Shown here in pieces: positions 1 through 37,913 of a stretch of 37,913 nt of DNA. The DNA comes from a virus. Where the stretch lies: the IMG/VR virus record IMGVR_UViG_3300043436_003534, positions 1-37,913 of that record; one strand, written 5' to 3'. A program made the position numbers and the translations under genes. The notes under the pieces are model-generated. The model was not told where the DNA came from and ran no database searches. It worked only from the letters and a program-made list of their open reading frames with translations. Numbering within the stretch: the first letter of the stretch is position 1; each line of letters begins with the position of its first letter.

Positions 1-618
1 TCTTGCTGTTCCAGACTTCTGGAGCGAAAACAGACAGTCATTTGAAGCAGAACTGACCAACGTCAATCTTGATATTGAAAACGCAGAACCACCAATAGCC
101 AGCCCCGTGGAGTTCAGGGTCATTCGGGTGCCGCCTGCGCCGTCGTACCAAGTGAAGATACCCAGCGGCTGGATCCGATACTGTTCAATGTCGTTGCAAC
201 CAAAGCGCAGGTTGTGATTGCTGACAGCGAAAATCCCTCGACCGTTATTATCGACAAAATCATACGAACTGACGCTCGCATCGCTCGACTTCATGCGGAT
301 CATTCCGCCCGTATTCACTCCGGTTCCGACGATTTCCAGAGTCTTGTATCCTGCCGTATTGGTCGGAGTCGCGGTGTTGATGCCGACATTGCCTCCGGTA
401 ACCTTCAGAATGCTGGAAGCTACCGTCAGATCGCCGGTGATGGTGGCGGAGGCGAGGGTGGCGGTGCCGCCGGCCCCGAGGATCTGGTTGCTGGTGATTT
501 TCTTCGTGGTGCCCGATGCAGCCATCGTCGTGTCACTGACATCGACAATGGGAAGGACATCCACCGCGGGATCGACGGTCGAGATCGCCGTCAGTGCTGT
601 GATCTTTGTATCTGCCAT
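1..618 (-). CDS. tail fibre-like protein, N-terminal part (runs off left edge)
   Basis: Open from an ATG at 618 to base 1 (206 codons, no stop). The product begins MADTKITALTAI and then has short Gly/Thr/Ala beta-rich repeats (ITGDLTVASS, VGINTATPT), the style of fibres or appendages that end in receptor-binding domains. I infer a virion-surface role from composition and from its place among late genes. The gene just upstream ends at 625, six bases before this start. A matching C-terminal piece enters at the right window edge. Frame bookkeeping shows 3n+2 bases would have to be missing at the join for the two to form one gene. Confidence 0.7.
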   Translation of the reverse strand, partial: MADTKITALTAISTVDPAVDVLPIVDVSDTTMAASGTTKKITSNQILGAGGTATLASATITGDLTVASSILKVTGGNVGINTATPTNTAGYKTLEIVGTGVNTGGMIRMKSSDASVSSYDFVDNNGRGIFAVSNHNLRFGCNDIEQYRIQPLGIFTWYDGAGGTRMTLNSTGLAIGGSAFSISRLTLVSSASNDCLFSLQKSGTAR

Positions 619-624
619 AAACTG

Positions 625-855
625 TTAGTTAGCTTGAATGATGAGTTTGCCACTGTCCTCTTGCAGCAGGAACGACGCGTCCTCCAACAAGACGGAATCG
701 AAAGTCCCAAACGTGATGACGATCTTGTCACCATCCTCCAGCAGAACGAAGAAGTCGTCCTCCTGGAGCAGGTCCCGGCGCAGGATAGGCAGATCGCCAG
801 GGGTAACATTACCCCCGCCGTTCGATACCAGTCGTGTGCCGAGAGCGAGTGTCAC
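625..855 (-). CDS. small late-region protein of unknown function
   Basis: 76 residues from a GTG start whose GTGA overlaps the stop of the upstream gene (852-1118). No SD is visible, so translational coupling is likely. The product is acidic, with repeated Leu-rich beta-like stretches (ILRRDLLQEDDFF, SVLLEDASFLLQED) that look like a duplicated LLxED motif. I do not recognise the family. Its position between capsid genes and a fibre suggests a minor virion or tail-assembly role, which is inference only. Confidence 0.7.
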   Translation of the reverse strand: MTLALGTRLVSNGGGNVTPGDLPILRRDLLQEDDFFVLLEDGDKIVITFGTFDSVLLEDASFLLQEDSGKLIIQAN

Positions 856-1118
856 GATTGAATCACGCCATTGAATGCGATCACCTGACCGCTGGAAATC
901 TGGAAGCTCGTGATCGGCCCAGGAAGCGTAATGCCAGCAGGGATGGTCGCCGTGGACCAGGATCCGCTGATGTTGCCACCGGTGATCGAGCTAAAGGTGG
1001 TAGGGGCGATGGTGGTGATGGCCACAAACGGGCCAGTGGTCAGCGTGGTGGCTGTCACCAGTTGAAAGCCGCCCTGTCCCATCGAATACTCGATGGCCTG
1101 ATTTGCTACGTCGCTCAT
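852..1118 (-). CDS. small beta-rich late protein of unknown function
   Basis: 88 residues starting at ATG 1118 (MSDVANQAIEYS). The frame stays open further upstream, but this start is chosen because ATGA overlaps the stop of the 1115-1369 gene. The sequence is rich in Thr, Ile and Gly (TTGPFVAITTIAPTT, GGNISGSWST), like a phage decoration or fibre-associated protein. It has no charged catalytic motif. Unknown function; a structural role is inferred from context. Confidence 0.7.
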   Translation of the reverse strand: MSDVANQAIEYSMGQGGFQLVTATTLTTGPFVAITTIAPTTFSSITGGNISGSWSTATIPAGITLPGPITSFQISSGQVIAFNGVIQS

Positions 1119-1369
1119 ATATCCCAGATCTTCCGGATTTGATTCTTGGTGAAAGTGCTCTCGAAGCGGGATCCTTGGCGCTCTTCCATGCGGCTGAATC
1201 CCTTCTTCACGTTGTCCTTGAGTTCGGTCTCGCGAGCAAAGCCGGTGACCCCGAAGCGGGCCACCGGTTGTCGCATCCACCGCTTCCCATCAAGGACAAC
1301 AGAGTCGGTACCCATCGGAGCGATATGCTCGATGGACTTGCCATTGTTCTCGAAGGTGTAGATCGGCAT
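1115..1369 (-). CDS. small late-region protein of unknown function
   Basis: 84 residues from ATG 1369 (MPIYTFENNGKSIEH), preceded by GGAG at a good SD distance and one base after the stop of the upstream gene. The N-terminus YTFENNGKSIEHIAP resembles small one-domain phage proteins in which a short beta N-terminus is followed by a basic tail (KDNVKKGFSRMEERQ). Not recognised with confidence. It sits in a four-gene block between the capsid gene and the fibre. Confidence 0.7.
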   Translation of the reverse strand: MPIYTFENNGKSIEHIAPMGTDSVVLDGKRWMRQPVARFGVTGFARETELKDNVKKGFSRMEERQGSRFESTFTKNQIRKIWDI

Positions 1370-1370
1370 C

Positions 1371-1643
1371 TTAGGACTCCATTTCGCTGTCGTACTCCTC
1401 AACCATCTCCCGCATACCCTTCTCGTCCATCGGCTCCTTGGAGGCCATGGCCTTCTCGCTCTTGTTCTCGTACTCAGCGGGCATGCCGTTGACGCTGCGG
1501 ATCTCGATGTAGGCCTCGCCGTTCTCGAGCTTCTTGAGGACACCGCGAACATCGTCCAAAACCACTTCATCACCGACCTCGGGCATGGCCTGTTGGCCAT
1601 CCTCCATGTCAGTGGAAAGGGCTTCGAGCGGAATAGAAATCAT
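1371..1643 (-). CDS. small acidic late protein
   Basis: 90 residues starting MISIPLEALST at ATG 1643. The frame is open further upstream into the terminator hairpin, but that part is basic and of unlike composition, so the internal ATG is preferred. The middle has a beta-strand pattern (VGDEVVLDDVRGVLKKLENGE) and the end is very acidic and Met/Glu-rich (SEKAMASKEPMDEKGM). No SD is seen. First gene after the hairpin that follows the capsid gene. Possibly a minor head protein; function unknown. Confidence 0.7.
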   Translation of the reverse strand: MISIPLEALSTDMEDGQQAMPEVGDEVVLDDVRGVLKKLENGEAYIEIRSVNGMPAEYENKSEKAMASKEPMDEKGMREMVEEYDSEMES

Positions 1644-1689
1644 GGGTGCATTGTTGTCAGCCTCATCGCATCCGCAAGCGGAATGAGAA

Positions 1690-1722
1690 GAGGGGGCACC
1701 ACCTTTACGATGATGCCCCCTC
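1690..1722 (-). terminator. intrinsic-terminator-like hairpin after the capsid gene
   Basis: Perfect 9-bp arms GAGGGGGCA/TGCCCCCTC. As RNA on the minus strand they extend to 14 pairs with two G-U wobbles around a 5-nt loop (1704-1708), followed by TTCTCATT. It lies between the capsid stop (1771) and the next start (1643). A weak U tail suggests partial termination, which would make capsid mRNA more abundant than the downstream genes. Confidence 0.7.
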
Positions 1723-1770
1723 GGGCTAACGGCAATCACCATGATGGTGGCCGTCTTCCTGGGTCGCATA

Positions 1771-2922
1771 TTACAGCGTGGTCGAGGTCTTGGTCCGATG
1801 GACGAGGTACCACACCGGGTTACCGGTGGAACCGGTGTTACCAGCGGCCAGACGCAGAGCGGCGAAGTACAGCTTCACACCAACGGTGACGAGCTGGTTC
1901 AACGGATCCGACTTGTCGGGGGTGTCGGTGATCACGATGCGCGGGGACAACGGATCATCACCGGTCAGAGCAGGGATACCGAACGACTCGTTACCGAAGA
2001 AGAACGAGGCGATGATGTCCTTGCTGACGGCCAGACCGCCACCGGCGGAGGTCGCCTGATAAACGAACTCATCGGCAGCGGTACCGGAGCCGGTGCTGAC
2101 GAACGAGTTGGTCTGGGTGACCACGCGGCAACCGTAGATGGAGCCGACCTCGCCCTTGTAGAACGGCTGGCCCTTGTTGCCGTAGTTGGAGGCGTTCAAC
2201 CAGTCAGCATCGCGCATCAGGTCGCGGGTCACACGGGGGTCGGTGGCCAAGACGTAACCGCCGTTGATCAGCGGGGCGCGGTTGCGCTTCAGGCGGGTCA
2301 TGGAATCGAGGACAGCCGAAGCGGTCATCGTGGTGTTGGCCGCGGTGGTGTCGCTGTTCAGCGCAGAGAAGCTCTGCGTGGTCAGGGTGGCGGGGTTACC
2401 GTACACCTTCACGCCTCCGGAGCTGGCCACAGTGTTCACGGCGTCCGAGTTGTCGAACGTACCACCACCCTCGGCGGCGGAACCGATGGAGGAACCGCTG
2501 GCGGTGAGGTTGGAGCCGATCAGGGTGTTGCGGATCACCGAGTCAACCCAGAGGGCCATGTCCAGACCGGAGGTCTTGGTGGCCTGCTGGAGCGAGTTGA
2601 ACAGGTCGGTGGCGCGGAGGATGTCGGTCAATCCGATGACCTGGCCGTACTGTGCCAGCGACTTGCTCAGGCTGTTGAGGGCCAGAGCGCGGTAGTTGGC
2701 GGAGCTGATGGCCGCACCTTCGGAGCTGATGGTCTGAACACTTCCGATGCTCGGAGGTCCGAAACGGAACATCGAGATGGCCTTGTTACCATTGTTCTTT
2801 GGGATCGGAGCCTTCATGGAGAACTGATCGAGGATCGTCTCCTGTTGAACGATGGAGAGCAGCTCCTTGCTGAAGTAGTTCTGGAACTGGCTCGTGAGCG
2901 TGGTTGAAGTAGTAACTGGCAT
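1771..2922 (-). CDS. major capsid protein, N4-gp56 family
   Basis: 383 residues beginning MPVTTSTTLTSQFQNYF. The order of motifs matches the N4-gp56-type major capsid family: an N-terminal helix region with YFSKELLSIV, then QYGQVIGLTDIL, and later GGYVLATDPRVTRDLMRD and GEVGSIYGCRVVTQTN. It would assemble the icosahedral shell. The scaffold-like gene is directly upstream (stop at 2944) and a strong hairpin follows, which is the usual layout. The start is supported by the family-like N-terminus. The leader is A/C-rich (CCACAACTCAAAT) without an SD. The family is recognised by reading, not by a search. Confidence 0.92.
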   Translation of the reverse strand: MPVTTSTTLTSQFQNYFSKELLSIVQQETILDQFSMKAPIPKNNGNKAISMFRFGPPSIGSVQTISSEGAAISSANYRALALNSLSKSLAQYGQVIGLTDILRATDLFNSLQQATKTSGLDMALWVDSVIRNTLIGSNLTASGSSIGSAAEGGGTFDNSDAVNTVASSGGVKVYGNPATLTTQSFSALNSDTTAANTTMTASAVLDSMTRLKRNRAPLINGGYVLATDPRVTRDLMRDADWLNASNYGNKGQPFYKGEVGSIYGCRVVTQTNSFVSTGSGTAADEFVYQATSAGGGLAVSKDIIASFFFGNESFGIPALTGDDPLSPRIVITDTPDKSDPLNQLVTVGVKLYFAALRLAAGNTGSTGNPVWYLVHRTKTSTTL

Positions 2923-2943
2923 ATTTGAGTTGTGGTTGTTCTA

Positions 2944-3894
2944 TCAGTTTTCGTCCCGGTCGAACGCCCTCGACGCTTTCAACAGCGCCTCCCTCTGCTC
3001 CTTGAGAGACAGCTTCGAGAAATCTTTCTCCTCAGCCTTAAGTTGTCCTGCCGGTACGCTTTTACCAATAGCGGTCTTCTGCTGGAGCTTATTGAGTTGT
3101 TCCTTCAGAGCCTTGTTCTCGGCCTCGATCGACTGAGCTTTTCCCGCAGTGTCCTGGAGCTTCATCAATTCCACCGCATGGACAAGTCCATCGGGCATTG
3201 ATGTCAGCATCGGCACCTTCTGGAGCAGTTCGACAGTACGTTTGTACTCGGGGCTGCTCTGATCCTTCAACCAAGTCTCCTTCTCGGACAACCGGGAAAA
3301 CGAATCAGACCATGCCTTCGCGAACTTCTCCTGCTGTACCTTCTGCTGTCGCTCTGTAGCAGCTTTTCGGACTCCGTCAGCCTTGGATCGCGCTGCCTTG
3401 GCCAACTGAGAATCGCCATCAGCATCGAACTCCTTGGCCGCAGCCTCGTAGTCCTCCGCCGTGTAGCCCTTCTCATCTCGGAAGGAACTGGTCTCAGCAG
3501 CTTTGGATTGCTCCCGCTGCTTGCCCCACTCCTCCCTTTCCCGCCTCACCGCTTCGCGCTCAGCCTTGAGGGCCTCCTTCTCAGCGTTGATTTGCTCCCA
3601 GGTCTTCGCCTTTCGGTTCTGTTCCTGAGCGAACTTACTGCTCTTATCTTTCTCCGTCTTCTGCTCGGTCTTCTTCTCAGCCTTTGCTTCTGGCTCCGAT
3701 TTCGTGCCTACTTCCTGCTCGCCACCATCGACCTCTTTACCGGCACTCCCCGCATCGGAGGAATCTTGCTCAGCAGGAGCCGTCTCATTGTTATTGGGAG
3801 ACTGCTCCTTGGGCTGGCTGTCGATATCGACACCGGCATCGTAGTCATTGGCCAAAGCGAGCATCGCATCGGCACTCAGTGTATCATCTGGCAT
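2944..3894 (-). CDS. putative head scaffolding protein
   Basis: 316 residues. The N-terminus is acidic and Pro/Gln/Asn-rich (to about residue 75), followed by a long, highly charged Lys/Glu/Gln/Arg helix predicted to be coiled coil (EKKTEQKTEKDKSS, NAEKEALKAEREAVRRERE, and a later EAENKALKEQLNKLQQK). The C-terminus is helical and basic. Low-complexity charged helices placed between the portal block and the capsid gene are typical of scaffolds that guide procapsid assembly and then leave. Assignment rests on composition and position, because scaffolds share little sequence. Confidence 0.75.
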   Translation of the reverse strand: MPDDTLSADAMLALANDYDAGVDIDSQPKEQSPNNNETAPAEQDSSDAGSAGKEVDGGEQEVGTKSEPEAKAEKKTEQKTEKDKSSKFAQEQNRKAKTWEQINAEKEALKAEREAVRREREEWGKQREQSKAAETSSFRDEKGYTAEDYEAAAKEFDADGDSQLAKAARSKADGVRKAATERQQKVQQEKFAKAWSDSFSRLSEKETWLKDQSSPEYKRTVELLQKVPMLTSMPDGLVHAVELMKLQDTAGKAQSIEAENKALKEQLNKLQQKTAIGKSVPAGQLKAEEKDFSKLSLKEQREALLKASRAFDRDEN

Positions 3895-3949
3895 ATTGTG
3901 CTTTTACTCGTTTGCTGGTCCGCACAGACCGGCAACCGCAACTTTGATC

Positions 3950-4273
3950 CTATGTGTTCGTGGCAGAATCCGGATCATCCTCCTGCCCCGTAATTGATTC
4001 TTGGTCGGCCATCATCTCGATGACCTTCACAAGACTGGCCTGACCCATTGCAAAACCTGATGAGTATTGCAAATGGTTTCGGTCAGTTATGGCTGAAGCG
4101 TTCTGCATGAGAACGGTATTCAGCAAAGCGTCCTTGAAGCGTTTCCCGCTATCGCTCTTGAAGAAGTTGCTCAGTGCATTGGCGTCTTCCTTGCGCCATG
4201 GTAGCGGGTTTACCCAGCACTGATGTCGGCCAAAGGTCCAAGCAGCGCGGACTCGTGCGATGATGGAGATCAT
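3950..4273 (-). CDS. small late-region protein of unknown function
   Basis: 107 residues from ATG 4273. It has a helical basic first half (KSDSGKRFKDALLN), then a QYSSGFAMGQASLVK segment and a very acidic tail (GQEDDPDSATNT). The start lies three bases before the stop of the 52-residue gene, so translation may be coupled. It sits between the basic 52-residue gene and the scaffold gene. Function unknown; a minor head-assembly role is possible. Confidence 0.65.
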   Translation of the reverse strand: MISIIARVRAAWTFGRHQCWVNPLPWRKEDANALSNFFKSDSGKRFKDALLNTVLMQNASAITDRNHLQYSSGFAMGQASLVKVIEMMADQESITGQEDDPDSATNT

Positions 4274-4275
4274 GG

Positions 4276-4434
4276 TTACTTTGCGGCCTTCTTCCGACCT
4301 GCGGCCTGACGGCGCATGAACTCCGCGGCACCGAGCTTCTTGCGACCGATGTAGGCGGCAAGAGCGCGGGGATCATCGGCACCCTCTTTCTTGAGTTCGG
4401 TGGCGAGCTTACTGAACTTGGATTTCTTTTTCAT
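4276..4434 (-). CDS. very basic 52-residue protein
   Basis: ATG 4434 to TAA 4276. The product begins MKKKSKFSKLATELKKEG, has PRALAAYIGRKKLG in the middle and ends RQAAGRKKAAK. It is strongly Lys/Arg/Ala-rich, so nucleic-acid binding or internal packing is likely. AAYIGRKKLG resembles short basic phage head-region proteins, but I cannot name a family. It is packed against its neighbours (TAA-ACCATG downstream, ATG close to the 4436 stop upstream), which supports a real gene. Confidence 0.7.
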   Translation of the reverse strand: MKKKSKFSKLATELKKEGADDPRALAAYIGRKKLGAAEFMRRQAAGRKKAAK

Positions 4435-4435
4435 G

Positions 4436-4693
4436 TTAGGAAATGGGTCGCCACGCTTTGCACGACCAATGCCGCGGCGTGGTCTTGTCCGTGGCCGTAT
4501 CGCAGTTCATGCGTTCTCGGAAGTTCTTTAGGTTCTTTGGGTTGTCCCGCTTGATCTCCATTTTTGGATCGCCGAAGCGGACCTTGATCACGGTACCCTT
4601 GGGATTGCGAACGTACACCGCACTCTTTTTCCGTTCACCAGATGTGTAGAAGGGCTTGTTGAGCGTAACCTTCTTGCCTTGGTATTCAGCCAT
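4436..4693 (-). CDS. conserved small phage protein with C-terminal Arg/Cys/Trp motif
   Basis: 85 residues from ATG 4693 (MAEYQGKKVTLNKPF), with GAGAGG seven bases upstream. The body is beta-rich and basic (VYVRNPKGTVIKVRFGDP), and the end carries FRERMNCDTATDKTTPRHW followed by SCKAW. This RxxxxCD...K..PRxWSCK.W signature recurs in small head-region proteins of many tailed phages. The biochemical role is unknown. Two Cys and two Trp in the tail could form a structural site. The neighbours are the Cys-rich 4695 gene and head genes. Confidence 0.8.
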   Translation of the reverse strand: MAEYQGKKVTLNKPFYTSGERKKSAVYVRNPKGTVIKVRFGDPKMEIKRDNPKNLKNFRERMNCDTATDKTTPRHWSCKAWRPIS

Positions 4694-4694
4694 A

Positions 4695-5021
4695 TCAGCC
4701 CTCTCCAAAGATTGGTGATTCCTGAATCTCCTTAAGATCGGACACCGGCTTCTTCCGCTGGAATCGCACCTTCGGCGGAACACCCTCTTCGAGCGCCTGC
4801 AATCCTCCCGGCTCTATCTCCCGCGGTGTGGCCGGTGCGACGCTGCATTGGACGACGGTTCCCTCGGTGAGTGGTATCATAATCTTCTTATTCTCGAACT
4901 CTCCGCACCAGTCATTGGCATTGAGAGTTGGCCAACAACTAGGTCTCCCCGCGGGCGGGAACCTGCGGCAGGTCCCGTCCACACAATAGAACCGACAATC
5001 CTTACATGTCACGGTGATCAT
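4695..5021 (-). CDS. Cys-rich small protein, possible metal-binding knuckle
   Basis: 108 residues from ATG 5021 (a GTG one codon earlier is also possible). The N-terminus has CKDCRFYCVDGTCRRFPP and then DWCGEF, giving a Cys pattern C-x2-C-x3-C-x4-C plus later Cys residues, compatible with a zinc or Fe-S site. The second half is plain and acidic (PATPREIEPGGLQ). The start overlaps the portal stop (TGATG), so the gene is coupled to portal. Similar CxDCRFxxxxxxxCRRxPP domains occur in other phage and bacterial proteins of unknown role. Confidence 0.75.
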   Translation of the reverse strand: MITVTCKDCRFYCVDGTCRRFPPAGRPSCWPTLNANDWCGEFENKKIMIPLTEGTVVQCSVAPATPREIEPGGLQALEEGVPPKVRFQRKKPVSDLKEIQESPIFGEG

Positions 5022-6922
5022 CACATCATCTGGGCTTGTTCAGCGGGAGCCGCTACCTCCGCGGGAACCGGAGCGGGGGGTTGCGAGGAAGCGAGCAATC
5101 CCGTGCTCTCGAAGAACTTCTGGATATCCTTCCGCAGCTTCCTCGCCTCGTTCGTAGCCACCTGCTCGTAGCCCTGGAGCAGGCTATCGATCCGCATCAT
5201 GAACGCGTTCTGGCTCACCGGACTCAGTTGCTGCCCCTGCTGAATCGCACCATTCAGGTACTGCATCAGCACCCCGATCCGACCCGCATAATTCTGACCC
5301 GGCTTGGCCGGCACCGGAATACCAACCAAGAGCGTTGGTATGGTCTTGGTCTCGTCCTCCAGCTCGTCCGCCGCCTTCTGGCCCGGATCCCGGAGCAGCC
5401 GCTTCACAAGGCTCGGGTCATCCAACTCCATGATGCTCTTATCCAGCTCCACCTGATCCACCCAGGGCGAGTTCATGAACAACTGCTTCCGGTTAATGGC
5501 CTGCTGAACCATCATCTGCCGGCTCACCATGTCCATGCCACCCTTCGGCTCCAGCTCGTACTGATCGTGCAACGCAATCGGGTCCGCCTCCAACGAGTCC
5601 TCCGCAAACCGGTACCGCAGGCTCTTGGAATCATACTGCACATACAAGCCCCACGCCTGCCGGTACAATTTGCCCAGTGCCATGCGGAACAGCCGAGCCC
5701 GGAGATCCCCGCTCTGCATGGCCTGAGCGTTGATGCTCTGGATCTCGGTCGCGGTCCTCCGATCACTTCCACCGCTCATCACACTGCCCATCGCGTAATC
5801 CGGGCTACCGATCCGGTTCTCAGCCACGGCCCGCGTCTGGTTCAGCTCCTGATCAAAGCTCACCGGCGGCTGCGGCATCTGCACCGGAGCGACCCCGTAC
5901 GGGAGAATCTGCCCCGGCTGGAACCGCAGGTTGATGCTATTGGGCAACTCCCGCTCCGCCCGGAACAGCGGGCGATTGTACAGCGTCATCGCATCATGCT
6001 TGTGGTTCCACATCGAGGTCATAGACAGCTCGAACGGAGCCAGGATCTCGCACACTCCACGTGGGCTGAACCAGCCCTTGTCCTTGATCTCGTAGGGGAA
6101 ATCGATGAATGGCAGTTGGCCATGGTCATACGGGAGCTCCATGGGATCCCGCAGATCCAGATCCACCGCCGCGGGGCTATACAGATACACCTCCCACACC
6201 CCGTCATCCCGCTTCCGGTACACCTCCCAGACAATCACACCATCGGTGTTGTTGGTGTACGTGATACCCTCGCGCAACTGCTTCGCATCGTCCTCGGTCG
6301 CCGCGCCCGGGATATTGTCATCCTGCTGCGGGTTCCCCCGGATCTTCTCAATCGTCTTGGAGTCCGACTTCCACCCAAACTGGCCAGCCATCCGCTTGTA
6401 CGCTGGCACACTCATCGGCATCACATGCACCGCCCAGTCCGCATCCTGCAAATCCGTGGTATACGCCGGCACCACAAAATACATCGGGTCCACCGCCTCA
6501 AACCCCACCCGCTTATCACCCGGATTCCAGAAGCACTTCATCACCCCGCGCCCGCTCATCAGCGTGTAATCCACCCAGGAGAGGACCTCGTCAGTAAAGT
6601 TGGTCTTCTCCCGGATCTTATAATTGAACCAGTCCTCCGCCACCTTCGTGTACGCGTTCAACTGCTGCCTCATCGGCACAAAGCTGGCCACCACATCCAT
6701 CCCCAGCGCCTGCTGGAGGAATAGCGGCTTGAGCTTCTCGATCGCGGTATCGATCAGCGGCCAATGCAGATCCGCGGCCTTCGGCCAGGGCTTGTTCGTC
6801 CGGCGAAGACCATGATGGCGCAACTCATACCACCGAGTCTGCCGCAGCTCCCACGGGCTCCGCTGGCCCACGGCCTCAACAATCTGCCCCTGCAACGCAT
6901 TCCGCTGTTTATCGCTCATCAT
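5021..6922 (-). CDS. portal protein
   Basis: 633 residues starting MMSDKQRNALQG at ATG 6922, preceded by AGGAGGGGAGG, one of the strongest SD sequences in the window. Portal-family signs include KAADLHWPLIDTAIEKLK, DWFNYKIREKTNF, the DPMYFVVPAYTTDLQDADW block with PMSVPAYKRM, and a C-terminal Gln/Pro/Ala-rich tail (SQPPAPVPAEVAAPAEQA). It forms the dodecameric vertex for DNA entry and tail docking. It follows terL directly (terL stop 6940). Length and motif style fit portals of podoviruses. Confidence 0.9.
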   Translation of the reverse strand: MMSDKQRNALQGQIVEAVGQRSPWELRQTRWYELRHHGLRRTNKPWPKAADLHWPLIDTAIEKLKPLFLQQALGMDVVASFVPMRQQLNAYTKVAEDWFNYKIREKTNFTDEVLSWVDYTLMSGRGVMKCFWNPGDKRVGFEAVDPMYFVVPAYTTDLQDADWAVHVMPMSVPAYKRMAGQFGWKSDSKTIEKIRGNPQQDDNIPGAATEDDAKQLREGITYTNNTDGVIVWEVYRKRDDGVWEVYLYSPAAVDLDLRDPMELPYDHGQLPFIDFPYEIKDKGWFSPRGVCEILAPFELSMTSMWNHKHDAMTLYNRPLFRAERELPNSINLRFQPGQILPYGVAPVQMPQPPVSFDQELNQTRAVAENRIGSPDYAMGSVMSGGSDRRTATEIQSINAQAMQSGDLRARLFRMALGKLYRQAWGLYVQYDSKSLRYRFAEDSLEADPIALHDQYELEPKGGMDMVSRQMMVQQAINRKQLFMNSPWVDQVELDKSIMELDDPSLVKRLLRDPGQKAADELEDETKTIPTLLVGIPVPAKPGQNYAGRIGVLMQYLNGAIQQGQQLSPVSQNAFMMRIDSLLQGYEQVATNEARKLRKDIQKFFESTGLLASSQPPAPVPAEVAAPAEQAQMM

Positions 6923-6939
6923 AAATGTCCTCCCCTCCT

Positions 6940-8475
6940 TTATCCCCCTACCTCGCAACCAGCAAGCGCAACCCCCTCCGGCTCAATTGCTCCAAGCTCA
7001 TCCTCCATCCGCTCCAGCAGGCTCCGCCCATCCTCGCCCAGCGCCTTCATGTACTCGTCCATCCGCTTCCCGCCACCACCACAGAAGGCCAATACCATCG
7101 CATCCGCCCGATCCGGACTGTTCACCCCTCTGGCGCGTAGCTCATCCTTCCCCTCCAGCGTCAACTTCCCCTTCCCGTTCGTCCGCACCTTCCTGCTCAC
7201 GAACTGCTGCAACAGCACCTCGTCCGTCCCCACCGGCCCCAGGTTCACCTTCCCCTCCTCCACCATCCGCCCGAACTCAATCCACATCTCAGCCGCACGG
7301 TTCACGAACTGATCATCCCGGATGGCCCGCTCCCCGAAATTCACCCGCCTCACATCCCAGCCCTCCGCCCTGAGGGCGTCGCACATGACAACCCCCATGC
7401 CACCCACATCCGCGTAGATGTCCTCGGCCTTCAGCTTCCATTTGCGGAACTCGCTGATGAAACGACCCACACTGGCCATCGTGTCCTTGTCCCGCCAGCG
7501 GATCAGCCCCTTCACCGTGTTCCCATGGCGCACCACCATCACGCTCTCATCCCCGCCGGCGCTGAAATCGCAGCCCGCGGTCAATCGGTGCCCCTCCGTA
7601 TCCTCCTTGGGTGGGCCACTCACAACCTTCTGCCAGTCAGCAGTTTTGACCGCCGTGAGACTCCCGTCATCCTCCATGAACTCCGCGTAGATCATTGAGC
7701 GAACCAATGGATGACCCTCGCCCCAGCGGGCCATCTGCTCATCAATCCACTCCTTCCGGATATGCGGGCAGTCGTAAGCGGTAACGGTAAAGGTCTGCCA
7801 CTTGCCATCATTCCGTCGGAATACATCGTAGAAGTACCCGGAGCTGCCACCAGGACTACTCATCAGCAGAGTCCGCGTCGGCTGGCACCGCTCCATCGAC
7901 TGGAATATCCCGTCCGGTACCGCCTTCGCCTCGTCCACAATGTACATCAAGTCATTGCTCGGACCCTGCACGTGCCAGCCCTCCGCCTTCTCCGGGTTGC
8001 TGGCTGAGAACCCAATACACCGGCTGATCAGCTCCTGACCGTCCACTTTCTTCGGGTACACATACCGGATCTCGCCATCCTTGATCGAGAATCCATTCTC
8101 CTCCCCTCCCAACCCATTGATCATCTTCCGCAGGTGAGGCCACAACGCGTCGGCCACCTGTCGGTACACACCAGCGGTACAAACCACCAAGCTCCCCGGC
8201 CAGCGGAGCATGTGCCATACCACCGCGCTCGCCGCTACCATGCTCGTCTTGCCAGAGCCGTTCGCAGCTTTCAACGCCACCTTCGAGTGCTTCTCGTTCA
8301 ACGCCCCCAACACCGCCTCCTGCCACGCGTAGGTTTCACGTAGGCCAAGCATCATCTTGGGGAAGTTCTTCAGCTGCTGAGCCTCCTCCAAGAGCTTGCG
8401 CTGCTTCCACGCAGGGATGTGAGAACCCATGCCAAGTGAAGGGGATTTCTTGCGCTTAATTTGCTTGACGGGCAT
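6940..8475 (-). CDS. terL: terminase large subunit
   Basis: 511 residues from ATG 8475 (MPVKQIKRKKSPS); the upstream open part is encoded by repeat DNA and is not family-like. ATPase motifs: Walker A AANGSGKTS (residues 70-78), Walker B LMYIVDEAKAV, and a coupling-like SSPGGSSGYF. The C-terminal RNase H-like nuclease shows TAGCDFSAGGDE, IYADVGGMG and the DRADAMVLAF end motif. The product cuts and pumps DNA into procapsids through the portal encoded next door. The leader is A/C-rich (CACACCAAATTTT) without SD. Confidence 0.93.
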   Translation of the reverse strand: MPVKQIKRKKSPSLGMGSHIPAWKQRKLLEEAQQLKNFPKMMLGLRETYAWQEAVLGALNEKHSKVALKAANGSGKTSMVAASAVVWHMLRWPGSLVVCTAGVYRQVADALWPHLRKMINGLGGEENGFSIKDGEIRYVYPKKVDGQELISRCIGFSASNPEKAEGWHVQGPSNDLMYIVDEAKAVPDGIFQSMERCQPTRTLLMSSPGGSSGYFYDVFRRNDGKWQTFTVTAYDCPHIRKEWIDEQMARWGEGHPLVRSMIYAEFMEDDGSLTAVKTADWQKVVSGPPKEDTEGHRLTAGCDFSAGGDESVMVVRHGNTVKGLIRWRDKDTMASVGRFISEFRKWKLKAEDIYADVGGMGVVMCDALRAEGWDVRRVNFGERAIRDDQFVNRAAEMWIEFGRMVEEGKVNLGPVGTDEVLLQQFVSRKVRTNGKGKLTLEGKDELRARGVNSPDRADAMVLAFCGGGGKRMDEYMKALGEDGRSLLERMEDELGAIEPEGVALAGCEVGG

Positions 8476-8547
8476 AAAATTTGGTGTGGGACGGGGAGGG
8501 GGTATATAGGTAACACCCACCCCCCTCTTGGGGGTCCTGGTACCCCG

Positions 8548-8612
8548 TGGTCCTATGCATTGAACTGCCATCCATTGGTTCCTGATCCATTGGACTCGGA
8601 TGCATAGAAGTC
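8548..8612 (-). repeat. four-unit 15-bp repeat array (terL-terS gap)
   Basis: Cores at 8555, 8570, 8585 and 8600 on the plus strand (ATGCATTG, ATCCATTG, ATCCATTG, ATGCATAG) are spaced exactly 15 bp. Read on the minus strand the unit is roughly NNNNNNCCAATGSAT, and the array ends CATAGGAC. A same-type array in the opposite orientation lies at 10850-10910. Iteron-like; it could be a binding site for terminase small subunit, an initiator or a regulator. Confidence 0.75.
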
Positions 8613-9062
8613 TTACTTCCCCCCTCCGAAGGCACCGAGTAGTGCACCGCTTACTGACAACTCCTTCCCACCTTTACCAGTGTGTTCCAATTGAGCGCGA
8701 GCTACGTAGCCTCTCGTTCGCTCCAGTAACCATGCGGAGCCTTGCCATCCGGGACCGCAGGAACGGACTACGGATGTGAGGTCATACTCGCCCCTGGTTT
8801 TCGCAGCATCGATCTCCTCCTTTCGTTCAGGGTATCGCAGCAAGTACTTGGCGAAGGTTTTATCCGTCATGCCTGCAAGGTGACACAAGCGATCGAAAGG
8901 GATCCCGAGTGAAGCGCCGTCGAGGACCCGGTTCCAATTGGAAGGAGCAACCTCCTTTGGTGGAGGACCTTTTTTTAGTGGCTTCCGGACAGAAGGAATT
9001 GGTGCCTCTTTCCTTTCCACCCTTTCCACCACAACTACTTCCTTTTCCTTCACCTTGGCCAT
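8613..9062 (-). CDS. terS: terminase small subunit-like DNA-binding protein
   Basis: 149 residues from ATG 9062 (MAKVKEKEVVVVERV), chosen over the open GTG/ATG-less extension because a palindrome lies in front of it. A basic Pro/Lys linker leads to a helix-turn-helix block: SLGIPFDRLCHLAGMTDK then TFAKYLLRYPERK, and helices with WQGSAWLLERTRGY. The GxxxxRLCxLAGMxxxTF pattern with a C-terminal ExxxPGWQGSAWxLER helix is typical of small terminase-like proteins encoded next to terL. It would recognise packaging sites and load TerL. Confidence 0.75.
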   Translation of the reverse strand: MAKVKEKEVVVVERVERKEAPIPSVRKPLKKGPPPKEVAPSNWNRVLDGASLGIPFDRLCHLAGMTDKTFAKYLLRYPERKEEIDAAKTRGEYDLTSVVRSCGPGWQGSAWLLERTRGYVARAQLEHTGKGGKELSVSGALLGAFGGGK

Positions 9063-9065
9063 GGA

Positions 9066-9088
9066 TTCACTTTGCCCCACAAAGTGAA
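9066..9088. promoter_or_regulatory. perfect 9-bp inverted repeat in front of terS
   Basis: TTCACTTTG-CCCCA-CAAAGTGAA, arms 9066-9074 and 9080-9088, ending three bases before the terS ATG on the minus strand. It shares TTCAC/GTGAA half-sites with GTGAACC copies at 9084, 9105 and 9151. It could be an operator or an RNA hairpin controlling terS translation. Confidence 0.65.
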
Positions 9089-9115
9089 CCACTCTGAAAT
9101 AAATGTGAACCGGTG

Positions 9116-9144
9116 TTGACAAGTACCGCCTTCCGTTGCATTCT
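9116..9144 (+). promoter_or_regulatory. putative rightward promoter for the small-gene operon
   Basis: TTGACA (9116-9121), 17-bp spacer, CATTCT (9139-9144). The predicted start is near 9151, about 30 bases before ATG 9181. A TTGTCA on the minus strand overlaps the same bases (9117-9122), so a divergent terS promoter may share this site, though no clear minus-strand -10 is seen. Confidence 0.55.
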
Positions 9145-9150
9145 TCCCCC

Positions 9151-9170
9151 GTGAACCGATAGTCGGTTCC
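9151..9170. promoter_or_regulatory. operator-like inverted repeat with GTGAACC half-site
   Basis: GAACCGA-TAG-TCGGTTC, arms 9153-9159 and 9163-9169, perfect over 7 bp, starting right at the predicted start of the 9116 promoter. Its GTGAACC half matches copies at 9084 and 9105. A bound repressor here would block early rightward transcription. Confidence 0.6.
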
Positions 9171-9180
9171 TTCCTACACC

Positions 9181-9291
9181 ATGAAAACACGCTCAAAACT
9201 CCTCCGTGCTCTAGGATTCCTAGCGCTTCACCTCCTCCTCCTCCCGGTCATCTGGCTTTTGGCCGATGCTTTGATCGGAGGTGCAAATTGA
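9181..9291 (+). CDS. 36-residue single-span membrane peptide
   Basis: ATG 9181 to TGA 9291. Basic start MKTRSKLLRALG followed by a hydrophobic segment of about 20 residues (FLALHLLLLPVIWLLADAL) and a short GGAN end. A single inner-membrane helix with positive-inside N-terminus is predicted. First gene after the 9116 promoter; its stop overlaps the TTG start of the next ORF (TTGA). Unknown role; tiny membrane peptides at the head of phage operons often act on host membranes, but nothing specific is shown here. Confidence 0.65.
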   Translation: MKTRSKLLRALGFLALHLLLLPVIWLLADALIGGAN

Positions 9292-9542
9292 CTCTTTACC
9301 GTTGCAACGGCTTCCGCTCCGTCCGCTCCGATTCTATCCGGGACGCCGCCGGGGTTTTCGCGAAACGTGCCGCCCGGCGGGCATTCGGTCGCCGTGGTAT
9401 CGTCCGAACCCTCGTGGAGGATTCCTACACCCGGAACCTGTCCATCGTGGAGTTTGCCGCTTTCATAGGCTACAGCACCGGTCCCAATGAAACGACGGGC
9501 CACAATGTTCGTTTTACCGTGATCAACGGAGGTGCCCTTTGA
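9288..9542 (+). CDS. small protein of unknown function (TTG start)
   Basis: 84 residues read from TTG 9288, which overlaps the upstream stop (TTGA). Sequence MTLYRCNGFRSVRSDSIRD then AARRAFGRRGIVRTLVED and FAAFIGYSTGPNETTG. The end of the frame overlaps the next TTG start by the same TTGA pattern, so both junctions support the start. Mixed alpha/beta with no known motif. Unknown function; probably co-translated with the Cys-rich gene that follows. Confidence 0.65.
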   Translation: MTLYRCNGFRSVRSDSIRDAAGVFAKRAARRAFGRRGIVRTLVEDSYTRNLSIVEFAAFIGYSTGPNETTGHNVRFTVINGGAL

Positions 9543-10243
9543 ACGGATTTGTCCTTCACGAGGATCGCGACCGCGTGATCATCGCGACCGGCTTCTCTTC
9601 CCCTTCCGACAATCGGAAAACGGGCGATATGATCCAAATTTGGATTCTTGTCAAAGCCGTTTCCCCTACCGAAGCAATTCGAACGGGGTTGGACCGTTTG
9701 ATCTGCGGCAATTGCGTCCATCGCGGGCACGAAGAAAACGGTCGCTTCGGTGTGGAAAGGACATGCTACGTAAATCCCGGCCAAGCTCCCCAAGGGATTT
9801 GGAAAGCGTGGAAAGCGGGCCGATACTCTCCCTTGCGCAGTCTCGAGTGTTTCGTTGGAAGGAAAGTCCGATTCGGCGCATATGGCGATCCTACCCATAT
9901 CCCTTTGAGCCTCGCCCTCGCGATCGCGGGCGTTGCAAGCGGTCACACGGGCTACACCCATCAGTGGAGAAAACCCTCCTTGCAAGGGTGGAAATCGCTT
10001 TTGATGGCCTCCGTGGATTGCATCGCTGAGCTTGTGATTGCCCGGTCCATGGGGTGGAGCACCTTCCGTGTGACACCCGATACCGATCATCACACGGTGG
10101 AAACCCTGTGCGCCTCCGACCGAGTCGGCACTCCCTGCGCCGATTGCCTAGCCTGCGCGGGCTCCCGTTCCGGTGTCCGCTCAATCCACATCCCGGTGCA
10201 CGGGACCGGACGTCGACACTTCATTGAGTCGGCCAGTGTGTGA
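9539..10243 (+). CDS. conserved Cys-rich phage protein of unknown function
   Basis: 234 residues from TTG 9539. The N-terminal part reads SDNRKTGDMIQIWILVK, then a Cys block ICGNCVHR...TCYVNPGQAPQGIWKAWK, and near the end TLCASDRVGTPCADCLACAG. I recall similar proteins (NRKTGDM, CGxCxHR, CYVN.GQAP, CxxCxxC) from phages and plasmids of several phyla, always without known function. The Cys clusters suggest a metal or Fe-S site, possibly in a nucleic-acid enzyme. Middle of the rightward operon, coupled to its neighbour by TTGA. No SD. Confidence 0.75.
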   Translation: MNGFVLHEDRDRVIIATGFSSPSDNRKTGDMIQIWILVKAVSPTEAIRTGLDRLICGNCVHRGHEENGRFGVERTCYVNPGQAPQGIWKAWKAGRYSPLRSLECFVGRKVRFGAYGDPTHIPLSLALAIAGVASGHTGYTHQWRKPSLQGWKSLLMASVDCIAELVIARSMGWSTFRVTPDTDHHTVETLCASDRVGTPCADCLACAGSRSGVRSIHIPVHGTGRRHFIESASV

Positions 10244-10311
10244 GTTGTCCGGTCAGCCTATGGGGGCGACTCCGTAGGTTGCGCGGGCAATTGACGCCCT
10301 TACAAGAAAAC

Positions 10312-10545
10312 ATGAAAACCACACAAGTCCCTACCGCAACCCGCAACCCGTACCGAATCAGCGCCATGGAAGCGCTTGAAAACGAGGGTTGGGAACCATC
10401 CGAAGACGGCGCTTTTGAATACGCCCGCCATGCTATGTTCGATGGCACCTCGCCCGCTTGTTGCACTGAGGGTTGCATTGTCGAACCAGACGGGCGCTGC
10501 TCCCATGGGTGCCCTTCACTTCTGATCGCCCTTGGCATGATCTGA
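10312..10545 (+). CDS. small Cys-rich conserved phage protein
   Basis: 77 residues from ATG 10312 (MKTTQVPTATRNPYRIS), preceded by ACAAGAAAAC, another A-rich leader without SD. It has MEALENEGWEPSEDGAFEYA and ends CTEGCIVEPDGRCSHGCPS plus LLIALGMI. The VEPDGxCxHGCPSxLxALGxI ending is shared by small proteins of many phages and bacteria. Cys spacing C-x3-C-x7-C-x3-C fits a small zinc-binding fold. Role unknown. A 68-bp gap separates it from the previous gene. Confidence 0.8.
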   Translation: MKTTQVPTATRNPYRISAMEALENEGWEPSEDGAFEYARHAMFDGTSPACCTEGCIVEPDGRCSHGCPSLLIALGMI

Positions 10546-10547
10546 TC

Positions 10548-10622
10548 ATGAAAACAACCCACACTTTCCTACTTGAAGAGCACGCCCGGGAGTTTTCGCT
10601 TTTAATCGAGGCTTTGGAATGA
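10548..10622 (+). CDS. 24-residue peptide
   Basis: ATG 10548 (two bases after the previous stop) to TGA 10622. Sequence MKTTHTFLLEEHARE then FSLLIEALE, a single amphipathic acidic helix. Support is only positional: its end overlaps the ATG of the next membrane peptide (ATGA) and its start resembles the MKTTQ start of the gene before it. It may be a real small protein or just a coupling leader. Confidence 0.4.
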   Translation: MKTTHTFLLEEHAREFSLLIEALE

Positions 10623-10711
10623 CCGATCTATTCCGTGCCCTTGGCTACCTCTTGCTTGGCGCTTTCTTCGTTGCCCTTATGGTCCTCTCCGCCCTAGCGG
10701 GCAACGGTTGA
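10619..10711 (+). CDS. 30-residue single-span membrane peptide
   Basis: ATG 10619, overlapping the upstream stop, to TGA 10711. MTDLFRALGYLLLGAFF then VALMVLSALAGNG: nearly the whole peptide is one hydrophobic helix. With the 36-residue peptide at 9181 it gives this operon a membrane peptide at each end. A terminator-like hairpin follows 23 bases later. Function unknown. Confidence 0.5.
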   Translation: MTDLFRALGYLLLGAFFVALMVLSALAGNG

Positions 10712-10733
10712 TAGTCGGCCACTCTCCCCCTTC

Positions 10734-10768
10734 GCCCCCGTATGGTTCGCCCTGCGGGGCTTTTCTTT
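10734..10768 (+). terminator. possible terminator of the small-gene operon
   Basis: GCCCC (10734-10738) pairs with GGGGC (10756-10760), followed by TTTTCTTT. An alternative short stem GCCC-TGCG-GGGC (10749-10760) ends at the same U tract. It lies just after the last gene of the 9181-10711 set. Confidence 0.5.
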
Positions 10769-10849
10769 GCCCGGATCCGGCGTCCACTCGGTTCCCTTCC
10801 TTCCTTCCTTCCCAGTCAACCTCTCCGCCAGGTTGCCCATTACCCTTGC

Positions 10850-10922
10850 ACTCCAATGCATGATTCCCCAATGCATTGCTCCCCGATGCATTGCGCCCCT
10901 ACCCATAGGACATGGCATGTCC
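10850..10922 (+). repeat. second four-unit 15-bp repeat array plus palindrome
   Basis: Cores at 10856, 10871, 10886 and 10901 (ATGCATGA, ATGCATTG, ATGCATTG, ACCCATAG), again exactly 15 bp apart, with the same unit type (NNNNNCCCAATGCAT) and the same CATAGGAC end as the 8548-8612 array but in the opposite orientation. The array is followed at once by GGACATG-G-CATGTCC (10908-10922), a perfect 7-bp inverted repeat. No gene is seen here. Confidence 0.75.
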
Positions 10923-11024
10923 CACCCCTCCGTTTATGATCCGCGCCCACAACTTATGCACCGGCCCATACGCCATACAGAATTCGGAATTCGGAATCTT
11001 GAAATCCGGAATCCGCGGAGCCCC

Positions 11025-11118
11025 GAGCATGGAGCGGCATCCCGCGAGCATGGAGCGGTAGAAGCGATTTATTCCATCCCCACACTTTCACGCTTGACGA
11101 CTGAGCATGGAGCGGTAG
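11025..11118 (+). repeat. three copies of GAGCATGGAGCGG
   Basis: Copies at 11025-11037, 11046-11058 and 11103-11115; the last two extend to GAGCATGGAGCGGTAG. The first two are 21 bp apart. The third overlaps the spacer of a TTGACG promoter in front of the 11132 gene. The stretch 10769-11131 otherwise holds the 15-bp array, some GGAATC-type short repeats near 10981-11015, and no credible gene. Confidence 0.7.
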
Positions 11119-11121
11119 GGT
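11094..11121 (+). promoter_or_regulatory. putative promoter of the 11132 gene
   Basis: TTGACG (11094-11099), 16-bp spacer, TAGGGT (11116-11121). The predicted start falls only a few bases before ATG 11132, giving an almost leaderless message. The third GAGCATGGAGCGG repeat fills most of the spacer. Confidence 0.45.
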
Positions 11122-11131
11122 GTGTCCCGAC

Positions 11132-11320
11132 ATGAGCATTCCCCTTGTTCCCTTCCTGCGTCTGCGTGACTGCGAGGAGCCCTTCGTGATGTGCGGTGAG
11201 CGATGGCTATTCGTCACCTGTCTCCGTGCTGACGGCATGCCTGACATCGGTGTGTACCGATTCTCGACGGACCTGACGCACGACTATCTGGCGTGGCGAG
11301 AGGCTTTCAACCTGCGCTGA
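11132..11320 (+). CDS. 62-residue protein of unknown function
   Basis: Starts at ATG 11132 (MSIPLVPFLRLRDCEEPF); an in-frame GTG four codons earlier is less likely. It reads VMCGERWLFVTCLRADG, then GVYRFSTDLTHDYLAW. The xVYRFSxDLTxDYxxWRxxFNL end resembles small phage proteins I have seen without function. Two Cys flank a beta strand. 23 bases separate it from the next gene, so they are likely co-transcribed from the TTGACG promoter. Confidence 0.7.
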   Translation: MSIPLVPFLRLRDCEEPFVMCGERWLFVTCLRADGMPDIGVYRFSTDLTHDYLAWREAFNLR

Positions 11321-11343
11321 TATACAAACAACAGGCCAACGAT

Positions 11344-11544
11344 ATGACACTAAGCGAGATCAAGTCTGCTGTGAGAGATGGCAAGACTGTGCATTGGAAG
11401 AACCATGGGTACCGAGTGATATACGCTCCCAAGCTCAATGACTTCCTGATCCGGTTCGACTACAACGATGACTGCATTGGTCTGACATGGGTGGACGGCG
11501 TGACGATGAACGGCGAGGAGGCGGACTTCTTCATTGCCGAGTAG
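11344..11544 (+). CDS. conserved 66-residue phage protein
   Basis: Starts at ATG 11344 (MTLSEIKSAVRDGKTVHW). The pattern MTLxEIKxAVxxGKTVxWxNxxYxV ... CIGLTWxDGVTxNG is shared by small proteins common in phages and plasmids of varied hosts; the end here is CIGLTWVDGVTMNGEEADFF. Its function is unknown. The leader CAACAGGCCAACGAT is A/C-rich and lacks an SD. It is the last gene before the 11573 terminator. Confidence 0.8.
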   Translation: MTLSEIKSAVRDGKTVHWKNHGYRVIYAPKLNDFLIRFDYNDDCIGLTWVDGVTMNGEEADFFIAE

Positions 11545-11572
11545 GCCAAACATCCCCATCACCACTCCGCGG

Positions 11573-11607
11573 AGCCCTCGGACCACCCATCCGGGGGCTT
11601 TCCGTTT
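11573..11607 (+). terminator. rho-independent terminator of the 11132-11544 pair
   Basis: Ten-pair stem AGCCCTCGGA (11573-11582) / TCCGGGGGCT (11590-11599) with one G-U pair, 7-nt loop, then TTTCCGTTT. It sits 29 bases after the 11544 stop. Confidence 0.75.
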
Positions 11608-11820
11608 CCAGCCCCGCGGACCCCGCTTTCGCAATTTGATGCGGAATCCCCCCTCCGACGCACTGGCGACCCCTTTCTGATCGATTGCGAGGCATCCACA
11701 TCCATCCATCGGACCAAGCATTCCGGTCCCAGCGTCCGGATACCCCTACCTCCCATCCTCCGGATCCCCGGATCCCTGCTTCCCTGCTTCCAAGTTTCGC
11801 AATCCGGAATCAGGGGTTCT

Positions 11821-11887
11821 CAAAAATTGCCGCCGAGCGCGGGGCGTCTTGAAACGCCCCCGCAGCGTCTCGGCGATGCTATTTTTG
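11821..11887. terminator. 67-bp near-palindrome, probable bidirectional terminator
   Basis: Outer arms CAAAAAT / ATTTTTG (11821-11827, 11881-11887), then GC / GC, then CGCCGAG / CTCGGCG (11831-11837, 11869-11875), and an inner stem GCGGGGCGT / ACGCCCCCGC (11839-11847, 11854-11863) with one bulge and loop CTTGAA. GC stem flanked by A and T tracts on both sides suits termination in both directions. The 11608-11820 stretch before it holds no gene that I can support. Confidence 0.65.
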
Positions 11888-11928
11888 ACTCCCTTTTAAG
11901 GGAGTAGTAAGACTCCCTTTTAGGGGAG
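11888..11928. repeat. tandem palindromes ACTCCCTTTTAAGGGAGT
   Basis: A perfect 8-bp-arm palindrome at 11888-11905 is repeated imperfectly at 11912-11928 (ACTCCCTTTTAGGGGAG), 24 bp later and each preceded by G. They lie between the large hairpin and the 11986 promoter, where an operator or an origin element would be expected. Confidence 0.6.
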
Positions 11929-11944
11929 ATAGCGGGGGGGGCGC

Positions 11945-12022
11945 GGAACTTTCTGGGACCGTGATTGGAAGTTCCTTCTGGATACTTGACGGGTGCCCCG
12001 GGAGAACGTACCTTGGTTCTCC
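11945..12022 (+). promoter_or_regulatory. promoter with nested inverted repeats before the 12024 gene
   Basis: TTGACG (11986-11991), 17-bp spacer, TACCTT (12009-12014); predicted start about 12021, two or three bases from ATG 12024. GGAGAAC/GTTCTCC (12001-12007, 12016-12022) wraps the -10 and start site. GGAACTT/AAGTTCC (11945-11951, 11969-11975) lies upstream. The 10-mer AGAACGTACC (12003-12012) also occurs over the -10 of the 23.5-kb promoter. Confidence 0.55.
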
Positions 12023-12023
12023 T

Positions 12024-12641
12024 ATGAGTTATCTAGAGAACGGTTCCACCCTCCGCGCCATGTTCCGCCTGATGCCGCCGATGAGGCACGACGCCGACCC
12101 TACTCGGTCCGAGGTCGTGACCTACATTCGCGAGAATCTGAAATGCGATCTTGGCCGTGCGCTTCGTGCGTTTGATTCGATGCGCCACATGAAGAGCGCG
12201 GTATTGATATTCGATCGTATCCATCGCCAGTGGCGTGGTTGTGATTGGGTTCCCGCCGAGGAGGTTGATAAGGTATCAATGCTATTGGCAATGATCACTG
12301 AGATGAAGCGTGATATATCCTCGCTGAGGTCTGAGCTTCGTAAGGTGAAGGGTGAGGTCGTGTGGCTGCGTCGTCGCAAGGGAGGCAGGAAGACCGATGA
12401 TGTGGCCGACTCGGAGGAGGATGATCTGGATTCGAAACCCCAACAGCAACAAGCCGCTCCCCCCGAAGAGAAAGCGGCTGATGGAGAGGACTGGTTTAAG
12501 GCTATGCGCGACGCCCTCGACGAGGATAAGAAGGCTTCTTCGGTGGCTGCGGCTCCTTCAGTTGCGCCCCGGTCATCACCATGGGATTCCACTGCTCCCA
12601 CAGAATATCCTTGGGAGAATGCTGAAGATGTAGTGAGTTAG
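12024..12641 (+). CDS. 205-residue protein, helical with coiled coil and acidic tail
   Basis: Starts at ATG 12024 (MSYLENGSTLRAMFRL) directly at the predicted transcription start. The N-terminal 80 residues are helical and basic (SEVVTYIRENLKCDLGRAL, then HRQWRGCDW). Residues about 90-120 form a coiled coil (MKRDISSLRSELRKVKGE) followed by WLRRRKGGRK and a low-complexity Gln/Pro/Ala/Glu-rich tail with EDWFKAMRDALDEDK and YPWENAED. It looks like a DNA-binding or scaffold-type regulator, but no family is recognised. Its last 140 bases overlap the end of the primase-helicase gene on the other strand. Confidence 0.7.
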   Translation: MSYLENGSTLRAMFRLMPPMRHDADPTRSEVVTYIRENLKCDLGRALRAFDSMRHMKSAVLIFDRIHRQWRGCDWVPAEEVDKVSMLLAMITEMKRDISSLRSELRKVKGEVVWLRRRKGGRKTDDVADSEEDDLDSKPQQQQAAPPEEKAADGEDWFKAMRDALDEDKKASSVAAAPSVAPRSSPWDSTAPTEYPWENAEDVVS

Positions 12642-14364
12642 CATCCAGCCTTGATCCGCGCTTGCAGAAGGCCAGTTGGAACCGTCGAGGCTTCGACTGG
12701 CCTACTTCTACCAAGACCGCGATCTCCCGCGCCCAGTTGGCGAGTTCGCTGGATCCGAACCCGGAGTGGGCGAGTTCCATGGTGGTCATGGGTTCGCCGT
12801 CCTTCCGCTGGGCTTTGCTGATGTGGTGCATCCAGATCCAAGCGACCTTGGTCTGGTGGAGGATGGGCTGGAGTTTGTTCCTCAAGAACACGCTGACCTC
12901 GCCCTGGTCGCTGAGGTCTCCCCCGAAGTAGGAGAAGAGCGGATCTCCGATGATGACATCGAGCTTCGATCGGGTGATGAATCTCTTCGCGTAGGCCAGG
13001 AATGCGTCACCGGTGCGGACGGCCTCGGTGCGGAAGTGCAGGTTCTCTTGGAGGATGCGGATGTCGGGCGTGTGCATGTTCAGCCCCTTGATGACGCCCT
13101 TGAATGCTTCGGCGAGGTCGCCCTTGTCGTTCTCGGCTTGGACGATACCGATGCGGAGTGGTCGTACAGGTGCAACACCGAAGAAGTCCCTGCCCATGGC
13201 CCACTGGATGACGATCTGCATCATCAGGGATGACTTCCCGATGCCGGTGCCACCGGAGATGATCATGGAGGATCCGCGTGTGAGCCACCGTTTGCCGATG
13301 AGGTTATCCGGATCCTTGTCCGGGTCGAAGTTGATGAGGTCTTTGACCGTGACGACGGTGGCCTTGTCATCATCGGTCTCCCGATCGGTGAGCCAATCTT
13401 CCCATGATCGAGCGCCGAGGTTGATGTCCAACAGCTTCTGCTTCTCTTCGCCCCGCCAGGAGCCGGGGAGCCGGGAGAAGCGCGAGGGGTTCTTGTTCTT
13501 GGGATCGACATCGGGGATTGCCGAGTAGATGAGGTCCCTGCGGGCGTCCCATTCCTTGCGGTTGGGGGCATCGACACGGACCCATGCATGGATGGACTTG
13601 CCACCGGAGTCGATGAGGACGCTGATGGGGAGGCCCGAGGAGCGGAGGAGCTGTTCCTGCTCGGCCTTGGGTTTGGAATCGAACTCCACCAGGACATGGC
13701 GGTACGCGCTGACATCGTTGTCGGAGCCGCTGTAGAGGTTGGGCTTGAACGGGTTGATGCGTACGAAGACGCCATCGGTTCGGTCGCTGCGGAACAGGAT
13801 GGACTCGGGATCATCGAAGCGAGCGATCCAGTCCTCGAGGGGAAGGAATGAGCCGGCACTGATTGGCCTACCATCCTCGACCTGCTCGCAGATGCAGACC
13901 ACCTCGGTGGCCGCGAAGGCGGATGTGAGGAACCGCTTGAACTCCGATGCGTCGTGCGAGGCCGGTATGGGGGCTGCGGGCGGGTTTGATGGCGCGGACG
14001 GCTCCACGGACCCCTCTGGCACCCGCGGAGGCTCCACAGGCTTTGGCCTACTGAACCGCACCCGTGTCAGGTCCAATGGCTCAGCGGGGCTGCTTGCCGA
14101 GGAATTGGCGAGGTGCCCGCGGGGCTTGGAGTGGGACTTCTCATTGGCCTGTCGGATCTTGTGGAGGAGTTCGCGGTCCTGCCAAGGTGGCTGGCATGAG
14201 CGGTTCCAATCGGACAGGAGTGTGAATGCGTCTGTGTCTGATAGGCCGAAGCCGTGGACGAGGCCAACGGCGGCGGTGTAGGTTTGTGAGTGCCCTCCGG
14301 ATCCGGAGATGGCTGGCGGTACCTTGGCGAGCCAAAGCGCCGCTCGTTCGAGGAGCGTTGTCAT
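12502..14364 (-). CDS. primase-helicase (AEP-like primase fused to RepA-type ATPase)
   Basis: 620 residues from ATG 14364 (MTTLLERAALWLAKV). N-terminal helical region with WNRSCQPPW near residue 55, like primase C-terminal-type linkers. A primase-like block follows: HVLVEFDSK (about 226), LIDSGGKSIHAW (about 250) and NPSRFSRLPGS, consistent with an archaeo-eukaryotic-type primase core. A RecA-fold ATPase follows with Walker A SGGTGIGKSS (about 371), VIIGDPLFSYFGG and WMHHISKAQR, as in RepA/DnaB-like hexameric helicases. It probably primes and unwinds at the phage fork. Leader AACAAATCAACGAC lacks an SD. Confidence 0.85.
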   Translation of the reverse strand: MTTLLERAALWLAKVPPAISGSGGHSQTYTAAVGLVHGFGLSDTDAFTLLSDWNRSCQPPWQDRELLHKIRQANEKSHSKPRGHLANSSASSPAEPLDLTRVRFSRPKPVEPPRVPEGSVEPSAPSNPPAAPIPASHDASEFKRFLTSAFAATEVVCICEQVEDGRPISAGSFLPLEDWIARFDDPESILFRSDRTDGVFVRINPFKPNLYSGSDNDVSAYRHVLVEFDSKPKAEQEQLLRSSGLPISVLIDSGGKSIHAWVRVDAPNRKEWDARRDLIYSAIPDVDPKNKNPSRFSRLPGSWRGEEKQKLLDINLGARSWEDWLTDRETDDDKATVVTVKDLINFDPDKDPDNLIGKRWLTRGSSMIISGGTGIGKSSLMMQIVIQWAMGRDFFGVAPVRPLRIGIVQAENDKGDLAEAFKGVIKGLNMHTPDIRILQENLHFRTEAVRTGDAFLAYAKRFITRSKLDVIIGDPLFSYFGGDLSDQGEVSVFLRNKLQPILHQTKVAWIWMHHISKAQRKDGEPMTTMELAHSGFGSSELANWAREIAVLVEVGQSKPRRFQLAFCKRGSRLDANSLHLQHSPKDILWEQWNPMVMTGAQLKEPQPPKKPSYPRRGRRA

Positions 14365-14384
14365 GTCGTTGATTTGTTGCTGGA

Positions 14385-14651
14385 CTACGGACTGGTATCG
14401 AACGCGGACGAATCGTCTTGTTCGAGTGGGGGACTATCCTTGGTGATCCATGTGTGGTAGGCTCGAGTCTTCTTTGGGTAGGAGATCCACCCTTTCTTGA
14501 TGCCGTATTCGATGAGGCGAGGGGCGTCCTCGATGAGCTTTCGGTTGATGTCGCTCATGATGGTACGTTCCTCTGCGGTCAATGGGGCTGGCTTCTTGTT
14601 GGTTTCAAGGCGGCATTCGTACCATGGCTGCTCGTGTCTTGGGGTCTTCAT
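14385..14651 (-). CDS. 88-residue protein of unknown function
   Basis: From ATG 14651 (MKTPRHEQPWYECRL), whose ATGA overlaps the upstream stop at 14648. The upstream TTG extension is less likely. A central helix (ERTIMSDINRKLIEDAPR) is followed by EYGIKKGWISYPKKTR and an acidic end. The helix-turn pattern could be a small DNA-binding fold. It ends 20 bases before the primase-helicase start. Not recognised. Confidence 0.65.
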   Translation of the reverse strand: MKTPRHEQPWYECRLETNKKPAPLTAEERTIMSDINRKLIEDAPRLIEYGIKKGWISYPKKTRAYHTWITKDSPPLEQDDSSAFDTSP

Positions 14652-14893
14652 GTGGGGAGGATGCGAGCCAGGATACAATTGCAGTAGGTACCCTTGGTTT
14701 TTGAGTTACATCGAGGGTGATGCACAGGATTGGAGATGACGTGTGCAGTGAGGTCGCTCGTGAGCTTGACCATGTCAGTGAGACGACTTGCTGCTTCGAG
14801 GCAGAGGGCTTGCGCGACTCCATCTGGTGATTCGATTTGGGAGCTGACGATCTTGAGTGCCGTTACGATGTCGTGTGTTGAGGACTGGTTCAT
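14648..14893 (-). CDS. 81-residue mostly helical protein
   Basis: From ATG 14893 (MNQSSTHDIVTALKIV) with leader CACAAACAGAAATAAC, A-rich without SD. Helices IVTALKIVSSQIESP and ALCLEAASRLTDMVK are followed by a Cys/His-containing end (HHPRCNSKTKGTYCNC), which could bind a metal ion (H, H, C, C, C). Stop overlaps the next start by ATGA. Unknown function. Confidence 0.65.
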   Translation of the reverse strand: MNQSSTHDIVTALKIVSSQIESPDGVAQALCLEAASRLTDMVKLTSDLTAHVISNPVHHPRCNSKTKGTYCNCILARILPT

Positions 14894-14894
14894 G

Positions 14895-15158
14895 TTATTT
14901 CTGTTTGTGGATTATGATGCCGTTGCCCTTGGCGTCGGTGAGTTCGACTGATCGGACGTCTTCGAGGCGGGCCAAAGTCTTGATCATCTCGATGGGATCA
15001 TGGGCTTGAGCGACGCAGGTGAGATGGATGTCTCCGTCGCCGTGGATCACTTTGAGGTCTTGCTTGGTACGATCCCTTGTAATGCGGATGGTCCGCCCCT
15101 CCGAGAGGCGGACCACCTTGATTGATTCAACGAGTGGGTATTGGTGACGGTTGCTCAT
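14895..15158 (-). CDS. 87-residue beta-rich protein of unknown function
   Basis: From ATG 15158 (MSNRHQYPLVESIKVV), ATGA-overlapping the end of the sigma4/alpha-CTD-like gene. Alternating strands (KVVRLSEGRTIRITRD, LKVIHGDGDIHLTCV) and a helix HDPIEMIKTLARLED suggest a small alpha/beta fold. No known motif. One base separates its stop from the next start at 14893. Confidence 0.65.
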   Translation of the reverse strand: MSNRHQYPLVESIKVVRLSEGRTIRITRDRTKQDLKVIHGDGDIHLTCVAQAHDPIEMIKTLARLEDVRSVELTDAKGNGIIIHKQK

Positions 15159-15526
15159 GTTTGAAGGCCGCAGTGAGGACACTTCTTCCCGCTGAATGAT
15201 TCAAGCGGTTTGACATCAAGCCACTGGCAGAGGTCGGTGTAGGACTTGCGACCGAAGTTGTCCCACTTGAAAGGGGCGATCTCCCTAGATAGAACCGCGT
15301 TGCGAGCGGCCTCCTTGGATTTCAATTCGAGGAAGTCCATCAGCTTAGCGTTACGAACGCTGAGCCCGTAGGTCCACTTGGCCCGCTCGATATCGCGCTG
15401 CTGACCGGCTTTGATGATCTGATAGACCCGCTGCTTGGACATCTTGAAGTGTTCACCGATGAGACGATAGGTAAGCCCTTCTGATCGCAGCTTGTTAACT
15501 TGATCGATTGAATCGCTGAGTTTCAT
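15155..15526 (-). CDS. regulator with sigma-region-4-like HTH and RNAP alpha-CTD-like domain
   Basis: 123 residues from ATG 15526 (MKLSDSIDQVNKLRS). Residues 17-40 read GLTYRLIGEHFKMSKQRVYQ, a helix-turn-helix like the -35-binding region 4 of sigma factors. Residues 55-105 (LSVRNA ... NFGRKSYTDLCQWL) match the order and key residues of the RNA polymerase alpha C-terminal domain (LTVRSAN ... NLGKKSLTEI). The end CPHCGLQT has a CxxC knuckle. It probably steers polymerase on phage or host promoters. A longer start at 15694 is possible but would overlap the 15568-15747 gene. Confidence 0.75.
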   Translation of the reverse strand: MKLSDSIDQVNKLRSEGLTYRLIGEHFKMSKQRVYQIIKAGQQRDIERAKWTYGLSVRNAKLMDFLELKSKEAARNAVLSREIAPFKWDNFGRKSYTDLCQWLDVKPLESFSGKKCPHCGLQT

Positions 15527-15567
15527 GTATATTCGCTTCTTGTCCTTCTTCTTCTTACTAACTGCCA

Positions 15568-15747
15568 CTACCTCAAAGGTGTTTGTATTGCTCGGTACCT
15601 CTTCTGTGCTTTGTGGCACTGGACACACAGGCCGTGCTTGATTATGCAACCGCATCCCAAGCAATCGGCCAATTCGTGACATAACTGTTTCCATCGTTGT
15701 AGTTCCTCTATTGTTGTTTGTTGTTTTTGCTGTTCTTGATGTTCCAT
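15568..15747 (-). CDS. 59-residue putative zinc-binding protein
   Basis: From ATG 15747 (MEHQEQQKQQTTIEEL). Helix EELQRWKQLCHELADC then a Cys/His cluster CLGCGC...HGLCVQCHKAQKR, giving Cx2CxC and a distal Cx2C with nearby His, a plausible zinc site. It overlaps the end of the 15708-15953 HTH gene by 40 bases, and another frame (the upstream extension of the alpha-CTD-like gene) is open through it. The Cys pattern makes this frame the better choice. Confidence 0.55.
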   Translation of the reverse strand: MEHQEQQKQQTTIEELQRWKQLCHELADCLGCGCIIKHGLCVQCHKAQKRYRAIQTPLR

Positions 15748-15953
15748 ACACATGACAGTGAGATGTTGTACTTTTTGGACAACTCTGGGTAAGTGCGTGA
15801 CTTGTCCTCTTTCAGGATGGCATCCCGGATCTCGGTTGGAACAGCCGGCCACCGCCGGTTGATCCGAGGGTTCGGATCCTTGAACGGAGTGACGTGGCCC
15901 ACCATGCGAGACATGGACTCCTTGGTCAACCCCAATTGTTGAAGTATCGTCAT
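15708..15953 (-). CDS. 81-residue HTH protein
   Basis: From ATG 15953 with AAGGGG in front (good SD). MTILQQLGLTKESMSRM is followed by PRINRRWPAVPTEIRDAIL and a second helix-turn-helix SRTYPELSKKYNISLSC with VWNIKN, like the recognition part of HNH-associated or homeodomain-like phage HTH proteins. Likely DNA-binding regulator. It is 9 bases downstream of the 15963 gene, and the Gln/Asn-rich end overlaps the next gene. Confidence 0.7.
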   Translation of the reverse strand: MTILQQLGLTKESMSRMVGHVTPFKDPNPRINRRWPAVPTEIRDAILKEDKSRTYPELSKKYNISLSCVWNIKNSKNNKQQ

Positions 15954-15962
15954 TTTCCCCTT

Positions 15963-16508
15963 CTATTCGCAGGTGTAGATTTTGTCAGTGGTTCGCAGGC
16001 CGGTGGGCCATTGAGGTTCGGTGAATGACTTCTCGATGAAGATGACCTTGTCGGTGGGCTGGATGGTGAGTCGTTCGCCATCGGTTCGGATGAACATGAA
16101 TTCCTTGGCTTGGTTGGGTTGTCGGCTCCAGCTATCTCCGATGGGAGCGGCGGTGAAGAGGTAGTCGCCGGTGATGATTTGATCGGCGCATTTGACCTGG
16201 CATTCGAGTCCTCGGAGGAAGGTGTACTCGATGGTGGTGAAGTCGGTTCCGTAGCAGTCCCATCGCTGGGCGTGGTCTGGGCGCCAGTCGAGTTCAGGCT
16301 GTGGATCGAATGCTAGCGCGTGAGGCGGCACCGCCCGGTAAACCGCGCCGCACTCAAGCATGATGGTGCAGCCCCACATCCGACCTGGGATGGATACTAG
16401 GCCGAACCAGACGCAGGGGATGAATGCTGCCCCGGATAATCCGAGGAAGGATGCTTCGACGAAGCAGTACTGATGGTGAGGCAATTGGCCTGCTTGTGAG
16501 TAGATCAT
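15963..16508 (-). CDS. conserved phage protein of unknown function
   Basis: 181 residues from ATG 16508 (MIYSQAGQLPHHQYCF), ATGA-overlapping the upstream stop. Beta-rich with SFLGLSGAAFIPCVWFGL, CTIMLECGAVYRAVPPHA, QRWDCYGTDF and a C-terminal GDYLFTAAPIGDSWS plus RLTIQPTDKVIFIEKSF. I know similar proteins (VYRxLPPHAL, QxWDCYG, LFTAAPxGD, LTIQPTxxV) from phages, without function. The body has a Cys-rich first half that may be structural. Confidence 0.75.
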   Translation of the reverse strand: MIYSQAGQLPHHQYCFVEASFLGLSGAAFIPCVWFGLVSIPGRMWGCTIMLECGAVYRAVPPHALAFDPQPELDWRPDHAQRWDCYGTDFTTIEYTFLRGLECQVKCADQIITGDYLFTAAPIGDSWSRQPNQAKEFMFIRTDGERLTIQPTDKVIFIEKSFTEPQWPTGLRTTDKIYTCE

Positions 16509-16690
16509 GGGTAGTCTGGTAGGACTTTCTTGAGTTCGATCAGGGTGCAGTTGTCTCCGTCGGCCAGATGCCGATTGGCTTCGAGTGTGGATCGGATGGC
16601 TGCCTCCAAGTGCGCGATGCGCTCCTTGGCCTCCTCCAGCTCTTTCCAAGTCTTCACTCCGTCAATGGTTCTCATTTCTTCGATGGTCAT
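16505..16690 (-). CDS. 61-residue conserved helical phage protein
   Basis: From ATG 16690 (MTIEEMRTIDGVKTWK). Coiled-coil helix LEEAKERIAHLEAAIR then ANRHLADGDNCTLIELKK. The NxHLADGxNCTLxxLKxxLP ending is a widespread small-phage-protein signature of unknown function. Both ends overlap neighbours by ATGA. Confidence 0.75.
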   Translation of the reverse strand: MTIEEMRTIDGVKTWKELEEAKERIAHLEAAIRSTLEANRHLADGDNCTLIELKKVLPDYP

Positions 16691-16902
16691 AGTATTGGCT
16701 CCACAGTGATGTAGTACCCTGTCTCGCGGAATGGTCCACCAGGCAGGCAGTGTGCCACTCGATGGGTTGCATCGGAATCTGAACAGTCCTTGTCCCATCC
16801 ATGCACATGGTGAATCCGACAATATGGGCACCAGACTCTGATGGTGTTTCCATTCTTGGTTCCTGCCAGTAAAGGCCATGCTTTCTTGTTCCAGCGTTTC
16901 AT
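16687..16902 (-). CDS. 71-residue putative zinc-binding protein
   Basis: From ATG 16902 (MKRWNKKAWPLLAGTKN). Contains IRVWCPYCRIHHVHGW and then THRVAHC, that is Cx2C, HHxH and HxxxHC, a credible zinc site, and ends GYYITVEPIL. The IRVWCPYCxxxHxHG...HRxAHC.....YxxTGY pattern recurs in phage and bacterial small proteins. Starts and stops overlap neighbours by ATGA. Possibly nucleic-acid-binding; role unknown. Confidence 0.75.
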   Translation of the reverse strand: MKRWNKKAWPLLAGTKNGNTIRVWCPYCRIHHVHGWDKDCSDSDATHRVAHCLPGGPFRETGYYITVEPIL

Positions 16903-17105
16903 GGTTTCTCGGTAGTAAGTGACTTGATGTATCGGTTTCTCTGCCGTGGTGTCAGTCTGATGATGAAATGCAGCACCTCGACCGCGTTGATTGAGTGCAG
17001 CAGTTTCCAGTAAGGTCTGGCGGCTTCCAGATCCTTGGCTCCTTGCATATCCACCACCAGCACCTCGCTGGTCATCGTATGTCGGTAGATGAATGCGGGG
17101 TTCAT
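16899..17105 (-). CDS. 68-residue protein of unknown function
   Basis: From ATG 17105 (MNPAFIYRHTMTSEVLV). Helical second half (ARPYWKLLHSINAVEV, LTPRQRNRYIKSL). No motif recognised. Packed by ATGA overlaps at both ends, inside the run of small early genes. Confidence 0.6.
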   Translation of the reverse strand: MNPAFIYRHTMTSEVLVVDMQGAKDLEAARPYWKLLHSINAVEVLHFIIRLTPRQRNRYIKSLTTEKP

Positions 17106-17305
17106 CTTCCCTCCAACCATTTCTCCAAGTCGTGGAGTTCATCCACTTTGGCTTCGAGTTGTTTGATCCGGTCGTTGAGACGATTGAGTTCCATCACAAT
17201 GCCCCGTGGACGTATGTCGCTCAGGAACTTACCTTCTGGAGTCTTGATGCTGAATCCGTTCAAAGGAGGCATTCGTCGCAATACGATGTGGGTGTAGCGT
17301 TTCAC
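17102..17305 (-). CDS. 67-residue coiled-coil protein (GTG start)
   Basis: GTG 17305 is chosen because GGAGGG stands eight bases in front and GTGA overlaps the upstream stop at 17302. After a basic beta start (KRYTHIVLRRM) the second half is a heptad-type helix: MELNRLNDRIKQLEAKVDE with LHDLEKWLEG. Likely a small oligomer or a partner of the coiled-coil protein encoded just upstream. Confidence 0.65.
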   Translation of the reverse strand: MKRYTHIVLRRMPPLNGFSIKTPEGKFLSDIRPRGIVMELNRLNDRIKQLEAKVDELHDLEKWLEGR

Positions 17306-17784
17306 GGCAACGGCCCTCCGTTCTCCCACAGCAGCAGATCGGCTCTCAATGCGTCGTTCTCCTGCTCCAGTTGGGTGATGCGGACATTCGAGTCATGCCG
17401 CTCTTGAGACACTTTGAGATTTATCTCGCATATTTTATTATTTAATGATTTCAATTGCTGCGAGGACTTCTCCAACCGCTTGATGCGTTCTAAAAGTAGA
17501 GGCACTTCGCGCTGAATCACTTTGCGCTGAGACTCTCCGAGTTTTGCTCCGAGCAGTGTTGCGATGGCGTTGGCGTCCCATTCGCGTTCAACCGCCAATG
17601 CCGACTCCTTCCATTCCTCCAACCGTTTGATGTGGTCTTGAAGCCGCAGGTTTGCTTCATCCAGCAATTGCTGCTGCCGGATGATTGCATTGGCCGCGTT
17701 GAGTTCGCGTTCGATCATCCTGATCCGCATCCCCAGATCGGCTACGTTGTGCGGAGTCGAGTCTGATATCGGGGTGTCGCTCAT
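17302..17784 (-). CDS. 160-residue coiled-coil protein
   Basis: From ATG 17784 (MSDTPISDSTPHNVAD) with GGAG five bases before. Long heptad helices (IRMIERELNAANAIIRQQQ; LEKSSQQLKSLNNKI; ITQLEQENDALRADLL) separated by a middle segment with EWDANAIATLLGAKLGE. Phage coiled-coil proteins of this style occur in early small-gene regions, without known function. It overlaps both neighbours by ATGA or GTGA. Confidence 0.7.
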   Translation of the reverse strand: MSDTPISDSTPHNVADLGMRIRMIERELNAANAIIRQQQLLDEANLRLQDHIKRLEEWKESALAVEREWDANAIATLLGAKLGESQRKVIQREVPLLLERIKRLEKSSQQLKSLNNKICEINLKVSQERHDSNVRITQLEQENDALRADLLLWENGGPLP

Positions 17785-17966
17785 TTGCACTCCTTCCATT
17801 TGAACTGCGGTTTACCGCTTGCGTCGTTTGTGTAGTAGGCGGCTTTTGCGAGGATGGCTTCTTTTCTCAGTGCCGTGTCACCTCTGGTGAATCCTAAGAT
17901 AATTCCGATGATGAACATGCTCACAGCAACTGCGCCTGTGAGTTTTGCTAAAGTGTCGTCGCTCAT
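17781..17966 (-). CDS. 61-residue single-span membrane protein
   Basis: From ATG 17966 (MSDDTLAKLTGAVAVS) with GGAGGG before AAATG. One hydrophobic helix, LTGAVAVSMFIIGIILGF, then a basic soluble tail (RGDTALRKEAILAKA, FKWKECK). Acidic N-terminus and basic C-terminal side suggest an N-out, C-in inner-membrane protein. Unknown role. Confidence 0.65.
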   Translation of the reverse strand: MSDDTLAKLTGAVAVSMFIIGIILGFTRGDTALRKEAILAKAAYYTNDASGKPQFKWKECK

Positions 17967-18232
17967 TTGCCCTCCCTCGCTTTGAGCATCGCGTCGGCGT
18001 ATTCATAGGCAGATCGGGAAACCAATTCCCCATCCTTCTTGCTACTGGCCGGAACGCTCGCGTCCGAGATGATTCCCTGCAACGCAGCCGCCGCGAAGTA
18101 GTCTCTGACAGTGATACCAGATCTCGAACCGTAATGGGTCATGCAAGGTTGACCGTCTTGATAGAATCCATGCGTTGTCGCGGTTGCAGCAGTTGGAAAC
18201 GCCGGTCCTCCGTCGTTGATTGGTGCGCTCAT
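17963..18232 (-). CDS. conserved 89-residue phage protein
   Basis: From ATG 18232 (MSAPINDGGPAFPTAA), SD GGAGGA in front. The MS.PINDGGPAFP start, a Gly/Ser-rich loop and GITVRDYFAAAALQGI, then a C-terminal RSAYEYADAMLKARE helix, form a signature shared by many small phage proteins of unknown function (INDGGPAFPxx ... GMxLRDYFAAxAL). The context gives no further clue. Confidence 0.8.
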   Translation of the reverse strand: MSAPINDGGPAFPTAATATTHGFYQDGQPCMTHYGSRSGITVRDYFAAAALQGIISDASVPASSKKDGELVSRSAYEYADAMLKAREGK

Positions 18233-18426
18233 TTCGATTCCTCCACCTTCACCATCGGAACAAAGTCCAATCGGTTGCTCTCGTCGATTGCGATTCCCCA
18301 ATTGTTCCTGCGGCAGGACAGTTCGGTGGCGTTGTACACTTCCGCCACCTTCTCGTCCGGCAGGTAAATGGACAGCAGTCCTTTGAATGTTAGTCGTACC
18401 GTCTCTGATTTGTTTTGCTCGCTCAT
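18229..18426 (-). CDS. 65-residue protein of unknown function
   Basis: From ATG 18426 (MSEQNKSETVRLTFKG), with AGGA before it. Beta start VRLTFKGLLSIYLP, helix DEKVAEVYNATELSC, then a basic-acidic end. ATGA overlaps at both ends. Not recognised. Confidence 0.6.
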   Translation of the reverse strand: MSEQNKSETVRLTFKGLLSIYLPDEKVAEVYNATELSCRRNNWGIAIDESNRLDFVPMVKVEESK

Positions 18427-18617
18427 TTTGATTCCTGTCTCTTTAGATATTCTGCAATTGCTTCATCTGCCAGTCCCTGAGTTCTATATCCATTTTTGAT
18501 TGCGTATGCCTTTAACTCAGCATGCACATCTGGTGACACTAAAACGTGTTTAACAAGCTCACGGTTTCGTTTGGGTTTGCTTGTTCTTTTTGTTCCTGTT
18601 CCAGTAGCTGACTTCAT
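18423..18617 (-). CDS. ribbon-helix-helix-like protein
   Basis: 64 residues from ATG 18617 (MKSATGTGTKRTSKPK), although a GTG at 18653 is open too. After a basic arm it reads NRELVKHVLVSPDVHAELK, then AYAIKNGYRTQGLADEAIA and EYLKRQ. The strand (KHVLVSPDVH), helix A (AELKAYAIKNG) and helix B (GLADEAIAEYL) follow the Arc/CopG-type ribbon-helix-helix pattern used by small repressors. It overlaps the previous 54-residue ORF by 59 bases in another frame. Confidence 0.65.
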   Translation of the reverse strand: MKSATGTGTKRTSKPKRNRELVKHVLVSPDVHAELKAYAIKNGYRTQGLADEAIAEYLKRQESK

Positions 18618-18723
18618 ATCTTTTAAGTTTCTTCGCTGCACGATAGGTTTCACCGGCTTGGCTCCTGCTCATCTGGTACACCCCGGTACCATCGTTGATC
18701 ATTCGTTTGACCTGCTCGCTCAT
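18559..18723 (-). CDS. 54-residue basic protein
   Basis: From ATG 18723, overlapping the RuvC-like stop by ATGA and preceded by GGGAGGTGG (strong SD), to TGA at 18559. Sequence MSEQVKRMINDGTGVYQ, then SRSQAGETYRAAKKLKR and a basic Asn/Lys/Gln-rich end (NRNKKNKQTQTKP). The SD and overlap support it. It may be a small DNA-binding protein. It overlaps the ribbon-helix-helix ORF in a different frame. Confidence 0.6.
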   Translation of the reverse strand: MSEQVKRMINDGTGVYQMSRSQAGETYRAAKKLKRYEVSYWNRNKKNKQTQTKP

Positions 18724-19175
18724 CGACCACCTCCCTGGGCGTAGTGGAGGACCAGCAGGGCGTCACAGTTCTTAAGCGTGACATCTAGGTGCGGATACAG
18801 TTCCTGGGCCTTCGCCTTGAGCTTGCGCTTCCACTCCGCGGAGTTGGCGCAAGAGCGTTTACCACCCAGTCCAAGAGGGTCTTGCCATACCTTGGGTTCC
18901 ACGCGGTGGAGGGCGTAGCCAATGGAGTAGGCCAATCCTTGGATGATGCCGTAGTTCTCGTGCAGGGTGGCGACCGAAGCAGCAGGAGTCAGCTTGGACA
19001 CGAACTTGGGGACCTTCTCAATCCAGAGATGGCTATCTGCTAATTTGAATCCGATTAGTAGTTGCGCCATATCGGGCAATGATTCGGGCATTGCGAACAG
19101 GAGGATCCCGTCCTTGGTGTGGATTGCGAACCCGCCGTTCACGCCGGGGTCACAGGCTACGATTGTTTTGCTCAT
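18720..19175 (-). CDS. RuvC-like Holliday-junction resolvase
   Basis: 151 residues from ATG 19175 (MSKTIVACDPGVNGGF). Asp9 in ACDPGVNGG, Glu53 in LWIEKVP and Asp138 in NCDALLVLHYA occupy the places of RuvC-family acidic metal ligands, with an RNase H-like order of strands and the DALL...YA end typical of phage RuvC. It would resolve branched recombination or packaging intermediates made by the RecT-like system upstream. The leader CCAACAAACCAAAACCA has no SD and is duplicated before the 20024 gene. Confidence 0.8.
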   Translation of the reverse strand: MSKTIVACDPGVNGGFAIHTKDGILLFAMPESLPDMAQLLIGFKLADSHLWIEKVPKFVSKLTPAASVATLHENYGIIQGLAYSIGYALHRVEPKVWQDPLGLGGKRSCANSAEWKRKLKAKAQELYPHLDVTLKNCDALLVLHYAQGGGR

Positions 19176-19208
19176 TGGTTTTGGTTTGTTGGTGTACTGA
19201 AATTTTTG

Positions 19209-20024
19209 TTAAAGAGCGCATCCACCTTCGCACTCAAAGTTGAATGCTGATTGACCGCGCTCTCCGTCGGTCAGGTGCACCTCTTTCAGGGGGCGACAGC
19301 TTTTGTGGATGTAGAGCTTTTCATTGAGGTTTCGATTGCAAACGGTTCCTTCAACTCGGAGTGCATCGTCTATTTCGACCGCTCTAGCCCATCCATCTGG
19401 ATCGGATTCTCTGAGCTTCAGCCATTCGTAGTCTGACTTGTACGGACAGAATACACAGGCAGAACGCGGCACCTGATGCGGGATTCCAAATGCTTCCAGC
19501 CACTTCACGCAGTCTGTTCTGGTCATCATCTTGTCGCAGAGCGGGAACTCGGGTTCAGACCAGTGCGGACTGTTGGCTTTGATGCGTGTAGCTCGGCCCG
19601 CTTCATCGAGGCTGATTCCAAAAAGCTGGGTCAGTTTGGTTTTTATGCGCTCACCTTTCTGAAGTCCAAGAAGATTACGTCGAATGAATCGTTCGATTGG
19701 CAGAATCTTGTACTCGCTGGTGCATTGACGGCGGATCTTCCCAAGCGGCTCACCTTCGTTCTGAGCGGTGAATGCAGGGATTGATGCAAATCTTCCCGAT
19801 GAATTGACTCCATGCTTTAGGTCGTCACCAAGAATCCCGGCAGACACGACATGGACAATTGGCCCACCCAGACTCTTGAGCCACTCCATGTGGACGTAGA
19901 CTGACTTCGGCTCTTCGCCCAGATCGGCGAAGATGGCGCATTCTATCGGAGCAATCTCACCTTTGAGGGCCATCAGATAGAGCGTCGTTGACTGTACGCC
20001 ACCGCCAAGGTTCAGGATTCTCAT
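19209..20024 (-). CDS. PAPS-reductase-like PP-loop protein
   Basis: 271 residues from ATG 20024 (MRILNLGGGVQSTTLY). The PP-loop GGGVQST (residues 7-13) binds ATP as in the adenine-nucleotide alpha-hydrolase (PAPS reductase/N-type ATP pyrophosphatase) superfamily. IFADLGEEPKSVYVH, RRQCTSEYKILPIERFIR, RSACVFCPYKSDYEWL and the CEGGCAL end match the phage branch of this family. Cys pairs could hold an Fe-S cluster or take part in sulfur transfer. Phage members have no settled substrate; nucleic-acid thiolation or sulfur metabolism are possibilities, not shown here. Confidence 0.8.
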   Translation of the reverse strand: MRILNLGGGVQSTTLYLMALKGEIAPIECAIFADLGEEPKSVYVHMEWLKSLGGPIVHVVSAGILGDDLKHGVNSSGRFASIPAFTAQNEGEPLGKIRRQCTSEYKILPIERFIRRNLLGLQKGERIKTKLTQLFGISLDEAGRATRIKANSPHWSEPEFPLCDKMMTRTDCVKWLEAFGIPHQVPRSACVFCPYKSDYEWLKLRESDPDGWARAVEIDDALRVEGTVCNRNLNEKLYIHKSCRPLKEVHLTDGERGQSAFNFECEGGCAL

Positions 20025-20137
20025 TTGGTTTTGGTTTGTTGGGATTTGATAGTGAGAGTGTGGCCTACGTAGACACCTGCGATCACGCAGAGCGGCATCA
20101 GCACGGCCATGGAGACGATGGTGAGTGCGGTGCTCAT
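20021..20137 (-). CDS. 38-residue membrane peptide between helicase and PP-loop genes
   Basis: From ATG 20137 (MSTALTIVSMAVLMPL), overlapping the helicase stop by ATGA, to TGA 20021, overlapping the next ATG in turn. One hydrophobic segment (LTIVSMAVLMPLCVIAGVYV) then a polar end (GHTLTIKSQQTKTK). Perfect overlaps at both ends support a real gene. Part of its 3' end also acts as the A/C-rich leader of the PP-loop gene. Confidence 0.6.
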   Translation of the reverse strand: MSTALTIVSMAVLMPLCVIAGVYVGHTLTIKSQQTKTK

Positions 20138-21294
20138 ACGATTGAGCATCCGAGTTCCTTGTAGCACTTGATGCGTTTCTTGGCGTGGGCTTCTGCGAGC
20201 GGATGGAAGGTGTCGCGGAAGTCGTGGATGATCGCGTGATCCTTTCCTGGCGCTCGACGCAGCGCACGGCTGGCCCGCTGGATGGTCTTCTGGGCGCTCC
20301 GCCCACCGGACACCATGACCAGCGTGTGGACGTTCGGCAGATCCAATCCCTCGTCGGCCAGAGAGGTGGCGATCATGGTTTTGATGTGGCCTTTGAGGAA
20401 CTCATCCATGACGTACTTCCGAGACTTCTTGGGCATCTTGGAGTGAACCAGTACCGATCCTTCGATCTTGCTGGCGTACATTTCTCCGAGTGTGACACGG
20501 GGAACCAAAACGAGGGTGGGTCCGGTTGTAGAGTGGCAGTTGGCCAACATGATTGCGGTAGCGTTGCGTGTCTGGTTACCGCAGATACCGATCTCTGTGA
20601 GAGCCTCCCAAGCGCACATGGCACGGAGTTCTGGCTGGCTGATCCTCATATACCGCTTGCGTTCTGCGAACAATCTTTCGATGTGGTCATCGATCTTCGC
20701 CTGGATATGCAGGTCGGTGGCGGAACTCATGTGCACGGTTGCATGAGCCAACACACCGGCCAGTTCATCCCGGCGGATTTCGAACTGGGTATCGCGGAAG
20801 AGCTTGCGAAGGATCTCATTACGCTCTGGATCATCGGACCAAGGGGTCGCATCGAATCCAAATCGCAGGCCGCTGCATGACTCGATAATCTTGAGCCAAG
20901 TGGCAGCGGGACTGTGCTTCGCCTCGTCCACGATGATCAGGTTCTTCCTGGAGAAATCGACTGATTCATGGGGGCAACGGACCTCAACGCGGGAGGTATT
21001 GACGCCCATCGCATGAAGCGAAGCAACCGCCTGCTGACATGTCTCTCGGGTGGGGGCGAGCCATCCAAATGTCCATGTCGGAAATTGGCAGAAATGCTTG
21101 ATGATCGAGGAAGCGATGAGGGTCTTGCCGCTCCCCGCGGGTGCGATGATGAGTCCATCAGCTCCAGACTTGGCCCACTCGACCGCTCGTTGCTGGTAGG
21201 GACGCAGCAGAAATGCTTGCGTCGAAATGGTTTCCGGATGATCTTTGGTCTGCATAGCGTGTCGTTGCGCTTTGTTTGTTTGTTTTGGACTCAT
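20134..21294 (-). CDS. SF2 DEAD/DEAH-type helicase
   Basis: 386 residues from ATG 21294 (MSPKQTNKAQRHAMQ); a GTG seven codons earlier lies inside a hairpin. Motif I APAGSGKT (51-58), Ia WLAPTRE, II DEAK (123-126), III FDATPW (147-152), and C-terminal V TSLADEGLDLP and VI QRASRALRRAPG. An N-terminal LLRPYQQRAVEW Q-motif-like region fits a UvsW/RecG- or XPB-type phage helicase for fork restart or recombination. Its neighbours are nuclease, RecT-like and RuvC-like genes. The RBS is in the arm of a hairpin (21299-21326). Confidence 0.88.
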   Translation of the reverse strand: MSPKQTNKAQRHAMQTKDHPETISTQAFLLRPYQQRAVEWAKSGADGLIIAPAGSGKTLIASSIIKHFCQFPTWTFGWLAPTRETCQQAVASLHAMGVNTSRVEVRCPHESVDFSRKNLIIVDEAKHSPAATWLKIIESCSGLRFGFDATPWSDDPERNEILRKLFRDTQFEIRRDELAGVLAHATVHMSSATDLHIQAKIDDHIERLFAERKRYMRISQPELRAMCAWEALTEIGICGNQTRNATAIMLANCHSTTGPTLVLVPRVTLGEMYASKIEGSVLVHSKMPKKSRKYVMDEFLKGHIKTMIATSLADEGLDLPNVHTLVMVSGGRSAQKTIQRASRALRRAPGKDHAIIHDFRDTFHPLAEAHAKKRIKCYKELGCSIV

Positions 21295-21298
21295 GTCA

Positions 21299-21326
21299 CC
21301 CCCCGGAGCCTGCACTCTCCGGGGGG
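21299..21326 (-). promoter_or_regulatory. hairpin over the helicase ribosome-binding site
   Basis: Perfect ten-pair stem CCCCCCGGAG/CTCCGGGGGG with an 8-nt loop. On the minus-strand message its 3' arm is the G-rich SD of ATG 21294 (GGGGGGTGAC-ATG). The plus-strand reading is followed by CTTTTG, so it could also stop antisense transcription. Confidence 0.6.
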
Positions 21327-21340
21327 CTTTTGTTTGTAGG

Positions 21341-21760
21341 TCAGATGGTGTCGTTATCGCTCGGCACCTTCTTCATGCGACGGACACGCAGAGCGGTCTG
21401 CTCAGCACCGAACTTGTCGGTGTACTTTTCCTCTTCTAGGACGATCACGAGGGACAGTCCAACGAAGCCTTGGAGGAATCGGAAGAAGGCTCCGTTGAGG
21501 CTAAAATCGAACTCAGCACCGTCATCGATGTTTGCCTCGGTCGCACTGATCAGCGCCTGAATGCGCCACATCATGGTGTCCTTGAGAACGAAGCGGTCGC
21601 TGATGACCTCCCCGGATGGACCCTTGTATCGCAGGGTTGCGACGCTGTTACCGCTCTTGTCCAGACCGTCATCCTTACAGGAGTTGACGATGACAGTGTA
21701 TTCGCCGGGGCCGGCAAACGGCTTCACTTCGGCTTGGGAACGATCGACTTTGAATTTCAT
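21341..21760 (-). CDS. DUF669-like / putative ssDNA-binding protein
   Basis: 139 residues from ATG 21760 (MKFKVDRSQAEVKPFA). Reads GEYTVIVNSCKDDGLDKSG, RYKGPSGEVISDRF, then KDTMMWRIQALISAT and GFVGLSLVIVLEEEK. The GxYxVxI...K..G...L.xxx.....G.xxxDxxxxxx...WxxxxLxxAxG layout is that of DUF669-like phage proteins, which sit by RecT/nuclease genes and probably bind single-stranded DNA. No SD; leader AACACACATCCCAACAC is A/C-rich. Confidence 0.65.
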   Translation of the reverse strand: MKFKVDRSQAEVKPFAGPGEYTVIVNSCKDDGLDKSGNSVATLRYKGPSGEVISDRFVLKDTMMWRIQALISATEANIDDGAEFDFSLNGAFFRFLQGFVGLSLVIVLEEEKYTDKFGAEQTALRVRRMKKVPSDNDTI

Positions 21761-21779
21761 GTGTTGGGATGTGTGTTGT

Positions 21780-22559
21780 TTATTCGGACTGACGAGCCGC
21801 CCACGCGGGCAGCGAGAGTGATTGGATGGTTGATGAGTAACAAGGCCAAGAGTTGAGCTGTTGGCATTCGACGAACGTGCGGAGTTGCTCCTCGATGATT
21901 GAGTGACCGAGGTCAATGGCCTGTTGATCGAGTTCGTAGCAGGCCACGCCATAGGGCGCTTCCTTCTCGACTGCGATGAAGATGAACCGGTTGACCCCGG
22001 TCATGCGCTGGTACCACGCGGCTTGCACGTGATAACGGAACTGGGCGCACGACTTGCCGAATGCCGCGGGTGAGGCGTCCTGGGTGGTTTTGACATCGAT
22101 GATGTAGTCCTTGGCGAGGCCATCGATGCGAGCCTTGACCTTCACGCCATTCCACGAGTCGAAGCACGAGACCTCGGTCTGGATGCCGTTGAGTAACGGC
22201 GCTGCGGCAGGGTGAGCGTGAACCGCGGCGGCGGCTCCGGTGATGTTGTCCCACTGCTCTTGATTGAGCGGGTTCATGCCTGAGGCGATGATGGCCTCGT
22301 AGGCTGCTTTGCCGTCCTTGGTGCGGCGATCTCCGGTGAACACCGCGTAGGACTTGGCGAACAGCTCAGGCTCAAGGATCGCCATGTGAACGGCGGTCCC
22401 GAACTCCAGCGCAGGCGACGACTCGTTCTTGGTAGTGCCATCCTGCCAAGCGCGGAAGTGCGCGGGCGACTTCCGGAACTGATCGAGTCCAGACTTTGAG
22501 AGTGCCTTGGTGCCGTGGTAGATCGCCGCCGGCATGTTGCAGATGATTTCTCCGCTCAC
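21780..22559 (-). CDS. PD-(D/E)XK exonuclease (RecE/YqaJ-type)
   Basis: 259 residues from GTG 22559, overlapping the RecT-like stop by GTGA. N-terminus SGLDQFRKSPAHFRAW and ALEFGTAVHMAILEPE are typical of phage exonucleases with PDDEXK core. Catalytic order: KVKARIDGL (Asp near residue 145), YIIDVKTTQ (Asp-Val-Lys near 154-156), then QFRYHVQAAWYQRM with the conserved Gln. It likely resects phage DNA ends to make substrate for the RecT-like annealing protein. It is placed next to that gene as in Red/RecET pairs. Confidence 0.85.
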   Translation of the reverse strand: MSGEIICNMPAAIYHGTKALSKSGLDQFRKSPAHFRAWQDGTTKNESSPALEFGTAVHMAILEPELFAKSYAVFTGDRRTKDGKAAYEAIIASGMNPLNQEQWDNITGAAAAVHAHPAAAPLLNGIQTEVSCFDSWNGVKVKARIDGLAKDYIIDVKTTQDASPAAFGKSCAQFRYHVQAAWYQRMTGVNRFIFIAVEKEAPYGVACYELDQQAIDLGHSIIEEQLRTFVECQQLNSWPCYSSTIQSLSLPAWAARQSE

Positions 22560-23335
22560 GGCTGCACCTCCGCGTTCACGATCTCAGGGGTCACGATCAC
22601 GGGCAGCTTGCTCAGGATGAGGTCAGGCTTGCTGATGTACTTGCTGGCAAAGGTGTCATCCAGATCGCGGAAGGTCTGACCTTCCTTGATGCGACCGGCC
22701 TTGAGCAGCAGCGCGTTCACATCGGACTCGCGTGACTCGAAGAGTTCTTCCAGCTTGGCCAAGAGGTCGAAGCTCTTAGTGGGAGCGACAGGCGTCTCAG
22801 CAATGGCTGGCTGGAAGTCCTCGGTCTCTTCCGGTGTGTAGATGCCGGCCACAACCTCTGGCGCGAGCATGCGGATCGCTTTGCTGATGCACCGAGCGCG
22901 GAGCATAGCACCGGGATCCTTGGCCCATCCGGAACCCGGCTTAGCGGGCAGGAGACCGGCGAGCTTGGCATCCTCGGTGGAGAACCCGATCTCGCACTGG
23001 TTACCATCGTAGGACCAAACAGCGATGGCTGCCTTGGTATCGAACTGCTTCCACACCACCTTGCCGCCGCGGGCGCGGTAGCCGGCCAGCATGGCATCGC
23101 TCCTCATGGAGAGAGATCCGTTGATGATGTGGTACTCGCGCTTGAAATCGAACGGGGTCTTCTTCTCGGCGGCGCATTGCCACGCGATGAGCTTGCCCTG
23201 TTCGACCTTGGTGCATCCCAGCATTCCGCTGGCTGCGATCCACTCGCCCATCTTCTCGATGGCGGTGATGGGGTCTGCGATCTTGCTGTACATCTCGGAG
23301 GATGCATCAGCGGTTGTCGTTGCGATTGCGTTCAT
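22556..23335 (-). CDS. RecT-like single-strand annealing protein
   Basis: 259 residues from ATG 23335 (MNAIATTTADASSEMY), ATGA-overlapping the excisionase-like stop. Core motifs: LGCTKVEQGKLIAWQCAAE, REYHIINGSLSMRSDAML, AGYRARGGKVVWKQFD, and PGAMLRARCISKAIRMLAP with EVVAGIYTPEE. The xxMRSDAMLAGYxxxGG and MLxARxxSxAxRxxAPxVxxGxYTxEE motifs belong to phage RecT-family annealing proteins. It would pair complementary single strands during recombination-dependent replication. Helical tail about 180-259 less conserved. Confidence 0.8.
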   Translation of the reverse strand: MNAIATTTADASSEMYSKIADPITAIEKMGEWIAASGMLGCTKVEQGKLIAWQCAAEKKTPFDFKREYHIINGSLSMRSDAMLAGYRARGGKVVWKQFDTKAAIAVWSYDGNQCEIGFSTEDAKLAGLLPAKPGSGWAKDPGAMLRARCISKAIRMLAPEVVAGIYTPEETEDFQPAIAETPVAPTKSFDLLAKLEELFESRESDVNALLLKAGRIKEGQTFRDLDDTFASKYISKPDLILSKLPVIVTPEIVNAEVQP

Positions 23336-23505
23336 TTGCTGTTGTTTCGGAGTAGTTGCTCGATGACGTCGGAGCGAACACGGATCGTGCGCTTCGTTGC
23401 CTTCATGGCTGGAAGCCGACCATCCCTGATCCATCGACGCACCGTCTCGGGATGAGTCCCGAGGGTCTGTGCGATCTCTTTGATCGAGAGTAGTTTTACG
23501 CTCAC
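23332..23505 (-). CDS. excisionase-like HTH protein, first gene of the early operon
   Basis: 57 residues from GTG 23505 (VSVKLLSIKEIAQTLG). A MerR/excisionase-type winged HTH: LLSIKEIAQTLGTHPETVRR, WIRDGRLPAMKATKRTI, then VRSDVIEQLL. Such proteins bind DNA as phage regulators or excisionases; no integrase is present, so a transcriptional role is likelier. The GTG lies at the predicted start point of the 23513-23541 promoter, making a leaderless message. A TTG 12 codons upstream is open but lies in the promoter. Confidence 0.75.
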   Translation of the reverse strand: MSVKLLSIKEIAQTLGTHPETVRRWIRDGRLPAMKATKRTIRVRSDVIEQLLRNNSK

Positions 23506-23512
23506 GGGGAAG

Positions 23513-23541
23513 AACGTACCCCGTGTTGCCCAGTGTTGCAA
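23513..23541 (-). promoter_or_regulatory. putative early promoter (leaderless) for 23505-12502
   Basis: On the minus strand: TTGCAA (23541-23536), 17-bp spacer, TACGTT (23518-23513); predicted start near GTG 23505. The -10 lies in AGAACGTACC (plus 23511-23520), a 10-mer also found over the -10 of the 11986 promoter. It sits in a 53-bp gap after the giant gene stop (23559). Confidence 0.5.
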
Positions 23542-23558
23542 ACTATTTCTTGCGGAAA

Positions 23559-26500
23559 TTATTCCTCGAAGCCTCGACGGGGAGCGACCGGGGTCAAAGT
23601 CTGGCCGGATTCTCGCAATTCCTTGAGGAATCTGAGCTTTCCGAGCTTGAGCCCGTTGTCGTAAGCCTCGGACAACAACTTGATGCGAGATTCATCACCG
23701 CGCTGCTGGTAGGCCCCGCTCATAAAGGCTCGTTCAGAGAACTTCCGTCGGTAAAACCCTACGAGTTGAGCGTATCGGTCGAACTGCTCAGGCGTCATGC
23801 GCTCGAACGTCTGATTCTTGTAGGTGAGCTGCGGATTCGGCACTGACGGGAGCGCCTTGTTGTCCGCAGTCCTGCGCCACACGCGGTAAATTGAAGCATT
23901 CAGTGGATCGGCATCGATCTCTCGGTTCTTGGCGAACGAAAGGAACTGGTAAACCCACGGGTTGTTGCCCTTCGGTGTCTGCTCAACCGCTTCTCCCCAC
24001 AGATCACGGCGCACCGGCATCGCATTCGGATCCTTCGTGCCAGGGATGGCCAATCCAAGGGCTGCGAACCGCTGGTTTAGCTCATTTACCGTGTCCTTAA
24101 TGATGCCTTCTCCGCCCGTGACGGGCAGGTACTCGCGTTCAGCGCGGCGAATGGAACCGAGAGTAGATGGGGCGACTGGGGATGCAGCGGTAACCGCCAG
24201 ATTCTTCACGAACCGCTCAAGCGAAGCGCCCGATTCCTCGGACATCAGCTTGATCAGGTCGCTCGTTCCTTTGAGGAACTGCTGCTCCATTACAAAGTTG
24301 ATGCCAGACAGAGCAGACCCCTTTCCGAGGGCGAAGAAGTCAGGTTCATCGGTGCGTGAACGCTCTGCGATACGCTTCGAGGATCCAACGATGATGCCGA
24401 GAGCGCCCATGGTTCCGAGGGCTGACAAGTCTTTGACGGTGTCCCCCGGCTGGAAGCTAGGATCCTGACCCGAAGTCAGGCGGCGCAGGGCCGACACGTT
24501 GATTGTTCCGGGAGGCATGACACCACCAGCCTTGGCCAACTCGCGGGCCTTGTTCGTCTCGCCAGGAGTGTCGAGGTTGGGGGTGACGATACCCTTGTCG
24601 TATAGATAGGAGAACGCCCCCATCACCATGCTTCCAACGATGAGCCGGCCAACAGCCTGCTCACGGTCGCGCACACTCATTTTGCTCCAGTTCCTGAGAA
24701 CGCCAGCAGGAGTGAACTGCAATGCTTCTGCGGCGACGTTGATCGGCGTCTTCTGGAAGAGCGAGATCAGGCGGTACGGGACGTATCCAAGAGAACCAGT
24801 CTCCTGTTTGATGAACCGGTTGATGCCGGCCACCATGCGGGTGGCGGAATTGTCCTGCTGGAACACTGACCGAGCGGCCTCGGTTTCGATCGTGTTGATG
24901 TCATCCGCGGTGAATCCCTTGCGCCCATTGGCACGAGCCTGATCAGAGATCAGCGCAAGCTCAGGATCCTTGAGTGCCAGCTTGATTTGACTTTCGGTGA
25001 GACCGCGCATGCGTCCCAACTCAGAGACGATCGCCGCACGGTTGGCCTGCTTGAACGGGATGTCGGTCGCCTGAGTCAGTCTCAGCATGATGTCGGGCAT
25101 CACGCCGACCGTGGCTTCTACGATATTGCGGGCCACGTTTCCTCGGTACTCACCGGACATGGCCTCGTACAGATTCTTCCACGCCCGCTGGAAGTTGAGC
25201 GGGTTTCCGATGCTTGTTCCCAGTTCGTATGGGTTGGCGTTGGAACCCCTGAGAATCGCTTTCTGTGCAGCGGGCAAAGATTGTCCAAACGCCTTGATAC
25301 GATCGAGCAACCGAGACCTGTAGTTGTAAGCGTTGTTCTTGCTTCCAAACAGCGCCATGTCTATGAGCGACGAAGTGATGTCGGCAGTCTCGCGGAGCGG
25401 CAGGTTGATGGCGTTGCCGACCACGTTGCGAACGATGGAGATCGGGGCCATGACCGATCCCTGAACGAGCGACACGAAGAGATCAGCGGCAGACGACGGA
25501 TTGATTTTGGAGATCGTCTCGTTCAACGCCACATCCGCTTCCATGCGAAGCGTGTCAGCAGCGTTGATTCGATCGATGGCACTCTGGATTTCCGCGGGGT
25601 TGTTAGACTCGAAAGCACCACGGCCTTCAACACGGGCGGCGGTCGCAGCGTCCTGAGCGATCTTGTACTGATCCATTGCAGTGCCGAGTTGTTCGGCCTG
25701 CTTTGGAGTCATCGGCTTGCGCTTGTTCTGTTCAAGCGACTTTGTGACGAGCTGGATCACGCCCTCACGGCTGGCTGACTTGAGGAGCTTGAACTGGTTG
25801 ATGAGCTGACCCCAGGTGGTACCGCTCTTTGAAAGCGACAGTGCGGTTTTGGTCGCGCCCTCCATGTCGCCACTGGCAATCTGGCGATTGAACTGCTCCA
25901 TCCCCGAAATCACCCGAGTGTTCGATTCCGGATCGATGATGTCTGCGGCCAACTGACGGTCTGTCTTGGTGGACGCATCGGCCACTTCAGCGGCAACATT
26001 CTGCTGCCTATACACAGCCTCTGGAGAAGCGGCTACAGCTTCACGAATGACGGGTGGAACGCCAGGAGCAGCAGCAACGCGCTCAGCGAATCGGCGAGGC
26101 TCCATGACCGGAGGAGCTTTGATCTCAGCAGGAGTTTGAATCGTGCGCGTGAGTTGATTCGAGAACTCATTCTCATCAAACGACTCGCGGAAGTTCTGCT
26201 TGGCATAGCGGATTCCCGCGGCAACACCGTCGGCCACAGATCCGCCAGCGCGAATCACAGCTTGGGCGACCGACAGCGCACCGTTCCAAGCCGCGCCCAT
26301 GAGTTGAGGGAACGGGTTTGCACCGACACCGGGTTCGACTTTAACTCTTAAACCTTCAAGTTTTTGGGCAATTTGATTTGCTTTTTCAGCGTATTGTTTT
26401 GTTGGTAAATCTGATCGCATCGCAACTCTGACTGGAATCTCTTTCAATCCAATTGCATTTGCAGCTCCAAATCTATGCTCTCCATCAACAACCACCAATT

Positions 26501-28625
26501 GACCCGATTCGTTTATTTCAACAACAATAGGCGGTATTTGATTTGGATCCGATTTAAGAATAGCGGCTATATCATTAACTTGATCCCCTGTTAATGGAGA
26601 ATCAAATTCACCTGATTTGATATCAGATGTCGGTATCTTTTTGACTGGGCTTAATTTGTATTCAACATCTAATCCAAACCTTTTTCCCTCTGTATTGTAT
26701 TTCCACATTCCTGGAACTTGTTTTGTTCCATTCCATTCAGGTACTTTTGATTTACCTTGAGTCTCTTCGAGCGCCTTGTTCCAGACCTCGTTGAAGATCG
26801 TTTCCTCAGCAACGGATTGGCCTGCCGGCTTCTCCTTCATCCGAAGCAACTTCTCGACCGTTGCCCTGGTGACTCTTACGGATTCACCACGAGCAGCGCC
26901 TGACTCCAACGCTTCGGCAGCTGCTTCAGCGGCGAGTCGGCGATCTCTTGATTCGAGAGCACGAGCGAGTTTCTCGCTGGCAGTTTCAAGAGGAACGCGA
27001 GCCTGCTCTGCCGCAATCCTCTGCTGTTCAGCGGCCACACGCTCATCACGGGCGCGAAGCCGTTCAGCCATGATGTCCTCGGCGCTGCGAAGCGGGGTAC
27101 CTTCTTGAACAGACTCTTCAACGATAGCCTCTCGTTGAGGTAGTAGGCCACCTTCACGAGCGCGTCTGGGTTCAGTCAGAACCTCAGGTGCTTCAATGCG
27201 AGGCTCGATCTGTCGGCGCAGCTCTTCGGCAATCTGACGGGCAGAAGGACGCGGTTGAACCTCCTGCTCAATCATCACTTCCTCAGGGGTAAGCTCACGA
27301 CGAAGCCCTTCTCGGATCAAAGCGGCTTGTTCACGAACACGTTGACGGCGAGCAGCCATTTCGGCCTGAGCTTCCTTGGCAGTACGAAGAGGTGTTCCAG
27401 CGCCAGCGGCTTCGCGTTCCAAAGCCCGCTGCTGTTCTGCGGCGATTCTCTCGTCCCGAGCACGAAGACTGGCCTGCAAGATTTCGTCCTGCGTGCGAAG
27501 CGTGGAAGGTACCTCTGGTTCAACCACTTCACGCGGAGGAAGCATTCCACCTTCAACCTGAGCGCGAGGGCCTTCTCCAATGGTCTCGGGTCGATAAACA
27601 AACGGTTCGTCAGGATTCAGTTGCTGACGAAGTTCGGTGAATCCCTCTCTGATTCTTTCAAGAGTCGGAGGCTCAACAAGGCGGTCCATCTCATCGATGA
27701 GTCCGCTCACTTTGCTGATGGCCTCTCCAACGGTTTGCTTGCGCGAAGCTATGCCTTCAAGCACTTCAGCCTGAGTGACACCGCGCTTGAATCCGAATGT
27801 GCGTCCAACTTGAGCTCCAAGTCCTGCCGCGAACAATGTGCTGACAGCGGCTTCGAGCGAAGTCTTGAGCTTCTCTTCTGGGCTGACGTTGGGGTCGGCC
27901 AATGCCTCAAGGGCGGCTCCGGTTGATCCGATAGCACCACGAGTGACTTCGGGAGCGAGCGCAGCCGGAATGCCTTCCTCAAGGATCTGAGAAGCTCTAG
28001 CGGCTTCTGCGGCTCTACGCACATCGGAGATTGCACCAGCGCGAGAGACTCCTTCAACAACCTCTGGAATTGCCGCAGCACCACGTGCTGCTCCTCCGAT
28101 TCCGAGTGTCATGAGGTTCATCGGAGAGAGCAGGTCGGCAGCGACCTGACCGGCGACTTCACCTCCAGCGCGTGTGGCAGATTGAGGAATAGCAGCAACG
28201 CCAGGACTGACGATCCTAGCTATGTCGGCCAACTGACTGCCGAGTCGAGCGCCAAGCTCCCGCTTCTCTGGAGAAGCAGACAGTAACGCCATCATGCCTT
28301 CTCGATCGATTCGAGAGGCTGCATCAAGCATTTCAGGCTTTGGCTCTTGTCCTGTGACTTTCTGCAACGTGCGACCGATTGTGGCCACATCCTGTGGCAT
28401 CGGAGTTCCGAACGCCAAAGGAGCGGCAACACGAGCGAACGAAGGAGCGACAGCTTTGGCCTGCTCTAAAAGACTCGGAGGAGCTTGGAGTACAGGCGCA
28501 TTGGGATACTTCTGAGCACCTGCAAAAGCGAAGGCGCGATCGATATCCTCCTTCTTCGGAGGCCGCTCACCTTCAAGCTCAAGAGTGATTCCCGTCTCTT
28601 CCTGAGTGACCTCGTAGATTGGCAT
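23559..28625 (-). CDS. giant polyvalent-type internal virion protein with ParB-like insert
   Basis: 1688 residues. It begins MPIYEVTQEETGITLEL, then Ala-rich helical parts with possible membrane segments (SPMNLMTLGIGGAAR). Residues about 375-600 hold two copies of a charged module (LRARDERIAAEQQR / LRARDERVAAEQQR). Residues about 622-763, from AT-rich DNA, form a ParB-like domain (IPPIVVEINESG, VVDGEHRFGAANAIG). The C-terminal half (SAADLFVSLVQGSVMAP, RNVVGNAINLPLRETAD) resembles large phage polyvalent or ejected proteins. It is likely injected with DNA. End GRLIVGSMVMGAFSYLY may span membrane. Confidence 0.8.
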   Translation of the reverse strand: MPIYEVTQEETGITLELEGERPPKKEDIDRAFAFAGAQKYPNAPVLQAPPSLLEQAKAVAPSFARVAAPLAFGTPMPQDVATIGRTLQKVTGQEPKPEMLDAASRIDREGMMALLSASPEKRELGARLGSQLADIARIVSPGVAAIPQSATRAGGEVAGQVAADLLSPMNLMTLGIGGAARGAAAIPEVVEGVSRAGAISDVRRAAEAARASQILEEGIPAALAPEVTRGAIGSTGAALEALADPNVSPEEKLKTSLEAAVSTLFAAGLGAQVGRTFGFKRGVTQAEVLEGIASRKQTVGEAISKVSGLIDEMDRLVEPPTLERIREGFTELRQQLNPDEPFVYRPETIGEGPRAQVEGGMLPPREVVEPEVPSTLRTQDEILQASLRARDERIAAEQQRALEREAAGAGTPLRTAKEAQAEMAARRQRVREQAALIREGLRRELTPEEVMIEQEVQPRPSARQIAEELRRQIEPRIEAPEVLTEPRRAREGGLLPQREAIVEESVQEGTPLRSAEDIMAERLRARDERVAAEQQRIAAEQARVPLETASEKLARALESRDRRLAAEAAAEALESGAARGESVRVTRATVEKLLRMKEKPAGQSVAEETIFNEVWNKALEETQGKSKVPEWNGTKQVPGMWKYNTEGKRFGLDVEYKLSPVKKIPTSDIKSGEFDSPLTGDQVNDIAAILKSDPNQIPPIVVEINESGQLVVVDGEHRFGAANAIGLKEIPVRVAMRSDLPTKQYAEKANQIAQKLEGLRVKVEPGVGANPFPQLMGAAWNGALSVAQAVIRAGGSVADGVAAGIRYAKQNFRESFDENEFSNQLTRTIQTPAEIKAPPVMEPRRFAERVAAAPGVPPVIREAVAASPEAVYRQQNVAAEVADASTKTDRQLAADIIDPESNTRVISGMEQFNRQIASGDMEGATKTALSLSKSGTTWGQLINQFKLLKSASREGVIQLVTKSLEQNKRKPMTPKQAEQLGTAMDQYKIAQDAATAARVEGRGAFESNNPAEIQSAIDRINAADTLRMEADVALNETISKINPSSAADLFVSLVQGSVMAPISIVRNVVGNAINLPLRETADITSSLIDMALFGSKNNAYNYRSRLLDRIKAFGQSLPAAQKAILRGSNANPYELGTSIGNPLNFQRAWKNLYEAMSGEYRGNVARNIVEATVGVMPDIMLRLTQATDIPFKQANRAAIVSELGRMRGLTESQIKLALKDPELALISDQARANGRKGFTADDINTIETEAARSVFQQDNSATRMVAGINRFIKQETGSLGYVPYRLISLFQKTPINVAAEALQFTPAGVLRNWSKMSVRDREQAVGRLIVGSMVMGAFSYLYDKGIVTPNLDTPGETNKARELAKAGGVMPPGTINVSALRRLTSGQDPSFQPGDTVKDLSALGTMGALGIIVGSSKRIAERSRTDEPDFFALGKGSALSGINFVMEQQFLKGTSDLIKLMSEESGASLERFVKNLAVTAASPVAPSTLGSIRRAEREYLPVTGGEGIIKDTVNELNQRFAALGLAIPGTKDPNAMPVRRDLWGEAVEQTPKGNNPWVYQFLSFAKNREIDADPLNASIYRVWRRTADNKALPSVPNPQLTYKNQTFERMTPEQFDRYAQLVGFYRRKFSERAFMSGAYQQRGDESRIKLLSEAYDNGLKLGKLRFLKELRESGQTLTPVAPRRGFEE

Positions 28626-28629
28626 AGGG

Positions 28630-29475
28630 TTATCGCTTCACTCGCACGTTGTAGCCCGGGATGCTGGTGGGCTCCTCTTCTTTCTTTGCAGACGGTGCTC
28701 CTGGAGCTGGAGGATTTCCAAACGGATTCGTCTCGCCACCTTGACCGTACAGTTCGGCAACAATCTTGCGCTGCTCTTGAAGCGGAGTGCCGGGTTTGAA
28801 TGAAATCCTTGGAACAGGTTGGCCAGACAGTTCGTCCATGGCCCAGTTCACGTTGAACTTGGGTTCAGGCTGGCGCTGTGCAGACATGAACTCCTTGACC
28901 TGCGGATACTTCTCGGCCATCGCGGAGATCTGATCAGGAGTTCCTCCGATCGTTCCGAAACCCGGAACATTGACCTGCGTGTAACCGCTCTTCTGTTTGC
29001 GAGCCTCTTCCTCTTGATCCTGGCGTGACTTTTCCATGGCAACGCTTTCCTCCAGCGTGTCCATCGACTCCAAAGCAGGAATCGGCATGGCCATAGGTCC
29101 ACCGGCTTGATAGTCGGGACGAGTCCTGAGATACCCAACCATTGCAGGCCGTTTCGCCTCACGAGCAACAGCTTCGCCTTCTCTTTGACGGCGGGTAATG
29201 GCTTCATCCTGAGCGGTGATTCTCTTGAGTTCATCCTCAAGCATCTGACCGCGCTGCGCTTTCATGCGCTCGTTCAACCGCTGCTCCTGCAACGCAGCAA
29301 GATCTTCTTCCATCAGAGCACGTTTGGCCAAATTGCGCTGACGGATCTGCTCGTTGGTGCCAGTGAACTCGCCGGCCAGACCTCCGGTCAGCATGGTCAG
29401 GCCCTTGAGCAGCGGATTCACACGCTGCGTAGCCTGAGTCTCAAGTTTCTTTCTGATTTCTTCGGGTGTAGCCAT
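28630..29475 (-). CDS. internal virion-region protein, helical
   Basis: 281 residues from ATG 29475 (MATPEEIRKKLETQAT). Residues about 40-125 are a charged helix (RNLAKRALMEEDLAALQEQ, RMKAQRGQMLEDELKR), then a Pro/Gly linker, YTQVNVPGFGTIGGTPDQ, EKYPQVKEFMSAQRQ and a Pro/Gly-rich end. No family recognised. Directly before the giant gene and after other virion genes, so a minor or ejected virion protein is the best guess. Confidence 0.7.
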   Translation of the reverse strand: MATPEEIRKKLETQATQRVNPLLKGLTMLTGGLAGEFTGTNEQIRQRNLAKRALMEEDLAALQEQRLNERMKAQRGQMLEDELKRITAQDEAITRRQREGEAVAREAKRPAMVGYLRTRPDYQAGGPMAMPIPALESMDTLEESVAMEKSRQDQEEEARKQKSGYTQVNVPGFGTIGGTPDQISAMAEKYPQVKEFMSAQRQPEPKFNVNWAMDELSGQPVPRISFKPGTPLQEQRKIVAELYGQGGETNPFGNPPAPGAPSAKKEEEPTSIPGYNVRVKR

Positions 29476-29481
29476 AGATCG

Positions 29482-30522
29482 TTAGCTCTGTTCGTTGAGA
29501 ATTGACCGGCGGGCCATGCGACCGCCCATGCTTCGCATCGCCGCGGCGAGGATCTCCTCGGGATCGTAGTTGATATCGCGGAAGTACCTGCTCGAAGCCA
29601 TGTCCCGATTGCGAGTCAGCACGGGGTTTACCGGAAGCTCGGGCAACGGGGTCGTGATGACTGGCCTGCTCAGCACCGAGGCACCGGGGAGTACGATGGG
29701 GTTGCGAGTGGTCGTTGACGGAAAACTGGTTGTGGGCTGTAAGGTGAATTGAGGTTTATCCAACGGGATCAACCCTGGAGTGATAGGCTTGCTCTCTATA
29801 GCGGGGCCGGCAACACCAGTGTCCTCTATGTAGTAAGGCTTCTCGCCTCCTTGGACGGGGTTTGTGACAACGCCTGAAAAAATGTTGGTATTAACATCTT
29901 CCACCTTTGGGAGAGATGTCTCAGGAAGAGGATTCACCGGAGTGGGTTCCGATGGTCCCTGAAGATTCATCCCACCTTCCCTGATGTACCTTTCCCTGTT
30001 TTCATCGGTTATCAGGCTGGTTCCAGAGTCTTCTCCCTCGCTGCTGTAGGTTGGTTGCTGAGATACAGGAGGCGAGGTTGGCTCAGGAGCAGGCGATGAA
30101 ACCGGAGTAAACGTCTGGATATTGCTCAGATCCAAAGCGGGACGATTGATCTCGGTCCACCTTGTTGGCCCACCAGTGTACGGAGTCGGTTCAGGAGTCG
30201 GTTCAGGAGTCGAGTAGTAGCTCAGCGGATCGACCGGAGGCTGGGCGTATCCGGATCGAGTTACTGGTCCGAACTTAGGGGTTGGAGGGGTCGATAGATC
30301 GACTGCTGGCCTATTGTATTCCCAGTCATCGATCTGCCAGTCCCAGCGATTCCCAGCGTTATCGACATATTCATCTCCAACTCGAAGTCCACCCGTGCCA
30401 GGAATGATTGCTCCCCATGGCAGATACTGGTCGCCGGCAAGATATAGCCTCTCAGACGCCTGATTCGGACTTGATGAATCCGTTCCAGATCCTGACGTAT
30501 CTGTGCTGGTATCGGTTGCCAT
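29482..30522 (-). CDS. Pro/Ser/Thr-rich protein of the virion block
   Basis: 346 residues from ATG 30522 (MATDTSTDTSGSGTDSS). Low complexity: Pro/Thr/Ser-rich with a STPEPTPEPTPYTGG repeat near residue 105 and many SPAPEPTSPP-like runs. The end (SSRYFRDINYDPEEIL, MRSMGGRMARRSIL) is more ordered and basic. Extended linker-like composition suggests a flexible virion component. The encoding DNA has short repeats around 30180-30215. Function unknown. Confidence 0.7.
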   Translation of the reverse strand: MATDTSTDTSGSGTDSSSPNQASERLYLAGDQYLPWGAIIPGTGGLRVGDEYVDNAGNRWDWQIDDWEYNRPAVDLSTPPTPKFGPVTRSGYAQPPVDPLSYYSTPEPTPEPTPYTGGPTRWTEINRPALDLSNIQTFTPVSSPAPEPTSPPVSQQPTYSSEGEDSGTSLITDENRERYIREGGMNLQGPSEPTPVNPLPETSLPKVEDVNTNIFSGVVTNPVQGGEKPYYIEDTGVAGPAIESKPITPGLIPLDKPQFTLQPTTSFPSTTTRNPIVLPGASVLSRPVITTPLPELPVNPVLTRNRDMASSRYFRDINYDPEEILAAAMRSMGGRMARRSILNEQS

Positions 30523-30525
30523 AGA

Positions 30526-31881
30526 TCAAGCCTTAGGCACCAAGCTCTTGATTCGACCGAGCATCCAGTTGGCCACGATCTTCTTGGTCTTCGGCTTGTT
30601 CTTGAGCCACTTGGCGAACTTCTCGGCATTGCTGTCGTAGAAGCTCTTGAACCACTTGGGACCGACAAGCTCCTTCCAGAAGTAGAACGCCTCCCACTGA
30701 TCGGGGATGCACTCGCGGGCCACGTAACAGCCGGCGGCTGCACCGAGGCTTCCGATTGCACCAGTAACACCCTTGAGAATCGATAGAGGAGAACCAGCTT
30801 GCGACGCTTGGAACGCGTTTTGGGCGTTCTGTAGCGCGAAGCTCGAACCCATCTGCATCAACTGCCCCGGACCCGCCTGTTGCATACCCTGCATGAGCTG
30901 AGGAGCAGCAAACGGCGAAGCGCCCTGCTGGAGACCTCCGAGCTGAGCGGCTTGCGAGACGATTGGCTGGAGTCCCAGGGCAGACTGGATGTTGGCGATG
31001 TTCTGCTGGCGACCTGCCTGCTGTTGTTGCTGCGCGGACATCTGACCTGCGAAGCTCTGCTGCATCGCAGTATTCCGCTGACCGGTGGCTGCGAGGATGT
31101 TGTTGAAAGCCTCCTGCGCCTGACGATTGGCGACATCGCTCGTAGTCTGGCCGCTCTGGAGCAGACCAATGGCCTGCTGCCGGCGCTGCACATCCGCGTT
31201 GGCGATCGCCTCGTTGACGGCGCGGGCCTCTCGGAAAGCGGAGAGGTTGCCGAGGATGTTGCCGGTAGCGGTTCCGCGGGCGCGAGCGGCTTGCTCGGCA
31301 GCGCGGATCATCGTGGGATCGAGAGTGCCAGCCTGAGCAAGGCCGGCTCCGATCTGGCGTTCGAGATCGCTGCGGATCGACTGGGCGTATCCGGTATCCT
31401 GCGGGCCAGTAGGCATGCCCACGCGCTCGTAGGAGGGAGCGGCGGGAGAAGTCTCAGAGATGGGAGCCCTGCCAATGTCGCTCAGGAATTGGGAATAGAG
31501 ACCAGGAGTCCCGGGTCTTCCATCGACAGCAGCGGTGCCGTACCGCTCAGGGTCAAGAGCTTGAAGCTCTCTGCGGCGTTGATCCGCAAATTGAGTGCCG
31601 TAAAGTTTTGCAGCTTCAAGCTCGCGTTGTGCCTGAATCGGAGCCAGATCGGCCAATGCCTGACCGATTGCCCTCGTCTGAGCAATGTCGGAAACAGGAC
31701 CAAAATCAACCTCTCTAAACTGACCGGTCTCCTTTCCATCCTTGTAGATAGGAACCCGAACCTTGGCCCCTATCCGGGATGCTGCCTCAATCTCGCGCTG
31801 GAGCGGAAAGGTTTCGATCGAGGCCATCACGGCTTCTCGATTCGCCGCCGCAATGTCTGGTGCTTTATACGTGCCGCCCAT
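30526..31881 (-). CDS. internal virion / ejection-type protein
   Basis: 451 residues from ATG 31881 (MGGTYKAPDIAAANRE). Mostly helical; a Gln/Ala-rich middle (QMSAQQQQQAGRQQNIAN, QLMQGMQQAGPGQ) resembles ejection proteins of podoviruses that coat the genome-delivery channel. C-terminal domain GCYVARECIPDQWEAFYFW, WFKSFYDSNAEKFAKWLK then KTKKIVANWMLGRIKSL matches a small module found at the end of other phage tail or ejection proteins. It overlaps the GNAT-like gene end by 17 bases. Confidence 0.75.
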   Translation of the reverse strand: MGGTYKAPDIAAANREAVMASIETFPLQREIEAASRIGAKVRVPIYKDGKETGQFREVDFGPVSDIAQTRAIGQALADLAPIQAQRELEAAKLYGTQFADQRRRELQALDPERYGTAAVDGRPGTPGLYSQFLSDIGRAPISETSPAAPSYERVGMPTGPQDTGYAQSIRSDLERQIGAGLAQAGTLDPTMIRAAEQAARARGTATGNILGNLSAFREARAVNEAIANADVQRRQQAIGLLQSGQTTSDVANRQAQEAFNNILAATGQRNTAMQQSFAGQMSAQQQQQAGRQQNIANIQSALGLQPIVSQAAQLGGLQQGASPFAAPQLMQGMQQAGPGQLMQMGSSFALQNAQNAFQASQAGSPLSILKGVTGAIGSLGAAAGCYVARECIPDQWEAFYFWKELVGPKWFKSFYDSNAEKFAKWLKNKPKTKKIVANWMLGRIKSLVPKA

Positions 31882-32293
31882 AGGAAATCCTTCGGTTCAT
31901 CAGTAGTTTGGAGTACCTGTCAAAATCGTACAAACGGGAAATGCCTTTGCGGAACCCACCCAGCTTGGTGACGTTCTTCGAGCACAGCCCCATCATGGCC
32001 AACCAGAGTGTCTGAACCGCATATGGCTCAGCACCAATAGCGATCTCGATCCACGCGATGTGACCGTCTGGGAAGTTGTTGTTCAGATCCTCGGACTCCT
32101 CTATCGAGTTGAGAAATCGAACAGCCCCTACGCCAACGCACTTACCATCCTCGTTCTTCACAATTCCGATCAGCTTCTTGGCATTGAAGATTCCAATCCA
32201 GTTGAGCAACTGATCATCGTTCCACGTGGAACAAGTAGGCCAATGTTGTCTCAGCAGTTGTGCCGCTTCGATGATGGTGGGATGTGCGGTCAT
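31865..32293 (-). CDS. GNAT-acetyltransferase-like protein
   Basis: 142 residues from ATG 32293 (MTAHPTIIEAAQLLRQ). Strand-helix order with NAKKLIGIVKNEDGKCVG, VGAVRFLN, GHIAWIEIAIGAEPY, helix AVQTLWLAMMGLCSK and the basic end RKGISRLYDFDRYSKLLM. This fits the small GNAT-fold proteins seen next to virion genes of podoviruses. The acetyl-CoA loop is not clear, so the protein may be a structural or modifying relative. It overlaps neighbours at both ends. Confidence 0.6.
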   Translation of the reverse strand: MTAHPTIIEAAQLLRQHWPTCSTWNDDQLLNWIGIFNAKKLIGIVKNEDGKCVGVGAVRFLNSIEESEDLNNNFPDGHIAWIEIAIGAEPYAVQTLWLAMMGLCSKNVTKLGGFRKGISRLYDFDRYSKLLMNRRISYGRHV

Positions 32294-34248
32294 TGCTGAG
32301 GACGCACAGAATCAACAAAGCCAGAAAGTATCGTGGACTGGAGACTCAACCGGCTTCCGCTGGTCGTGTTGATCTTGAACTGGATGTTGTTCCAACGTCC
32401 TCGGCTGATGAGGTTGTAAGCCGCCAGGAACTTCTGAGTGCTCGGGATGCTGATCGCGGGATCGATCGAGGTGAACGTCCCGCTCATGTTCGTGGCGTAT
32501 GAGAGCGATGCGCCGATGCTCGAAGCGTACGGATTATCAAGCGCGATCTGGATGCTGTATCCGATCTTGTCCGGAATGGGTTCCCCGAGGTTGTACGCCT
32601 TGGTGATGACCGTGGATTGGTAGGTGCTACCGCCGTCGAGGTAAGCAGACTGCTGCACGGGGCTGAGGCGGGTGTTGGGTAGGTAGTCGTTGAAAGACCA
32701 GACTTGGCCAGCACCATCGCTCAGCGAGATGATGTCGCCGGCGAACATGAGCACGGGGCCGAAGTTCGAGAAGGCGGTGGGTATGAAGTCGTTGACCTGC
32801 CAGTTGTCCCAGTAACCGAGCCACGAGCGGGCCAGTGAGTGGTAGACGATGACCGCGTTGTTCTGGTTGAAGGTTCCTTCGAGTTCGATTGAAGAACCGG
32901 ATTCGAGCAGAAGTGCTTCTTCACTTTCCAACCCGATGGAGAACGGACCAGCGGTAACGAACGGAACGGCCAAGAGGTAGCGGTTGTTCCAGAACACGCC
33001 ATCGCAGTATTCCAGCTTGGTCTTGTCGATGCGGCTGATCAGGTCGTTGATCGGGCTGCTGAGCGCGAGGCCAACGCTGGTCTGGGTACCCGCTTGGATC
33101 TGGGCCATTGAGCGGATGCCGTCGCGAGACAGGAAGAATACATCGGCACCGACTGCGGTGATCGAACGGTGCGAGGAGCAGCCGATATTGCCCGAGATGA
33201 GTGTGATGACCCAATCGGCTGGATCCTGCGTAGGATCGGCATCCACGCTCCAAATTGAGCGTTCCTTGAAGACGAGGAGTTTGTAGCCGAACCACGAGTA
33301 GAGCCCGCGGATCGGATCGCCATCGCCACCGACACGAATGGAACCGAGCGGATCCCACGACTCGCCATCGAGGATGTCCGAGAAGTAGAGGGTATCTGGC
33401 TGGATTGTGGTATCCGCGGACACGGCCCACAGACGGTTGGTGTGGGTGGTGAGATAGAGCGGCTTGGCGGGGGCGGCGAGTGATACGAATGCGACCGCGT
33501 GGGACTGGTTTGCCGGTGAGATCGAAACCGTAGGAGCCGTGATGTAACCGCTGCCGGGGTCCGTGATAGTGATCGCAACTAGGTTGCCATCATTGGCCAC
33601 AATGGCGGTGGCTGTTGCGGTTACACCGCTTGGCGGAGCCGATATGGTAATCGTGGGAATCGAGCTGTGACCTGAACCCTGCCTGATCACATCGATGCGG
33701 CTGACTTTGCCGGCTGTAATTGCCGCGTTGGTATTCGTGCTCGTGACATAACGCAGGGCGCTATAGCCGTCCGCGTAGAAGAGCTTGTCGTTGAGCTGTG
33801 CGAAGTAAACGAACCGGGAGGCGTCGTTGATCGTCGAGCTTGCGATCGAATTGTACGAGACTCCGGGTGAACCGTAGTAGAGATCCTTGATACCGGTGTT
33901 CCGATTGAGAACGGCGATTACGAGGCGCTCGGAAGCCGCGGTATCGAAATAGAAGCCAGAGAAGACCTGCGAGTTGGTGGGTAGGTTACTGGCAAAGTTG
34001 GAAGTGGTGGACTCCCAGTTGGTGATGATGTCTTCCCAGTTGCGCGATTCGCTGTTGCCGGTCAGCGACAGGGTCCCGAGGCGTGTGACGAGGTTGCCGA
34101 AGTCGTCATAGTCCATGTTGATTGCCTCTTCCATGCTGGTGGCAGGAATGGCATCGGGACGAGTGGCGGAGATGACCCCGGTGGAGAAGCCAGTGCTTCC
34201 ATCCAGAAGCATCTGGTCATCGAGCGCGTCTGAGGATTGGAAAGGCAT
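32290..34248 (-). CDS. tail nozzle/stabilisation-type protein (gp12- or gp10-like)
   Basis: 652 residues from ATG 34248, sharing one base with the upstream stop (TAATG). Beta-propeller-like text with repeated hydrophobic strands: RLVIAVLNRNTGIKDLYYG, FVYFAQLNDKLFYADGY, TNRLWAVSADTTIQPDTLY, GYKLLVFKERSIWSVDA, FWNNRYLLAVP. That is the pattern of podovirus tail-tube nozzles or DNA-stabilisation proteins. It follows the adaptor gene as in T7 (gp11-gp12) and P22. The exact subfamily is not certain. Confidence 0.8.
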   Translation of the reverse strand: MPFQSSDALDDQMLLDGSTGFSTGVISATRPDAIPATSMEEAINMDYDDFGNLVTRLGTLSLTGNSESRNWEDIITNWESTTSNFASNLPTNSQVFSGFYFDTAASERLVIAVLNRNTGIKDLYYGSPGVSYNSIASSTINDASRFVYFAQLNDKLFYADGYSALRYVTSTNTNAAITAGKVSRIDVIRQGSGHSSIPTITISAPPSGVTATATAIVANDGNLVAITITDPGSGYITAPTVSISPANQSHAVAFVSLAAPAKPLYLTTHTNRLWAVSADTTIQPDTLYFSDILDGESWDPLGSIRVGGDGDPIRGLYSWFGYKLLVFKERSIWSVDADPTQDPADWVITLISGNIGCSSHRSITAVGADVFFLSRDGIRSMAQIQAGTQTSVGLALSSPINDLISRIDKTKLEYCDGVFWNNRYLLAVPFVTAGPFSIGLESEEALLLESGSSIELEGTFNQNNAVIVYHSLARSWLGYWDNWQVNDFIPTAFSNFGPVLMFAGDIISLSDGAGQVWSFNDYLPNTRLSPVQQSAYLDGGSTYQSTVITKAYNLGEPIPDKIGYSIQIALDNPYASSIGASLSYATNMSGTFTSIDPAISIPSTQKFLAAYNLISRGRWNNIQFKINTTSGSRLSLQSTILSGFVDSVRPQQ

Positions 34249-35009
34249 TAGAGGATGTCCTGGAACGTGTAATCGTAGAGGCTATCCGGGATGATGCGGC
34301 TGATCTGCTGCTGTTGGCCACGCTCCATGTCTTTCATAATGGAGACCTGAGCAGCGCCCTCTTGGAACTTGGCCTGCGCCTTCCCGTACTGCCGGGAGTA
34401 TTCGAGGAGATCGCCTTCTGTGTAGGCCATCAGTGCGTTCTCGACGCCGCGCAGCTCGAAGTTGGTATCGTTCGAGATGGTCTGGGCTTCGCCGAACTGG
34501 CGCATCTGGGACTGTTTCTTGCCCAGGATGAAGAGGGTGCCGTTGGTATTGGGTGTCGGGATGAGCTTGATGCGCGGGACACCGGCTTCACCGTAGGAGA
34601 CTCCGAGGACGCGAGCCCAGTTGACGAAGTTGCCGGGTGTGGACTTGCGGCTATCGACGTTGTTCCAAGTGTTGGGATCGAGCTGGAAGAACGAGACCCA
34701 TTCGGCGGCTGGTACTTCGATACCATCGGTATCACCGGAGACCGTGAAACGGGATGCGACCGGGAAGTCGAGGAACATGTTGTAACCGGTCCCGGAAGTG
34801 TACGTGGCGGTGACGTACTCGGAGATGGTGACGAGTTCTTGGCCGTCTGTGACGGGTGTTGAGACGACTCCGAGGGTATCGTTCCAGAGGCACGAGTCCC
34901 AGATCATCGAGTAGCGGCGGATGCAGAACTTCTTGGCCAACGCGAGCGTGGCCGAGTCCGTGAACGAGAGCTTGTCGCAAGCCGCTTGGGCTACTTCGGA
35001 GGGTTTCAT
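34248..35009 (-). CDS. tail adaptor / tubular-A-like protein
   Basis: 253 residues from ATG 35009 (MKPSEVAQAACDKLSF), overlapping the upstream stop by ATGA. It has a helical start, AAEWVSFFQLDPNTW, a GVPRIKLIPTPNTNGTLF strand block, then VENALMAYTEGDLLEYSR, QYGKAQAKFQEGAAQ and a basic-Gln end (DMERGQQQQISRI). The EGDLLEYxRQYxKAxxKxxEA helix near the C-terminus is typical of adaptors joining portal to tail nozzle in podoviruses. It precedes the nozzle-like gene in the operon. Confidence 0.75.
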   Translation of the reverse strand: MKPSEVAQAACDKLSFTDSATLALAKKFCIRRYSMIWDSCLWNDTLGVVSTPVTDGQELVTISEYVTATYTSGTGYNMFLDFPVASRFTVSGDTDGIEVPAAEWVSFFQLDPNTWNNVDSRKSTPGNFVNWARVLGVSYGEAGVPRIKLIPTPNTNGTLFILGKKQSQMRQFGEAQTISNDTNFELRGVENALMAYTEGDLLEYSRQYGKAQAKFQEGAAQVSIMKDMERGQQQQISRIIPDSLYDYTFQDIL

Positions 35010-36361
35010 GTATACTCGATCAATTCAAATTGGACCTTAGCTTGCAGCGTTGAGCCTGTTTGGCCGAAGTAATATCCAGCCGAGTTTCTGGCTATCACCA
35101 AGGTTTGAGTGGCTGATACGATGTAAATCTTGAAGGTGTGAGATGAAGATGTGGAAGTGAAAACCATGTCAGCTATCACATTGACAGGAGAAGCTGCTGC
35201 TGCTGAAGCGTATGCTGCTCCAACGCCAATGAAGTCTCCTGGAGCCGAGTACGGGTTTTTTGCGATGCCGATGTAGACACTTCCTTGAACGCTTGCCTCA
35301 ACCGGAACTGAGACTCTGATCAGGGCTTTGTTTCCAACGGTTTTTGGGCTCCAAGTGTATGTCCAATCTGATGTGGATCCGGCTTCTTGAATTGCAACCG
35401 GGGTGCCTGTGGTAATTGCTATGGACTGACCACCACCACCAGTTTTTGAAAACCCTTCAGAATAAACGAATTTGACAACGCTCAACGCTGAGACAGCGGT
35501 GGTCTTGAGAGCATTGGAGGCTGCTGAATCCCTGAGAAGGATGGTGTCTGCATCAACAGGGACTGTCTTGGATGGGAGATTGTTGATTGTAACAGCTCCT
35601 GCCGTGACCGTGAGCGAATCACCGGAAGCGTTTCCGATTGTGGTGTTTCCGTTGACGGCTAGGTCTGCCGATAGGGTCGTGTTACCTGTGACCCCGAGAG
35701 TGGTTCCAACGGTAGCAGCCCCAGTGATGCTTGCGCTATCCAGTGTAGAGGCCCCCGTCACCGCAAGACTTGCCAGGGTGGACAATCCGGTTACACCGAG
35801 CGTGGTACCGATCGTGGCCGCATTGGTAACACCGAGGCTATTGAGAGTAGAGGCACCGGTGACTGCGAGGCTCGCGAGCGTGGAGAGTCCGGTAACGCCC
35901 AGCGTGGTTCCAACGGTAGCAGCTCCGGTGACACCAAGGCTGGCCAATGTGGAGAGTCCGGTGACGTTGAGTGTGCTTCCCATTCCGACCGCGCCGGTGA
36001 GCGTGGAGATGCCGGTGACGGACAGGGTGCCGGGAATCGTGAGGCCACCGGTGATACCGAGCGTTCCGCCGATGGTGGCATTGCCGCTGGTAATAAGGGA
36101 GCTGAGAGAGGTGGCACCGGTGACGTTGAGGGTGCCGGCCACAGCGGTGTTGCCGCTGGCGGAAGCGACCGTGAAGCGGCTGGTTGCGACGCTGAAGTCT
36201 CCGGTGGAGTTGAGCGCGGTGGTGGAGACTTGGAGTGCGGAATCGTTTCCGCTGCCGTCGCTGAGTGTTCTGAGAGTGCCTGTCAGCGTGGCGTTATCGG
36301 CTGTCTTCAGCAGGCCAGTGTAGGTGCTGGCGACGGTACTGCCTGTGAGTGGTGTTCCCAT
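35006..36361 (-). CDS. repeat-rich tail fibre
   Basis: 451 residues from ATG 36361 (MGTPLTGSTVASTYTG). Residues 80-250 repeat TLxVTGxSTLxSLxVTG-like strands, with three near-identical 34-residue units at 147-248. A VDADTILLRDSAASNA linker leads to an AT-richer globular end (GQSIAITTGTPVAIQE, KALIRVSVPVEASVQG, LVIARNSAGYYF), probably the receptor-binding domain. Likely a trimer. It is encoded between lysis-type genes and the adaptor, with no gap to the adaptor gene. Confidence 0.8.
   Translation of the reverse strand: MGTPLTGSTVASTYTGLLKTADNATLTGTLRTLSDGSGNDSALQVSTTALNSTGDFSVATSRFTVASASGNTAVAGTLNVTGATSLSSLITSGNATIGGTLGITGGLTIPGTLSVTGISTLTGAVGMGSTLNVTGLSTLASLGVTGAATVGTTLGVTGLSTLASLAVTGASTLNSLGVTNAATIGTTLGVTGLSTLASLAVTGASTLDSASITGAATVGTTLGVTGNTTLSADLAVNGNTTIGNASGDSLTVTAGAVTINNLPSKTVPVDADTILLRDSAASNALKTTAVSALSVVKFVYSEGFSKTGGGGQSIAITTGTPVAIQEAGSTSDWTYTWSPKTVGNKALIRVSVPVEASVQGSVYIGIAKNPYSAPGDFIGVGAAYASAAAASPVNVIADMVFTSTSSSHTFKIYIVSATQTLVIARNSAGYYFGQTGSTLQAKVQFELIEYT
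35618..35923 (-). repeat. three tandem 102-bp coding repeats in the fibre
   Basis: Codons 147-180, 181-214 and 215-248 encode units starting AATVGTTLGVTG, AATIGTTLGVTG and AATVGTTLGVTG. The second unit keeps LSTLASLAVTGASTL; the third has drifted. DNA copies share long identical stretches (for example the GGTTACACC...GTGGT text around 35790-35810), a substrate for length change by recombination. Confidence 0.75.
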
Positions 36362-36362
36362 A

Positions 36363-36587
36363 CTATTCTCTTGGAGGTAGTGCGTACCAACCCTCGTGGA
36401 TTGTCACGCGGTTTCGGCTTTTGACGGTGTTACCGCTGGCATCTTTGGCCCACACATGGGCTTTGACGTTTTCAGCCAGTCTGACGGGTTGTCCTGGCGG
36501 GACCATCACCACTCTTGTTGGGGCGCAGCCCAGCGGCATCAGCGCGAGCAAGGAGATCGTCGCGTAGGCGATTGTCTTTCTGTCCAT
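36363..36587 (-). CDS. small lipoprotein-like protein, possible outer spanin
   Basis: 74 residues from ATG 36587 (MDRKTIAYATISLLALM). Basic start, hydrophobic core and Cys21 (ALMPLGC), a lipobox-like but imperfect site, so lipid attachment is likely but not sure. The mature part has VMVPPGQPVRLAENVKAHV and NRVTIHEGWYALPPRE, a pattern common in small phage lipoproteins of Gram-negative hosts. It overlaps the 36472-36672 gene out of frame by 116 bases, as Rz1-type outer spanins do with their partners. An outer-membrane lysis role is inferred. Confidence 0.6.
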   Translation of the reverse strand: MDRKTIAYATISLLALMPLGCAPTRVVMVPPGQPVRLAENVKAHVWAKDASGNTVKSRNRVTIHEGWYALPPRE

Positions 36588-36672
36588 CTTCAAGGGTTTG
36601 GTCTTTCTGATCTATGATCTTGTTGAGCGTGGCGTTGGCCACTCCTTGGGCTATGCTGAGGATTGGGTCCAT
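36472..36672 (-). CDS. 66-residue protein overlapping the lipoprotein gene
   Basis: From ATG 36672 (MDPILSIAQGVANATLN), five bases after the U tract of a terminator-like hairpin. An amphipathic start, an acidic helix (IIDQKDQTLEDGQKDNR, LRDDLLARADAAG) and a basic end (GPARTTRQTG). MDPILxxxxGxxxxxxxKI starts occur in small phage proteins beside holins. It is not a clear inner spanin, because no membrane segment is seen. The out-of-frame overlap with the lipoprotein gene is unusual and keeps the pair linked. Confidence 0.6.
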   Translation of the reverse strand: MDPILSIAQGVANATLNKIIDQKDQTLEDGQKDNRLRDDLLARADAAGLRPNKSGDGPARTTRQTG

Positions 36673-36676
36673 AATG

Positions 36677-36707
36677 GAAAAGCCAGCGAGGTGTGAATCC
36701 CGCTGGC
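36677..36707 (-). terminator. terminator-like hairpin after the holin gene
   Basis: GCCAGCG (36682-36688) / CGCTGGC (36701-36707), a perfect 7-pair stem with a 12-nt loop; on the minus strand it is followed by TTTTCC. It lies between the holin stop (36733) and the 36672 start, so read-through would set the level of the lipoprotein and fibre genes. Confidence 0.6.
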
Positions 36708-36732
36708 GATGCATTGCCGTTCTGGCGGGATG

Positions 36733-36912
36733 TTACTCGGCCTTCTTCTCGGCCTTCTTGTTCTTGAAAACGGACCAGCCGATGCCGGCCAGGGTGATGA
36801 CCGCACCGGCGATCTCATTGACTTGATCGAAGCTGATCATGCCCTTTGCGACGAGGAAGCCGCCGGCGGCGCTGAGACCGTGGCGGATGAGTGAGGCGAC
36901 GTTGGGGTTCAT
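36733..36912 (-). CDS. holin-like protein with two membrane helices
   Basis: 59 residues from ATG 36912 (MNPNVASLIRHGLSAAGG). Helix 1 around GLSAAGGFLVAKGMI, a short polar turn FDQVNEI, helix 2 AGAVITLAGIGWSVF, and a basic Lys-rich tail (KNKKAEKKAE). The MNPxxxSLIRxGLxxxGGFLVAKG start with a basic tail is the layout of small class II-type phage holins seen in many tailed phages. It would time lysis by permeabilising the inner membrane. It is ATGA-overlapped by the next membrane protein gene. Confidence 0.75.
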   Translation of the reverse strand: MNPNVASLIRHGLSAAGGFLVAKGMISFDQVNEIAGAVITLAGIGWSVFKNKKAEKKAE

Positions 36913-37088
36913 TTCTTTTTGATGGCTTTGTAGAGGGCCGTGATGGCGGCGATTAGGGCGGCGAGGGCGGTTAGGAACCTAGTCCACTCGGTGAGTTCAG
37001 GGATGTAGGATGCGACCATTGCCACGGTCGCTGTTCCCAGCAACCCAACGATACCTCCGAATCCACCGCCATGATTGCTCGCGTCCAT
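36909..37088 (-). CDS. second small membrane protein (holin or antiholin candidate)
   Basis: 59 residues from ATG 37088 (MDASNHGGGFGGIVGLLG). Two hydrophobic segments, GGIVGLLGTATVAMVASYI and LTALAALIAAITALY, around an ELTEWTRF polar link, then a basic AIKKK end. The stop overlaps the holin-like start by ATGA. Two such genes side by side suggest a holin/antiholin pair, though neither is proven. The 37092 gene stops four bases before its start. Confidence 0.6.
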   Translation of the reverse strand: MDASNHGGGFGGIVGLLGTATVAMVASYIPELTEWTRFLTALAALIAAITALYKAIKKK

Positions 37089-37091
37089 GGG

Positions 37092-37253
37092 TTACTCAGG
37101 CTTGTGCTGCTGCTGTGCGTTCACTTGGGCTTCAATGCTTTCGTACAAAGGAAGCCCAACCTTCATATTCATAACGTCTCCAGCCTTCATCCCGATCACG
37201 AGGAGTTGGGTAAGCTGTTGCAACTGTTGCAGTGTGAGTTCGATCTTGATCAT
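37092..37253 (-). CDS. 53-residue Gln-rich helical protein
   Basis: ATG 37253 (MIKIELTLQQLQQLTQLL) to TAA at 37092. Amphipathic heptad helix LTLQQLQQLTQLLVIG, then KAGDVMNMKVGLPLYESIE and NAQQQHKPE. The start is ATGA-overlapped by the previous gene end (37250). Unknown; small coiled-coil proteins next to holins may be structural or regulatory. Confidence 0.65.
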   Translation of the reverse strand: MIKIELTLQQLQQLTQLLVIGMKAGDVMNMKVGLPLYESIEAQVNAQQQHKPE

Positions 37254-37627
37254 GCGGCAGGAGCTTCGACAACGGGAGCTTCAGGCGCAACAACAACCGG
37301 CTCAGGAACCACCGGCGCCCACGGCAGCGGCGGAGCGATGACCGGAGGGTTGATCTGGTTCTGGATCTGCGCGGTGACGTTCGCCTCGATGGCCTTCTGA
37401 TCGACGCCATTGGCGTAGCACCAGCCAAGCACCTGTTCCTGCGTCAGGTCAGGATATGGCGTGAACGAACCGCTGGGCGCAGCGAACGACGCGCTGCCGT
37501 AGCAGGTGCCGCTGTACTGATCCTGCGTGCCGTTGCACCTCCAGTCGGCGGTGATGACGACATCGGTGAGGGAGCCTTCGGTCGGCTTAACGAGAAGGCG
37601 TTCGATGATCCAAGAGAGGGTAATCAT
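37250..37627 (-). CDS. conserved 125-residue phage protein (late region)
   Basis: From ATG 37627 (MITLSWIIERLLVKPTEG), six bases after the fibre stop at 37634. It reads DVVITADWRCNGTQDQYSG, CYGSASFAAPSGSF, PYPDLTQEQVLGWCYANGVD, IEANVTAQIQNQINPPV and a Pro/Val-rich end with APPLPW. The VxxxxWRCxGxxxxYSG...Y.DLTxEQVLxWxxxxGVDxxxxExxVxxQIxxxxxPPV pattern is shared by late-region phage proteins of unknown function, often near fibres. Two Cys may pair. Confidence 0.75.
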   Translation of the reverse strand: MITLSWIIERLLVKPTEGSLTDVVITADWRCNGTQDQYSGTCYGSASFAAPSGSFTPYPDLTQEQVLGWCYANGVDQKAIEANVTAQIQNQINPPVIAPPLPWAPVVPEPVVVAPEAPVVEAPAA

Positions 37628-37633
37628 GGGATA

Positions 37634-37913
37634 TTAGGCGTTAGCGATTGTGGTGACAGTGCCAGAGCTTCCACGGTACTTCAGCGCACCGGCTTCGACG
37701 TAGAGCTGACCCATGCCAGCAGGAGAAGTGCTTGGAGCAGTAGCGTTTGCAAGACCGAGAACCTTAGCGGCAGAGGTTCCGAATGTCGTAACCCCCACGC
37801 CGACGTTGCCAGAGGAGTCGATGCTTAGAGAACTATCTGGAGCAGTAAGACTCAGAGAGATTTTGTTTCCAGTTGCACCGGAATCAGACGATAAATACAG
37901 ATTTGTTCCATCG
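37634..37913 (-). CDS. tail fibre-like protein, C-terminal part (runs off right edge)
   Basis: Open from base 37912 to TAA at 37634 (93 codons plus stop). Sequence includes [57 protein letters not shown] and GTVTTIANA. The [52 protein letters not shown] type end is common in fibre-like phage proteins. Base 37913 is the third base of a cut codon. Probably the same gene as the fragment at 1-618, opened at an assembly or permutation end. Confidence 0.75.

What the first reader, a model, noticed from the sequence alone, without database searches (positions are those of the whole stretch)
8548..10922. Two inverted 4 x 15-bp repeat arrays flanking terS and the rightward small-gene operon
Four ATSCATTG-type cores at exact 15-bp spacing occur at 8555/8570/8585/8600 and again at 10856/10871/10886/10901. 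Read in opposite directions both arrays have the unit NNNNNNCCAATGSAT and both end with CATAGGAC. The second is followed at once by a GGACATG-G-CATGTCC palindrome. Neither lies in a credible gene. Arrays of this size and regularity are typical of iteron origins, packaging (pac) sites or operators. Paired, inverted and close to terS, they look functional and, as far as I know, are not a described element.
Basis: seen in the sequence. Interest (0 to 1): 0.72.

Follow-up and report, generated by a model that had tools for sequence, protein, structure and literature searches.

The report
Swappable repeat arrays beside phage terminase
Next to its DNA-packaging genes this bacterial virus carries short arrays of 15-letter repeats; a distantly related family of viruses has the same kinds of array beside the same genes, so they are probably protein-binding sites that belong to the packaging region, although what binds them is not known.

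Summary
Both arrays are real and above chance. Array 1 (8553-8612, minus) is exactly 4 x 15 bp, inserted between the terS stop codon and a conserved terS-terL spacer. Array 2 (10853-10907, plus) abuts the palindrome GGACATGGCATGTCC.

They are not an obligatory pair. Of 80 close relatives, 52 have 1-2 nt at the array-1 site, 2 have this array, 22 have other cassettes and 4 were not parsed. Of 9 other array-1 contigs readable at both loci, 3 have array 2.

A second phage family (TerL 30% identical) carries arrays of the same 15-bp unit, with a leader shared with a second lineage of the window's family, about 260-300 bp upstream of terS. A TAACGTTA-type cassette is also shared (37 bp, 95%). Every viral stretch with leader plus two units (34 of 34) lies beside terS. 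Array type does not follow the TerS DNA-binding domain, and I saw no window gene that follows array presence.

Best reading: exchangeable, terminase-linked protein-binding sites, most likely an accessory part of the packaging-initiation region read by something other than the variable TerS domain, possibly a host protein. Operators and replication iterons remain open.

The parts
8553..8612 (-). Array 1: 60 bp = 4 x 15-bp units (GACTTCTATGCATCC / GAGTCCAATGGATCA / GGAACCAATGGATGG / CAGTTCAATGCATAG) directly after the terS stop
   Evidence: of 80 relatives L005 and L006 have it, 52 have only 1-2 nt there
8550..8557 (-). CATAGGAC, end of array 1 and first bases of the conserved spacer
8476..8552 (-). 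Conserved G/C-rich terS-terL spacer present with or without an array; hairpins predicted but without covariation
10853..10907 (+). Array 2: units CCAATGCATGATTCC / CCAATGCATTGCTCC / CCGATGCATTGCGCC / CCTACCCATA, with a weaker unit upstream (score 27 from 10839)
10908..10922 (.). 15-bp palindrome GGACATGGCATGTCC; GGACAN5TGTCC or a near form stands at this locus in most relatives
   Evidence: 16 of 19 records have an exact match: 15 once, G007 three times
10736..10766 (+). Terminator-like hairpin with T-rich tail after the rightward small-gene operon, upstream of array 2
8613..9122 (-). terS (open frame; likely start 9062, MAKVKEKEV); variable N-terminal domain, constant C-terminus; weak hit to phrog_4102
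6940..8475 (-). terL (likely start 8475, MPVKQIKRKK)
9181..10712 (+). Rightward small-gene operon between the two arrays (includes the phrog_2554 protein 9539-10243)
11133..12641 (+). Next rightward genes downstream of array 2, ending with the 12024-12641 protein

Best explanation
The arrays are exchangeable cis-acting DNA sites of the phage terminase region. Each is a run of short, often palindromic protein-binding sites at fixed spacing. Inferred mechanism: several copies of a DNA-binding protein sit side by side on the repeats and shape or mark the DNA next to terS/terL, helping terminase choose or position itself on phage DNA when packaging starts; in role this resembles the accessory TerS and IHF sites of lambda cosB. 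Shown: existence, spacing, terminase-side location of every leader-bearing array found in the viral collection, cassette sharing between families, lack of tracking with TerS. Inferred: protein binding, role in packaging, nature of the binder.
For: A scan of the viral collection for leader plus two units gave 34 stretches, all 34 with terS beside the array: 28 of the window's family between terS and terL, 6 of family B upstream of terS. In family B the array starts about 260-300 bp before terS in the four genomes measured. The two TerLs are 30% identical, yet a 37-bp cassette is 95% identical between the families (E 3.6e-12) and three cassette types occur in both. In array 1 and in family B the ATSSAT units read along the terminase coding strand. 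Position is flexible (after terS in one family, before it in the other), as with known packaging sites. In 288 Verrucomicrobiota genomes 3 matched a three-unit pattern, the same number as for the reversed control pattern. A distant inverted accessory site has a precedent: N15's proposed, non-essential rR2, about 200 bp away inside the terS gene (PMC4669245, passages read).
Against: 52 of 80 close relatives lack any cassette at the array-1 site, so it cannot be essential there. TerS type does not follow cassette type (family B), unlike a classical TerS-read cosB. No gene of the window was seen to follow array presence in the table for 26 other records, many partial (read by eye, window frames of 50 aa or more only). 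Contig ends show no excess in the 500-bp bin at array 1 (7, against 14 at 6500-6999 and 12 at 11000-11499). Array 2 lies 2.2 kb from array 1, upstream of a rightward operon, on the other strand relative to terL, which fits an operator as well. The scan pattern was built from the two families that it then found. The TAACGTTA and CAATAG cassettes are not 15-bp periodic (best lags 19-20). One Verrucomicrobiota chromosome (G258) has a long variable 15-bp array of other sequence that is not beside these terminases.
Confidence: 0.4

Rival explanations
1. Operators: the repeats bind a regulator (phage or host) that times transcription of terminase (array 1, family-B arrays) and of the rightward operon (array 2).
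For: Palindromic units at fixed spacing; array 2 lies between a terminator-like hairpin and the next rightward genes and touches a conserved palindrome that overlaps a promoter-like match at 10912-10940 (3 such matches found against 2.0 expected, so weak); family-B arrays lie in a gap of about 1.1 kb without conserved frames, upstream of terS.
Against: Array 1 stands inside the terS-terL pair, not before it; the consensus scan found no promoter-like match near it; no regulator gene found that follows the array type.
Confidence: 0.25
2. Iterons of a replication origin, with swappable specificities like those of lambdoid origins (the comparison is recalled).
For: In four family-B genomes an array of about 9-11 units is flanked by a segment among the most A+T-rich of the genome (0.3-3.6% of 150-bp windows are lower in G+C), at the point where the long gene blocks diverge.
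Against: In the window no A+T-rich segment adjoins array 2 (0.57 G+C to its right, 0.64 to its left); 52 of 80 relatives lack any array at the array-1 site; initiator not identified. The gene across the gap in family B differs with array type in most genomes, but G317 breaks the match.
Confidence: 0.15
3. Neutral or recombination-related filler: a hypervariable junction behind terS, built by slippage and horizontal exchange, that marks the crossover point at which TerS domains are swapped.
For: Hypervariable site; the 60-bp insert is flanked by TAGGAC on both sides in relatives whose terS ends in TAG; TerS N-terminal domains are exchanged close by.
Against: Regular 15-bp spacing with near-identical sequence in ten contigs carrying three TerS types, recurrence upstream of terS in a second family, and related repeats at the array-2 locus all argue for constraint.
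Confidence: 0.2

Closest known systems
lambda / N15 cosB (R3, R2, R1 TerS sites with an IHF site; N15 inverted rR2 site)
   Same: Several short protein-binding sites beside terS, differing between related phages, with a proposed inverted accessory copy at a distance (PMC4669245, passages read).
   Different: Lambda sites are read by TerS and packaging specificity differs between phages at that contact; here array type does not follow the TerS domain. Lambda has three R sites around an IHF bend, not 4-11 evenly spaced units; no cosN identified here.
P1 pac site (clusters of repeated short elements in the terS gene; recalled, the search showed listings only)
   Same: Repeated short elements in clusters beside the terminase small-subunit gene.
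   Different: P1 elements are hexamers inside the coding gene and methylation-controlled (recalled); here the units are 15 bp, intergenic and exchangeable.
Iteron replication origins (plasmid and lambdoid; recalled)
   Same: Evenly spaced direct repeats; in family B beside an A+T-rich segment.
   Different: Missing in most relatives at this site, no A+T-rich neighbour in the window, initiator unknown.
Mycobacteriophage stoperators (search listing and starts of abstracts seen)
   Same: Repressor-type binding sites outside genes.
   Different: Stoperators are distributed across the genome; here each array-bearing genome examined has one or two clustered loci.

Membership tests
lambda-type cosB | sites lie beside terS | tested here: met
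   34 of 34 leader-bearing arrays lie beside terS; array 1 too; array 2 of the window lies 1.7 kb from the terS frame
lambda-type cosB | site specificity changes together with the TerS DNA-binding domain | tested here: not met
   84 distinct loci: most TerS types occur with several cassette classes (T1: 2 window-type, 8 empty; T2: all five classes); T3 (1 locus) and T8 (3 loci) each with one class only. Family-B TerS of G025 is 86-87% identical to same-type and 88-89% to TAACGTTA-type genomes, 78% to G316
lambda-type cosB | fixed genome end (cosN) next to the sites | tested here: inconclusive
   168 contig ends mapped: 7 fall at 8423-8556, but other 500-bp bins hold more (14, 12, 10); several complete contigs look circular or terminally redundant
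iteron replication origin | three or more evenly spaced direct repeats | tested here: met
iteron replication origin | adjacent A+T-rich unwinding region | tested here: inconclusive
   yes in four family-B genomes, no in the window
iteron replication origin | cognate initiator whose specificity follows the repeats | tested here: inconclusive
   none seen in the window's family; family-B candidate gene broken by G317
transposon ends with tandem transposase sites | both ends present together with a transposase and a target duplication | tested here: not met
   array 1 without array 2 in 6 of 9 contigs; among 30 window proteins scanned no transposase or integrase family, only an HTH match to a DNA-invertase family (phrog_125, E 0.0014); target duplication looked for by eye only
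stoperators | many sites over the genome plus an immunity repressor | tested here: not met
   one or two array loci in each array-bearing genome scanned; repressor not sought

The most novel reading that the evidence does not exclude
Phages, probably of Verrucomicrobiota, carry an exchangeable terminase address cassette: repeat arrays of at least three sequence types, shared between phage families and read by a host-encoded protein rather than by TerS, so that packaging or terminase expression is tuned to the host and cassettes are traded when phages change host.
Probability: 0.22. Interest if true: 0.82.

Novelty: new variant of a known kind. Interest (0 to 1): 0.6.

Why it matters
Packaging initiation is usually described as TerS reading its own site. 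A terminase-side site that is exchanged between phage families while TerS varies independently would separate the two and point to a third partner. The natural presence/absence and type variation among near-identical phages is a ready-made set of comparisons for finding that partner. The TerS domain swapping seen alongside (eight N-terminal types on one constant C-terminus, by the patterns) is in itself a test bed for packaging specificity.

Tried and rejected
TerS/pac cognate pair: rejected as the simple reading, since array type does not follow TerS type. Host chromosomal repeat: little support. At correct spacing 3 of 288 Verrucomicrobiota genomes matched and 3 matched the reversed control pattern; of the 3, G030 and G062 are perfect repeats of other units, but G258 has about 860 bp of variable 15-bp units around CAACGCATTCYTGYG in a chromosomal contig without TerS/TerL matches of either family within 10 kb. 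Transposon-like element with array ends: rejected (arrays occur separately; no transposase among 30 proteins scanned). RNA element: array RNAs fold somewhat better than shuffles (z -2.1 and -2.1; 5 and 10 of 200 shuffles as good), which palindromic units would give anyway, and array 2 lies beyond a terminator-like hairpin. Conserved terS-terL hairpins: no two-sided compensatory change in any of 8 predicted pairs over 29 sequences. Coding repeats: of 62 viral stretches with three CHAYSCAT units, 6 were family B and nearly all others lie in open frames of low-complexity proteins; L087, L088, L090, L092 look the same by eye. Akkermansia isolate phages: best array scores 23-24, no array. Contig-end mapping: not decisive. 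Partner gene by co-occurrence: none seen in the window's family; in family B a 126-aa gene goes with ATSSAT arrays in G025, G021 and G023, but G317 has the array without it.

Mistakes of mine: patterns had 14-bp spacing between units, and in its second gap, so their results say nothing about 15-bp arrays; one search repeated the chromosome search with the right spacing and the viral one. In one search the TerL query of the window's family was translated out of frame, so its identity figures are not used; positions and TerS hits are. Searches failed on input errors.
Full report
What is there. The window is a 37,913-base IMG/VR virus record. TerL hits phrog_2, TerS is a weak hit to phrog_4102 (E 0.0012), and other hits include a portal, a major head protein, a primase/helicase, a RecT-like protein, exonuclease VIII, an SSB and a Holliday junction resolvase. 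The closest isolates by TerL are Akkermansia phages at 31-36% identity. One relative (96% TerL) lies in a Verrucomicrobiota MAG (L099) and one (91%) in a MAG named Candidatus Aquidulcis (L100). A Verrucomicrobiota host is therefore likely but not shown.

The two arrays. Array 1 is four 15-bp units on the minus strand, 8612 to 8553, starting at the base after the terS stop and ending in CATAG, followed by the conserved GACCACGGGG spacer and the TerL start at 8475. Array 2 is four units on the plus strand at 10853-10907, behind a terminator-like hairpin after the small-gene operon and touching GGACATGGCATGTCC. Array scores of 32 and 31 stand against a best of 27 in 200 shuffles; the consensus was not blind to the arrays.

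Relatives, site by site. A scan with TerL found 251 viral stretches; the best 80 were kept (TerL 92-100% identical). At the array-1 site 52 of 80 have 1-2 nt, 2 have the window's array (L005, L006), 22 have other cassettes of 35-83 nt, and 4 (L025, L048, L062, L084) were not parsed. An exact-pattern scan gave 14 stretches: ten belong to this family (two of them the contigs of L005 and L006), and four (L087, L088, L090, L092) are unrelated and look like coding repeats. The array-2 locus was printed for 60 loci (59 contigs): 3 (L086, L091, L098) have array 2, and all 3 have array 1. Array 1 without array 2 is seen in six contigs: L005, L085, L093, L095, L096 and G009, the contig of L089; these show the ordinary locus with GGACAN5TGTCC-like palindromes. 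A later hit, L188, also has array 2; its array-1 site is not in view. The exact palindrome occurs in 16 of 19 records, 15 of them once.

A second lineage of the family has the palindrome CTATTTACATAG, or a one-base variant of it, at both loci in L070, L080 and L081, again inverted, and the exact or near form at one locus only in others such as L066 and L079. So the two loci do share motifs beyond this window, but not always.

A second phage family. A scan for three ATGCAT cores at 15-bp spacing gave 26 stretches. Among them L174, L176, L177, L185, L186 and L192 have intergenic arrays of about 9-11 units (L185 interrupted) with leader CGCTATTTACAWAG. In the three laid out (L174, L176, L177) terS follows, and in L176 and L177 also a 589-590-aa TerL and a 606-aa protein in the portal position (the names terS and portal are my reading of order and sequence, no family search was run on them). 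TerL of this family is 30% identical to the window's, and its best isolate hit is again an Akkermansia phage (30.5%). A TerL scan gave 12 loci. Of the 10 with terS in view, 7 have ATSSAT arrays (5 distinct), 2 (L278, and more weakly L279) the TAACGTTA type and 1 (L281) a CAATAG/CTATTG type. Similar types fill the terS-terL spacer of the window's family. Between the families a TAACGTTA cassette is 95% identical over 37 bp (E 3.6e-12), L132 and L281 share 25 bp at 96% on the same strand, and L068 and L281 share 28 bp at 93% on opposite strands (38 spacers against 10 upstream regions). The TAACGTTA and CAATAG cassettes are not 15-bp periodic; their best lags are 19-20.

Location. The last viral scan, leader plus two units, returned 34 stretches; all 34 have terS beside the array, 28 of the window's family and 6 of family B. 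The pattern came from these families, so the result shows that such arrays are not found elsewhere in that collection, not that all arrays are at terminases. A looser three-unit pattern found 62 stretches: 6 are of the set with 5 of them family B, and nearly all the rest lie within open frames of low-complexity proteins. At correct spacing 3 of 288 Verrucomicrobiota genomes matched, and 3 matched the reversed control. Two are perfect repeats of other units; the third, G258, has a chromosomal stretch of about 860 bp of variable 15-bp units of other sequence, with no TerS/TerL match of either family in the 10 kb around it. Fifteen-bp variable arrays therefore exist outside phages, rarely.

What does not track. 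In 84 distinct terS-spacer combinations the TerS N-terminal type (eight patterns, 6 loci untyped) is spread over cassette classes, except for T3 (1 locus) and T8 (3 loci). In family B the TerS of G025 is as close to the genomes with another array type (88-89%) as to those with its own (86-87%); G316 is at 78%. No window gene was seen to go with array presence in the table of 26 other records, many of them partial. The 12024 protein has a conserved N-terminal part and a variable tail, and its versions do not visibly follow the arrays.

How it most likely works. Regular, mostly palindromic repeats, conserved as DNA, found in the terminase region of two families, with sequence types exchanged between them, look like binding sites for an oligomerising DNA-binding protein. 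Position after terS in one family and before it in the other favours a packaging-linked site over a promoter-bound one, hence the choice of an accessory packaging site (0.40). Operators (0.25), neutral junction (0.20) and origin iterons (0.15) remain. For iterons, family B has an A+T-rich neighbour (lowest 0.3-3.6% of windows) but the window does not.

Known systems. [quoted passage not shown] A TerS review (PMC9611059, passages) describes pac sites within or near terS and weak TerS binding in vitro. Searches for a description of such arrays showed none in the rows listed: 15 of 33 papers listed; 12 of 56; 10 of 37; 12 of 116; 10 of 745; 12 of 132; 6 of 127. Most subscription papers are not in that library, so this is no proof of novelty.

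Noticed in passing
window 8613-9122 and L005-L098: TerS has eight exchangeable N-terminal DNA-binding domain types (by my patterns) on one constant C-terminus, in phages whose TerL is 92-100% identical: apparent domain swapping of packaging specificity.
   Followed up: partly
L176 2847-3227 (minus); L174, L280: 126-aa protein with an HTH-like look, across the non-coding gap from the array, in family-B genomes G025, G021, G023; other small proteins stand there in G314, G315, G316 and G317.
   Followed up: partly
L337 (G258, Verrucomicrobiota chromosome contig), about 860 bp: A long run of variable 15-bp units around CAACGCATTCYTGYG, with insertions that break the phase, in a bacterial contig: similar in build to the phage arrays, different in sequence.
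   Followed up: partly
window 23559-28625: 1688-aa protein with a ParB-like segment (residues about 656-763), possibly a large multi-domain early protein.
   Followed up: no
L069 7402 and 7498: Further GGACAN5TGTCC-like palindromes (one exact, one with two mismatches) around the likely terS start at 7485, besides the two at the array-2 locus.
   Followed up: no
window 9539-10243: 234-aa protein matches only the C-terminal part of phrog_2554 (profile positions 298-522 of 529), function unknown; perhaps a split gene.
   Followed up: no
window 11021-11115: Three copies of GAGCATGGAGCGG between array 2 and the next gene, and GAATTCGGAAT repeats before them.
   Followed up: no
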